From NCBI RefSeq assembly GCF_000149955.1, contig NC_030997.1, positions 62,001 through 126,000 of the forward strand: 64,000 nucleotides of DNA, read 5' to 3'. Each line of letters begins with the position of its first letter. Position 1 is the first letter of the stretch. This document shows positions 1 through 64,000 of the stretch, piece by piece. The position numbers and the translations under genes are program-made. The notes under the pieces are model-generated. The model saw only the letters and a list, made by a program, of their open reading frames with translations. It was not told the DNA's origin and did not search any database. The DNA comes from Fusarium oxysporum f. sp. lycopersici 4287. Lineage: Eukaryota > Ascomycota > Sordariomycetes > Hypocreales > Nectriaceae.

Positions 1-82
1 ATACTATGGTCTAGGTAACGCACACGCGAAAGTGCCAGTTATACCTCAAGGCTTTAGCCCCCAATGTAGAAACAGCATAGCT

Positions 83-1561
83 CTAACAGCGCTCGATGAT
101 TGGGTCCGCATCCTACCATCATAAAATACAACATTAGGCTCACGATTGCATCTTGGGCAGGTGAATTCGGGGTAAGACTAACCAGCTTGCTGCCGAGATA
201 CGACCAAGGCACCTTATGCTCCCAAACCCCGCGCATCCAGGCATTCTGATTGGGGCAGTTCTGAAACTGTCCTACCGCATCGGTAGTATAGACGCATGTT
301 GGAGTGTATGACTAAAGAAGTAGTTGGTCAGTCAGTAGCCCAATTCCGGAGCATAAAGGCAGCAAACAGGGCCCCTTACAGTACAGTTCATCGTGAACGC
401 AGTCCCGTCAAAGAATGGCTGATTTCCAGCACAAGCATCAGACCCAAGGAACAAGGCCTCGGGCGTGAGCCAGCCCTTCTGAAGCGTTGTATACCACATC
501 TCGGTGAAACGCCAACCACAATCGTCAACCTTGCCAAATGAGTAAGTGTTCCCATCGTGGACCCAATACTGGTCGCAAGAGTTATTCGAGTCAAGGCCAG
601 TGCAGTTAACAAGCTTATCACCCGTGCTCGAAGCCATCTGAACCGGGTCAGTGCTGTACTGTTTCGTCAAGAAGATGCCGTTTGCTTGTAGCGCGCTGCT
701 GTAGATATAGCTGACCAGATTCTTGTAAATACCATCCATCTGAGCCGTCAAAGAAGTCAGCCCACGCTGTGTAAAGCCTCCCTCTTTCGTGAGCGCAAGG
801 AACTGGGTGACGTTGGCCTGAGCCGTCTTGATAGCCGTACCAAGCGTCCCCTGATAATCTTTGACCTGAATAGACAGTGAAGCCGACAGATCCCCGATCT
901 GCATTGAATCTTGCAGGTAGTTGTTGGAATTCTTGTTGCCGAGCCAGGTGATGATACCACCGCCTTGAGCTGCAAGGCCTTGAATTCCAGCAAGAATCAT
1001 TTTCGACTGCCAGTTTCCTAAAAGCTCCTTGGTAGCTCCAAACTCGCCGACGGTGGCTCCAAGGATAACAGCAATGAGATTCTTGCTGACCTTTGCCTCC
1101 TTGGGTGGGTTCACGGTGTAGACAATATCACCGATCTGGCCAGCTGCCAGGGAGACAGAGTTACTCAGCGCTTGGATATACTGAGTGAAGAACTGGTGAA
1201 TGGCGTAAATGTTCCAAAGAGCATAGAACTGCTGCTGAGAGTCGAAGTCACCATTGGTGTCAATAGGTGGACATGTATCAACGGTGATTTCATCACAGGT
1301 GAGACCGGGATACCTGTTGTTCTTGAGGAAACACTGAGCAAAGCCGAGAGATCCGCAAGAAGCTTCGCTGGTGGCCCACCAGTCTATCAGATACTCTTCA
1401 ACTTCGAGCTCGACCCAGCATTCTGGAACGAGGGCAGTTGGAGCCTTGGGTGCGCACTTGGGAAGAGATTTGAGGATTGCTGTGGTGTTCTTCTGGGCTA
1501 GGGCCTGGAAGACAAGTGTACTTCCCATGAAAAGGGTCGTGAGAAAATTGAAGCGAGCCAT
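83..1561 (-). CDS. Secreted protein, DUF7872-like family (copy A)
   Basis: Function unknown; secreted. Exons are 380-1561, 183-311 and 83-112 (446 aa). The first ATG is followed by a hydrophobic signal peptide ending FQALA. The first exon alone would stop at 332, but a GTAAGG...TTTAG intron (312-379) and a GTTAGT...GTAG intron (113-182) extend the frame to a C-terminus containing SYLGSKL. That ending matches the last exons of the paralogue at 50629-52286 (ESYLGPLL). Other shared blocks are LGFAQC, GLTC, DTCPP, QQFYALWNIY and EGGFTQR/DGGFSQR. Cysteines are spaced as in an extracellular disulfide protein. A TATA-like CATAAAAGG lies about 100 bp upstream. I recall this family as fungal DUF7872, but the name needs a profile search. 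The gene model is well supported by the paralogue; the role is not known. Confidence 0.8.
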
Positions 1562-2231
1562 GATGAATGATACAGTAGTATCGGGGTTTTCTTTTCAGGA
1601 GTGCGACTGAATGATTGAATTGAATTGGTCTGACGATTACTTTTCCTATGGCTGAACGGGCTACCTTTTATGAAATACAAGAGGGCCGCTGAGTTATAAT
1701 GATGTAAGTGACATAGGCGTTATCACGGATGCCCGGTGTTGTGATTATCCTACTTTGTCATTTTGAGTTTGTTCTAATAACAGGTCATGATCAGGTATAG
1801 ATAGATGAAGGGTTGTTTAATGTTATTAAAGCTGGTGCACGGACTAATTCACCAGCACGTGGACTTGTACGGTTGTGTTATTTGTGGACTCTTGAAGTCT
1901 ATTCAATGTGAAACACATACGGCTGAATCGATCACCGAGGCATACCAGATAAAGCGAGTAATAAGCTTAGTATGCAACAAACCTAAAGTCTACATATTTG
2001 AATACGCCTGACTCTCTCACCGATCGAAAGTTAGATACTCCGATGATTCCGGTACCTTGTCACGCGGCCAGTTCTTGAGTTGACTTGAGAACCGGCAAGA
2101 TTTACATAATATATAAATTGCATACTCTGATCAATTGGCATACATAATTGGCTCTCATATCAACTCATTCTACATATCTTACACCTGCCAGTTTTACTAA
2201 ACCATAACTCAAAGACTTCAGCATCCGCATC
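1562..2231. other. Intergenic, divergent promoters
   Basis: This is the shared upstream region of the divergent genes at 83-1561 and 2232-2639. A TATA-like element for the right-hand gene is listed separately. A short open frame at 1805-2011 has no recognisable composition or domain and is not supported. Confidence 0.5.
2110..2117 (+). promoter_or_regulatory. TATA box candidate
   Basis: TATATAAA lies about 115 bp upstream of the ATG at 2232, a plausible distance for a filamentous-fungus core promoter. Only the motif is seen; function is inferred. Confidence 0.4.
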
Positions 2232-2639
2232 ATGCGTATTATCAACCCTTCTCTCTGCCTCCTCTCTGCCGCCATGCTTGGCTCTGTCAGAGCCGACCGC
2301 GACTGCTGCTACGTCTGGCAAGGCGACGAGGGTATCGTACAGCAACTCCACGTCTCCTGGACCGCAAGCTCTCAAACCGCCACCTGCAAGATAGCAGGTT
2401 GGGGAACAGACACCAAATGTTCGGTCGAGACTTCTGTCGTCGACAATGCGTGGCTCAAAGCAAATGCGACAGTCTCCTTCAAGGAGCCCAATGTGTTTCG
2501 CTTTTCGTTCGGAATGAACAATAACGACTGCGACTTTCTGGACGAGGATAAAGTTGCTCGCTTTTGGGACTCTTATCTCTTTGCGAGCTTTACGTATTTG
2601 ACTCAGAAGGATGTTTGCCCGGATGGTGGAGTTTTCTAG
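2232..2639 (+). CDS. Small secreted cysteine-rich protein
   Basis: The product is a 135-aa protein with a clear signal peptide (residues 1-21, cleavage near SVRA/DRD). The mature chain of about 114 aa has six cysteines, including an adjacent CC pair at its start, a possible N-glycosylation site (NAT), and an acidic segment NNNDCDFLDED. No intron is needed. Size, secretion signal and even cysteine number are what candidate effectors or extracellular antimicrobial-type proteins of plant-associated fungi look like, but no specific family is recognised. It is transcribed divergently from the secreted gene at 83-1561 and has a TATA-like box upstream. Function unknown. Confidence 0.7.
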   Translation: MRIINPSLCLLSAAMLGSVRADRDCCYVWQGDEGIVQQLHVSWTASSQTATCKIAGWGTDTKCSVETSVVDNAWLKANATVSFKEPNVFRFSFGMNNNDCDFLDEDKVARFWDSYLFASFTYLTQKDVCPDGGVF

Positions 2640-2827
2640 GTGTGTGGTTATTTACAGCAGCCAATTTGTACACGGCTAACACCTTTCTAGACTTCATAGC
2701 TCCTTCTTGTCAGGTGCACTGCTCACCTGGTCAAGGACTAATCTTTAATAGCCAAGAGCCATTGTTATGAAGATTATTTGGCTATATATAAACCCGAGAG
2801 ATCTCGCTGTTGAATAGACATTCTACC

Positions 2828-3808
2828 TTAGAGCATCGCCGAATTAGATGCTGTTTCATTACCAATCCACAGCTCTTGTGCATTGTCCCGAAAGAGCTTG
2901 TTCCTCAGCTCTGTTCTGTCGCCTGTCAAGTCAAGTAGATGTGAGGCCCAAGGCTTAATATCCAGCCCCTCAAATCTGGTATGCGGCCAGTCTGAGGCAT
3001 ACACGAGTCGAGACGGCGCTTCTTTGGAGAATTCAAGTATAATAGGATCAAGGTCAGTGTATGATGGCCCCGGAGCTTGGGAAAGACGATAGACGGCGGA
3101 CACTTTTACCCAAGTGTTACCTCCCTTTAGGAGTCGCAACGTCGAGTCGAATCCAGACAAAGTGTGCGGGTCGAGAGCAGTCCCAGATCCGTTAGACTTT
3201 GGGATATCTGGGTGGCCGAGATGGTCGATAACGACTTTGACTCCCAGAGTAGGAATCACGGGCTCAATGGTTGGTATATCCTTCATGGCGATATAAATCT
3301 GCAAAACCCAGGAAAAAGGCCGGATTGCATCTGCATACCGCTGCATCATATCTCTGAGCTCTTTGGCTGGCGGTGCATCACCCGTCGACTGAAAGTTCAA
3401 CCGCACACCACGAACGCCCAGATCGTTCCAATCCTGAAGCTGTGCAACTGATGTGTTGGCCACGTCAAACACAATAACACCGAGGGCTCTGTTCGGCCCG
3501 AATGCCTTGAGAGTGTCAATGAGCAAGGTATTGTCATTTCCGTAGACGGACGGCTGAATCAGAACCATGTGTGAGCAGCCGAGCCGAGTTTCTTCGATAG
3601 TGGCATCCCAGGCTGTGTATGTACCGAACTCGTATGATCCCGGAAGAGGCGGGAAACGAACTGGGTCCAAGACGTGGAGGTGAGAGTCCCAGGAGCCATT
3701 TGGCATTCGGCTGTCTGGCTTGGAGATGCATACATTTGAAGACGAGGTGACTCGAGCCAAGACTTGGGAGATAAACAAACAATTTGCGACAAAGACATGG
3801 ATCAGCAT
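2828..3808 (-). CDS. Amidohydrolase-2 family TIM-barrel hydrolase, apparently secreted
   Basis: A 326-aa single-exon protein of the metal-dependent amidohydrolase (Amidohydro_2, 2-pyrone-4,6-dicarboxylate lactonase-like) fold. It shows the N-terminal metal motif DSHLH (D41, H43, H45), the strand VIDHLGHPD in the middle and YASDWPHT near the C-terminus, which carries the usual last metal ligand Asp. Members hydrolyse lactones or amides of small cyclic acids, often aromatic breakdown products; the substrate here cannot be told. Unusually for a mostly cytosolic family, the N-terminus is hydrophobic (MLIHVFVANCLFISQVLA), like a signal peptide, followed by a short linker. It is convergent with the small secreted protein gene at 2232-2639, 190 bp away. 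Confidence 0.8.
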   Translation of the reverse strand: MLIHVFVANCLFISQVLARVTSSSNVCISKPDSRMPNGSWDSHLHVLDPVRFPPLPGSYEFGTYTAWDATIEETRLGCSHMVLIQPSVYGNDNTLLIDTLKAFGPNRALGVIVFDVANTSVAQLQDWNDLGVRGVRLNFQSTGDAPPAKELRDMMQRYADAIRPFSWVLQIYIAMKDIPTIEPVIPTLGVKVVIDHLGHPDIPKSNGSGTALDPHTLSGFDSTLRLLKGGNTWVKVSAVYRLSQAPGPSYTDLDPIILEFSKEAPSRLVYASDWPHTRFEGLDIKPWASHLLDLTGDRTELRNKLFRDNAQELWIGNETASNSAML

Positions 3809-4930
3809 ATTTCCAGGATTGTACGTGGCGAATGTAGCTCAAAGTATATTGAGGTGATGGAGCGGTGACCTCGAGATTCTGAGAACGGCAATGCACGAGG
3901 TATTAAATATGCATCAGTCAGCGTAGCAATGACCCGTGTAGATCCATTGTTCCAAGCCCGAGCCGTGGCCCACTGCCGTTAAATAGAGTTGATCTTGGCG
4001 GCAGTTATATTTCGCGAAAAACAGTGGGGGATCTCCACGGTAGTTGATGGCGGGGTCTAGATTTGTCTCCCGGCCACTGCAGGGGCAACGGTGCCCATCT
4101 GTCAGAATTTCGAGAATACGCCTATAAAATCATGGCACTTTATCATCATCACATTCTGAGCAGTGTCGACATCCCTGCACCTAGAGCGAGCTGCGGCTGC
4201 GGCTAATGAGAAACCCAAATCTGACGTCAGGTGGTATGGCAACCTTATGATTTCGCAGCACGGCGGTGATCGCTATGCTTCATTCATAGTGTTAATTACA
4301 GTCAGATACCGAGAAGTCGATTTCAACCCAGAACTCAACTCTATAGGTTTTGGAGTTTCGGAAAATAGTCTCTCTTATATCGTGACTTGTGTAATGATGT
4401 GCATTACTAGCTAGTAGACCAGGTAGTTTACTTGTTCGAGAGATGTTCGGCCTAGGTTATCGTAGCTGACCGTTTCCTACCCGCGACCCTCCGATTGTGG
4501 GGTTACGGGGTCAAGCAGGTGATTGGCCGGATAAGAACAGCTTATCTACTGGTTGAGGACTGACTGTAGCTTCTTTCTCTTCATGCAACGCTAGTACCTT
4601 TGTCAGATCAGACTCGGGTACCGCAAGCGAGATGTCTTTGGAATCTTCCAAATCTGGCATAAGATTTCTTGATTACATCTTGGTTCCAGGTGGCGAGCTG
4701 ACCTGACTAATCTCAATCTAAGGCTGAGCCCAAGAAGATGCATTAATAATTCGCTGGATACAAAAGATCTTTTCTTAGAGACGACTACCCCACATGACTA
4801 GTCCAGAAACTGTACGGCACTCTCCGTTAGTTTTCAGCCCTAAATTGCTGACCTCGACCCCATGTGCCGATATAAGAATCCTGCTCGGTAATCACTGACC
4901 CTCTGAGACTGCCGTACATCCTCCCTCCTC
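3809..4930. other. Intergenic, 1.1 kb, divergent promoter region
   Basis: This lies between the minus-strand amidohydrolase and the plus-strand Zn2Cys6 regulator. The open frame at 4163-4414 (83 codons) has no domain, signal peptide or homologue that I recognise. Nothing else is supported. Confidence 0.5.
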
Positions 4931-6691
4931 ATGGCGACCAATCAGTCTCCTCCCCTCGTTCCTGCAGGGCCCTTGCTCGTCCCCGTCCAACTGATCCCAC
5001 GACGAAACGCGCGATCCAAGCAGCGCTTTCATCGCCTCAGCAAGCCCAAAGTCCGCAGTGGTTGCTTGACCTGCAAGACACGTCGCGTCAAGTGTGACGA
5101 GGGCAAACCAGCGTGTGCGCGGTGTATTCGCGGAGATTTTGTATGCGATGGCTATGAGACGAAGCCTACAAAGCATGAGACTGTGCTGGTGCCACCATCG
5201 CAGGTTGTGCCGATAAAGTTCTTGCCGCTTGCTCCGTCAACGTTGCCTGGGCTCGATGGGCATAGTGTACCGTATCTCGATGCCTTCCGGTATCACGTGG
5301 CCCCAGAGCTTTCTGGTAGTTTTTACATGGATTTCTGCGAGGGGACGATTCTTACTGGTGTGCACCAGGATGACTCCATTCGTCAGCTGGTGCTAGCACT
5401 TGGCGCCTTAACCCTTGCCATCGCTGATGACGCGCGGGATACACAACAGTCTATTGTCCAATCGAAACCTTCGCCTCTTAAGGTTTGGGGCCCAAGCAGT
5501 GTCAAGAACAGAAATCACGCTGCTTCGCTCAAGCATTACCTCAAGGGTGTCCAAGGTCTCCGTGAGCGATTAAAGCTCGACCCAGCGCACGTCTCTGTAC
5601 GGACCATGACGGTCATGACGATTCTGATGGCCTTGTTTGAGATCTTGCAGGGGAATCATCGGTCGGTGGACAGTATACTGAAAAGTGTGACTGCTCTTCT
5701 GAACGAACATCTTGCGCATCAAAGGAGCACAGAAGGCAGTAAGGATGAGATCACGTCGGTTCAACATACATTCCTCTGCTTTTCTATGATGTGTCAATAC
5801 TCACGACAAATCATATCGGCCATACCGATCTACATGCAGATAAAGACAGTGTCTGCCACAGAACCGCCAGTATTCGGGGTAGACTTACCAAAGTCGCTTC
5901 TTGGTCGGTGGAGGTTGTTCAACAGTGCTATGATGGCGTATGTAGGACAGGCCCATGATGTAGTGGCACTGAAAGACACGGAATTCATCAAGTCATTCCA
6001 TCAACGTGGCCGAATTCTGTATAAACAAGCTTTGTCGTGGGGTGAAGTGATCCGGGCCTATCTTAAGAGTAACCTTGACGAGGAACATCTTCACCGCCTG
6101 AAGCTATTGGAGATACACTGCGTCATAGCAGAGATTCACCTAGATTGTATTCTTGTACCATGCGACTTGTCATATGATCGGTACGAGAAGACATTCAAAG
6201 CTCTGCTTGACGATTGCACGGCGTGGTTGAAGCAGCAGGTACGCAATGGCGTTCCTCGTCATATCACTCTGGGAGAGGGTATACTGCTTCCTCTGTCGGG
6301 TATTGTCCGCCTATGTCGAGTCCACGATGTCCGCATGGAGGCGCTCTATCTCATGCAAAGTGTCACCTGGCAGGAAGGTGCTTGGGATCCTCAATTTCTC
6401 GCTCTGGGAGAGCTTGGTACCGTGGTGATGGAGGAGCGGGGGAGGGAAGAGAGTGGGTTTATACCGGCGTCTTCGAGGTGGCTTTGGGTGAGTAACGTGG
6501 ATGGGGAAAGCGAAGGTGGCGATCCTCATGGCTTCTACGTTTCCAGGTTCTTGGATGAGAATGGACAGCCTGTTATACGTGCGATACCATACGACAGCGC
6601 ATGGTGGGACGAGGTATGTGCTATTTCAGGTTGTGAGAAGGACCATGCTTCAAGATCAAGAGAGGTGTTTCACCGTGTCAAGGCTAGATAG
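4931..6691 (+). CDS. Zn(II)2Cys6 transcription factor
   Basis: A 586-aa fungal-specific regulator. The binuclear zinc cluster is complete at residues 45-72 (Cys 45, 48, 55, 62, 65, 72; spacing C-x2-C-x6-C-x6-C-x2-C-x6-C) and is preceded by a basic stretch. The remainder, about residues 110-580, is the helical regulatory region typical of this class, of the type often annotated Fungal_trans_2. It is intronless, with an ATG in ctcATGg context and a stop at 6689-6691. It is divergent from the amidohydrolase gene, so it could regulate that neighbour, but no binding evidence is visible. Targets unknown. Confidence 0.9.
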   Translation: MATNQSPPLVPAGPLLVPVQLIPRRNARSKQRFHRLSKPKVRSGCLTCKTRRVKCDEGKPACARCIRGDFVCDGYETKPTKHETVLVPPSQVVPIKFLPLAPSTLPGLDGHSVPYLDAFRYHVAPELSGSFYMDFCEGTILTGVHQDDSIRQLVLALGALTLAIADDARDTQQSIVQSKPSPLKVWGPSSVKNRNHAASLKHYLKGVQGLRERLKLDPAHVSVRTMTVMTILMALFEILQGNHRSVDSILKSVTALLNEHLAHQRSTEGSKDEITSVQHTFLCFSMMCQYSRQIISAIPIYMQIKTVSATEPPVFGVDLPKSLLGRWRLFNSAMMAYVGQAHDVVALKDTEFIKSFHQRGRILYKQALSWGEVIRAYLKSNLDEEHLHRLKLLEIHCVIAEIHLDCILVPCDLSYDRYEKTFKALLDDCTAWLKQQVRNGVPRHITLGEGILLPLSGIVRLCRVHDVRMEALYLMQSVTWQEGAWDPQFLALGELGTVVMEERGREESGFIPASSRWLWVSNVDGESEGGDPHGFYVSRFLDENGQPVIRAIPYDSAWWDEVCAISGCEKDHASRSREVFHRVKAR

Positions 6692-7258
6692 GTGCACCTA
6701 GTGGATTATACAAAATATTAATGTTCGGATAAGTCTGGGAAGTATCTGGGATGCGGATTATGATGGCTGCTTGTATCAAATAACAAAAGACTGTATTTCT
6801 CATAACCTTCAGCAGGTATTGTCAAACTTTCAGGCCCACCGTGTTTCAGAGCTTTTGCCAGCTGCTAGTAATTATGGAATGACTGACTTGAGCGACATGT
6901 GGTCAGAGGATGAGGAGTCTGTTATCAGAACAAAGGGCAACAAAGTTGTGGTGGAGTGGTGTCACCCTTTTGAGAACCGTTTGGATCGTGAACAGTCCGT
7001 CTAGCTGCAAATGGCTGTACTGCCTTCATCAAAGAACATGTCATATTCTGCTCCAATATTAAAAGAACAAAGCCGCCGTGTTTTTAAGAAATGCAGGGTT
7101 CCAAGTGACAGGTAGTTAAAATATAATTATTTATAGACCTTCTGCATTAAAGTATTTTGCTTCTTTATCTTTTTACAATCACCGCGGCATATCTACACCC
7201 GTTCATCCATCCCTCTTCTATACTTCCCTTTACTAAAGTCTATTGAACGACTTACAAA
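6692..7258. other. Intergenic, 0.57 kb
   Basis: A 77-codon frame at 6771-7004 lacks support. A CT-rich stretch at about 7195-7235 precedes the next gene and is the usual pyrimidine-rich fungal leader. Nothing else is seen. Confidence 0.4.
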
Positions 7259-7978
7259 ATGTCAACTCACCACTATCTCAATCCCATCACCGCGGCTCAA
7301 CGCTTTATGCCATATGAGCTTGGACGTCAGTTCCAGCGCTTCCACGACGACCATCCCGAGCTGCTTACCATGCTCACAGAAGAGGACTGGCGTTGGATTA
7401 TCGAAGTATACTCAAAGACAAAACCTCAGCCGGGCGAGGAACGACACCCTGATGAGTGGACTGGTAGCACAGAGTCAATAAGTAGTGTGCTGCCCCGTTG
7501 GCGTAGGTTTATGAGAGCTAAACATCCCTATACGGGTTTTATGATCGAACACTCCACGACTGGTAGACGCGCAAGATGCAAGGATAAGCGGTGCCGGATT
7601 CCCGGGAGGAACCCGGACGATGATTCTAAGCCTGAAGGACAGGATGTAGATCAGGAGGAAACCACCGAGATGAATTAGAACGCTGGGAATGACGACACAT
7701 ATGAAGTTGACTCTGAAGGGGAGGGAGTGGATCAGTAGGAAAGTTCCAAAACGGATTATCAAGCTGAGCGGCACATCGACTACAACTCCAGCTCTGAGCA
7801 AGAGGGCATTGACTACGGCTATTCCGCGAGCGAATGGTGGAGATTGCCGCCAGGAACTGTCAGCATAATGATGCAGCTATCGAAACTGGCATCTCAGGGT
7901 TCAGATTATAAGAAGGACCATGGTCTTTCGAGAGGGGCGATTTATTATTCTGAGCTTTTTAAGATAGATAGAGAATAG
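7259..7978 (+). pseudogene. Hypothetical acidic protein frame with two internal TAG codons
   Basis: The ATG at 7259 opens a frame that stops at TAG 7676-7678 (139 aa). The same frame then stays open for 100 codons, broken only by a second TAG at 7736-7738, and ends at TAG 7976-7978. Sequence on both sides of the stops has the same acidic, Asp/Glu/Gln/Ser-rich character (DVDQEE before, GEGVDQ between, SSSEQEG after), as expected for one original protein of about 239 aa. Both stops are one C-to-T change from CAG, the CpA-to-TpA change left by repeat-induced point mutation. The first half, with WRWIIEVYSK, is unrecognised. It could still be expressed as the 139-aa product or by readthrough. Confidence 0.5.
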
Positions 7979-8174
7979 AATATTGGAATTCTGTGTTCAC
8001 GGCCACATATCAGGCATATCTGTTGTGAAAAGCTTATTGACCTCGGGCTAATGGTACAAAGAATTACCCTTCCTATGTGAACTATCTTGGCCCAACGTAT
8101 ATGTAATTCAATGCATCAGGTCCCCCATCCTCCTTCAAACCTGCTCAAGCCGAGTACCATACAAAGTCTCGTCC

Positions 8175-8606
8175 TCAAAGATCAAAGTAACAAATATTAG
8201 TACGGTATTTATTCCCCGAGTGCGTCAGGAAAGATCGTCCACACGTCAAAGTCTGCGACTTTCCATTAAGAACACTCCCTTTGACCGTAAGACTCTGACC
8301 ACTACCAGACTGAATCTGAAAGGCAAGCGCGTCGCCGAATCTCAGCGTCTGAGGACATCCAAACCGCTGACAGAAGTTTCTCAGCTCTGCATTGGGGCAC
8401 TCATCTCCTCCACTCATGCCAGTGGGACTCTTGGTAGAGCCGTCGGCTCCTGTGGCGAGTGCCCAAGGACCGCAGCCGATGCCGGGGATGTTGCCGCCGA
8501 TGGGGGGTACGATGGTTGAGAAGTAGCCGATTTCGAGGTTGATTTTTGCTGCGTCTGCGGCGGTGGCTGCGAGGGCCATGATGGCGGCGAGACTGGAGAA
8601 ATGCAT
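8175..8606 (-). CDS. Small secreted cysteine-containing protein
   Basis: A 143-aa protein with a strong signal peptide (residues 1-19, ending AADA). The mature chain has six cysteines in a Gly/Ser-rich background (GIGCGPW, DECPN, NFCQRFGCP, LTCGRS, NICYF). No intron is required. The composition suggests a compact beta-rich extracellular protein. The family is not recognised; size, secretion and cysteines make it an effector-like candidate, which is inference only. It stands alone between the amber-interrupted frame and the decayed dehydrogenase. Confidence 0.7.
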   Translation of the reverse strand: MHFSSLAAIMALAATAADAAKINLEIGYFSTIVPPIGGNIPGIGCGPWALATGADGSTKSPTGMSGGDECPNAELRNFCQRFGCPQTLRFGDALAFQIQSGSGQSLTVKGSVLNGKSQTLTCGRSFLTHSGNKYRTNICYFDL

Positions 8607-9492
8607 GATGGAGGTTCTGCAGATTATGAGCTTTGAATCTTGCTATGCGAGTAGAATGACAGACAATGGGATTCTTTGGAAGAATGACTGAAAGTGCTAG
8701 GTGGATAGAGCTGGTGTTGAGTGTAAGAAATCCAACGTCTCATGGGCTTGCAACGGCCTTTTTATAGCCGTCTGGGTCTCTGCAGTGTCTATATCTGCTC
8801 TTGTTGTCGATTCAACGGACGGAATGGGCCGAGCTGAGGCGGCCGACTGGGCATCATGCCAAGCTTCAAAAACACATAATGAGACACGTCCCCGAAGTGT
8901 AGAGCATCGCATATTCTGCAAAAGGTCCACTTTGGAGACTACACGACCCATTATGGAGAACTGCTCAATTGGCTACTTCCGCACCTTTAGACCTCTGATC
9001 GCACCTTCAACTGGGTGGTTCTGAGATTGCTATCATGCTGGAGGTTGAAAGAGCTCCACGGTGGCGGTCTAGAGAGACTAAAGCATCTGGCTGACAACCA
9101 AGATATCAATAAAGTCTTTTTAATAATATTAATATGATCCAGATAGAAGAGAGGGTCAATTTCACGGTTTACACCGCTGACTCACCTGCACTGTCAGCAT
9201 TTGACACGGTTATGTAATGATGCCAAGCCTCGGCTCGGCTCGATGCATCTCAAGAATCCAATAATAAAGGAAATACTAGAAGAAAAAGAGGGACTCGGAA
9301 CAATTCAGCATGTCTCTTCAGCGGGAACTTCAGCCTATAATTTATTATCCCGGTGATAGATGTTCTGGACCAATCTCATATCACAGCAGGTCCACTCCAA
9401 AGCTCTGCCTAACAGCCTATTCACTGACTCTTCTACATACCTCCGCCTTTTCAGCATCTTGTGTCCAAGCCGCAACAAATCTTCAGCTACTT
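8607..9492. other. Intergenic, 0.9 kb
   Basis: Upstream region of the minus-strand gene at 8175-8606. Open frames around 8700-9020 on both strands overlap each other and show no domain or signal. Nothing is supported. Confidence 0.4.
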
Positions 9493-10080
9493 TACAATCA
9501 CTCAATCAGGTAGATCTAGTGCCAACGCAGCAGCGATGCCAGTTGCGCAACCTCCTTCAGATGGCTTGGTAACACGCGTCATTTGCGTTTTCAGGACTCC
9601 TCCTCGTGATCTTTTGTGCCATATCCCTCAAAGCTTCGGGCTTCATATGGTTATACATGCCACTATCTATATTCCCTGGCTGCATGGCAAAGGAGCGAAG
9701 TCTCTTATATACATAGCGCTTGTTGGGCGCCACCGAGATGAGGACTTGCACCCCTTTCGATTGAGTATATCGCCTCGGGGCTAATACTGTTCAAGTGAGG
9801 GTCGTCAAAAGTTGGCTTTGTGTACTTGATACCAAGACTCGAAACGTTGACGACTCTTGGGAGGACGAGGTCAATAGCAGAGGGATAAGCATGCTTGCGA
9901 GGAGAAAGTGAGAGAGATGGTTGATAGCAAAGTACCTCTTAAATTCATCCGGCATGAGGATAAGCATTACACCAGCGTTGTTGAATAGCGCCTCGATCGT
10001 CTCTGTCGGCGAAGATGGCTGCAGCAGACTCACGATCGCTAGCTATGGATCCTAGATCTGTTTCAACGAACTTAGTATTT
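9493..10080 (-). pseudogene. Short-chain dehydrogenase/reductase remnant
   Basis: Read on the minus strand, successive pieces in different frames reproduce a classical SDR in the correct order. A DLGSIASDRESAAAIF segment (about 10064-10013) is followed in another frame by LFNNAGVM, then NHLSHFLL and VVNVSSLGIKYTKPTFDDP. The active-site YxxxK is YTQSK at 9755-9769, and QPGNIDSG follows. At least two frameshifts are needed (about 10005 and about 9775), and the start with the GxxxGxG cofactor motif is missing. The intact family are NAD(P)-dependent oxidoreductases of the retinol-dehydrogenase-like group. No intact copy is seen in this window. Confidence 0.75.
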
Positions 10081-10787
10081 ATCGAAGCATTGACGTTATA
10101 GTTTTTCCAATTTTCTCATAGCGCCATAATTATTTATTGAGAATTCCTTTCCCGACAAGCCAACGACCTGAAGAGAGGCTCAGATGCGTAACCGTGCGTA
10201 CACTAAACAGCGCTAAGTTCCTTAGTGGCCGGATCTAACGCCAGAGCCGCAATACTAAGGCTCTGAGATTTGTGGGTTCATTCGGACTTGGATCATAATC
10301 CATTATCTAATTTAAAACGTCAGCTAATATTGCTACAGGCTACTCGAAAAGAGCATAGCTACCAAGCTTAAGAACGAGCCTAAACCTTACTAACGTTAGA
10401 GTCAAGTTAACTCCGGATCGCATGGGAAAAGGCGCAGTACAATGACGTCACATAGTTCATTCCATGAATCCAGCCTTTCTTATCAAGATTCGACATTAAC
10501 ACCTGTTATCGTTCCTTATGTCATTTAGGCTTACTGTGCTGCCAGTTCGGCGACTCGGCGTCTTGGAAAGACCTCGGCATCTCGCCATAGCTTTATCCAT
10601 TTGTAATCATCAGCTTACTGTAGCATCGAATATTCAAGAAGTAATCAAGTCGCTCTGTATTTAAGACCGCAGAATCTCAGGTTCAGGTCAGTTAATATCA
10701 GCAACAGTATCTCCATTCGAACTCTCATCATTCAAAATCACCGCGCAATCGCAAAACACCTACTTCAACCATCTTGCATATCCTCTA
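10081..10787. other. Intergenic, 0.7 kb
   Basis: This follows the decayed dehydrogenase, whose missing 5' end should have lain at the left edge. No coding potential is seen. A pyrimidine-rich leader precedes the ATG at 10788. Confidence 0.4.
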
Positions 10788-11192
10788 ATGGCGACCTCAA
10801 CACCTATTCCCATCCTCACTATTTCCCTTGCTCGTTATCTCCACGGGTACGGAGCAGCCGAAAGTCTGGCAGAACAATGGTCCGAGACCAAAGTCCCTGC
10901 TTCGACATCATCCCGCTTCGCCAACATCGGGTTTGACCTTGACGCCCAGGGCGCCAACCTCGGCGAGCTTGAGTCGCAGCTGAAAGAGAGGGAGTGGAGT
11001 GGAATCATCGTCGGATGGTGCTCTCGTGGTAACATTGAGTTCACTGAGCTATTCGAATCGGTCGTTACGATCTGTGTCGACTACATCGTTGAAAGGAAGA
11101 AGGGGGATGTTTCGCAGAAGGAACCGAAGCTGATCTTTTGTCGTGGGCCGGATGATTTCGTCAACGCGACGGTGCGCAATTTTCCCAATTAA
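10788..11192 (+). CDS. Hypothetical protein
   Basis: A 134-aa intracellular protein without signal peptide or membrane segment. The pattern (LTISLARYLHGYG, NIGFDLDAQG, EWSGIIVGWCSRG, KLIFCRGPDDF) alternates predicted strands and helices like a small alpha/beta fold. Codon use is ordinary for the window, the ATG lies in taATGgcg context, and an A/C-rich leader precedes it. No family is recognised. It lies 190 bp upstream of tRNA-Asp. Confidence 0.65.
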   Translation: MATSTPIPILTISLARYLHGYGAAESLAEQWSETKVPASTSSRFANIGFDLDAQGANLGELESQLKEREWSGIIVGWCSRGNIEFTELFESVVTICVDYIVERKKGDVSQKEPKLIFCRGPDDFVNATVRNFPN

Positions 11193-11378
11193 GATTAAGA
11201 GATTAGAGTAGTCCTTGGTTTCAATCACCTCGTCAATTCGAATTGCCAGAAGATAAGATTATTAAGAACAGTGGCAACTGGTTTTATTAGATTAAGTTTA
11301 CCATGTGCTGCCTGTATAAGCTCTAATTGCAGAGACCCAATCACAATCCCCTCACTACAGCAGGCTTGAGCCTGTTCG

Positions 11379-11450
11379 TCTTCCGTAGTATAGTGGTCAG
11401 TATGCAAGCTTGTCACGCTTGAGACCCGGGTTCAATTCCCGGCGGGAGAG
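11379..11450 (+). tRNA. tRNA-Asp (GTC)
   Basis: Seven acceptor pairs (TCTTCCG with CGGGAGA, including G-T pairs), D-arm GTATAGTGGTCAGTAT, anticodon stem CAAGC/GCTTG around loop TTGTCAC, and T-arm CCCGGGTTCAATTCCCGG (positions about 11425-11442). The anticodon is GTC. There is no intron. Confidence 0.93.
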
Positions 11451-11544
11451 ATCCAGCCACCTGCGATACGCGGGTTTCCTTTTTCCATTTTTTGCCAATT
11501 AGAACCCTTCTCATGAATTGCAACGCTTATGATTTGTTTTTATC

Positions 11545-13083
11545 CTACTGCAAAGGACCCCAGGGTTGATAATGTCCGAAAACAAGAAGTAAGCGGTAGA
11601 TGTATGGCTCGCCATTGCCAATACTCCACCCGCAAAACCACAGCAGCCGCTTCGTCTCATCATTCTTCAAACCTCCCTTATGACCATCAAATGAATAGTT
11701 CCAAGTAGAAGGCTCAATCCCATCTCTGGCCACTGAAATAGTCCCTCTAGCTTGTCCATCTTGACTTGTCGTCGATAACTTCATGGCGGTGAGAACATCG
11801 CTTCCGCCATTGGCCCAGAGTCCGGTGATCATCTCTCCCGTCTTCAACTCCAATGTCTTTTGCTGGTAGCCACTCTTTGCACCACGTATATCGGCTTTCT
11901 GATCGCCGTACCAGAGTTCAATGCCATCGAGCCTATCGCCCGCGTGAAGAATGACTGTTGTAATAGGACCCTGCTTTCTGAACAAATCTTCATGGTCAAA
12001 GTAACAGACATTATAGCCTATCGACAAGTTGGCACCATCGCCCATCCAGCCTGGGTAATCCATCATCAGCCGTCGCACTGTGGTGTCAGTGATCTGGCCT
12101 TCGTCCACATGCGCAGAGTTTTCGGATCTTAAATCTGCATGGGGAGTTGGAAAGTACAAAGGCCAGGAGAAGGAGGGACTGAGGAGTGCTTCGACTTGTG
12201 CCTTGTAGCCGGTGTCAACCCAAGTCTGGAACTGCTTTCGCCGACACTGGAACTTGTATTTCCCAAGTGGCGACATGTCGTCCCACTTGAAGAGCTCATC
12301 AACCTTTCGAAGGGGATTCTTGAGGCTGACCGCGTTGGCGTTGAAATACCCAGCATCCTTCTCGTGCCATTCTTCTTTAATTTGATCCTTGTGATATTTG
12401 AGACACTCGGCGACAATCTGGTTGCGGGCGGTCAGGTATTTCTTGGCCGCATCTTCAAGGTCCTTCTTATGTTTTGCAGCTTGGTGATCCTCGTGTCCGT
12501 AGATCTGGCTATAAAACAGATGCTGTTCTCGTAGCACGGTCAACTGTCGCGTCCCGACAGAGACAAAGTATGCAAGGTTATCGCAGGGCGTTTTGTCATC
12601 AAAGTAGAACGGCTGATCATGTGATAGGGCCGTTACAAGAGACGTGAAATATTGTCCCTTCTCAACGCTGCCTGGTTCCTGATCAAGGTAATCTCTCATG
12701 ACTTTGTGAAGTCCCTCAGTCATCTTACGCATATAAATTGTGTTATTTTTGTTTATTAAGTCGGTCGCGACGACTTTAACCTTGTCTTCAATGTCCTCCC
12801 AGACAAGGCCTTTATTTTCTGGGTCAGGCCATAACGCTGAAAGAAGACCGGAGAGTAAACCTCCCGCGACAGGAACAAACTTGATACCTGCTCCAGTCGT
12901 GAATTTTAGTGCTTTGTTGACATTTTTGCCGTTAAAGGTGTCGTTGAAGATATTGTTGTACTGTAGCGAATTTCCCCCGATTGATTGGTCGGGAAAGGTA
13001 GCGGCATGAATGCCAGTCAACCTGGTGAACAAATCGCCGACGACGGCGGTGACTGCATCAACGAGGTCTTCGGGCTTGCTCAT
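11545..13083 (-). CDS. Cry-toxin-like helical domain protein with jacalin-like C-terminal domain
   Basis: A 512-aa intronless protein. The frame is open 38 codons further upstream, but the internal ATG at 13083 (MSKPEDL) has a good context and removes an unlikely Ser-rich extension. Residues about 30-300 are mostly helical. They include a segment with PVAGGLLSGLLSALWP followed by a WEDIEDKV stretch, which resembles the N-terminal pore-forming helical bundle of bacterial delta-endotoxins. Residues about 370-510 show the short-strand pattern of a jacalin-type beta-prism lectin (GIELWYGD, LELKTGEMITGLWANGG). There is no signal peptide. Such proteins in fungi are few and patchily distributed, suggesting acquisition, but this is inference. 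A defensive or cell-death role is possible; function is unproven. Confidence 0.6.
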   Translation of the reverse strand: MSKPEDLVDAVTAVVGDLFTRLTGIHAATFPDQSIGGNSLQYNNIFNDTFNGKNVNKALKFTTGAGIKFVPVAGGLLSGLLSALWPDPENKGLVWEDIEDKVKVVATDLINKNNTIYMRKMTEGLHKVMRDYLDQEPGSVEKGQYFTSLVTALSHDQPFYFDDKTPCDNLAYFVSVGTRQLTVLREQHLFYSQIYGHEDHQAAKHKKDLEDAAKKYLTARNQIVAECLKYHKDQIKEEWHEKDAGYFNANAVSLKNPLRKVDELFKWDDMSPLGKYKFQCRRKQFQTWVDTGYKAQVEALLSPSFSWPLYFPTPHADLRSENSAHVDEGQITDTTVRRLMMDYPGWMGDGANLSIGYNVCYFDHEDLFRKQGPITTVILHAGDRLDGIELWYGDQKADIRGAKSGYQQKTLELKTGEMITGLWANGGSDVLTAMKLSTTSQDGQARGTISVARDGIEPSTWNYSFDGHKGGLKNDETKRLLWFCGWSIGNGEPYIYRLLLVFGHYQPWGPLQ

Positions 13084-13825
13084 GGTAAATATGGAGCCAG
13101 CGGTCTGAGGGGACTGGTGCTCCGATGGAAAACTATAGGAAGAGCTAATAGAGGAACGTAAATAAATGAGGAGAGACCCCGTTTTCACAGATATCACCTA
13201 CAGTTAGAAGTAAGATAAGTTAGATTGCGGGGTATAGTGTTCACTAATTATTTTAATTCAATTTTCTTGTCTCAGTTGAAGGTCTAGATCTAAAAGTTAT
13301 GCCGCCAGTCAATATCTTGCCTATACGGAGTAGCCAGAGTCTAGATCTTGTCTTTCGCCGCTAAGATCTACCTAGCTCGTAACTTTAGATTAAGCTTGTA
13401 CAATCTATCGATTCTCCCCCGGCCTAAAAGGGCTTTTTTAGGCACGTGTCGTCTGTGAATGGCTAGCTGAAAGTTGTCTTAAGTCTGGTATTACTAAACG
13501 CTTTCCAACCGGGGCATGCCGACCTCGAGCTCTGAGATTTAGTGGCATTAGGCTTCTGCATGCTAGTTACGATGGTTTTTAGTTCAGCAATATGTTTGAA
13601 CCTGCTTTTTTCGTTTTTGTGCGCATTTCTCTTACGATTGTATGTCTACGTTGCCAGATGACCCTCCAAACACATATTCACAGAGCAGCGGCTAGGTTAT
13701 GATCACCGATTCTATTCTTTGTTTCTAACTGTGAACCTGCCAGTATACCTGCGCGACTCAGACTCGTATACTAGGACAATATTATTACACAACCAAGTTT
13801 CTTCCTCTTATCATCATTGCTAGAT
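13084..13825. other. Intergenic, 0.74 kb
   Basis: Upstream region of the Cry-like gene and downstream of the carbonic anhydrase gene. It contains repeated AGATCT/TAGATC-type words (about 13285-13400) but no gene. Nothing else is seen. Confidence 0.4.
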
Positions 13826-14939
13826 CTAAGCAGCCACTCCTGCAAGGGCGTTGGGCTCGCCAAGAGCGCCCTGAGGAAATCGAGAGTTGAAGCCAATGAC
13901 AGACTGAACGCTGTGGAAGGTGGATGTCTTGATGGAGAGCTTCTGGTCGGAAACGAGCCATCGGACACCCTCGCTGCAGGGGGGAGTTGTGAGAGATCCC
14001 TCGTATCTATATCGATTGTTAGCATGGTTCAGGTGAAAGCAGCAGCTGGTAAGACTTACGTTTGGAAAGATCCTGCAGCAAGAGTGCTGACCAACTCAGC
14101 CATGCTAAGACCCTTGGTCTTGGTAAGAGTTCCAGGCTCAGAGATCTCACCAACCGAACCGAAAACAGTTTCGAGAAGGTTCGAGGCAGTAGTAGCAGCG
14201 GTAGTGGGCGCGTTGACATGGAAGAAAGAACCGCCAACACCAGGAAGTTGTCGCTTATCCTTGCCCTCGGTCTCACTCTTGCGAACGACCTTGGTAAAAC
14301 CATCGCGCTTACGAGCAGCAGGGGTAGCAGCAGGAGGAGCAGGAGCAGTAGCGTTAGCAGCAGGGCTTCCACCAGCGCCATCCTCAACATCGATAAAGAC
14401 GCCAACGACAGCAATCTTGGCATCGGCGCTCTCCCAGACCATGTGCATCTCCATAGCCATACTCTTTCCAGCATCCAGATGTTCGCTTGGCAGGTGGAAA
14501 TGGAACTGCTGGAGAGTAAAGCTGTTGTTTTGGAAAGACATGGTGCCCTTTCCAGCGACGACTTCGACGGTTGTACCGAGGTTCTCGAATTCGGCGCCTT
14601 CGAGCATATCGGGAATCTCAAGGTTCAGCTGGCTGGCGGGGACCATGGCGTTGGCGCCTGCGACCATGTCGATGGGAGATTGGTTCACGCCGGTAGAACA
14701 GAGAGCGTTGGCCTGGGGGTCGAGAGCGACCCAGTTGGTAGGGCCCTGTAATTGTCAGCATCTCCAATAACTGTAGGCTTCTGGGTACTTACAATCTTGC
14801 CAGTGTAACCGAAAGTGTTAACCTCAACCTTGCCGCCCTCAGCTCGCGGCTGCAACAGTGTACCATAAGCACAACTCGCAATCGCCTTTGAGGCAAAAGC
14901 ACTCAAGAGAAGAGCCCGTAAAGAAATGGAACCAGCCAT
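13826..14939 (-). CDS. Secreted alpha-carbonic anhydrase
   Basis: Catalyses reversible CO2 hydration in the extracellular or wall space. Exons are 14793-14939, 14060-14745 and 13826-14006 (337 aa); introns are GTAAGT...ACAG and GTAAGT...ATAG. A signal peptide opens the protein. Motifs: NQSPID (residues 70-75), zinc ligands in FHFHLPSEH (H131, H133) and EMHMVW (H150), and YEGSLTTPPCSEGV in the last exon. At the proton-shuttle site, where vertebrate enzymes have NNGH, this protein has NLGT (Thr107). An Ala/Pro-rich then basic stretch followed by a Gly/Thr-rich stretch, about 75 residues starting near residue 170, interrupts the catalytic core relative to the compact family. The family assignment is firm. 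Confidence 0.92.
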
Positions 14940-16882
14940 GATGATTATCCTTGACAAAAAACAAAAAGTAAAGCTTGGCTGTAAGTACTCAAAAGACTGA
15001 AACAAATAATATTATCCACTTGACAAAGAAGAGGCCAGCCTCAAAGAAGAGAAAGAATAAACAGTTTAGAAAACAAAGAACAGAATAATCGAACGATGAT
15101 GAGTAAAAATCAGCAGGTTGAGTGACAGGACATTGTTTTAATAGAAGATCTGGATTAGCTATAGTAAATAGGTTTTAATTGAGTAGAGGTCGAAAATAGA
15201 ATCGGGGCGGTAGTGTTGTTTCGTGAGGTATGCTTAAGGTAACCTTAAACCTTGACGTGTGGAGGTGGGGAATAGCGTGATTCACGCCGCAGGTCTTGTC
15301 GCGACGAGGAGGGTGAGACTCTCCCGGTCTCGGATGCCAAGGACTCAACGGCTTCGTTTGAAGCCTTGGGAAACGCCAAGACGGAATCATAGGAGCTCCT
15401 TTTATATTGCTATCAAGACTCGTCATATTCTGGTGATAATATGTATAATTGAGGCCGTCAAAGAGATCAAGACACGCAATTGTCTCCTCATCAATTGATT
15501 CCAGTCATCCCATCTCTTGGCTCCAAGTCAAGATGAATCCAACAAGATGAAACATCCCTTCTCTTATCATCGCGATAAGAACTAAACTCCCAGCGCTTAT
15601 AACAAAAAGACTCGCATCTAGACTCTCCCCTCCAACCATAAAAGTAGCAGGTCCCGTTGCAAGGGGCGCAACCTCAAACCGCCTCGCTTACCGAACTTTT
15701 AGTGCCATTACAGCTTACCATCCAGGGCACGATGACACACTAAACCAGGGGCCCAGGGGAAACATTAGGGTTATGGTTATAGTTAAAGATAAGAATCACG
15801 GCAATTAGTACAATTTCAGTTAGGTGTCAACGCTGTTTGTTGTAGGGTTGGTGTAATTATAGCTCCTGTCGAAACGGAACTGATGCTCCGATATAAACGC
15901 TATCCTGTTTTAATTGCCAAAACACTGTTTGGCACGGGAAGTTGGGGGTTTCTGAACGAGGTCTGGACTTTTTAGTGCACTGTCACTGTACGGGTTTGCA
16001 AGTCTGTTTTGTATTGTCGTCCGAAGGTTGGAAATACTCAAATGCATGTGTCAATGGTATCTCGAGCTTATCAAATAGGTGACATTATGCCAGGCAGGGG
16101 ATCTTGCGATCGTCAGGAACGCATAGCCCAATAGTTCATGGAGGTCGAAAACCGTGTGAGATAGAGGGTGGCTTAGCGGTCGGCAATCTTTGTTGCCTGC
16201 ATCCGCCGTCATTCGTGTCTCCGGCTGTGTTTGTTCCGACCTTGACCACGTCATCCACAATGAGGTCTTGAGTGCGTTCAACTGAGCCTCATTGGTCTTG
16301 CAATATCTCGTCTTGGCAACTAGTAATTGGCCATCTTGTAATATCGGCAAGTAACATATCTCATTCTTGTAAATCTTATATTAAAGAATACTACAAAACA
16401 TAGCAGGAGACCATGGTGGGGGTTCATTGGTGAAAGAGAATCTTAAGCTTGTACCCTACACCATTACACCAATTTTCGGCTCAGGACCCACCATTGCAGA
16501 CGGAAGGCTGGCCGGACTCTGCTAAGTCTAATTAAGAGTCAGTCGACGCACTCATATTGCTAATCGACCCTAAAAGAGATTCAAATTGCAGTCCATTGCA
16601 TTGTATTGAACAACTCTGCCACCGCGCCCTGCACGCCTTTGCCAATGGATGCGTCTATTGGCTATCGAAGAACGCGTCGCGCAGCGGATCAGGGTCAGCA
16701 ACGCACACAGACAAACGCGATAATTTGTTCTTATGTTATAGAATGTCTCGCTCGACAAGCATTGAAGGTATTTTGGTAAATTCTGAAGCCCAAATGCTGT
16801 CGCCTTCGCACTATTCAATCCATCGCGGCGTGTGGCAGTGATGATAAACTCAATTTTGATCAGCTGAGACATCAAAAGCCTT
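14940..16882. other. Intergenic, 1.9 kb
   Basis: A long region between carbonic anhydrase and tRNA-Met. Short open frames at 15175-15498, 16051-16350 and 16557-16875 overlap on opposite strands and show no domains. No repeat or RNA gene is recognised. Confidence 0.45.
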
Positions 16883-16989
16883 GTCGGTGTGGCTCAGTTG
16901 GTTAGAGCGTTGGTCTCATAGCACGAAGCTTGATTTGATCCCAGGTCAGAGTAATCCAAAGGTCGAGAGTTCGAGCCTCTCCACCGACA
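16883..16989 (+). tRNA. tRNA-Met elongator (CAT), with intron
   Basis: Exons are 16883-16920 and 16954-16989, with a 33-nt intron at 16921-16953 placed one base 3' of the anticodon. Acceptor pairs are GTCGGTG/CACCGAC and the D-arm is GCTCAGTTGGTTAGAGC. Anticodon stem TTGGT/TCCAA surrounds loop CTCATAA, as in yeast elongator tRNA-Met. The T-arm is GAGAGTTCGAGCCTCTC. Confidence 0.92.
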
Positions 16990-17550
16990 AAAATCTTTCT
17001 TTTGCCCTTGCTAGGTAGGACTGGATTTCTTTTTTACAAAATGCTTAAATGATGTTCATCTTAGGCTTTCAGTTTGTCGGACACTTGTCCCTTTTCCTGT
17101 TTTGTTATCGGGTTTGGTATATTAACAGGACAGCCGATTTTCTCACACGTTACGCTCCAATCTCAACGCGTGTATTATGAACGATGAACCTGCCTGCCCC
17201 AAATTGTCGATGCAGGGCCTTGTCCATATGTGAAATGAGGAGATAATAGTGGTGAAGAACAGAACGTTGGAACAAGCCGGGACTTGGAAATGGCAGGGAT
17301 ACACCAAAGCGGTAGTGACACTAACACTCATCCGCCAGAATTGCGTGGTGCGCTGTTAAAGCACTGGCAGATAAAGGTTACTTTGCGGAATCGCGGGGTG
17401 CACCTTGTATACTCCTAATTCCGCGTTCACGACGCCACACAATACTAAACCTCAATCGTAAAAGCCGCGTTTTAAAGGCACTCAGCATCTTTGCCGCTTT
17501 TTTCCAAGTCGTTAATGTTCATCCTGACTTTTATTTATTTACTCGCTACG
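16990..17550. other. Intergenic, 0.56 kb
   Basis: This follows tRNA-Met and leads to the F-box gene. No coding or RNA features are seen. Confidence 0.4.
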
Positions 17551-18694
17551 ATGCCGTCATTTCAAAATCTCCCACCAGAAGTCACCATCGCAATTCTCAA
17601 ATATCTCAACCCATTCGACCTATTGTCCATCCTCCAGACTTTCAACAAAGCACTATACAGCGCGGCAGAAGTAGCATTCAGGCCTTATCAAGAATGGGCT
17701 CGCAACGCGCAACAAATGGTAGCCTTGTTTCCCCCGCGAAGCATCCATAGCACCCGTCGCCTCTGCCCTTCATATCCATCTCACATCCCGCCCTTGGATC
17801 ATGATAATGTTTCAATGAGCGAAGAAATTCCAAGGAGGGATTACGAGTCCCTATCACTGGAGCTTGGAGCTGGACCCTATATTCGATGCTCCCCGCCCGA
17901 TCTGATAACCTGGATGAAGCTCGATGGCTCATTCGAGTGGCTCGAACCTTTGGATGAGGATATGGCGGACGAGATGCTGCCACATAACGGAATTGAAGGG
18001 GATCGGCCTGTAGCGCCAAAGGCGGATGTCGATGCTCTGGTCAAGCAGGTCAGCGATTTGGGCCTTGTCCTTCCCACAGGATTTGAGGCATTTATGCGAA
18101 GCGACAGGCTTCATCAACGGATCCCGAGCGCTTCGGCCTGGTACTTCCGGCTGTCGAAGCTGATCAAATGCCCGGCCGCCATTGATGACGATCAGGGAGG
18201 TTACTTGATCCGCTTTCATTTCGACCAGCAGTCTTGCGCCTTTGCGTATTTGTATCTGAGCAGGTCCGGATGTCATTGTGTTTTAGTGTCACGGTTAACG
18301 TGCCCCATGTGCCTCAAAGAGAATGACGAAATCAACGGAGAGCAATTGGATGGAGACAATGAGGGAGAGATATCGATGAAGAAAGCATCGACACCAGCGA
18401 GCTTACAAAGGAATATTTCTCCCTGGCTGGGCTTTCATTCGAGAGTATCTCGTAACGGTCTACTTTGAGGGACTACTCAGTTTCCAGGCTGAGTCTTTTG
18501 AGGGGCTCGAGATTTTGTCAAGCATGTCTACCGTTCTCCTAGAGAGGTTGAACATCTCCGCGAAACAAGTAAGTCAGATAGGAGTCTTGTGGGAATAACA
18601 TGCTTACCAGTGCCTAGACGAAGCTATCAAGGTGTTCCTTGATGCGCAGAAGTGGAAGGGTGTAGAACATTACAGACAAAACATTAGCGATTAA
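17551..18694 (+). CDS. F-box protein gene with apparently frameshifted C-terminus
   Basis: The start is placed at MPSFQNLPPEV (17551) rather than the upstream in-frame ATG at 17491, because the F-box begins immediately: NLPPEVTIAILKYLNPFDLLSI at residues about 5-27. F-box proteins link substrates to SCF ubiquitin ligase. The first frame stops at 18466-18468 (305 aa). Beyond about 18370 that frame loses its character. A second frame then reads IDEESIDTSELTKEYF and a third reads EYLVTVYFEGLLSFQ onward, with a GTAAGT...CCAG intron and a stop at 18692-18694. One ATAT duplication near 18370 and one lost G near 18443 would explain both switches. This is either a decaying gene or two assembly errors. 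Confidence 0.6.
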
Positions 18695-19670
18695 GCTTTT
18701 CTTTTCTCTTTCCTCTCTTATCGCTGGTCAATAATTCCCCAGGGACATCGCGAATGGACCTTAACCATTACGCGCGGCTGATGGAATTCATCACTTAGAA
18801 AAGACCAGGATTAGAGTGTGCAAGTTTTAAGCGTTAATCTCTAGAAATTCAATGTGTGCAGGGCGAGACAGGACGGAACGATTGGCGTCTTCTCTAGCTA
18901 ACGCCTATATCGAAAGTAAGATATGAATTTGGATCTCCTTCAATTGTAATGCGTGAAAGTACTCAGAGTGTTGTAACCGTCGCGTGTTCATTGCCTATGT
19001 TTCTTCAATCAGATCATTCTCTTGTGACATCGGGTGCCGATCTTGTGTGTTGGTTGGTGAGTGTTTGTGGCTTGCTGAACATTCACTGCAAGTTTCGTTG
19101 TTGGCTGTTGGTTCTACCTTACTGCTCCCTGGCCAGGGTGTTCCATGTTCCATCGAGCGGCTACATGAGCTGACTCTCGTATGCCAGAAGTGTAAAAATG
19201 CTTTGAAACGCCGACCACCCGGTCAGAAAAGCATTTATCGAGGTGCCTTGGCAGTTGCGGCGGTCATGGGGTCGAAGGCTCTGCAACCTTCACTCAAAGG
19301 AGGGATGTCATTGGAAAGATAACCAACAGATGTTTCAGAAGCATCAGAATATTCCAGCACTAGTTGCGAAAATGGCAGGCTCTGCGATAATGGCTTTGGT
19401 TCTCGACTCAATATGATACATATGCTAATTTTATATACTCAAGTACGCTTCATGTAGCCGCCGATGGACCAACCTCAGCATGTTGGGCGCGATGAATATG
19501 GCGGTATAAGAAAGCAGTTATGTTCTCAGCTTGAGTGTATCTTAGAGAGTTGTATCATCGAGCTTCTCTTCTTTTCCGTTATTGCTGTCTCTATTGCTCG
19601 AGTCTCTATTCACTATCCATAGACTGAATTAATAGTCATCAGTATAAATCAGCCTCCCCTCCCTTCAACA
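18695..19670. other. Intergenic, 0.98 kb
   Basis: Frames at 18949-19173 and 18984-19322 overlap in different phases and have no recognisable domain. No supported feature is found. Confidence 0.4.
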
Positions 19671-20111
19671 ATGGGCAACTCAACCATTTGCATGACTATA
19701 TACATCTTCAAAGGAAACCCAATCGACGCCTGGTACAAGCGTCACGTTCTCATGTACTTCACGTCTCCCGAGAACAAGAACTTCCACGAGACCGTCCACG
19801 CACAGCGTGACGATGAGCAGCAACCCTGGAAGGTCGACAGAATCCACAAGAAAGTAATCTGGCCCGACAGTGCAACGTACATCAATCACGTCAACGCTGG
19901 GGCTGTGAAAGTTCGGAAAGGTCATGAACTTGATCCTGTCAATGTCATGGCGGCCACTCCGTTGACGGGCCGAGATGCTGACTGGAACTGCCAGCATTTT
20001 CTACTTGAAGGGCTCCAGGCACTTGTTTCTCATGGATACCAGACACAAGAATGGTATGACTGTGTTGAGGGGGATCTTATGGATAAACTGTTGGATACTA
20101 ATGTTGCCTAG
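19671..20111 (+). CDS. Hypothetical protein
   Basis: A 146-aa intronless protein. The N-terminus has the form of a beta strand (ICMTIYIFKG), with conserved-looking His residues (KRHVLMYF, HETVHAQ). A C-terminal block, DWNCQHFLLEGLQALV then EWYDCVEGDLMDKLL, resembles other short fungal proteins with a WNCQ motif whose function is unknown. The Cys/His/Gln arrangement would suit a small alpha/beta hydrolase-like fold, but I cannot assign one. The start context caATGggc follows a CT-rich leader. Confidence 0.65.
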   Translation: MGNSTICMTIYIFKGNPIDAWYKRHVLMYFTSPENKNFHETVHAQRDDEQQPWKVDRIHKKVIWPDSATYINHVNAGAVKVRKGHELDPVNVMAATPLTGRDADWNCQHFLLEGLQALVSHGYQTQEWYDCVEGDLMDKLLDTNVA

Positions 20112-20268
20112 CTAGGACTTGGTAAAGAGGGTTAGACTTGATTTTTTGGATACATCGTTGGATATTTTGCCAGGATATCAGTCATGTGTGTTCTTTTGTA
20201 CGGGGGGGGGATTATCTGTAGGAGGCGGGTTGCCTACATGTAATGTTGGTCTAGCTACAACGTTACAT

Positions 20269-21189
20269 CTAGGATAGTGAGACTATAAAGCAGACCAGTA
20301 TGTACTCCAGATCATACCGCTCGTCAAACAGAGACGGAACGTGACTCCCCAGTGTTTTCCAATCAACATTATCCAGACCACGCAATGCGAACACATAATC
20401 CCAATACACAGGATACCATCCTGCCCACTCCCAGTCCAGAATAGCGACTATACGACCATCACGAATCATGATGTTCCTCGATGAGATATCACCATGAGTG
20501 AAGACGATGGGATAGTCTGCGCCAAGCTGCTTCGTCATCTGAGCCCAGTGCAATGACTGCTCTTCTATCCGTTTCGGAGGCCGAACAAGCCATTCCTGAA
20601 ATGATTCAAGACTTGTGAATGGGCCACCGGATCGAGTCATCATGCTGGGAACGACAGCGCCTTGTCCGTCGAAACGACCGATGTAAAATCCTTTCAGAGC
20701 ACGTAGCTGACCCAAGTAGTCTTTCAGTTGAGCCAGTATTTCTCTGCGCTCATGTGATTCAAGAGATGGCCATGCCTCTTTTAACGTCTGACCCTCGATA
20801 TACTCCAGCTCGATGCGATCCCAGTCGCTGCTGATGACCTCAGGAACAGGAATAGTCGTGTTTTCCTTAATGAACTGTAACACCAGCGCTTCATTCGGCT
20901 TATCGTTGACGCCCATACCATCTGGGTGAATCGCGTACTTGGTCACGGTGTTGCCATGTCGGACGATATAGCGCTCGGTGCACTTGTATATCACTTCGCC
21001 TTCTGGGTATGGGGCTGCTGTTCTTGGTGGTGGTGGAGAGTTGCCGTACATGGCGATTCGTTTATCCCGCCTTATCATTTCCTGCAGCCGTTTTGACATT
21101 ATTTTTGAAGCTTGCTCAGCTGGAAATGAGTTAATATGATCAAAGATGGCGATTGTCAAAGAGGTAGAGAGTGAGGGGTGGAGTTTCAT
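20269..21189 (-). CDS. Aminoglycoside-phosphotransferase/choline-kinase-fold protein
   Basis: A 306-aa protein of the APH family, a kinase-like fold transferring phosphate from ATP to small molecules or of unknown substrate in fungi. Visible motifs are the N-lobe hinge IELEYIEGQTLKEAW (residues about 126-140), catalytic loop THGDISSRNIM (H232, D234, N239) and metal-binding ILDWEWAGWYP (D252). These residues are all intact, so activity is plausible. It is intronless. The C-terminus, after the DLEYIL segment, ends in ILVCFIVSLS. The 5' end faces tRNA-Leu. The physiological substrate is unknown; fungal genomes hold many paralogues. Confidence 0.85.
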   Translation of the reverse strand: MKLHPSLSTSLTIAIFDHINSFPAEQASKIMSKRLQEMIRRDKRIAMYGNSPPPPRTAAPYPEGEVIYKCTERYIVRHGNTVTKYAIHPDGMGVNDKPNEALVLQFIKENTTIPVPEVISSDWDRIELEYIEGQTLKEAWPSLESHERREILAQLKDYLGQLRALKGFYIGRFDGQGAVVPSMMTRSGGPFTSLESFQEWLVRPPKRIEEQSLHWAQMTKQLGADYPIVFTHGDISSRNIMIRDGRIVAILDWEWAGWYPVYWDYVFALRGLDNVDWKTLGSHVPSLFDERYDLEYILVCFIVSLS

Positions 21190-21403
21190 AGACTGATTAC
21201 AACCAACAACAGAAAATCGGGTAATTCCCTGCTAAGTGAATTAAACCGGATATGTGCAAAACGCAGCAAGTGCGTTCCTGTACTTGACAGAAACGCGATA
21301 AAATAAACAGAAAAGGTCAGGGCAGTACAGCGCATTGAAATGCAACTTGTTGTCTTGCACGAGTGATCGGTTCTTTCAATGCAAACAGGGACAAAAAGAA
21401 AGC

Positions 21404-21507
21404 TGACAAGACTGGGATTCGAACCCAGGCCCCTTTCGAGACTGCGAATCGTCACTGGTTTGAATCAAACCTGAACACAGCGCCTTAGACCGCTCGGCCA
21501 TCTTGCC
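21404..21507 (-). tRNA. tRNA-Leu (CAG), with intron
   Basis: Read on the minus strand: acceptor GGCAAGA/TCTTGTC, D-arm GCCGAGCGGTCTAAGGC, anticodon stem CTGTG/CGCAG with anticodon CAG, then a long variable arm typical of leucine tRNA. T-arm sequence CTGGGTTCGAATCCCAG follows. A 22-nt intron lies at 21448-21469, one base after the anticodon. Confidence 0.9.
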
Positions 21508-22464
21508 TTGTGATTGGATAGTATCTTTTCCGTAAGCCGGGTACATAGCACTGCATTGACCTGGCTACTACAGCGAGGTATCTGTTGAGTTTACTATTGT
21601 ATTTCTTATCTAAAGAGGCTTAACTTATTTAAATTAACTTAAACTCGGGCAGACCGTTTGGCCTTAAACACTGAATTATTTGCAGTATGTTTTTGCATCT
21701 GCTGACTGTTATGTGTGCGTAGTTCGAACACTGACAGGTTGTTCACTAAGACTTTTTACTGGACATTCCTAAATACAGCCTCTAAGACCATGACTAAGAC
21801 ATATAGAAACCTGAGAAAATTATAAAGTTTTATAGCACACCCTTTAAAGCTCTGTAATTTATATTATCGAGCTGCTGTCATAATTCTTGTCATTGTTAAA
21901 TGTCTGGCGGAATTACCCTATAGCAACAGGGGATCACCGTCGCGATATCGAACGCGTAGATTTCGTGTCTGAACATCAACGCGATCCGCGCGACCACGTC
22001 CCCCAACCTCCTTATTCTCAACGTCCATGTACAGGGCAGTCACCACTTACCTTGGTCACGGTTGCTTCCATCGCTGGCGACATTCAGCAAGTCGTCAGAG
22101 CCACATTTTTACGCGTCCGTTGCAGGTAACTTGAGCTTCGGGTTTTTTGCTGAGAGTACGAATACTTTCGCTCCCTCTGAACACATTTAATGATGAACAC
22201 GCGTCAAAATACAGTATGAGAATCAGATAAAATATGTACAGGTACATAATACATAATGAAACAGTCCTGCGCAACGCTGTTATACGCGTGCATAATCCAG
22301 CCATATTAGCTAAAGTCATGGGTACATTGACCCAAGATGAGAAGAATAATTAAGAAATAATGCAAAGAAATCGCGCGCTGGATGATTATCATCGTATGCT
22401 CCATGATCGATCATACTCTCATAGAAGCAAGTGCTTCTGATTACATACCATATACAGCACCGAA
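21508..22464. other. Intergenic, 0.96 kb
   Basis: This separates tRNA-Leu from the 3' end of the radical oxidase gene. Parts are AT-rich (21590-21880). No supported gene is found. Confidence 0.4.
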
Positions 22465-25276
<2,812 letters not shown>

Positions 25277-26754
25277 GGTGGGAAAAGCAAGGCAATGAAG
25301 TGGCGTATAACGAGAGACTGTGTAAACAAAGAACGAATGTGGTTTTCCAAGGATTATTTCCCATGCAGAAACATTTGAAGTGAGATTGCGGCACCTTGAC
25401 GTTATATCACTTCGGACGGCCGCTGGGCGATAACGGAATATTCTCAGGTATATCACCTGCCCACATCCCTTTACTTTCCGCTTCAAATCTTACCCCTAAG
25501 AGATCTCGTGTTCATTAGCTTACTGTCAGACCATTTTTTGCTTTCCAAGAGCAATAAGATGCTGACTGCTAAGACAAAAACACATGCAAAAAGTGAACAG
25601 CGGTGGATGCATGCCAGAAGCTGAAAAGGCATATGCACGTCTACGGGCGCGTCGACGCAGGAGAGCATGCCTTGTGATTAGAATATTGGATACATCAGGC
25701 CAGTCTGCACCCACGGGGTCTAGATTGCCGAGCCAGACTTGGCAGAAGCCGAGCTAGACTTGGCAAAAAGGTCCACGGAGGTCAATAAATGGAGGCTGCC
25801 TTGCTGCCAACGCATGCTCCATCCACGGAGTCTGACTCTTTGATCGACAGGGTCAGGGCCAACGATCGAAGCGGCTGACAGTGGACTAATCTCCTCGATC
25901 TGGTGTGGCTTGCGGTAAAATGCGCCGGACCCCTGTTGAACCTTTTATCTTGGCGACCCTCCGAGATGCTTGAAGTGGACGTGCCGATGCAACGTTGGCC
26001 ACTAACCGAGGACTAATAATGTAACCCCCATTGTCTCTTGGGCCTCTTGGCTACAGTATTCCAAGAGTGTAAACACGAGAACTCAATCAAAAGTTCTGCT
26101 GCAATGACAAGGGGTAGAGATGCTGCATTTTATTAGCTGCAGCGTTATCAGACTTTTCCAGCGCGTAGCTATTTCGCTTGGCGGATGTGAATGGGGATTT
26201 TTATGTAATATTTTTGTAGTGGTTGCTTCTGGTTTTAGTGATTGTTAGCGCCTGCGACAGTGCACCACAAAGCCGACGCTAAACCGGAGATTTTCGCCTT
26301 GTGAATTAATATTGCTTTGCTCTATGAACTATATGCCCTTTCACATATACACTTCAGTGGCTTGATTACCCGAGCGTTATTACCGCGTGGCTTTCGATAG
26401 TAATTTTTTCGTTTATCGCATATTATGCCATTGGGCTATTCATCCGCTTCCTAATGCACGCAGTCAGCATTCAGGGGTCCAGTAAGATGGCCGATGCAAC
26501 GCTCTGCACGAGCGTATCTGGAACTCCATCTGATGCTGACCCCGAGATCGAGAGAGACACGTTTGAGATAAATAAAAAGTGATAGATAACGGATTTTTCG
26601 CGATTTCATATCTAACTGTAAGAATTTAGACCCAAACGATCCCCCGTTCGATGTAAGATTATAGGTCGAACCCAAAGCAAGATATCCAAGAAAAGATAGC
26701 GCTATAGACATTATTCCGTAGATTATACCCAACACGTGTCTGCGACGCAACCAC
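25277..26754. other. Intergenic, 1.5 kb
   Basis: Promoter side of the radical oxidase gene and the 3' side of the GH16 gene. It holds a short tandem repeat (separate entry). The frames at 25483-25714 and 26451-26795 are unsupported. Confidence 0.4.
25727..25768 (+). repeat. 21-bp tandem duplication
   Basis: Two adjacent 21-bp copies start GCCGAGCCAGACTTGG (25727) and GCCGAGCTAGACTTGG (25748) and differ at only two positions. It lies about 450 bp upstream of the radical oxidase start. A regulatory role is possible but not shown. Confidence 0.6.
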
Positions 26755-28545
26755 TCAGCATGCTCCCTCCTGCCACATCCTGACCGATTTAACAATCATA
26801 CCGCGATCCTTGACGGGTCCCCAGGTCGGAAGCCAGGTATCATTTGCCTTCCAAAAGTCACGCATAGGGGTCTCACTGCTATCAGCCCAGGGCTTATCAC
26901 CGATTGCATCTCTGTAGCAAAAGTGGGTTAGCCGAGACAATTTCCCCGCACGTAAACGAGAGATCGTGAGCGAGATCAAAAAGTGGGCTTTGGTGTTGGG
27001 GTTGTAGGGGAAATGGAGAGACTTACGGGAACCAGCCGTTGGTACCGCCGACTGCGACGTTGAGGATGAGATAGAAGGACTCGTCGAAAGGAGTGTTTTT
27101 ACGACCGGTGCTGCTCCATGGATCAACGGGGATGGAGCCGTTAATGGACTCGCCGGCGAATTCACCGTAGGACCAGAGATTCTTGTTCTTGGTGAAGTCA
27201 AAGAATTGCACTTGCTGTGAAGAGTCAGTATCATCAATTCACAGGGTGTTGTGAGGTGACTTACTCTCAATCGACCATCGAGCCAAGTAAAGAGATACTT
27301 CTCACTCCACTCAAGACCGTAAACGTGAAAGTCCTCAGAGTAAATGACCCTCTTGCCTCCCCATTCACCATACGCTCTCCTCCAGCGATCATTCTCCGTA
27401 GCCGTACCCCAATGCAGCGCCGACGACACAAGATTATTCCCCATGGGATACTTCCTCGCGTCATTGCCTCTACTCTCCGCAATGTCAATCTCACCTGACT
27501 TGGGCCACTCGCCGTAGACATCATCCTGCGGCATCATCCAGATGGCAGGCCACATCCAATCGCCCTTTGGCATACGCGCTGTGACTTCGACGCGACCATA
27601 CTTGATTGTCTTTTTGCCCTTTGTGTTGAGACGCGCTGAGCGCACGGGGTTGATGATTTGACCTAGAGTGGCGTTGCTGCGTGCTGCGCAGGGCCAGCGG
27701 TCGTTGGACTTCTTGATGTCTTTGGCGGTGCATTTCCCCCAGGTTTTGCTGTTGGTGGTCATGTTGACGGTGAAGCCGTTGAGGAGCTGGTCGCGCGTTA
27801 TGTCTGTGCTTTCGAGCGTCATTGTTGGGACGATGTGAAGGCCTTGAGCGTCGACGTATGAGTTTGCCTCATCGTCTGTTGTCCAGTCAAAGGCGCCGTT
27901 TCTAAAAGTGTTAGGAGGCAATTGAGTAAAGGGCGACAGAACATACCCGAAGCCGTTCATTTGAACTTCATGATTCCAGTTGTTGAGGTTCTGGAAGGTG
28001 TCGTCCATGACGAGACAGTACTGTCATTGTTAGTGGTGATCACCTCACTAAATGAATCGTCTCAGTGAATTGGGTACTCACTTCATGATTGGGGACGCCG
28101 GTGGTCTCTTTCCAGCAGAGATAACCACCAATTCCTAGAAAGCATGTTAATAATTGAAGGCTTGTTACGATGAACGAACCTACCGAGACCGATGAAAATG
28201 CATGTGTAGAAAATGGTGCTGTCCCAATTCCACTGCTTCTTCTTGTCCTCTAACCAAGGCTTCTCAAACTCGCCCTGAAGACGACTGCTCTTGAAGCGCC
28301 GACGCGGTCCAGTGACTAAAAACCGTCAATAACAGCACATTAAGCAACTGTCGAATGAACTCACTATCATAAGAAGATGCATTTCTCTGCGTCAACCGAC
28401 GCGAAGCAACAGATTCCGCAATAGGCGTCGCAGCAACTGGTGTCGCAAACGGATTCTCAGTAGACTCAGCTCCAGGCGTCGCAAACGGATTAACCTGCTG
28501 AGACGAAGAGTCCTCAGCGGTCGTAGCACTCCTCGAGCCTTCCAT
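26755..28545 (-). CDS. Membrane-anchored GH16 family glucanase/transglycosylase-like protein
   Basis: Acts on beta-glucan in the secretory path or wall. Seven exons: 28365-28545, 28184-28315, 28082-28134, 27947-28020, 27265-27901, 27027-27214 and 26755-26911 (473 aa). All introns have GT...AG ends and keep frame. Residues 1-60 are a Ser/Thr-rich cytoplasmic tail with two NPFATP motifs, then a basic patch (RRRF) and one membrane segment at about 94-112, giving type II topology. The GH16 domain follows, with catalytic GEIDIAE (nucleophile E284, acid/base E289) and the sugar-binding FHVYGLEW. It resembles laminarinase/beta-1,3-glucan-binding GH16 proteins and is shorter than Kre6/Skn1. Exact substrate unknown. 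Confidence 0.9.
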
Positions 28546-30318
28546 TACAGCGTGGGAAAAGTGGAGTACGCCAATGTTTAGAAAGGGGAAAAGGACCAGG
28601 GAAGTACGGGAGGTGATTAATTGTTCAAAACAGGTTCAGTTAAATGAGCCTCATGAAACTTTTATTTTCTCTTTGTCATTGTTCAGATTCTGATAGAGCT
28701 GAGAGAGTCTGTTTACTACAATACGAGTACCAAGACGAATCGATGCAGGGATCGTTACACCTGGGTCTGGAACAAAAGAGTAAGCTCATTTCTTCTGGGG
28801 TGATTATGCATCTCGTCCTGATACCAGCCGCGCTGAAATGCACGTACAACGTGGCAATCATGAGCAATGAAAAAAATCTGTTGAGACATAACGGCATCTC
28901 CAAAGGTTCTCACTAAATCGCCGGCACGTTGATATCTCTCCGAGAGGCTTGTGCGCTAGGAGATAACATTGTGTCATGTCAGCGGCGCCAAAACGCCACA
29001 CTTTACAAGTAACAATCATGATTCGTAGACTTCTTAATAAGGCTCTGCGGGCCGCAAGCCTCAACGGTCAGACTAAGAGAACCTTCCGCAAGGGTCTAAG
29101 TGGTCCGTTTGCGAAGGCAGGTTTTTTGCATGCGATGCTACCCCGTCGACCATGCCGCTAGACATCAAAGGGGAAGCTAGATCGTCTGCCCCTAGAACAC
29201 ATCCATGGAAGTATTGTCAAGACCCTAGTAGCAAAAACGTTAAAACCCTGGCACCCTGGTCCCGGCCAAGATATTGTTACAGGGGACGGGACGTTATCAA
29301 GATTTTTCCAAACTCGAATTAACCGCCTTCTTTGCCTCCCCCTTCGCTAACGGGCCACGGCCCGCGGATAACGCTATTCCCTAAACATAAACACCCTCTA
29401 TGCTATCTCGCCCTGAAACGTGCCTTTGCTTATACGTTACAATCTACAAAAGTTGATCACTCTTCTCATTGGACCCTCGTCTTGGCGATATCTCAATGCC
29501 TAACCTTATTTTCTAATATTAGACTTATTTTTCTCTTGTCCTGGGTGGCGCCGGAGAAAAAATCGCAGTCTAGTTTAATTAGACGCCGCACTGATACATG
29601 ACGCTTCTGCGACCTTGCTCGTAAAAGCATCTGGATATTATCCACTCTTTCGTTCCCCCGTCCACCAAATGGCCTCTGATATCGAGGCCACGCCTTGTCA
29701 TTGTCACAGACGCAATCGCCCCGTCGTCAGCTTCACTCTGTAACATAGAGTTTTCTTCTTATCACGGTGGCGGGTATTGTATCCTCTCGTCGGTCATGAT
29801 GACTTGGCATCAGCTCGCTAGACGTGATTCAAACGGAGTCTTCTCGGACCCGGAGCAGTGACTGTAATCAGGGGGGGGGCTGGGCTTAGATTCTGCAGCA
29901 ACGGACAAGGTGCATGTACGGTTTGTGTTACGTGCTGGCAGAAAATGCATGGTCTCAACAAACGTGCAACAAAAGATACGAGGACGATGGGCCAGCTGAA
30001 AAAAACCAATATTGTGTTTGCAGTTGCGTCTTGACCGGGTCAGATATTGTCTGACGCTTACAGGAGATTCGAGACTCGAGACTTACAGCAAAGGTTTCAT
30101 CTAGATCGCCGGATAAGCCGTGTGTAGGAAGTATTCATAACTTAGTTTTCCCACGGCTATTCTCTCTGCTCTGCCTCTCTCACCTTGGGCAACATCCCTC
30201 TTCTTCTACCACTCCCCCCACCCTCTTCCCCTGTAGAAGCAGAGAAGATCTTCACCATCGCTTTTCCCTTCACTCTCGTTTTCTTGTTCCGTGAGACTCA
30301 ACGTCTCCCACGTGAACC
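28546..30318. other. Intergenic, 1.8 kb, divergent promoters
   Basis: This is shared between the minus-strand GH16 gene and the plus-strand glycosyltransferase, both cell-surface glycan genes. Small frames (28644-28916, 28976-29161, 29332-29601) lack support. A pyrimidine-rich tract near the right end is listed separately. Confidence 0.45.
30160..30290 (+). promoter_or_regulatory. Pyrimidine-rich leader/promoter tract
   Basis: A strongly CT-rich stretch lies just upstream of the glycosyltransferase ATG. Such tracts mark transcription start regions of well-expressed filamentous-fungal genes. Composition is seen; role is inferred. Confidence 0.4.
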
Positions 30319-33300
30319 ATGACTTCCGAAAAGTCGCAAATGGCTTCGGAAAAGTCTGCCTCTCGCTTCATAGAGTCTGGTGTTCTCCAACCGCCGAGTC
30401 CTACCGCTGACGCTGCTACGCTCAAGAGACTTGAGGCTGGCGATCATGGCGCGATCAAGACGTCGGAGTATCCTACGAGAAAGAGTCCCCCGTCGAGATC
30501 CGCTCACAGCTCATATTCGGGTACGCCTGCTGCAATGCAGATTCCCGACGCCGCGGCTGCGGATCTGCCTGTTGTAAGTTTCTGCTGTCCATTTGAGTGG
30601 ATTTGTTTCATATCATCAACGTCGATTTCATCCCTTGCATACCGATCCTACTTGTCCCGATTCATTCCTGTCGTGGCACGGTAGATATTGCGCTACCTGT
30701 CTGCAATTCATCACCGTCGTCACAAATACTAACACAAATAGGTCGCGAGGTATATTGCCCGTCGCGCAACGCTCCTAGGATGGTTCGATGAACCTGCTGC
30801 TACTGCCATCACAAGCGGCTGGTCGTCAACATGCATTGCCCTCAAGAAGCCAGATGGCACATACATCTACAACCCAGATGACCCCAGCCCAGATTTGGTC
30901 GCTGCTGTCAACCGCCTCAATGAGAGTGCTATTGTGTCGATGGCCTCTGAGGTCACCAACTCAGTGCTTGACAGCATCAAGCCTGGGCAAGCGAGTCTGG
31001 TGAATGAAGACACTGGCGCTCGCATCCCCATCATTCCCAGTCTTGCAGATGTTCATGAGACACTTGTGCATTTGACAAGCTCATGCATAGTTGTCCAAGA
31101 ACGATGTGTACTTATTTGGGCTCACGAGGCGAGGACTGTTCTCACAGTAGCTCACAATGTTGAGAAGCAGATGCTGGGTTTCGTAAGTCTACCATTCCCC
31201 TCAAAGATTTGTTATCTAATATTTGTTGCAGATCGTTGGCCCCAATATGCCTCGTGGTCTTCTCGCCCAAACAGAAGAGCAGTCCGTCAATGGCATGCCA
31301 ACACCCGTTCGCGGTGCCATTGATGAGAGAAATGAGGTCTACCAAGCCGCCATCAAGGTGGAGGAGGGCGGTGAAGGAGATGAAGACGTTGAAGGCCAGG
31401 AGCTCAAGCGTCCGACTCTTCTTGTTCACTCGTTCCGAATTGGCATTGTTATCATGCTGGTGATTCTCACGCAGAGCGTGGGTGTTTCAAGAGTGAGTTA
31501 AAACAATGAGCTGAGTGATGAGTGATTACTGACGTTGAGTAGTTGATCCGACAATGGTCCTGGGATGGTGATTACAAGCGCTTCATTCTCTGCGTTGTCA
31601 TTCCGCCTCTGTGCGTTCTGTCATTGGTAAGTACTTTTCGCCACGTCGTTGCGACAACTTACTGATTGGATCCAAGTTCTTCTTCATCGTTGTCGTCAGT
31701 AGCGTCTTCCAACTACTTCTACCAGCTGGAATCTGTCTGAGGAACTCAAAATTCCATTCTGGTGAGTACTTCGCTCTGACACAAAGAACAGAACTGACAC
31801 GATGACAGCCATCAAGCCCAACCCCAAGCGCTACCGAGACTACCAACTTCCTCACATCACCGTTCAAATGCCTGTCTACAAGGAAGGTCTCCGAGGGTAA
31901 GTTCAATCTCATCTCAAGTTGTCATCTCATTCTGACTGACTTCTCAGTGTCATCGTCCCAACAATGGTCTCAGTAATGGCCGCAATCCAACACTACGAGA
32001 ACCAAGGCGGCACCGCCTCAGTCTACATCAATGACGACGGCATGCAATGCATCCAACCCGAGCTCGCCGCTGCGCGCAAGCAATACTACCGCGAAAACGG
32101 CATCGGCTACTGCGCCCGCCTGCCCAACAAGAAATCCCCCAAGTCCAAGTCCTTCTTCTCCTGGTTCAAGCGCTCACCTCCCGTTGACCCTGAAGTCGAC
32201 AACCAAGACGAATCAGAAGTCAGTCCTCAAGGTCGCGCGAACGAACTTGGTTTTGTGCGCAAAGGCAAGTTCAAAAAGGCTAGTAACATGAACTACTGTC
32301 TTGCTTTCTCGAATAGAGTTGAGGATGAGATGTTGAGACTTACGGAGCTTGAGTGTGAGAGCAGGGGGTGTGCGTATGAGGATTTGAGTGCGGAGGATGA
32401 TGATCGGTTGTATGAGCAGGCGTTGCAGAATATGGTTGATGCTGATGAGGGTAAGACTTGGGCCGAGGGGAATATCCGCATGGGTGAGATCATCCTCCTC
32501 ATCGACTGCGACACCCGTGTCCCTATCGATTGTCTCCTCTACGGCGCTCTCGAGATGTATGAGTCTCCCGAAGTCGCTATTCTCCAGCACGGCTCAGGCG
32601 TCATGCAAGTTGCGCATAACATCTTTGAGAACGGCATCACATACTTCACCGACATTGTGTACACAGCCATCAAGTATGGTGTTGGCACTGGCGATGTCGC
32701 GCCGTTCGTGGGTCACAATGCGTTTTTGAGATGGAAGGCTATCCAGAGTGTTGCGTTTGTCGATCCCTCTGATAAGGTCACTAAGTGGTGGTCTGACTCG
32801 CATGTCTCTGAGGACTTTGATATCAGTTTGAGAGTGCAGATGGCTGGTATGGTATGTCGGTTGGCGACGTATCATAATGGTGGCTTTCAGGAGGGTGTGT
32901 CGTTGACGGTTTATGATGAGTTGAACAGATGGGAGAAGTACGCTTATGGATGCAACGAGCTTGTCTTCCATCCTTTGTAAGTCTGACAACTCTCATTGGT
33001 TCCGGATCTTTACTAACTCTTTGGCAGCTACAAGTGGCCCTATAAGGGTCCCGTTACTAGACTCTTCCTCCGTTTCCTGTGGAGTAACATGCCAGTTACC
33101 AGCAAGGTCTCCATTCTGGCCTACATCTTCACCTGTAAGTACCCATATTCACTCCAGTTCAGTGCCGGACTAACAGTCAAAGACTACGCCATCGCTGCTG
33201 GTATGCTTCTCACTCTGGTCAACTACATCCTCGTCGGTCTTTTCTTCCAAGATCTCGACCAATTCTACACTCCATCGTGGGGTATCTGGGTCTCCCTCCT

Positions 33301-33739
33301 CGTCGTCTTCAACGGCGTCGCCTCCATCGCCACCAGCATGACCCGTCACCGTCTTAAGGAAAAGTCCTTCTGGGTTGCCATCCTCGAAGCTTGCAAGTGG
33401 CTTCCCTTCCTTCTTCTCTTCTTCGGTGGTATTAGTATCAACTGTGCCAAGGCTCTTCTCTGCCACGCCTTTTCCGTCAACATTGAGTGGGCGTCGACGT
33501 CAAAGGAGCTGGGTCCTACTGGTATCTACATCGGATTGAACAAGATGATGCACAGATTCAAGTGGACTTTCCTTATCTGCATTGTTATTGCAGCTGGTAT
33601 GATGTACATGGCCTTTGGTGCACCTTGGGGTTGGACTATTGCTCCGGGCAAGTTCTCTGCTGGCACATATGCCATTGTGCCTTTGGCTGTGCAGGTTTCC
33701 TGCGCGTTTGCTCTGCCGCTATTCCTCGGCTTGACTTAA
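30319..33739 (+). CDS. Family 2 glycosyltransferase, multi-pass membrane protein
   Basis: Probably a processive polysaccharide synthase in the plasma membrane or Golgi. Nine exons: 30319-30573, 30742-31182, 31232-31492, 31543-31626, 31677-31761, 31809-31896, 31948-32976, 33028-33134 and 33177-33739 (970 aa, all phases consistent). Membrane helices lie near 280-375 and in the last 200 residues. GT2 motifs are QMPVYKEGL, NDDG (434-436), LIDCDTR (D591, D593), GHNAFLRW and SEDFD (E693, D694). LNRWEKYAYG takes the place of the chitin synthase QRRRW, so it is not a chitin synthase. It resembles the conserved fungal GT2 needed for hyphal growth on surfaces in Zymoseptoria and F. graminearum, but orthology is from memory and untested. 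Confidence 0.9.
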
Positions 33740-33976
33740 TTGAGTATATATGAACGGTAGGATGGATGGGTTACGGTAACGACTTTAGATATACGAACTA
33801 GTTAGCTTAATAGATTATGTCGTCAAGCATGTCGACTAGGTAATGTAGACTCTGTGCCATTGCTCAATTACTCAAGTGAGAAATGCCCATGCCTGAAACG
33901 CTCCTCAGTCTTCTGGAGACGGTGCGTTTTCGAATGCTTGAATCGAAATAGTGTCGTTGTGATACATCAATAAGAA

Positions 33977-34058
33977 GCGTAATTGGTTTAGTGGTAAAAT
34001 TCTCCGTTGCCATTCGAGTAACGTCGGGGAGCCCAGGGTTCGATTCCCTGATTACGCA
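33977..34058 (+). tRNA. tRNA-Gly (GCC), with short intron
   Basis: Acceptor GCGTAAT/ATTACGC and D-arm with GGTTTAGTGGTAAAATT. Anticodon stem CTCCG/CGGGG surrounds TTGCCA-T with anticodon GCC, and the T-arm is CAGGGTTCGATTCCCTG. An 11-nt intron lies at 34013-34023. It sits 240 bp downstream of the glycosyltransferase. Confidence 0.92.
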
Positions 34059-35218
34059 TTGAAAACGAAGTCTTAGATGATTTCAATCTTTTGCCATTGT
34101 TTCTTTTTGCTCTGTTGTTAATTTATAGTGTCGCTGGCAATGGTCATACCTAGCATCGTTGTGACTAGTTTCTTCCATTTTAGCATTCCTTATCCACTAC
34201 CCCTTCCTTTCGAATAAATGATAGCCTGAGGAGCATAGGATATAACCTAATTTATATTACTTATTCTTTAATAGAAAGAAAATTAATAATATTACTTAAT
34301 ATATTAATTTAGCACTGGAGGTTTAGGAGGAATAGATAAGTCTTACTATCTGGCTTACTTCCCCCATGTTCCGATAAGAAGTTTTTCATTACATGCCAAC
34401 CAACTTGAGATGCAAGTCATGCAACCAAACATATCAAAATCCATTTCCATTCTTAGAGATCATTTCTTGTCGCTCTAAGCGTATCAATATTACAAAACAC
34501 AGCTTATGCTCTTTGTTTCCTGCGAGCCTGGTTCTTGCCAACACCATCATACATGCCAAAGTCAACTAAACTGACTTCCCACAGGCGCCACAGTTATCCT
34601 AGATACTTAGAAACAGGTTTTAAATGCCTGTAACAGCTTATGGGGCCACATCATAGGAGTCATTATGCACAACGGCGCGTTTTCATCACTCCTTCTTCGC
34701 CCATGATGGAATCTACAAACAGAGGTGGGCACACCTTATGCGAGTCTCTGACCACAGTAATGATGTCGTATCATTCAAGTACAGCTAGCAGGCAATTGGA
34801 GCAATGAAGACCCCGTAAACTTGCAGCCAAGCCTTTGGTGTGGTCAAGAGACGTGTCGAGGCCCCCTAGGTGACGAGACATGCAGCCAACAGCATCCAGC
34901 ACTCGCTTGCCTTTTCCTAATATCGAATAGCTTCATGCCTGGCTTACCTTACACCTTCCCTTATGGGGTACATGTTTCTGCTGTTGGGTTGCTATGCGTT
35001 GTAGTGGCTTCCACCAAGTGTCATACCACCATCACATCCAAGCAGACTGTGGACTACCTATTTTGGGCACCAAATCGTCGGATATTTCCCTGGGAATTTA
35101 CCAAGGCAAGTTTCCTTATCGTTACGTTCGCGCTGCCTTTTGCGACCCATTCCTGCCCATTTGCGCTCTGTTCAGCGTTTTCTCACAGCATCTCCACGTC
35201 TTGTCCCGAAACAGCACT
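34059..35218. other. Intergenic, 1.2 kb, partly AT-rich
   Basis: 34230-34320 is strongly AT-rich. Frames from 34821 and 34994 run into the next gene but have no supported upstream start. This marks the left edge of the accessory island. Confidence 0.4.
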
Positions 35219-36189
35219 ATGTCACAGATACCATCAAACTATCAATGCCAGTGTAAATCCTGTTCTACTAGTAAATACCACACTCGCTCAGTAGCTAAGT
35301 CTTGCACAAACCAAATATCGGCTCAGGAGCAGCACGCCGGAGTGCAAGCTTCATCGCAGCTGGGGTCACGGCAATCATCACACCCAACCAGTGGCAGAAA
35401 GGAGCATCTGGTATCAAGGCTCCTGCAATCTATCATTCGTTATTGGATCTTCATGACGCTGGACCAGCAGGTACTCAGAAGCCAAAGCCAGCCTGGCGAC
35501 ATACCTTCCAGTCCTGCAACTACTCTCAGCAATGACAACACGAGTGATGGAGGGTCTACCACCAGTCTTTCCAAACATGATAGATCCTCGGATATTGAAG
35601 AAGAGTCAGTGGATGGTTCAGTGAATGAAGGAGAGTCAATGAGCCAAACGGATCCCGCCTCGAATGAAGATGCAGATCTAACAAAGTTCACCTTAAAGAG
35701 TCTTTTGTTAGGTGAGGAACTCAAGAGGCTCCAAGTCTGGAAAACATCCTTTTCCAACGACGAGCTGGATAGACTACCTACTATCAACCACGAAGTCGCA
35801 CAGAGTGTACTGAAATGCTTGACGAACGTGGCCAACATACTGATTGAAGGGACAAGTCAGTCATCACCTACTTCCAATCCTTGACCGCGGTATTTGCTGA
35901 TACACCAACAGAGGAATGGCGAATCAGATCGGAGCCAGATGATCTTAAGACTGAAGGGGTATTTCTAGAGAGTCTACTGGAAGAGATTGAGACAAAGGCA
36001 TCGGAATCCAATGTCGAAAACGAGGCAATGACGGATTGTAGTGGTATTTCAGAGTCAGATGAATCTTACCTGACCATTGGGAATCCAAGCTTGATCAAAG
36101 ATCTCAAATATGAGATCGACAGACTTCAAATGCTTTCTCACTCTTTGCGCCTTGGAATGAGGACCGGAGTCATATTTACGAATAGCTGA
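35219..36189 (+). CDS. Hypothetical protein of accessory island
   Basis: Two exons, 35219-35855 and 35912-36189, joined by a GTCAGT...ACAG intron, give 304 aa from ATG MSQIPSN. The frame is open further upstream but without a clear start. Residues 1-45 have several Cys and Gln; about 85-145 is acidic and Ser-rich; about 150-210 is helical (LTKFTLKSLLLGEELKRLQVW). The C-terminus, EIDRLQMLSHSLRLGM, resembles the (Y/D)xIxRLxxLSxxIR helix found near the N-terminal regions of many fungal incompatibility-type proteins. No enzymatic domain is seen. It is convergent with the receptor-like gene at 36292-38204, about 100 bp apart. A relation to the amyloid-motif pair is possible but only positional. 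Confidence 0.6.
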
Positions 36190-36291
36190 ACACTCGATAC
36201 CTTACATATATAAACCGTTATCAAATAAAACATTCCTTCGAAGAAAAGACACTGGGTTTCCAGGATATAAATATACCATGTTTCAGGAGCT

Positions 36292-38204
36292 CTAGTCAAT
36301 AATCTCCTGGCATTCCATGTCATTCATTTCACCACGCTTAACCATTTCCCTGAGAGGACTAATGACCGACTGATAAAAGTTTCGCTGGAACATTTCATAG
36401 TCGCTTTGTTCATCGTCGCTGCTTTCGCCGTAAGCCATGCAGTATCGAACTGCCTCCTGGTATTGAACACTTGTCTCGGTTCCCAGGCGACTCAATTCCT
36501 TATCCAGCTGTTGCTGTATAATCTGCCCTTTGAGCTCCTTCCAAAGCCCAAGCTCCAGAAGAACATGTCCGAGATGGTACATGAACCTTTTTGGCCTTGT
36601 AGATCCGTGATCAAACATGGCGGCCCGCAGAAATGGCATCTTTTCAGATTCGATGGGATAGAATTTGATGTCCTGCGTACCCCATCCATCACCAAGCCAT
36701 TCTCGCCAGCCATATCGGAGAGTCGCTTCGGCAAGCTTTAAAGCCAGTCTGAAACGGTTGTTTCGAAGCGATCGACTACGGTGGAAGAGAGTGAGATAGC
36801 GCCGATATTTCTTTCTCTTTTTCGACTGCAGCCTTCTCTGATCCCCCTCCCGTATAATTTTGGAGAGAGTGAGAGGTTTGCAACTTGTTTTTGGTCGCTT
36901 ATTCTCATCCAGGTAGAATATCTGGTGGCCGCTATCCCGATCAACAGCGATACACATAGCTAGACGATCGCTGCCTTGTGCAAGACTTCCAGGGCATACC
37001 TGAACCCGACAAAATTCGGCAACGTTTTGTGGTGTTTGTATGCGCTGATTTGACGACAACGCAGTGCTAGATGAGTATCCAGAGTCACGGCGCCAACGTT
37101 GACGAAGCCCATTCATTACTGTCACCAAAGGCGAGGACGGCTCTGAGTAGACAGCGTCACTCTCGTCTCCCGGAAGGACCAATCTGGAGTGAGCCTCAAA
37201 CCAGATGTAGTCTCCCTTGTTAAAGTTGGACTCTATAGCAACGTGATGGCCAGTGATGGCAACGTCATTTGGATTGATACAAAGCGGCTCCTGTTCTTGA
37301 ACTGGCACAAGTCCAACAAGAGCTGTATGTCCGTGTGCTTGCTCTTGGCCGTTCACTGGGCAAGCTTCGCACAAGTGACGATAGAGCGTTTTCGTGGCTG
37401 AACTTGAAATGTAAAGCCTGGTATAGCTCGTTGTTGATTGAGATGCTGGTTGACAGTTTGAAAGCCGGTAGACCAAGCTTTCAATAGCGGAAACATCAAA
37501 TCCAATCTTTCCGATGAGCTTATCGAGGTCCTTGAAGATCCTTGAATTTCGAATTTTACGTTCACTTGATCGACCCTATCGCCCGTTAATTAGCGTTCTG
37601 ATGTGACAGTGGATTTGATTCTTACCCGACTTCGAGTGGGAACTCGCGAGAATGAACTGAGAGCATCCTGTAGTTTGTCACGTATACTGACAAGTCTATG
37701 TTTCAGATCCTCTATGCTGTTTTCACCTGTTGGCCCTTCGCTTTGCTGAGTCTTTTTCGTAGCTGTAAACCATTGTTCTACAAGCGCCATGTGAACCTTA
37801 ATTCTCACTTTCTGATCACTGGCCTTGTCATAGAGTTGCTTCACACAAGTCGCCTTCATGTGAGGAGTTCGGTCTAGCAGTATTTCGTATTTCTCCATTA
37901 GACTGCCGTTAATCTCACTGATGTAATGGGAATCGGCCTCTGAAATACCCGGTGGCAGTTCTTGCATGACCTCTAATTCAAAATCTTCATCCTGATCCTC
38001 GTCAAGAGCCGGAATCTGTCCAAAATAGAAATCTTCCTTGATGGTAGATGACGTTGAGGCTACTGCTTGAAGGGGACTAAGATTCAAGGTTTTTATGACA
38101 GCTTTTCGAATCTCTAGTCGGTCTCCGATGGCTCCGTTGACTTGCAACGAATTGTGATTTGCTTGGTTTCCAGAAGCATGGTGAGAAATCGTTTGAGAGT
38201 CCAT
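36292..38204 (-). CDS. DUF7580-like protein with N-terminal HET-s-type amyloid motif (putative receptor)
   Basis: Exons are 37626-38204 and 36292-37575 (620 aa), separated by a 50-bp GTAAGA...GATAG intron with phase 0. Residues 13-24 read NQANHNSLQVNG, closely matching both repeats of the divergent gene at 38905-39999. The rest is: an acidic linker, a helical segment (about 80-260) and a C-terminal block (about 420-540). That block contains FCRVQVC, LSKIIREGD, RFRLALKLAEATLRYG and WGTQDIKFYP, the order I associate with fungal DUF7580 proteins. No Walker A (GxxxxGKS), WD or ankyrin repeats are seen, so it is not a standard NLR. By analogy with NWD2, the N-terminal motif would template aggregation of the partner upon activation. 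This role is inference. Confidence 0.75.
38133..38168 (-). other. Amyloid-like motif, receptor copy (residues 13-24)
   Basis: Encodes NQANHNSLQVNG. It aligns without gaps to NQTFDQALQING and NEARNQSIQVNV of the neighbouring gene; six of twelve positions are identical with the first. The core Phi-Q-Phi-N resembles the VQLGN/VLIGN cores of the HET-s repeats. Confidence 0.7.
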
Positions 38205-38904
38205 TTCGAGCTATCCAATAAAGCTGGCGTCGAATAGAACATGGAAAGGGTGTGGGGGAAAAGAAACCAGCAATACATATGACAGTTTCATCAGATGATC
38301 AGTTGCACAAGTAGGCGGAAAGATAAGTCTGGGACCCCAACAGCCCCGAAATTTGAGGCTCGGTCTAGTGGAGGGAATCAAATGCAGAAAGGCGAAGCCC
38401 CCACTGATATTTCCAATGGTATGCATAATCGTTCGTTCGCAAAACAATATTATCATGCATGTCATCAAATAGTCGTCAGCCTGGTTGGTTGCCCGATGTG
38501 ACGGGACTGCATTGCATTGCATTTACACGTAGCTTTGGAAAACAGCCCATGAGCTTTGCTTACACCACGATAAATTGACCCCTCTTCTGCCAAAAGCATC
38601 GCAGCCGACCGCTGAATGGGTGTACATCTTTCCAATCAAGTAGCTTAAAATTGAACAGCTGATCAAAAGGTGTATTTACTCGTGTGCGGCTGAAGAAGAT
38701 GAGCCAACGTGGCCGTAATCAACACCAGTCAGCATGCATGCCTTGAGGGAGGGCGGAAATTCCCTCTGCAGTCTTTTTAGCCGCATCAGTGTACTGAGTT
38801 TGTAATTTGAAGTGGCTGTAGGCCCGGACCCGTTGTTCTAAATTCTTTGGCTTTCAGTCTGCCTAGCCACTTAGCAGTAAATCCACTTTGCCAATACTTC
38901 CACC
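38205..38904. other. Shared divergent promoter, 0.7 kb
   Basis: The only regulatory space between the two amyloid-motif genes; head-to-head arrangement allows co-expression. The frames inside (38211-38522 and 38295-38501) overlap on opposite strands and are not supported. Confidence 0.5.
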
Positions 38905-39999
38905 ATGGTGACTTTCATTTCCAATTACACTTTGTCTGTTATTGTGACTAACGCATTTATACTTGCAGATTGACCCTATCGGAGCAGTAGCAGCCGCTAC
39001 AGCCTCAATTGATCAATCCCTCAGACTTATCCGACGAGTCTCTACGGCCATCGAGATCCATAAGAATGGCAGGAAAGACCTAGAGTTTATTTTCGAGGAC
39101 CTCTCCAGTATTGCCCAAGTTATAGAACTTGTCCAAACCATCGAAGAAATCAGAACCAAAGGAGTTCTAAAAGCCTTAGCAAATATGCTAAAACATGCTG
39201 AAAAGCTAGATGATCATGTCAAACAGGTCAAAAAGAAGTCCAGCACCGGCTCTTCATTTCGTCGCGCCGCTCACCACTTCATGACTGGCCCTGAAGATTT
39301 GGAGCATACCAATAGAGTGGTCAAAGAGCTAGCATCTCTCAAGACCACGCTGATCCTTCATATTCAAGTTGCTCATGTTGGCCTTGTTGTTCAAAATGAT
39401 CAGGACAAGCGGGCAAACCCGGGTTGCACTCACATGTTGGACAGTTCGGTTCTTCATGAGGTCAATCAAGTTGTTGAGCAAAGACTCGGCAAGGGACAGG
39501 GGCTAAAGATAGCTGAAGTCCTTCGAGGCAAGAGCGCAGACGGTATGCATTGTGGCTATTCTGTCATGGCAGATAGCTAACCTAGCTTCATAGATGATGG
39601 AATGATTCGCCTTTCGCAAGAGGAGTATGAATGCCTCGTATTTCATAGCTTGGACGATAGTCAATCCAACCAAGAACTCGGTACGTCATGGCCTGATGGG
39701 ACATCGTTTGGGAAACTGACACTACACAAGGTACAATTCGCGTTGCCAATAACCAAACCTTTGATCAAGCATTGCAAATCAACGGATTTATAAGCGACGA
39801 CTGGATGGAGTTTGCTCAGAACCTGACTATCGAGGATAATGAAGCTCGCAACCAGTCTATCCAGGTAAATGTACCTACTAGGACGGAGCATTTCGCCGAG
39901 CTTTTGGCTGTCAGAAACAAAACTCTCGAGATGATGCCTAGTTCGGCTTGGGCACCAGCCCCACTGATGCCAAAGCAGAATATTAGAAGCCTGGAATGA
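38905..39999 (+). CDS. Helical-domain protein with two C-terminal amyloid-like repeats (putative executor)
   Basis: Exons are 38905-38907, 38969-39542, 39594-39680 and 39731-39999 (310 aa). The start is an ATG-only exon: no ATG lies in frame near the ATT GAC CCT entry, and a GTGACT...CTAAC...TTGCAG intron joins them. Residues 1-200 are helical: a small-residue-rich first helix (IGAVAAATASI), two heptad-like helices (about 40-90), and LILHIQVAHVGLV. They resemble the N-terminal HeLo-like/SesA-type domains of fungal cell-death proteins. After a linker come repeats at 229-240 (NQ...QING) and 258-269 (NE...QVNV), 29 residues apart. By analogy to HET-S, the repeats would fold as a beta-solenoid and activate the helical domain at membranes. 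The domain class is uncertain. Confidence 0.72.
39751..39873 (+). repeat. Two imperfect amyloid-like protein repeats
   Basis: Repeat 1 is 39751-39786 (residues 229-240) and repeat 2 is 39838-39873 (residues 258-269). Shared positions are N1, Q7, Q10 and N12, with aliphatic residues at 9 and 11. Similarity is at protein level; the DNA copies differ widely, so they are old and kept by selection. Confidence 0.65.
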
Positions 40000-40680
40000 A
40001 TTCGTATTTCCTCTTACCACTAGTTGAGTATAAGGGGATATGTTTCATGATTCGCGGTGGTGGCTGAGGAATAAGGGTTCAAAGCGGCAGTCCGTGACAG
40101 ATTACGTGTTACTTAAGTGTCATTTTCTAATACCGAGCCAGACTTTCCAGAAAGCCCCAGTCCAACGTAGCAATGCTGTACTGATTATTTGGTGGCGGGT
40201 CAGAGTGCCACATTTGCCATCTTGTACATTAAAAAGCTCAGCCAATTCGTGAAATCCTGCAAAGGATTCACAAAACCAACAAATTCGCTTCTAGGCGAAT
40301 ATTTAGCTCTCATAAAAGTTGGGTCAATCCGTGTTCATAATTGTGTGTTTTGTAGAAGGAGAGCTGTTACTGTGGCGAATTAGACGATCAACAATTACTT
40401 TCAGTCGTATCTCAGCGAGATTTGACGTTGTCTGGAATTCTGGGTTCCGTTCGAGACAAGAGAGATTTAGACATGTCATTGGCGTTATAAGCCAAAACTG
40501 AAACCAAATACACGACAGATGTGGATAAAGAAGTGGGTCGAGAGACAAATCCAAAGAGCTTCATACACTTCAAAATAGCATCTAGGATACACCAACGTCC
40601 ATGTTGTTAGGAATGACACTTTAAATACATACAATGGCGCACCGTTCTAATCAACAAGTTTGAGTGGGCCAGCGTCAGTC
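40000..40680. other. Intergenic, 0.7 kb
   Basis: Downstream of the executor gene. Frames at 40040-40252, 40189-40383 and 40319-40501 are in different phases without domains. Possibly decayed DNA; nothing is supported. Confidence 0.35.
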
Positions 40681-40980
40681 TCAACGACTAGGCGTCGCCA
40701 CATCACCAGGACGTGCTAAGGATCCAGCATGAAACTCATGAGCAGGGGCGTCCATTTGATGAGGCATAGCGCTCTCTGGAGCATGGTTTCCTCAGTTATG
40801 CACATGATTTCATCGGTTGTAATCGACCTTGTGACTATTCACTCTATCTTCCTCGGGACGAGAACATTGACCAGGGGTAGGTCTCTGAATATCAGAGACG
40901 AGGGGTATGGCCTCGCCCGCTTCAAGGACAAGATAGCTGGGAGAAATGTCGTAGCGGAGCACTGAGCATTTTGGCAGCAT
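40681..40980 (-). pseudogene. Protein-coding remnant, minus strand
   Basis: A single minus-strand frame reads from ATG 40980 through LRYDISPSYLVLEAGEAIPL and PTPGQCSRPEEDRV. It is interrupted by TGA near 40827 and again near 40812, then continues as HQMDAPAHEFHAGSLARPG and ends at TGA 40681-40683. The residue composition on both sides is protein-like, and both stops are one C-to-T change from CGA. Alternatively an intron spans the stops. No family is recognised; the frame may be the 3' end of a lost gene. Confidence 0.35.
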
Positions 40981-41761
40981 AGAATATTATTACTAGCATG
41001 TTTCGGCAGTCTCGTACACCTCGCTAAAGTAAATGTGTAAAAGTCTAGCTTTCGCCACAAGGCTCACTAGCAAATAATCCTTCAGAGTGACAATAAAAAC
41101 GAGGATATCGCAATAGACAGGCAAATAAGTATAGTAATTCTTTATTAAGAATGGTGTATTTTAGCATCGTTAGTTTATTCTTATAATAAGCAAAGCTATT
41201 CTGATAACCTACAATTTGCAAGAGATCCTTAACATTGCTTTTCGCTGGGGTTCCAAGAAGTCAAGTCAAGGCTGGTTATATTATCAAACAGTTCGCCCAG
41301 CTCATATGTGACGTAACTATTCGTTTACTCTTCTGCATTTAACTCTTGAATTATTCATGGCAGTTCAATCCTTGGAAGTTAAAGTAGAGTAAGCCCTGTG
41401 ATTCCAGTTAGGTCAGAAAATGAGGAAATTGGGGGCCAATCTGTTTTTACTGGCCCGACAAACAGCCACCACCATTTAATATCAGCATGCAGGATGACGT
41501 AAAACCACAAATATGCAATATATAAGCTTGCAATATAAATAACCAATACTGTCTGGATTTGACTGTCTTTCCTTGATAACTTTACGGCATTATAATAAAA
41601 AGTCTTATTGCCGAACTTGTTTAATTGTCAACCATTCCATAGTCAGCGACTTTCTCGATAATAAACTCAGGTAAGTATTATAGTTCTTTCTATGTCTTCT
41701 GCCAAGGATTGTAAGATCTCGCTGACTTGCTTAGAGCACGTGTATCGCGCAAGTTTTAACT
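40981..41761. other. AT-rich intergenic, 0.8 kb
   Basis: Visibly AT-rich (for example 41130-41220 and 41510-41640) with no coding frame. It could be degenerated repeat DNA; no terminal repeats or target duplications are recognised. Confidence 0.4.
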
Positions 41762-41998
41762 ATGTCTAACTTTCGACCGCACCCCTTGCCCTTCACCAGT
41801 AGAGACCCCAGGATGAACGACGCGACGGGAGAAGGGGAGGCTGCAATTAGTGATCCGTGTCTATTCCCCTGCTATATCGCCTCAGAACCAGCGTATGCTC
41901 TTGCAAGAAAGATCAAAGAGAAGAAGCATAAGAGAGATGAAGCTAAAGCGGCTGAGAAGAAGCTGGATGACGAGGAAAGCACTAAGGCGAAGGAATAG
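41762..41998 (+). CDS. Small charged hypothetical protein
   Basis: A 78-aa frame in an AT-rich setting. The N-terminal half is Pro/Arg-rich with two cysteines. The C-terminal half is a Lys/Glu/Ala-rich helix likely to form a coiled coil (ARKIKEKKHKRDEAKAAEKK). GC content is higher than the flanks, and an in-frame ATG follows a GTAAGT-bearing leader that may contain a 5' UTR intron. Function unknown; it could be a chance frame. Confidence 0.4.
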   Translation: MSNFRPHPLPFTSRDPRMNDATGEGEAAISDPCLFPCYIASEPAYALARKIKEKKHKRDEAKAAEKKLDDEESTKAKE

Positions 41999-42816
41999 CT
42001 TATAGCAAGAACAATATGTCTTAATATAACTCGTTTAATCTGTATATTAATATAGTTTTGTTTTAAAAAGAGAGGGAAGACCAGTAAAATAACCAGCGAA
42101 TAATCTTGAGCCCATGGCAAATTTCTGGCACAGGCTAAACAAGGAATTACTTGAACATCTAAGCCATGACGTGTGAGACTTCTCTACATTGGGCCTGGAC
42201 CGATCTGCACCCCCACTTTCCGACACGACTTTTGGATAGGAGGCAAATTATCAAGACTGCATCAGGCACATAATGGTTATAAAGCGTGGTAGATAATATT
42301 GCAATATTCAAGTTTAATGGTATATCATGTAATAATAGTTATTATAAATATTACTAAGACTAAAGTTAGAAGGCGGTAACTAGAGTCGGCCAGGAAGGTG
42401 TTAAGATGACAAACTCGTGGTTTATAATAATGGTAGCCATTCTCATCTGGCTTTTATGGCAATCATGAACATGGCTAACTTGTTATTCCTTGGCAAGTAG
42501 ATGGTCTAATTTTGCCATAACTACTCAATGAGATGCAGCTATATAAGGTCAGTGGCTTTAGAGAGTAGAGTATCCTCTAAGAAGTTTTAAGGAATACAAA
42601 AGTGCAGGCCAAGAGAGCTAAGCTAAATTTCTTAAATAGACCTAGAATAAGTAGCCCAAGAATATTTAATCCTCTATAGGATAAGTATAGAAAGTTATGA
42701 TTACCTACCAGAAATTTGCCATTAATCCAGCTGTTTTAAATATCTTCACATCGACTCAACCACTCGTATTCAGCCTCGGCCCAAGATAAGTACATGACTC
42801 ATGGGTCAATTATCCC
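41999..42816. other. AT-rich intergenic, 0.8 kb
   Basis: Long AT-rich stretches with no coding frame of note. It separates the small charged protein from the secreted zincin. Confidence 0.4.
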
Positions 42817-44679
42817 CTATTGGTCCGCATTATACGAGTAAGGGCCCCAGCTGGGCACACCCTTCTTGGTCTTCGGAGACCCAATAGGCTTCAGTGTCAT
42901 TTTGTCACCTTGGCAAGTATACGTAGCCTTGCCGTTGGAGAAATAACCTCCGCCGGGTGCAAGATCAAATTTGGTATCGACGCCCAGTGACGGCACCTTT
43001 GCCTCGGCAGTCCCCGTCCCCTTGGTGAAGGAAAGGCACAGCGTCCCGGAGCCGTCGCCTCCTGAAGCCGTGGAGACGACGCCAGTCGCTTTCCCGTTGA
43101 CGACAACGCTGACCGGCGTGTCCCTGTCCAGCAGCTTCTGAACATACGCGACGGTAAAGCCGTCATACGTAAACGTGGCCTGTTTGCCGTGGAATTCGAG
43201 CTTGGCGGTTCCACTGACCCGTACATCCTTTACGGTAACTTGTGGGATGGCTGTTAGAATGTCCTCCATGAATTTCTGAGTCGTTGGGATATCAAGACTC
43301 CAAGAACTTTTTAAGCATGGGTCCATCGGAATCTTCGAGCCCTTGCAAGAGCCTTTGGCTGTTGGTGGTGGACGAGGACGTCGGGTTGGGCGAGGGCGCT
43401 TAACGGTGGTTGTTGAGCACTCTTTCTTACGGGCACCTTTTTTAGGGCGCCTCTTGCAGCATTCCTCGTCTTCGTATTGCTGGACGAAGCTGATCTCAAC
43501 CTTGTCTGTGTCTTTGTCCTCGGTCGAGGTGAAAAGTATAAAAACCGCTACTGGGTCCGAGGCACAAGGAATAGTAATGACACCTTCTGATCCACCGCCT
43601 GATGCATCGCCAGGGAATGCATTCCAAGTGTTTGGATCTGCAAGCCTCCATGCCAGTCGCTGGTTCCCTGTGGTGGACGCATAGAGCTTTATATTCTGGC
43701 CTGGATCGAAGGACGTTGAAAACTCCCTCATGGTAAACGGGAAGGTTTCCAAGACGGCAGTTCCCTCGGTGGCATCCTCATCCACAGACCATATGACACC
43801 AATCTCGTCAGGACTGTTGATTCTCGGGACATATCCACCACCTGAATCTACGATCGAACCAATGGTGAAGGATTTTCCAAATTCGAAAAAGTCGTCTGCC
43901 ATTGTGGCATAAGCGGTCAGACGGGCCCGCTCTTCGCTTTCGCTGCTTGTAAAAACAGTTGACGTGACAAACTGATGGATGTAAGTCAGGTCGTGCGAGG
44001 GCTCGAGAGACTGAAACCATATGTTGGCGTTGTACTCATTCCTCCAGATGGGGGCCCCTGGGTCGTAATATGCGGCAGCCCTCCACTCAGCATTTACCCG
44101 AGGGAACACGAGGTTGCTAAAATAGTCGGCCGACGACTCCACCACCCACCGTGACGGGCTGTTAGGAGGGGTCTGTCCCCCGTTGAACTCTTGCTGGACG
44201 CAGTGGTAGATCTCATGGGCAACGCCCTGCATGGCCTTTGGATCCATCTTGAGAGCCTGTTCCGCGCCCCAAAACTCAAAGCTTCGGATCTGGCAGGGGC
44301 CGTTTGGTATGGGAAACGACGCATCGAGAGAAGCGGAGCTCGCAGCTGCCCCGAGGATGATGATGAGGTCTGGAACCGTTGCGAAATTCCCATAGTAGGC
44401 AACACTCTCGGTGATGGCTTCGTGCAGCAGGGAATCGACGAGCTTGGCACTGTTACTCCAGTCCTCGGTGTAGATGACGCTCACTTTTGTGTTTCCAATG
44501 GTTTTGGGGTAGCCCTCTAGCATTTGGCACTGGCCGGCGACGGTGAAGTGGTCTCCAGGTTTGACACCTGGCCAGAACTTGGCACAGCTGAAAGCGCCGT
44601 TCTGGGCCAACGCAAACTGGATAGTCGCGCCGAGCAGAAGAAGTACAGTCCACATGATAGATGAGTTCAAAAGCAACAT
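42817..44679 (-). CDS. Secreted zincin-like metalloprotease candidate
   Basis: A 620-aa intronless secreted protein; the signal peptide ends at QFALAQ, and initiation could be at Met1 or Met9. The active-site candidate is HEIYH (H155, E156, H159), followed 22 residues later by ESSADYF (E181), the arrangement of zincins whose third ligand is a downstream Glu. Residues about 30-400 form the catalytic and beta-rich part. A Cys pair and an Arg/Pro/Lys-rich linker (about 405-445) lead to a second beta-rich domain (about 450-620) with its own cysteines. I do not recognise the peptidase family by name. It is flanked by AT-rich, gene-poor DNA on both sides. Substrate unknown. Confidence 0.72.
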   Translation of the reverse strand: MLLLNSSIMWTVLLLLGATIQFALAQNGAFSCAKFWPGVKPGDHFTVAGQCQMLEGYPKTIGNTKVSVIYTEDWSNSAKLVDSLLHEAITESVAYYGNFATVPDLIIILGAAASSASLDASFPIPNGPCQIRSFEFWGAEQALKMDPKAMQGVAHEIYHCVQQEFNGGQTPPNSPSRWVVESSADYFSNLVFPRVNAEWRAAAYYDPGAPIWRNEYNANIWFQSLEPSHDLTYIHQFVTSTVFTSSESEERARLTAYATMADDFFEFGKSFTIGSIVDSGGGYVPRINSPDEIGVIWSVDEDATEGTAVLETFPFTMREFSTSFDPGQNIKLYASTTGNQRLAWRLADPNTWNAFPGDASGGGSEGVITIPCASDPVAVFILFTSTEDKDTDKVEISFVQQYEDEECCKRRPKKGARKKECSTTTVKRPRPTRRPRPPPTAKGSCKGSKIPMDPCLKSSWSLDIPTTQKFMEDILTAIPQVTVKDVRVSGTAKLEFHGKQATFTYDGFTVAYVQKLLDRDTPVSVVVNGKATGVVSTASGGDGSGTLCLSFTKGTGTAEAKVPSLGVDTKFDLAPGGGYFSNGKATYTCQGDKMTLKPIGSPKTKKGVPSWGPYSYNADQ

Positions 44680-46050
44680 GATGCGAAAGGTGTATTCGTA
44701 ATTTTATACATAGCAGCGACGGCGAAACATCTTATATGCTTTTATCATACAATAAGAGACCTACCTAGGAGGAGGAGCAGCCCCGGTTTTCAACGGAGCC
44801 GCCACCTCACAGGCTGTTGGCACTGTTTCTTGACGGTCACCGCACTATTAGGATACAGCATCCTTTTAGCAGCACTCTTTAAATGGGTCAAAGTAAATAA
44901 CGGGGTCTTTCCCGTATGTAGTAAGAAAATTGAGAACATCCGCTAAGTTGTGTTGAAGGAAAAGTCACCGAGCCTCTTATGCCACGATTAGAGGATGCTA
45001 TGACTTGCTATGACCTTCTGGGCAGGGGCTTGGAATAAACTACTGTCCATTAAAACACGGAGCCAATCCACAACTGTGAGATTGATAGTGAATTATGAGC
45101 TGAGTTTCATCTCCTAACAATTACGGAGCGTAAACACCGCTCCGTGACGGAGATGGAAGTGGCAGGAAAATAAACATATTTTACTGCTATTTATAAAATA
45201 CTTAATGAAACTATATATCTTACTAATAAAATTCAAGATCTGTTTAAAATTAACTACAAAGGTGGCAAGCAAGCTGCTTTCTCTCTAATTCTCTAGGAGT
45301 TAAGCGACAGCAATACCATTCCGGGCAATAGGAGGGCTTTGGGATACATGACTGAGCTGGCAAAATGCATCGTGGAGAATACCATACTGGATGTCCTCGC
45401 AATTCAACTTCTTAGAAGCAATGGTTTTTCTGCTGGTCATATTGGAGCTCAAAGAAGGAGATCATGGTATTGCCACGTTTTCACAGTCAATTCAAACTAT
45501 CGAAATGTTTTTACTAGCAAGCCGGATAACTACAACATATACCCTAAAAGTGATATTAATACATACTGGCTAAGTAGTATGCCTTCGCGTTATTAATAAT
45601 ATATTTGCATATATATAACTCCTAATACAAATTATATATTTACTTAGTTTATGAATTATTACCTTCTTTATGCTTAAGGGTAAGTCACCGAAAAGATAAG
45701 ATAACAGTGCTTAAGATGAGACCATTTTTAGTAAGTATAGTGTGTTCATTCCGAATCAGGCGGAGAAGAGTGACGAAACATGCACAGCTTGACAAAATCC
45801 GCACCTGGTGACTTACCAGGGCCGGACATATCTGAGCTCGCACTCGCTCTCGTCAGCGCTAGCAAAAAGCCCCGTTAGACACTGCTAAAGTCCGATCTCA
45901 GGAGGCAAAAACTCCGTTTTGATTGGAACGTTTTCTGTTGAGCGTGACTTAGCGACTTGGAATTATAACAATCTGACATCTTCCCCAGATTAAATCTCAA
46001 TCTCATTTCCTTCATCTGTTTATCTTTCAGTTGATACTTGGGAATCGAAC
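44680..46050. other. AT-rich intergenic, 1.4 kb
   Basis: Upstream of both the zincin (minus) and the monooxygenase (plus). A short perfect inverted repeat is listed separately. The frames at 45339-45596 have no recognisable domain. Confidence 0.4.
45123..45145. repeat. Perfect 8-bp inverted repeat
   Basis: ACGGAGCG and CGCTCCGT are separated by seven bases, and the sequence then runs into further CCGTGACGG. It could form a hairpin or bind a Zn2Cys6-type dimer (CGG half-sites). The location between divergent genes fits a regulatory site, but chance is possible. Confidence 0.45.
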
Positions 46051-47431
46051 ATGGAGTCTTTCAAAGTCATTGTTGTTGGCGCTGGGCCAGTCGGGATGGT
46101 CCTGGCTCACGCGCTTCAAGTCTCTGGCATCGACTACGTGCTTGTTGAACAGCGCTCTCAAATCCCTCCTGATCCTGCTTATGGCTTATTCTTATGGCCT
46201 CATATTATGCGAATCTTTCACCAACTGGGAATTCTTGAAGCTGTTGAAGCTGTCGCGCAGCCTATGGTTGAAGCGGTTCATAGATCAATTGACGGCAGTG
46301 TTATTCATCGCTCCAGAGGGTTTGAAGAGCTCGGCGCACTGTGAGTATAAGTTTAAGCGCTGCTGGATATTCTACTGACAACTGAAAGGTTCGGATATCC
46401 TATGGCTATTTTTAACAGAGGTGATTTTGCCTCGGCGTTGATGAGCAAGCTTGCAAATAAGGACCAACGCGTCAAGACAAACAAGCGCCTCACCAACGTC
46501 ATACACCACGACAACGGTGTAACAGTCGAATTCGCAGACGGTACCACAGAAGAAGGATCAGTTGTAATTGGCTGCGACGGCGTCTGGAGTAGTGTCCGCG
46601 ATCAAATGAAAGCGAAAGCACCAAAAGGCCTCTTCGACGAGAATCCCAACCCATTTCAAGCACCCCACGCCGGCGTCTTTGCCAAGGCTCTATGCCCCAA
46701 GGAACTCGAGAGTGGTAGGAACATTAATGTTTACCAAGATGGGTCTCACGTTCAGGTCTTTACTGGTCTGAGAGAGGCTCAGATTATTGTGTATCATCGC
46801 ATTCCTACTGCGAGAACAAAAACGTTCTTTGGCCAGAATGATGCTGAAGAGGCGGCGAAGCCTTGGATGGATGTCCCGGTCGGAGAGGGAATTACGTTTG
46901 GTGATTTATGGAGGAACAAGATTGCTGGAGGTAGTGCGAACTTTGATGAGGGTGTTTTGCCATGGTGGCATTGGGGACGTATGGTTCTTGTCGGTGATGC
47001 TGCTCACAAGGTAAGTCGTATACCACGTTGACTGACCTCAAGCTAACATTGAATAGATGAACCCTATCAGAGGTGCAGGAGCATGCTGCGGCATCGAAGA
47101 CGCCATCGCTTTAGTGAACGGCCTCAGCCGGCTGCTCCACTCAGATGCCAACCCATCAGACCGCAAGCTCCGCCAGACTTTCCTTGCATATCAGTACGAG
47201 CGAGAGGCTGCCGCGAAGTTATGGAATGATATTTCTGCGCTGAACCTAGAACTATGCATCGGTGCTAATCAGCCCGCACTGAAAGCGCAGGGCGTTGCTG
47301 ATTACAGAACTATTCCTCTGGTTGCGGATGGACCTATCTTGCAAAATGTTCCGTTTGACGAGAAGAGAGGGTTTGTTCCGTGGAATAGGAAGACTCGCAA
47401 GTCTAATGATAAGACTAAAGCGCGCCTGTAG
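46051..47431 (+). CDS. FAD-dependent monooxygenase
   Basis: A class A flavin monooxygenase that hydroxylates small aromatic or polyketide-like substrates with NAD(P)H and O2. Exons are 46051-46340, 46389-47010 and 47057-47431 (428 aa). The N-terminal dinucleotide fold has GAGPVG (residues 10-15) and the acidic strand end VLVEQR. The conserved DG region is VIGCDGVWSSVR. The second FAD motif is VLVGDAAHKMNPIRGAG (D300), split by the last intron. All FAD-binding motifs are intact. No polyketide or peptide synthase lies next to it, so a role in a secondary-metabolite cluster is not supported here. Substrate unknown. Confidence 0.9.
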
Positions 47432-47982
47432 TTTGGAGATGGCGGTCTATTATAATTGGCGGTCATGGGGCATCGTATAGTACATCAAGGATTAGCGCGC
47501 TCGGGAAGGGTAGGCAAGATAAATTTAATCACTTCCATGTTCGCAATGCAATCATATCAGATCACGGTGGCTTAGACTGGGTTACGTGTTGAATCTGGAC
47601 ATCAAGTTAAGCTAGCCGCGATGCGATAGAAATACCAGCAAAATCTACTTTGCTCGGTACCTATAATTAGATGGTCCGTATGAAACAATATATGACCATT
47701 CGTGGCTTGAAAAGTCTCACTCGATAGGATGATATTAGTTCCGTGGGTAGTACAAACCGATAGTCTGTCTTGGCACTAAGGCTCAGTGGTGAGGCGGATG
47801 AATTTGGACCAATCCAAGTTGAAAATAAGCCAAGCCATAACGAAGCTGAAAAGCAGGGTAGCGGATGATCGACAGAACCTGTTGAGGAAAGAGAAAAGAG
47901 GCAGGTATTTTAAAGAAGTAGGTCTCCTATGTTCAGCCTTGATTCAAGTCGTTTATTTTCAATCACCCAGAAGCGCTTCGCC
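47432..47982. other. Intergenic, 0.55 kb
   Basis: Between the monooxygenase and the membrane protein. The frame at 47786-47986 overlaps the next start and is not supported. Confidence 0.35.
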
Positions 47983-49582
47983 ATGACTACATTCGCTGCT
48001 CTAACCCTCATCATCAGCGCCCTTTTCTTAGGTGTCACCCAAGCAGAATCTAACAGCACAGCCAGTAATACAACTATGGTTGGATGGGTGTCCCCCGCAC
48101 CTCGCCGAAGTACTTGGAGTATTATCTGGAGCTGCCTCTCGATTTTCATAGTCTGTTCCTGGAAATGCGTGCATCTTAACATCCCAACCCATGAAGAGAT
48201 CCAGGGTGAATGGCATACGATGCAAATCTGCAGGTGCATTCCTGATATATCGATCTGGCCTAAAGCACCCCTGCGCCGAAAATGGAGTCGCAAGATTATC
48301 TGGATGACAGTCATTGCTCTTGCGCCCGAGTTTGGGGTGGCGCTGGCTGCGAAGCAGTATATGGATGCCCGCCAGGAATTAAAAGAGTTACGAAAGATCT
48401 GTCTAACGAAGTGTTAGTGTAGTTGACACTGATGGAAACTATGAGGATCTAACACGGTTTAGTGCACAGAAATATACCATGGCTCACGCTTTTTATGTTC
48501 AGATGGGGGGTATTATTATCTACGAAACCTCTGCGGAGTCTTCCATCATTGGAGGGGATTCTGCAAGAAACCTGCGGTCGAGCAATGGAGTCTCTATTGT
48601 GGCCCATAGAGACTCTGAAGTCTTACAGCTAAGCCAGGGATCCGGTTCCAATAGGCACGGCGCACCTAAAATGATTCGTTCTCTGAGTAGGTTCTCATTA
48701 TTCCTATTTCCACTCTATCGATGTTGTGCATTCAGGTTAAAACAAACTTATCTGGCCCAAAGATCTGACACCTTCACAGTAGAAGTCCAGCCTGATATGT
48801 TCAGAATCCCCGAGTCTGAGATAAAGGACCTAAGCAAAGCTGATGTCATCACCAAGGCGTTTGCTATCACCCAATGCACGTGGCTCATAGTGCAAAGTAT
48901 CTCGCGAGTCGCACACGGGTATTCCATATCTCTGCTGGAGTTGGCGACGTTGGCATTTATCTTTTGTGCATTCATCATGCACATCTTTTGGTGGAACAAA
49001 CCTTTCGATGTCGAATCAAGGCGAGTTGTCACAGCGATAGGGCCCAATCCAAATGTCCCTCCAAATTTGGGCACCTTTTCAATGGATGATTTGACGGTGT
49101 CCAAGAACTTCCTTTTCCGGGAAAGAGTAAAAGACCTATCGTGGCAGAGGTTTGAGGATCTCATAGCCGAAATATCGGAAATCATTGATCCCGCCGATAC
49201 ATCTCGACCTTACATAGACTATCTCCCTTCCGCCTCCCTATACATCGCATCGGCTACATTTCTTGCTATTCACTTAGCCGCCTGGAATTGGGACTTCCCC
49301 TCCTCTGTAGTCAGATCACTCTGGAGATGGCTCAACCTTAGTACACTTGTGACTTCGTTTGCACCCTTGATATTGGGCTTCCTGTATTCCTTGGGACCTC
49401 GACGAGGCACCTTTGAAAAATTGTATGCTAGGACAGTTATTATGATCCTGTTGATAGCTGGAGTTACTTACATCATATCGAGATTTGCGGTTCTGGGTTT
49501 GACGTTTTATTGTCTGTCGTCGATGCCAGAGAATGCGTATGCCACTTTGGACTGGTTGGCGTGGGTCCCGCATTTCTCATAG
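47983..49582 (+). CDS. Multi-pass membrane protein, fungal family of unknown function
   Basis: Exons are 47983-48410 and 48463-49582 (515 aa). The join uses an unusual donor (GTGTTA) but keeps frame into KYTMAHAFYVQMGG, the family's usual block. The start is chosen at MTTFAALTLIISAL, a signal-peptide-like segment; an in-frame ATG lies 54 bp upstream. Membrane segments include the one with WSIIWSCLSIFIVCSW, one near FGVALAAKQYM, two around residues 295-335, and several in the last 150 residues. A motif run SKADVITKAFAITQCTWLIVQ then FIMHIFWWNKP is shared, from memory, by many uncharacterised ascomycete membrane proteins. No transport or enzymatic signature is seen. Confidence 0.75.
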
Positions 49583-50628
49583 GAGCTTGCAAAGTTGATA
49601 GTGAGAGGCTCGATACAGGCAATGATTGCGCGGTGGAACTCGGTAATTGTGGATAGATATAGAAATGGTCATACGACGGCGCAGTTCAAGTGATAAGTGA
49701 CTATCGCTTCTGAAAGAAAGACAAAACAACCTTCCTTCGTCCCCACTAAGTCCTGCCAAGCGGAGACAATTAACATAACGATTGTCCATCTGACGTTATC
49801 ACCGCGGCAGATCAACAAACCTACCACCATGGAGCGTGCCAAGATCGTCAACGGACTCAGATTGCGATGCTGCCAAAAACCCCATTTAAAGCGCGTATCA
49901 CATCCAATATGATACCATCTGCAGTGGCACGTGGGGATGTTGGAGCAAGGGTGTTGCCTGACGGTGACTCCGTAGCCGGTTTCATATTTCCACCAACGAG
50001 TCATGTTCAATCCGGTGATTACAAAGATTCGGTATCCCCATGAGCATAATGACCTTCCAGAAAAAGAATGCCAATGAACTCTATTCATGTTTATGCCTGG
50101 GTTAATCCTCGGACCGACAATAGAGTTGCAAGGGTGAAACTCCAACCCGCAATCGATCATCCGTCTAAAATCCATATCTGGAGATGTTACAGGGGTACGC
50201 ACAAAATACGAAGCACCTATTTCGAAACTCTACAGGGGACCATAGTTTCAAAAGATGGTTGAACGTCATGCATATTCCCTTTTAGAATCCGATAAGACCA
50301 GTTCCCCAGTTGTTAAAGTTCAGCTCCCTCAACCTGAAGCCCTGCCAAGCCGGTTACTTCCTACGAGATGACAAGACGAACCTATTGCTTCTATTGGAGC
50401 GAGTTTTGTGTTCCGGTTACGTTTTGGTAATTCATTAGAGTTCAACTGCCGACTATAGTATCTCTGAAGTATGATATCGGCCCCCACGACTTGGTTATAT
50501 ATCCTCGCCATGTAAGCCGATTGAGTTTCATCTGAACCATCGACCATCTTGTAACATTCATTTCGCTGCTGGTTACGCACAGTCTTTTCTTATCTTTTTG
50601 AGAAGTCATTCTTTTCTTTAGAGCAATC
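49583..50628. other. Intergenic, 1.0 kb
   Basis: A 177-codon minus-strand frame at 49669-50202 shows no domain or codon pattern of a real gene. A TATA-like element for the next gene is listed separately. Confidence 0.4.
50496..50502 (+). promoter_or_regulatory. TATA box candidate
   Basis: TATATAT lies about 130 bp upstream of the ATG at 50629. Motif seen; function inferred. Confidence 0.35.
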
Positions 50629-52286
50629 ATGTCTATTCTTGCAACAGTGTTGCTATCACTTTCTTTTTCCACGGTCGTTTCTGCGATTCCGTTGGTTGAG
50701 CGTCAGGATAATGGAACCGCTCCCGAACCCGCTCCGGCTGACCCTGGAGTTGACTGTTCTCCGTCGTCGTCTACTGGTCTGAAGCCAGAATGCTGGAAGG
50801 CCTGTGAGTTGATGGTGATGTTGTGGGGTGATAATGAAGCTAATGAGGGTAGTGGATATGGAGAAGTACATCAATGACTGGGTCACTGAGAATGGAACAA
50901 AGGCCAACTGTGACGAACTTGGTTTCGCTCAGTGCTATCTTCAGTTCAACGTAAGCTCACCCAGCACTATGATGACAAGGATAAGCTGACGTAATAGGGC
51001 TTCACTGGTCTTACCTGCAACTTGATCACCAGCGACACCTGCCCTCCCTTCAACACCAAGGACGTTTCCAAGTATGACTCCAACCAACAATTCTACGTAC
51101 GTCAGTCATTTCCCCCACTCTTACCAAACTCACACACCATAGGCCCTCTGGAACATCTACACCGTCTACCAGTTCTTCAACCAATACTCCCGCGCTCTCA
51201 GCAACGGCGCATCCCTCGCCGGCCAAACCATCGATGCCATCGTCGCAAAGGTTGCTCCTCCCGTCGAAGCCAACACCCCCACCAGCGGCCTCATGAACAT
51301 TCTCGGCTCCACTCTTGGCATTGTCTCCATCTTCACTGGTCTCGTTCCTGGCGATGCTGGTACAGCTGTTGGTTTCATCCGTGCTGGTCTCGGTGCTGCT
51401 TTTGATCTCTCCGGCAAACTCGGTGAGACTTTGACAAAGACTCAAACTGCGAACGACCGATTCATTCAGCTCGGTGATATCGGCTCTGGACTCGCTAAGC
51501 TTGTTGAGGCTTACCAGAACAACCTCCTTGAGACTGTTAAGCTTGTGCAGGGCGACCCTGCTATCTTCATCGCTGCTTGCCAGGATGGTGGATTTTCTCA
51601 GCGCGTTACTACCTCCCTCACCATTCAGGCCAATACTCTCTACCGCCAGCTTCAACTCTTCATTCTTTCCAGCGCCCTCAAGGCCAACGGTATCGTCTCG
51701 GCCAAGAGCACTGGCCTCAACGCTCAGACTCGCGCTACAGACACTGGCGGCGCCATCTCCTGCGATGCTCTTGACCCGGCCGGTAACTGCAACCAATGGT
51801 GGATCGACGGCGCCGACACTTATGCTCTCCACAACCCCAATGACTGGCGAAACAACCAGATTGAGCTCACCAAGGCCATCGTCGATGAGGGCTGGGCTAC
51901 TCTTGCTGATGTCTTCAAGGTTGAGGACTGTGCTGGCAAGGAACCCACTTTCAACGGCAAGGAGCTTGGCGTTACCTGTCTTGTAAGTACAACTTACAAA
52001 TTAGAGTTGTGAATTCGCCACTAATAATGTTTAGGCAACCCACAACTGGTGCGAGTGGAACTACCAGGACTCTCCTTCGCTGTCTCGATCTGAGCCTCAG
52101 TGGAAGAACTGCGACAACGACGACAAGTGGGGAACTCTCTGCGGAAGCTTCCAGAACGGACTCGAAAGTAAGTATTCCTAATGCCTGATTATCTACTTGA
52201 AATTGAGACTGACCTATTATGAAATAGTCCCTGAGTCTTACCTTGGACCTCTGCTCAACAGCGACCAGACCTGGTGCAAGCGATAA
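50629..52286 (+). CDS. Secreted protein, DUF7872-like family (copy B)
   Basis: Six exons: 50629-50803, 50853-50950, 50998-51096, 51143-51982, 52035-52167 and 52228-52286 (467 aa). The signal peptide ends near VVSA, followed by a Pro/Glu spacer and the conserved core ECWK...DW, LGFAQC, GLTC, DTCPP, QQFYALWNIY and NCNQWW. The C-terminal exons give NWCEWNY and ESYLGPLLNSDQTWC. Homology with the gene at 83-1561 runs the whole length, and the intron before the C-terminal cysteine-rich exon is at the same place. The three introns in the 5' part are absent from copy A. Molecular function unknown; extracellular location is well supported. Confidence 0.88.
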
Positions 52287-52991
52287 ATTGTGCACACCGT
52301 GATTTAATATTCTGGCCAAGGAGCCGTATTGTGCTTGTTGATAGTTGCCTAAGAGCTCATCTGAATCTGCTCTTAAGGTTATATTTGGACTTAGAGCCGT
52401 TGGCTGGGTACCGGCCCCTGGTGGATGTCTTGTACTAGGACCTATAAGTCGACTAGATGGAGATGGAGTTAAGTTGGAGTTAGTGGTTCTACATTTCCAA
52501 TATGCAATTTGGCCAAACACGAACCTGAAGCTTAATCATTACAACCTATCAATATCGTAATAGCGTGAAATGCATGATAGGTTTACGAGCCTGTCAAGCC
52601 CAATTTCATCTTGAGTTATTGTGTGGGTAGTTGGTATGCTGCTCGACGTGTTTTTGAGAGTGTTGTCCTGAGTTGAGAGACCTAGACCTGACAGTTGATG
52701 CTCGCATCGCGCACGCCTTACCTCGGGCACCCTTCACGGGACTCTAGTAGGTAGATGCAGCACGTAGGTATCGACCTGAGAGCAGCTTAGTATTTTCAAG
52801 TCTACAAGTAGTAAGAACCCAGTACGAGAAAGGTCAATAGTGAAAGTGACATATATATGTTCAGTTATCTAAAGTAATAATATACACAGCATGGAAAAGG
52901 GCGACAAAGTGTCAGCCCTAGGTTCCAGTCAGCCGACTAAAGAAGATGATACACACTTGCTACCAGAGCAATATCAAGCCGACATGGACAT
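52287..52991. other. Intergenic, 0.7 kb
   Basis: Convergent 3' ends of the secreted protein and the pectate lyase. No supported frame. Contains untranslated sequence. Confidence 0.4.
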
Positions 52992-53793
52992 CTAGCACTT
53001 GCCAGCCTTGGAAGGCTCACACTCGCCGTTGGACTTGTCGCAACCGTTGTAGCCCTGGCACTGGGTCTTGGGGTAGCAGTTGTTGGAGTAGGTGGCCTGC
53101 GGAAAGAATGATTAGCAAGGGATGAGCTGAATACTTTGTATGGCACGTACCTTGTCACCGAGGTTGGTGTTGATGCCGATAAGCTCGCCACCGTTGACAG
53201 CAGTGACGCCCTCCATGTGGACGGATCGCTTGCACTTGGAGTTACCCTTGCAGTTGCCGCAAGATCGGTAGACCTTGCCATAGTCGTTGGCATCTATAGA
53301 AGTCAGAATGAGATCAAATTGGAGAGACTCTTGACTTACAAAAGTTGACAATGTTGACATGGCCGCATCCATTGTGCTGGATAACCTTATCAGCAGCCTT
53401 ATAAGCACCGCCACCAATGATGTTGGCAGTTCCACTACCCTTAATAGAGATAGCATCCTCGCAAACATCCTCAAACCAGACAAACTCAAGGTTGCAAGAA
53501 CCAAGACAGTGCACACCCTCCTTCTGGTTCGCACCAATGACAACATTACGAAGAGTAGCACCATCTTCAAGAACGAACACAGCGTCTTTCTCGCCGCCTT
53601 CGCTCTGGCCAGAGCACTTGACGCCGCGGTCGTAGCGAACCCACTTGGCGTCGAAGACTTGGCCCTTCTTGAGGTATTGGGGAGCGCTGAGGGACTTGGT
53701 GCCCGTGGCTTTGGGGACGCCGCCTGTGTAGCCGAGGCAGGCCATGGCGGCGGGGAGCGTGGTGAGGAGTGTGAGAAGGCTGGAGGCGTGCAT
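52992..53793 (-). CDS. Secreted pectate lyase, PL3 family
   Basis: Cleaves de-esterified pectin by beta-elimination outside the cell. Exons are 53340-53793, 53151-53293 and 52992-53096 (233 aa), joined by GTAAGT...ATAG and GTACGT...GCAG introns. The signal peptide covers residues 1-18. The short right-handed beta-helix pattern of PL3 is clear: [49 protein letters not shown] and VYRSCGNC. The length and the many cysteines are normal for the family. The C-terminal exon has six cysteines ([24 protein letters not shown]). Typical of plant-associated fungi. Confidence 0.95.
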
Positions 53794-55120
53794 TTTGGCG
53801 GTGTTGAAGATTGTAGAGTGCTGAGTTGAAGAGAAGCCGGTCAACGGTTGATGAATGGCAAAGATGGAAGCGAATGTCAATGCAGAGAGACGAAGCTGAG
53901 ATGGTTAGAAAGGAATCACTGAAGGGGAACTCGCTACCCTTCTTATACACGCTCTGCCCTCTGTCATTCGCAATCAATTTGCCCGAGTACGCTTCATCCA
54001 TGCCATCCCAACACCACGGTTCTCAGTAAGTCATCCACCAGTTCCAATTCGCCTATTCTCATCCCTCCTCTCCATCAATCAGAACAGACAGCATCATCCG
54101 CTTTACACAAATAAAATAAGGTGCTCAGCTCCTTGTTTCAGGACGAGCTATTTCCTCCACTTAGGTGACGGACAGCCCAGCGCTGATAGGCTAGTCAAAG
54201 CTGAGATCCCGGTCGATGTTTAGGGATGCGCGTATCAGACTTAAGCTTATTTCGGGTTCGGATGAATTAACCGCTTTCAAGATATTATGCCCGGATGAAA
54301 GAGGCAGTGTTGGTGAGATGACTGCTAAAATCCGTAATTATGTGGAGTGCATGCATTAAGTTGTTTCGAATCATCTGATAAGCTTATTGGAGCGGAACCA
54401 CTTTAAGGAATTACAGCGGCTATGATTGGTGGTGAAATTGTTGTTCTTCTGTCACCGCTGATAGTGCGACTTCCGATACGAGGCGGAAGACTGGCTCCAG
54501 TAATGTTTTTAGAGAGCCAAAGGAAGATCGTGCTCGGCGGGCTCTTCGCCGAATGATGAACGCGAGATGGGAATACGAAGTCATGGAAAAAGTCAACCGG
54601 AGAGCACCTTACCAAAGCCCAGGACCAAGCCATGGTAGAGCGGCCCATGAAATTTCTGCGTTCACAAGTCTACCGATAAAATGGCAATAATTTGTGGCCG
54701 AGAAGCCGCACTCAGGAGCGGACCGTACCGAGAATTTCACTTGAAAATGTCATCGATACGTGTTGAACCGGGGAATAACTCACACTAAGGCGACCCAAGA
54801 ATGCCTCGATCGCGCTACCAAGCGCCCGGGACGCTCCTCTATAGCGTCAAGACTACGCCCGAAGACGCCTCCCATTTCGGTCGCCCCTTACAATGCAGAG
54901 ATCCGACGCAGAAATGCACCGCTTACCCGGTTTGCCGCATTCCTGACAATGAGGCTTACAGGACCCCAACTCATTCGCAGATGGATATCATCTGGGCAGG
55001 TCTAGACAGCTCCTTCGGCGAATTAGCGCCGTGTTTACGCCACAGCATTCCAGTGCCTGACTCCTGCACCGAGCCTTTGACCAGCGTGGCCTAAAGAAAT
55101 CAGCTGTCTGTGAGAAGATA
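53794..55120. other. Intergenic, 1.3 kb
   Basis: Divergent region between the pectate lyase and the next plus-strand gene. Frames at 54403-54648, 54760-55005 and 54801-55094 overlap each other and lack domains. Nothing is supported. Confidence 0.4.
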
Positions 55121-55213
55121 ATGGAATGGGATCCCATAGACCAAGATTTCGCAAAAGCATCATCTGTCATTCCCATCCGCCTTCTGGTTTCCGTGAGTCA
55201 AAACAGTGGTACC

Positions 55214-56047
55214 ATGGCACTCTTACGTATGAATACGACACCTGTTCACCAGGTTCATCCATATATTCGGATCATACTACTAGTCACTCTTCTAAACTGC
55301 GGCTTAACAATTCTCTTTTTCTCTCACCTCATCTTCTTTCCAACCCTTGCTAGACCGCATATTCCTCTCGACACAATCAGATCATCAGTCAAGCATGTTT
55401 TGCGACCGTTGGCCAGAAGACCGGATATATCAAAGTCATGCGTTGAAGGACACCGAGAAGTCCTTGCCTCTGGATATACCGTGAAGCTAAAATGCAACAT
55501 GTACCGGCAAGGAGTGACATACGATGAAGTATCCTCATTCAGTGAATGCGCAGCTATTTGCGAGTCACTAGATATTGATGTATGCTCGTACCATCCGCCG
55601 TCAAAACGCTGTGTCGTGTCCAGCCTTCATGGAAGAGATGTTTCCCGAGAAGACGTCTACTACATGACAAAAGTCGAGACCAGCGACAGACAAGACAGCG
55701 ATTCCTTGGACTTTGAAGATCCCTTTGAGGTGGAGCCAGCACAAGAGAAAGACGACTGCCTTCACCGCCTAGCTCGCCTCGAAGCCGAACTGGAACATTG
55801 TCGCTCGGAATCGATTATACCCACGCCTTTATGCGGCGTACAAGGCATCGCTATCCACGGTCGCATCGACATGATAAAAGTCTCCGGCGTCGACGCATGC
55901 AAAGCTATCTGTCTCGCCAACCCATCATGTCAAGCTTACTCTGCGTCCGACGACCCGGGAGATTGGTGTTATATCTTTGACAGACCACACGGGGGCGCAA
56001 CGACGAATTATTATCGCCACTTGCACACATATGATCGCGACTGTTAG
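55214..56047 (+). CDS. Type II membrane protein with two PAN/Apple-like domains
   Basis: The frame opens at 55121, but MALLRMNTTPV (55214) is the better start (277 aa), placing the single hydrophobic segment (IRIILLVTLLNCGLTILFF) about 20 residues from the N-terminus. The outer part has two cysteine modules of PAN/Apple pattern. One contains SFSECAAICESLDIDVCSYH and ends RCVVS; the second contains GVDACKAICLANPSCQAYS and ends WCYIFD. Between them is an acidic, coiled-coil-like stretch (RLARLEAELEHCR). Such modules bind carbohydrate or protein. No enzyme domain is present. It is transcribed towards the glutathione transferase. Family assignment is moderate. Confidence 0.65.
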   Translation: MALLRMNTTPVHQVHPYIRIILLVTLLNCGLTILFFSHLIFFPTLARPHIPLDTIRSSVKHVLRPLARRPDISKSCVEGHREVLASGYTVKLKCNMYRQGVTYDEVSSFSECAAICESLDIDVCSYHPPSKRCVVSSLHGRDVSREDVYYMTKVETSDRQDSDSLDFEDPFEVEPAQEKDDCLHRLARLEAELEHCRSESIIPTPLCGVQGIAIHGRIDMIKVSGVDACKAICLANPSCQAYSASDDPGDWCYIFDRPHGGATTNYYRHLHTYDRDC

Positions 56048-56297
56048 AAAGATTTTCATTAGGCGAGATAGATCGAGAGCGTTTCAATTGATGGTGTCGG
56101 AATGCGTTAGCCGAAACCGCAGCCGACATCCGCGGAATCGGAAATATGGCATCGTGGTGGAGCACGGCTGTCAAAGCTTTGGTAGCGACTAGTGAAAACC
56201 CCGCAGTATAATAGCTGAAGAACACTCAATTGACCAATTCCTTCTGGAAACATTCTATCTAGAAGCAAAACTTCGTCTAAAGTACAGTCACAACAAT

Positions 56298-57145
56298 ATG
56301 TCGGCCTCTGATTCAGTTGTCTATCACTACCTCGCAATCGGCAAGCTTGGCCGTGGTGAAGTCGTTAAGTAAGTATGCTAACGATATGAATTCTGTTGCT
56401 ACGTCGTCATGAATCGTGCGCTGACTCCCGTGATCAGGCTGTTTATGATTGATGCAGGCATCAAGTTTGAAGAGCGCTTGTACGCCCGAGATGCTACTTG
56501 GCCTGAGACCAAGGAGAAGTTGAAGAAGCAGGGCCTTACTCGCACCGGACAACTTCCTTCAGTAGAGTACAAGGGCAAAGTCCTAACTGGGGTCCGTTGC
56601 CATCTACCGATCAGCCTATTATGACTGAAACTGACTTGAGCTGGGTAGCACGTCCCGATTCTCCGATATCTCTCGCGTGAACTTGGCGCATATGATGGCA
56701 CAACCAACGACGACAAGTACTTGGTCGATCTCGTGTCAGATATCTATGTCGACTGGAGAGTAAGTTTACGCCTAGTGATTGTGTCTCTCATATGATGAAG
56801 CTGACTAAATGATTAGGTTCAATGGGTAGCCAACTTGAAGGGCCTCAACCCTGATTACAAGGAAAAGGACGCTCCTCCATACTATGAGCTCCTCGGTCAA
56901 TACTACGCCGAGCGTGAAGGACCATATCTTCTTGGAGATACTGTCAGCTATGCCGACTTTGCGGTCTATGTCTCTCTTGACAACGATATTCGAACAAAGA
57001 CACTTCCGGTATGTTTTATAGCTATAAAAGAGTGATGTCCGATCTAATACGAGATACACAGGAAACTCTCCCCGAGTCCATCGTCAAGTTCCGAAATGCA
57101 TTCGAGGCCCGACCCAACATTGCCGAGTATATCAAGCAGGACTAA
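56298..57145 (+). CDS. Glutathione S-transferase
   Basis: A 203-aa cytosolic transferase conjugating glutathione to electrophiles. Exons are 56298-56368, 56438-56591, 56649-56759, 56817-57008 and 57062-57145. One donor (GTCCGT, 56592) is unusual, but phase and fold support it. The N-terminal thioredoxin-like domain has YHYLAIGKLGRGEVVK, GQLPSVEY and the continuation HVPILRYLSREL after the intron. The all-helical C-terminal domain has GDTVSYADFAVYV, the N-capping motif of GSTs. The pattern is closest to sigma-like fungal GSTs. It is convergent with the alpha/beta hydrolase, with 3' ends only 78 bp apart. Confidence 0.9.
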
Positions 57146-57223
57146 AACATAGAAAATCTATAGACAGAAAAGCAAATACCGCCACCTTTCACCCTTTCCT
57201 GTAACTTGAACTCGTGAAGCTCT

Positions 57224-58492
57224 CTAGAGACCTTGAGAGCCCAAGTAGGCAAGCATGACCTCATAACCCGCCGTAGCATTAGTCGAAAGAGTGAGACCAT
57301 GGCCTGTACCGGGCTGCAAGTGTACACCGATATGAGACGCTGCGGGATTGAGACTCTTGAGTGTCTCCATATCATATGTGTTGTTGCAATCGCCATCGCA
57401 GAAAGGGTAGTCGTTCTCGCCGATGAAGTACTAGTAGATTTATCAACCCAGGATCCATAACGCATTGGATGAAGATGACTTACCTGGAGGGGACCCTTGA
57501 ACTCAGCAGCAGGCTTTCCAATAAGAGCAGAGGACAGCTCCCCAACTGTACCTGTCTGCTTGATCTTCTCAGCATACTCAAGCGCCTCAACTTCAAAGGA
57601 TCCTTTCTTGAGAAAGATTTGCTGGATGCTGCTCAGACTAGCTTGGACGGCATATCCAGCTGGGCGGTCGCCAAAACGCCTGGGATCGTGTTGTCGCGCA
57701 AACTCAAAGCCGAACGCATTAGCACCAACTTTGCCACTCTGGTTGTTGGGAAGAAAGCCAGTCAGGATAGCGCCATCGCTGAGATTGCCATGGAGAGAGA
57801 GGAGACCACTTGTGGTGGCGGAGCCAAGAGAGTGTCCTACGTGAACGACCTTCTTGGGCTTGTAACCGTTAAAGGACTTCTCAGGGCGTTTGCCCAGAAT
57901 TTTGGATGATGTCAGAAGCTTTCCGTCCCGTGCAAGAACAGTGAGCTCTTTCAGGATTGCGACCTGTAACCCAAGCTGTACCTCGCTATACCCGTCGGCT
58001 TTAGTGGACTTGCCGGTTCCAAGACGATCATAAGTAAGGATGGAGTAACCTTTCGAAAGAGCAGCATCGACATAGGAGTATTCCTCAGGCTTGAGCTCAG
58101 GATCCCAGTATCTATAACAAACCATTAGCACTCGATATACCTTACCTGTCCTAAACGTACCTCTTGTCAAAGCCAAGCCCATGGGTCGCAATCTGTAAAA
58201 CATGCGACTTCTTGCCATTGGCGGGAATGCAGAGTTGAGCACTGATGGAATAAGTCCCGTGAACAGGGAGGACTTCGGTACTCCTGTTTGCGTGTGACCA
58301 GGTCGAAGTGTCCCAGACAAAGTCTACGAGGTCGATGTTGCTTTCGACTTTGACAGAGTTGTAACGGGTATTGTTGGCTGACGCTGTCACAGGAATTTGG
58401 AGCTGGACACAGTTCTTGGTATGTCCTGTAGGCGTTGCCAGTGCAGGCAAAAGGGCCGAAAGCCCAATCAGGAGTCTAGTGACGCTATGCAT
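57224..58492 (-). CDS. Secreted alpha/beta hydrolase
   Basis: A 388-aa serine hydrolase. Exons are 58161-58492, 57484-58111 and 57224-57430, with introns GTACGT...ATAG and GTAAGT...CTAG. The signal peptide ends ALATPTG. Fold markers are ATHGLGF (oxyanion loop), LTYDRLGTGKS, the nucleophile elbow GHSLGS (S205), IGENDYPF for the acid, and TGHGL carrying the catalytic His in the last exon. The triad is therefore complete. Several NxS/T sites suggest glycosylation. The substrate is likely an ester or lactone but is unknown. It lies between the GST and the beta-lactamase genes. Confidence 0.9.
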
Positions 58493-58925
58493 CGTGGTGG
58501 ATTTGCGAGTATCTTGGTGAGAAGTCTGAAGTACGTTGTTCAGTGACGAGGTTCTAACGTATTGCGAATGCTTTTGTTTTATAGGTGTTCAAGATCATTA
58601 TAAGCCCCAAGCTACGTCATCTCCATCTCTAGGGAAGGTTAATAGAATTTGAAATAGTTATTGAGCCGTACTCTTAATCTGGCGTATTCCAGCGTATAGT
58701 TGGCGTAAGCCAGACGTATCTTCACCTTGAGGCTTACATGTGCAGCTCCGCCCCACTGGACTCGCTGTGACACTGCATGACAGGGCCGGAAGATCCGAGG
58801 AGTGCGACGAGGTCTCTGCCTCCTACTGAGCTTGAAATGAGAGACATAACGTCCGAAATCAAAATATGATGAACTAATTAGGATAGATCGAATGACGCGA
58901 CGCCCTCTCTGACTATACTCTTGCC
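58493..58925. other. Intergenic, 0.43 kb
   Basis: Promoter of the alpha/beta hydrolase and 3' flank of the beta-lactamase. A frame at 58639-58929 is unsupported. Confidence 0.4.
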
Positions 58926-60833
58926 TCAAGCTTTCTTCTCCACCCTCTTCATCTCAATGTCAAACGCCTTGGACTTAATACTAACTGCTTTTCCGTCCTT
59001 TCCATACTGAAACTCAAAGTGATCCATAGAAAGACCATTGTAAATGAAACGATCGAGCATGTGCCAAGTAATGCACGTCACATCTTTGACCTTAGTCAGA
59101 CCTTCAATCATCTCAGCTTCAGTGTCGCTGAGTGTCGGGAACACGGCTCGCCATGCGGCGCGAGATTTGTTCTCAATACCAGTCGGGTATAGTCGAACAC
59201 TCTTGATACCTGAATCGGCTGTATCGTTGTATCGTCCAGGCTGGAAGCGGTTCAAGTTTGGGAGAACGTTAAAGTCGCGGGCAGTCCAGTTACCCAAGAC
59301 CAGACCAGGCCCATTATCCAAAGAGAGCGTGAGCGCAGACCCCGTCTTCTTGTCAACATATTGTCCAGCAAAACGAGCCTTGGCTTCATCCCGAGCTGCC
59401 ACGTCCATAGCGGGAATGAGTGCCTCCACGATGTTAAGAGTTGCGAGCTGTGCCCAAACACTCGAGACTTCTGGTCCTGCACCAAGGACAGACACGACAA
59501 GGCCAGTGTCAGGAATCATGGCCATACCGGATTGATATCCGCTCAGGGTTCCGCCTTTGGTGTATACATCAATGATGCGACCGTCGGAAGTCAAGTTATC
59601 GACGCGGTAAATCTCCCAGGGCGATCCAACTGATGCACTCCATGTTGACGTGAAAGTGTTTGGCTTCAGCCATCGACGTGTACCAGATGGTGATAAAGCC
59701 TTATTCCTGAGGATGTTGGTCATGAAAGAAAGCATATCAGCGGTGCTAGCGCCCATCGCGCCGGCACTTTGATATCGTTAGCGGTGGTGTAACTTTGAAT
59801 AGGACATACTTACGGGGCAAAGATCCCGATATCAGCATCCCAGTCAGCGCTTCCGGCAGGAATGAACATGTTTTCCGAGTTCTCCGGGACAATGCCAGAG
59901 TATGTTTGTTTGAGACCCAGGGGTTTCAAGACCAAATCCTTGATGGCAGCGTCAAAGGTCTTCTTTGATGCTGCCTCGACGACAAGGCCGACCAGACTGA
60001 TTCCAGCATTGGAGTAGACTGGTGATTGGCTAGGTTGGTATACGGGAGGACGGTAGGACTTGAAGATATTGAGGAAGTCTATAATTGTGAGCCACGAAGA
60101 GACAAAGACATGATTGTTGACCTACCCCTTCGGGTGCAGACTGGGGCTCCAGGGAGACCTTTACAAGATGGAACCTTGGTATTCTTCGACAGCTTCGGGA
60201 GGCCAAGAGCTTCCCAGTCAAAAGGGAAAGCAGAGATATCAGTCGTCACTACTATTGTTAGCACTTACTGTCCTGCGCTTCTCGGGTTCACTTACTATCT
60301 CCGCCAAGGCCAGAGAGATGCGCCGCAGCGTCACCGACAGTGATGTCAGTCCAGCGAGTAACGTCAAGCTCGTCACCGGAGTGAGAACCCCCGCGGTGAG
60401 CAAGCTCAGGAATCCAGCGAGTCACAGGATCATTCATGCTCAACACCCCATCCTCTGCCAGACGCAGAGCCGCCAGTACTGCGAATACCTTGGAAATGCT
60501 TCCAAGACGATAGACAGTACTAGAATTGATCTTCTTCACACCTTCCTTCGGATTCATGGTCGAAGGCGTGTAGTGAAAGTCAAGCAAAGGTTCATCCTCA
60601 TAAATGGACTTGACTCCAACAGAGACACCAGAGAGATTGAACCCTCCAGTCTGTCCTTTTAGAACAGTGGTAATGGTATCAACAGCATATTGGACGGCAG
60701 GATGTTGACTGGCCTGTCTCGGCGCAGGAAGAACAGGACCATAAGGTGGACAATATCGTGGCGTAGCGTCAACGACTTGCTGAAGACCCGCGAAAAGAGT
60801 AAAGAGAGTAGGTAAAGACTGAGAGAACAACAT
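58926..60833 (-). CDS. Secreted serine beta-lactamase/penicillin-binding-protein-like hydrolase
   Basis: A 589-aa protein of the class C beta-lactamase fold. Exons are 60296-60833, 60126-60251, 59814-60078 and 58926-59766. The start at MLFSQSL gives a signal peptide; an in-frame ATG 54 bp upstream is less good. Active-site motifs are SISK (S112, K115), YSN (Y243, N245) and YTKGGTLSG in the position of KTG/HxG, so catalysis is plausible. A C-terminal beta-rich domain (about 430-589) follows. Fungal members hydrolyse lactams, esters or peptides and may detoxify xenobiotics. It lies in a run with hydrolase, GST and regulator genes. Confidence 0.9.
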
Positions 60834-61140
60834 TGCGAAGTATTGTTCTACGAGAAGAAGAATATGCCACAGTGATTCAAACATCATTTTAAGAGATGCT
60901 GCAGGCTCTATCTATTTATCTCCATGATTTTCAGCAGTTGAATCTGTCAGGAATTCCGTTCAGTTGGTTTTACTGAGCACAGCCCCTGAAAAGACCGAGC
61001 TGGCCCACTTTCGAAGGATCTAGCGTGCATTTTTGTGCAGGGATGTAATACAGATTGACAACCAATGGCACAGCCCCCAAGACCGAGATTAGCTTACAGT
61101 TTCATGCTGGCCTGTAATTCATCATGATTCTCAAACAGGT
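60834..61140. other. Intergenic, 0.3 kb
   Basis: Short spacer between two minus-strand genes. It must hold the beta-lactamase promoter and the regulator's 3' UTR. Nothing else is visible. Confidence 0.4.
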
Positions 61141-62814
61141 CTATTCTGGCAGAGGCACGTTCTTGTGCCATGTATCCCAATATCTCTCATCCGCCCAAAA
61201 GTCCTTCCTTGGGCCTCTAGTCTCATCACTCAGCATGCCTTCTAAATCTCGACATTTGCATAATTGGACTTTCGCGAAGCGAGCTGGACTTCCGGCGCCT
61301 TTATCGAGAGTGATGCTTTCGTATCGCCGATCCAAGTAATCTTGTACTAGACATAGATGAACTCTCTGATCCTCAGGAACATCCGTAGAGGGCATACTTG
61401 GCTGCGGCTCGTCGAAGTTAGAGGAGAGCTTGTCCAATGTGCTCTCTTCAGCTGCGATGACAACGTCCAAGATCTGAGCCTCGATAGCGCCGCACCATGG
61501 ACCTTCCCGGCCGCTCTTTCGGAGAAGTTTGAGAGCTTGTTCGCGCCAGAAGGAGTTTCTGTACTTTAGCGTCGCGAAGAAGAGAGGTTGAATGATGCCC
61601 ATCTCTGGTGTGAAAAGCGGCAAGGAATTTGATGACTTGCCGCCAGATCGGATATCGAGAACTGCTTTGGCCGATGCGATAATCTCTTGAAACTCGAGAG
61701 CGTAGTTATCATATGCTGTTTCGAACGGTTGAAGAGCATTGGAGACGTATATCAATGCGGTGTAGCACTGCATCCGAAGCACAAGTAGTTGTTCGTTCTG
61801 GGGATCAAAGATCCTTTGATGTGGGTTGAGTTGGTTGGATGATAGCCAATGTTGCAGGTTCCCGCGACATCTCCCCTGCTCAATTAACATGTCGGAGGGT
61901 ATTTGAGCAGGGTGGGCGTATTTGTAAGGAAATGCTGACGAGATAAAACGATAGCTAGCGTGTAGTATGGAGTACAATGCTCGATCTGGAGACATTAAGG
62001 TCGAGCTTGGTTCCGTCGACTCACCAGTTACTGGGATGTCAAGACTGGTAGCGTATGTCACCGAATGTAGATTGAGCTTCTCAAATAAAGTTGACAACCC
62101 ATCGCCATCAATCGGAGACTTCGGGCTACTGTTCCCGCGTGCGGCCATTACTGCCAAAGCGCCTTGGAGGTGCATGTATCCCCTGTCACTGCGCTGCTGC
62201 AGAGTCTCAGTGAAAGCCATAAGCAGGCATGCGACCACACAGGGCAAAGCACCGTTCCGAAGGTCCGAAACTTCATTTTGGACTAGCCTCAGCGCCTGAT
62301 GATAATGTCGTGTCGTTGCCAGTCCCTCCCGAGAGCTAAGCATATGCTCGTCGTACGAAGCGCCGAATGCAGCAGCAGCAGCTTGCACCGCTGGGATTGA
62401 GTGAATCATCTGAGGAACAGCATAACTCCAGAATGAAATTTCAGATTGACTCTTGGCACGACGTGGTCCTTGGCTGAGGACTGTGCAGGTAAGATAGACA
62501 TAGCGATCTAGAGAAGAGGTCGGGCTGCGCGGGGGACTGCGGGTAGATAAAAGCGCTGCTTCTGCAGCTTTCAAAGAAGGACCTGGAGGTGCGCCAATTG
62601 GATAGCCAAGGCATGAGACTTTGGAGAATAAGCAACGTCGACACGATGGCTTTGTCTCATCGCATTTAACTCTACGTTTCCTAGGTATGTCAATACGACG
62701 CGCTGGCTTTCTCTCGGAAGAGGGCTCATACTTGCAGGTTAGGCAGCCAAACTTTGACTGCTTGACATTGTTCCGCGTGCGCTTTATACTCGGACTTATT
62801 GTTGTTTTCTCCAT
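61141..62814 (-). CDS. Zn(II)2Cys6 transcription factor
   Basis: A 540-aa regulator. Exons are 62732-62814 and 61141-62680; the 51-bp intron splits the Lys after the second cysteine (GCLTCK-KRRVKC), and without splicing the zinc cluster is broken. Cysteines 24, 27, 34, 41, 44 and 51 have the canonical C-x2-C-x6-C-x6-C-x2-C-x6-C spacing. The start is taken at MEKTTIS because upstream in-frame sequence is unlike coding. Residues about 85-540 are the helical Fungal_trans_2-like region. It lies beside the beta-lactamase, hydrolase and GST genes and could be a local regulator; this is inferred from position. Confidence 0.9.
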   Translation of the reverse strand: MEKTTISPSIKRTRNNVKQSKFGCLTCKYEPSSERKPARRIDIPRKRRVKCDETKPSCRRCLFSKVSCLGYPIGAPPGPSLKAAEAALLSTRSPPRSPTSSLDRYVYLTCTVLSQGPRRAKSQSEISFWSYAVPQMIHSIPAVQAAAAAFGASYDEHMLSSREGLATTRHYHQALRLVQNEVSDLRNGALPCVVACLLMAFTETLQQRSDRGYMHLQGALAVMAARGNSSPKSPIDGDGLSTLFEKLNLHSVTYATSLDIPVTGESTEPSSTLMSPDRALYSILHASYRFISSAFPYKYAHPAQIPSDMLIEQGRCRGNLQHWLSSNQLNPHQRIFDPQNEQLLVLRMQCYTALIYVSNALQPFETAYDNYALEFQEIIASAKAVLDIRSGGKSSNSLPLFTPEMGIIQPLFFATLKYRNSFWREQALKLLRKSGREGPWCGAIEAQILDVVIAAEESTLDKLSSNFDEPQPSMPSTDVPEDQRVHLCLVQDYLDRRYESITLDKGAGSPARFAKVQLCKCRDLEGMLSDETRGPRKDFWADERYWDTWHKNVPLPE

Positions 62815-63437
62815 GTTTGCATGGACTGGTCGAGTCACTAATGGTAATACGGCTGACAGGACAGGTATGAGGGGCTGAAAGCACGCAATTACAATGTTCC
62901 GGCGGCCAGGTGGCATGATTCGCTGTAATCCCTGTCCTTTACTTTCCATAAGAGACTTCACAATTCTCTCCCATTATCTATCCATTTCATGACCTCGTTG
63001 CTCTCAGAACTGAGTGGTAGTTAGTCGACACGGGGGATATGTGGATGTCGCTAGACCCTAATAGCGTAAACAAAGTTTCAATAGCCCTGACGATCGCCTT
63101 GATAGTTTACATTAACGTTTTCACCCCTGCTGTTTCATCTTATCATCTTGGTAGAACATGGGAACGAGCATCGCGACGCAGGACGTCACCTTTCCGTAGC
63201 GTGGTTATCAACGAAACATGTTATTTAAACGTGGCTGTTGGATTTACCAGGGTATATGTTTTTATTAGAGTCTCATGGGATTTGGTGTTGACGTGCACTT
63301 GAGATGGTAAGCGAATCTGAATGGGTAAGCCGTAAGGTATCTACTTATGCTTCTGCATTCAGAAGAAGAAAAACATATATATGCATATGATGTGTTGGCG
63401 GTGATTTGAATCCCGAGTAAATCCATCCTGTTCCTTA
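62815..63437. other. Intergenic, 0.6 kb
   Basis: Upstream of the regulator. The frame at 63039-63302 has no support. No other feature is seen. Confidence 0.4.
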
Positions 63438-63882
63438 CTAATAGTCGACGACCTGAATGTAACCCAGCTTGTAGGCCGTAGCAGCGCGAGCACACATGCT
63501 GGTGAAGTCAACACCAGGCTTCACCAGCGTCAAGTGTCCAGCACACGTCCAAAGGTCCGCAACCCCCTTATCACCGTACTGGCACTGAAGCATCTGGAAC
63601 CCATTTCCGTCAATGATCTCACAATCTAAAGGCGAAATGCCATTTTCCTCGGCAAGTGTAGTCTCGGCAACAATCACCAAGCTGAAGTCGCCGGATGTAG
63701 AGTACCCGGCGAGCTTTCCTACGTTGGCGCCGTTGCCGATCTTGACTTTGCCGGTGCGTTCGCCCAAGGTGAAGAATAGCGCAGAGGTGGTGTCGGTAGT
63801 GAAGTCGATGTATTCTACGTCGGGAAGTGATGTGTCGCCCAGTGCTGTGAAGCCTGTGCCGCCGAGGGGTGAGAGGGCGGGG
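63438..63882 (-). CDS. Partial protein running into assembly gap
   Basis: The C-terminal 147 codons only; the 5' part lies in or beyond the N run. The frame is open throughout to the gap. The sequence is beta-rich: LFFTLGERTGKVKIG, GDFSLVIVAETTLAEE, CEIIDGNGFQMLQCQYG and TCAGHLTLV, with cysteines consistent with an extracellular or cell-wall protein. The stop is TAG at 63438-63440 after QVVDY. No family is recognised from this fragment. Confidence 0.65.
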
Positions 63883-64000
63883 NNNNNNNNNNNNNNNNNN
63901 NNNNNNNNNNNNNNNNNNNNNNNNNNNNNNNNNNNNNNNNNNNNNNNNNNNNNNNNNNNNNNNNNNNNNNNNNNNNNNNNNNNNNNNNNNNNNNNNNNNN
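63883..64000. other. Assembly gap (N run)
   Basis: 118 unresolved bases to the end of the window. The true gap size is unknown. Confidence 0.99.

Follow-up and report, generated by a model that had tools for sequence, protein, structure and literature searches.

A divergent Fusarium gene pair sharing a short motif as a candidate amyloid-type cell-death unit with a kinase-like partner

Gene pair and motif copies at the locus

Here we describe a head-to-head gene pair in a 64-kb window (the whole stretch of DNA that was analysed) of a 61.2-Mb Fusarium oxysporum genome. One gene encodes a 620-residue receptor-like protein (hereafter the receptor) and the other a 310-residue candidate executor. 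The two proteins share a short motif, present once in the receptor (r0) and twice in the executor (r1 and r2). The features of the locus are as follows.

36292..38204, minus strand: receptor-like gene, 620 aa, two exons; ATG at 38204, stop codon ending at 36292
37625-37576, minus strand: single intron of the receptor-like gene
36334..36942, minus strand: predicted DUF7580 kinase-like domain, receptor residues 405-607 (PF24476, E 8.3e-6)
37459..37940, minus strand: helical bundle, receptor residues 89-232, with the intron inside
38127..38186, minus strand: single motif r0, receptor residues 7-26, in a tail predicted to be disordered
38205..38904, no strand: shared divergent upstream region, 700 bp
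38905..39999, plus strand: executor gene, 310 aa; exons 38905-38907, 38969-39542, 39594-39680 and 39731-39999; ATG at 38905, introns 38908-38968, 39543-39593 and 39681-39730, stop codon ending at 39999
38972..39376, plus strand: putative HeLo-like helical domain, executor residues 3-137
39733..39792, plus strand: motif repeat r1, executor residues 223-242
39820..39879, plus strand: motif repeat r2, executor residues 252-271

The closest annotated relatives of the two models are F. oxysporum proteins, P0001 for the receptor (96% identity) and P0028 for the executor (95% identity), each covering 100% of the query. The distance between the two start codons is 700 bp, in agreement with the original prediction of head-to-head genes with a common promoter region of this length. 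All executor introns start with GT, end with AG and contain CTAAC or CTGAC, the branch-site consensus. The start exon is the shakiest part of the executor model, another start being annotated in some homologues. An alternative intron within r2 (39865-39914), which the annotation of some homologues seems to use, was set aside because it lacks a CTAAC/CTGAC site and because the read-through protein sequence is kept into the Dothideomycetes.

The gene models place the motif copies where they had been predicted, near the C-terminus of the executor, at residues 229-240 (NQTFDQALQING) and 258-269 (NEARNQSIQVNV), and at receptor residues 13-24 (NQANHNSLQVNG). A strict core pattern, N-x-[ASTC]-x3-[SAG]-x-Q-x-N, picked after the data had been seen, occurs 0.002 times per shuffled plus-strand protein and 0.00225 times per shuffled minus-strand protein, and the two-plus-one arrangement was found in none of 20,000 shuffles of both proteins. 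Because this pattern was chosen from the data, profile cross-tests carry more weight than the shuffles. A profile of 20 repeats, all of them from executors and none from receptors, detected the N-terminal copy in 21 of the 27 receptors (-2.3 to 12.3 bits), as the only match in 20; 16 of these 21 matches exceeded 4.3 bits, the best score among 1080 shuffled proteins, and five did not. The reverse profile, built from 11 receptor peptides, was weaker: r2 often scored 6-13 bits against 4.7 bits for the best of 1100 shuffled proteins, and r1 often lay within noise. When the family alignments were compared with each other (20 of the 27 receptor sequences and 24 of the 36 executors then in hand), a single match was returned, r0 to r2, spanning 22 columns (E 0.0013, probability 18%). 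At the level of sequence, the receptor and executor families thus have nothing but the motif in common. A protein search of the genome with the r1-r2 region found this locus only and no second copy, and among 62 fetched loci, including HeLo-like and DUF7580 paralogues, the motif profile passed the inclusion threshold only at loci covering the pair.

The candidate executor and its kinase-like partner

The executor is weakly HeLo-like. Its score against PF17111 is 18.9 bits (cut-off 27.2), its predicted model resembles 4HB, and profile comparison of its helical part with HeLo frames of this genome found no homology (E 0.19). Among its homologues, 12 of 24 match PF17111 at E<=0.01 and P0055 carries the annotation, with none of six distant executors matching at E<=0.1. 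In the predicted model of P0028, strands are assigned to r1 at residues 223-227, 230-231, 236-238 and 242 and to r2 at 252-256, 259-260, 265-267 and 271. The r2 strands thus follow those of r1 by exactly 29 residues, a spacing taken from the secondary structure of the model alone (pLDDT block means 61-83). The executor's listed structural matches include no HET-s chain, a negative that leaves room for the fold.

Going by profile matches and a predicted model, the partner belongs to the DUF7580 kinase-like proteins and has a motif-bearing tail predicted to be disordered (residues 1-80 of the P0001 model have pLDDT 25-29). Against PF24476 (cut-off 27), the spliced protein scores 26.1 bits, just below the threshold, and the genome search at the receptor locus 28.3 bits, above it. 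The family is matched at E<=0.01 by 9 of 20 receptor homologues and appears in the precomputed annotation of 9 of 27; P0026 fails to match it at E<=0.1. The receptor profile also matches five paralogous frames (E 2.8e-12). The original prediction had likened the pair to HET-S/NWD2; the NLR partner that this analogy would imply gives way here to the DUF7580 assignment: no NACHT or NB-ARC Pfam domain is present in the receptor or in 20 homologues, and no NLR was found near the pair among 20 of the window's 39 frames of at least 180 aa. Unlike the paralogous frames, neither the receptor (E<=1) nor 20 homologues (E<=0.01) match Pkinase. HRD, the catalytic-loop motif of kinases, has no counterpart in the catalytic-loop region of the receptor alignment (A5) and is absent in the paralogues too. 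The kinase-like domain of the receptor therefore looks inactive and degenerate.

Profile comparison of the helical part of the receptor with HeLo frames of this genome found no homology (E 0.67). Ten frames, chosen from the 25 places matched in the genome search, were scanned, and four of them combine HeLo with a DUF7580 match in one frame, the DUF7580 part lying under the Pfam cut-off in two of the four; the genome thus has at least four such paralogous frames. Because both are joined in one frame in 4 of the 10, this suggests that the HeLo and DUF7580 kinds act together and that the split pair may be an amyloid-linked version of the same arrangement. Sequence searches for PDB relatives gave a best E of 1.2 for the motif and of 0.15 and 0.049 for the family profiles, none of which was accepted, and the best E in a search of defence-system profiles was 0.0037, with nothing relevant.

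Conservation, motif class and repeat features

The pair of genes is genuine, and it is conserved. Of 27 receptor homologues, 22 contain the strict core of r0; in P0027 the first Asn is replaced by Cys, and the models of P0013, P0020, P0021 and P0024 begin downstream of r0. Across 19 homologues (20 of the 27 were aligned, and P0021 was dropped as its model lacks r0), mean column identity is 0.72 for residues 13-24, 0.29 for the next 32 residues (25-56) and 0.68 for the conserved stretch 241-350. On the executor side, the double motif is present in 33 of 44 homologues: 32 have at least two strict copies, among them P0070 with three, one of which is near the N-terminus, and P0069 has two copies with a relaxed core. 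Five others have r1 alone intact and six end before r1. In 24 aligned executors (picked from 36, short models being excluded), N229, A235, Q237 and N239 of r1 and N258, Q266 and N268 of r2 are invariant, at whole-protein identities dropping to 33%. Conservation over the whole repeats (0.64 for r1, 0.61 for r2) is similar to that of the helical domain (0.58-0.60), with the stretches between and behind the repeats below it (0.40 and 0.32). A later executor profile search, in which the best 8000 candidates were scored, added executors with both repeats from the Dothideomycetes Zopfia rhizophila (P0067) and Ampelomyces quisqualis (P0070). The motif family, with the core N-x-A-x3-S-x-Q-x-N, is thus found in Sordariomycetes and, for executors, in Dothideomycetes too.

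The pair is kept together in several Nectriaceae genomes. For 12 of 27 receptor clusters, the longest contig equals in size that of an executor cluster, and in 8 of these 12 the locus numbers are consecutive (for example, F53441_5505/5506, FSPOR_10519/10520 and G7Z17_g230/g229), which answers the proposed check of whether the genes stay adjacent in other fungi; pairing was judged here from contig sizes and locus numbers. One receptor fragment and one executor fragment also share a metagenome contig size of 4704 bases. No signal of concerted evolution between r0 and r1/r2 was found in 10 species pairs, species-matched copies being no more alike than mismatched ones.

HRAM motifs are defined as 21 residues long with a perfectly conserved Gly at position 19 (PMC4518210; PMC numbers refer throughout to the accessible portions of the papers). 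In the present motif, Gly directly follows the conserved Q-x-N in 20 of 23 r0, 30 of 33 r1 and 7 of 33 r2 copies, and the spacing from N to Q is 8 and from N to N 10, giving a core shorter than that of HRAM. Neither PF11558 nor PF17108 matched the window proteins (E up to 1) or five motif peptides (E up to 10), with the limit that HMMER filters may discard weak matches in the peptide search. As a positive control, the HET-s profiles found a HET-S-type executor elsewhere in the same genome (G000:C12:1785968-1787832), together with a protein on the opposite strand that has an N-terminal HET-S motif, 1.6 kb away; our own motif profile scored at most 2.0 bits on these loci. With no invariant Gly, a shorter core and no match to the HET-s profiles, the motif does not bear out the published HRAM identity that the original comparison with HRAM pairs suggested, and by the published definition and these profiles it is set apart from HRAM as a putative class of its own. 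RHIM/PP was rejected, as the GxQxG core is absent and the surroundings of the conserved Q are mostly S/A-x-Q-x-N, and so was the GDQN motif of a 2025 F. oxysporum scan (PMC12261475), which has a different pattern.

The charges of the repeats are complementary in register. Counting 29 distinct pairs from 33 proteins, we found 21 opposite and 1 like combination, a count to which F. oxysporum P0028 adds no charged pair and in which related sequences are not independent. Complementarity peaks at offset 0 (0.69; next best, 0.41), and signs are swapped between lineages, with E/R at position -1 in P0053, P0058 and P0064 against R/E in P0070, and D/R or E/K at position +3 in Fusarium-type sequences against K/E in P0070. 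Charged residues make up 2.4% of r0, 14.5% of r1, 17.9% of r2 and 26% of the rest of the receptors, and S, H and N together 46% of r0, compared with 16% of r1 and 26% of r2. The same trend has been reported for the NLR r0 motifs of HET-s systems (PMC4518210). The HET-s-like layout of the original prediction, doubled on one side and single on the other, therefore stands, through the 33 double-motif executors and the charge count, and identity with HRAM as published falls away.

A candidate cell-death relay and its relation to known systems

An amyloid-type cell-death relay in which one partner is kinase-like is the likeliest reading of the pair. Four features as in HET-s systems underlie the amyloid part of it: the strand repeat, the charge complementarity, the nearly uncharged r0 and the short tail predicted to be disordered. 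We consider it probable that the two genes form a cell-death unit in which a kinase-like sensor or relay templates the amyloid of a HeLo-like executor. The sensor or relay would be the 620-aa protein, with its disordered r0 tail, helical bundle and degenerate DUF7580 kinase-like domain, and the executor the 310-aa protein, with its HeLo-like helical domain and r1 and r2 in the C-terminal tail. A stimulus perceived through the kinase-like part would cause the sensor to cluster, and the clustered r0 tails would stack up as a beta-solenoid, forming an amyloid seed. This seed would then template r1-r2 into the same fold, and the HeLo-like domain, set free in this way, would attack the membrane. 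Within this scheme, we infer the amyloid formation, the direction of templating, the membrane killing and the stimulus; the pair may also have a role in incompatibility.

The shared motif could instead mediate ordinary docking, in which r0 adds a rung to a non-amyloid, two-rung beta-solenoid of the executor within a resting one-to-one complex; templated fibres would then play no part, and the signal would be sent by release or a change of conformation. The executor model, where the repeats appear as strands in a monomer, is compatible with this, as is a single r0 facing two repeats. We nevertheless regard docking as unlikely, given that known amyloid systems have this layout, with two tail copies of the motif on the HeLo-like side and one uncharged copy on the partner (PMC4518210), and that the r0 tail is predicted to be disordered. 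Still less probable is a scheme in which the 620-aa protein, with its helical bundle and pseudokinase, acts as the MLKL-type killer and is amplified or braked by the small HeLo-like protein through the motif; the signal would then pass from the small protein to the large one, or in both directions. Against this reading stand the low model confidence, the very large r.m.s.d. and a Z score in the range common for helical bundles, together with the lack of sequence homology between the receptor helical part and HeLo, and the presence of a tail of over 80 residues in front of the bundle.

Mere convergence of short N/Q-rich tails in co-regulated genes, with no direct interaction, would be in keeping with the short (about 14 residues) and polar core, the modest profile-profile probability and the lack of species-wise co-variation of r0 with r1/r2. 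We give this account very little credence, as N, Q and N recur at fixed spacing in three places, 16 of the 27 receptors have cross-profile scores higher than any of 1080 shuffled proteins, r0 is more conserved than its flanks and the pairing is retained in several genomes.

The templated relay resembles HET-S/NWD2 and the HRAM systems (HELLF/FNT1) in its adjacent genes, in a HeLo or HeLo-like executor with two C-terminal copies, in a partner with one N-terminal, charge-poor copy and in the in-register charge complementarity (PMC4518210, PMC7889193). It differs from them in its partner, DUF7580 kinase-like here and an NLR there, and from HRAM in its shorter N-x7-Q-x-N core, where HRAM has an invariant Gly at position 19 of 21 residues. 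In the literature covered here, NLRs occupy the sensor side of the fungal amyloid cell-death pairs described, and the published HRAM survey found an adjacent NLR for 98 of 155 executors (PMC4518210). A scan of F. oxysporum Fo5176 reported 23 family-profile motifs and one new pair, with 124 hits in all, among which the present pair could be (PMC12261475). That new GDQN pair is likewise a recent motif pair of the same species, but consists of a probable NLR and a SesA-domain protein and has another motif pattern (PMC12261475).

A 2025 review noted fungal HeLo/HELL-kinase fusion proteins, in which a HeLo-like domain is fused to a kinase or pseudokinase (PMC12881547). Such fusions couple a kinase-like domain to HeLo, as do the four frames in this genome, whereas in the present pair the killer domain belongs to a second protein, linked by the common motif. 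Because of the fusions, a kinase-like module in fungal cell death counts as known already (PMC12881547); in the literature searched, which left bioRxiv preprints and most subscription papers outside, we found no description of an amyloid-linked kinase-like partner or of the amyloid-linked two-gene version. RIPK1/RIPK3-MLKL is similar in that its kinase-family partner carries a short motif of amyloid type and acts together with a protein containing an MLKL-4HB-like domain (PMC12881547, PMC5485727). It differs in that the amyloid link proposed here would be direct to the executor, that the kinase-like domain looks inactive and that no RHIM core is present. The Fusarium pair thus recalls RIPK3/MLKL by analogy, and homology is not claimed.

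On balance, we lean towards a fungal necroptosis-like path in which a pseudokinase-type sensor would fire a HeLo-like executor through amyloid templating by a new motif family. If true, this would be a fungal system near RIPK3/MLKL in layout, and amyloid signalling would be a plug-in module not bound to NLRs, since a kinase-like sensor that carries an amyloid motif itself would uncouple it from them. The pair would add a motif class not named in the accessible part of the same-species scan (PMC12261475), and would offer a tractable comparison with RIPK/MLKL necroptosis.

Sequence features at and beside the gene pair

A 50-nt stretch bounded by GT-AG (window 39865-39914) begins inside r2, the second motif repeat of the plus-strand executor gene. 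Some annotated executor homologues, P0036 and P0037, appear to splice out this stretch, and r2 could be removed through alternative splicing there. A further executor protein, P0070 from Ampelomyces quisqualis, carries a motif copy near its N-terminus (residues 24-43); the entry either merges two adjacent gene models or is a protein that naturally has three motifs. Past the 3' end of the minus-strand, receptor-like gene lie two plus-strand open frames (window 34931-36189), which possibly represent a third gene; the larger of the two had no Pfam match at E<=0.001.

HET-S-type genes elsewhere in the genome

HET-S-type loci in this genome (G000) include the following:

C12:1785968-1787832 (L063, L066, L067), on the contig that also contains the window, HET-S-type executor and an opposite-strand protein whose N-terminus carries a HET-S motif
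C3:34068-34250 (L064), second HET-S-type gene, 34 kb from the contig end
C6:4451134-4451316 (L065), second copy of that gene, about 139 kb from the contig end

L064 and L065 have equal scores and identical printed termini, and a 341-aa frame adjoins each copy.

Other DUF7580 loci

At L012 (C11:2138694-2139758), a DUF7580 match shares a single 996-aa frame with a PNP_UDP_1 domain, an effector class known in fungal NLRs. The genome search also returned two sets of DUF7580 matches, L008-L011 and L026-L029, each made up of four places (two on C3, one on C6 and one on C70) that score equally; the open frame of L027 is shorter than those of L026, L028 and L029. The equal scores suggest recent large duplications behind both sets.
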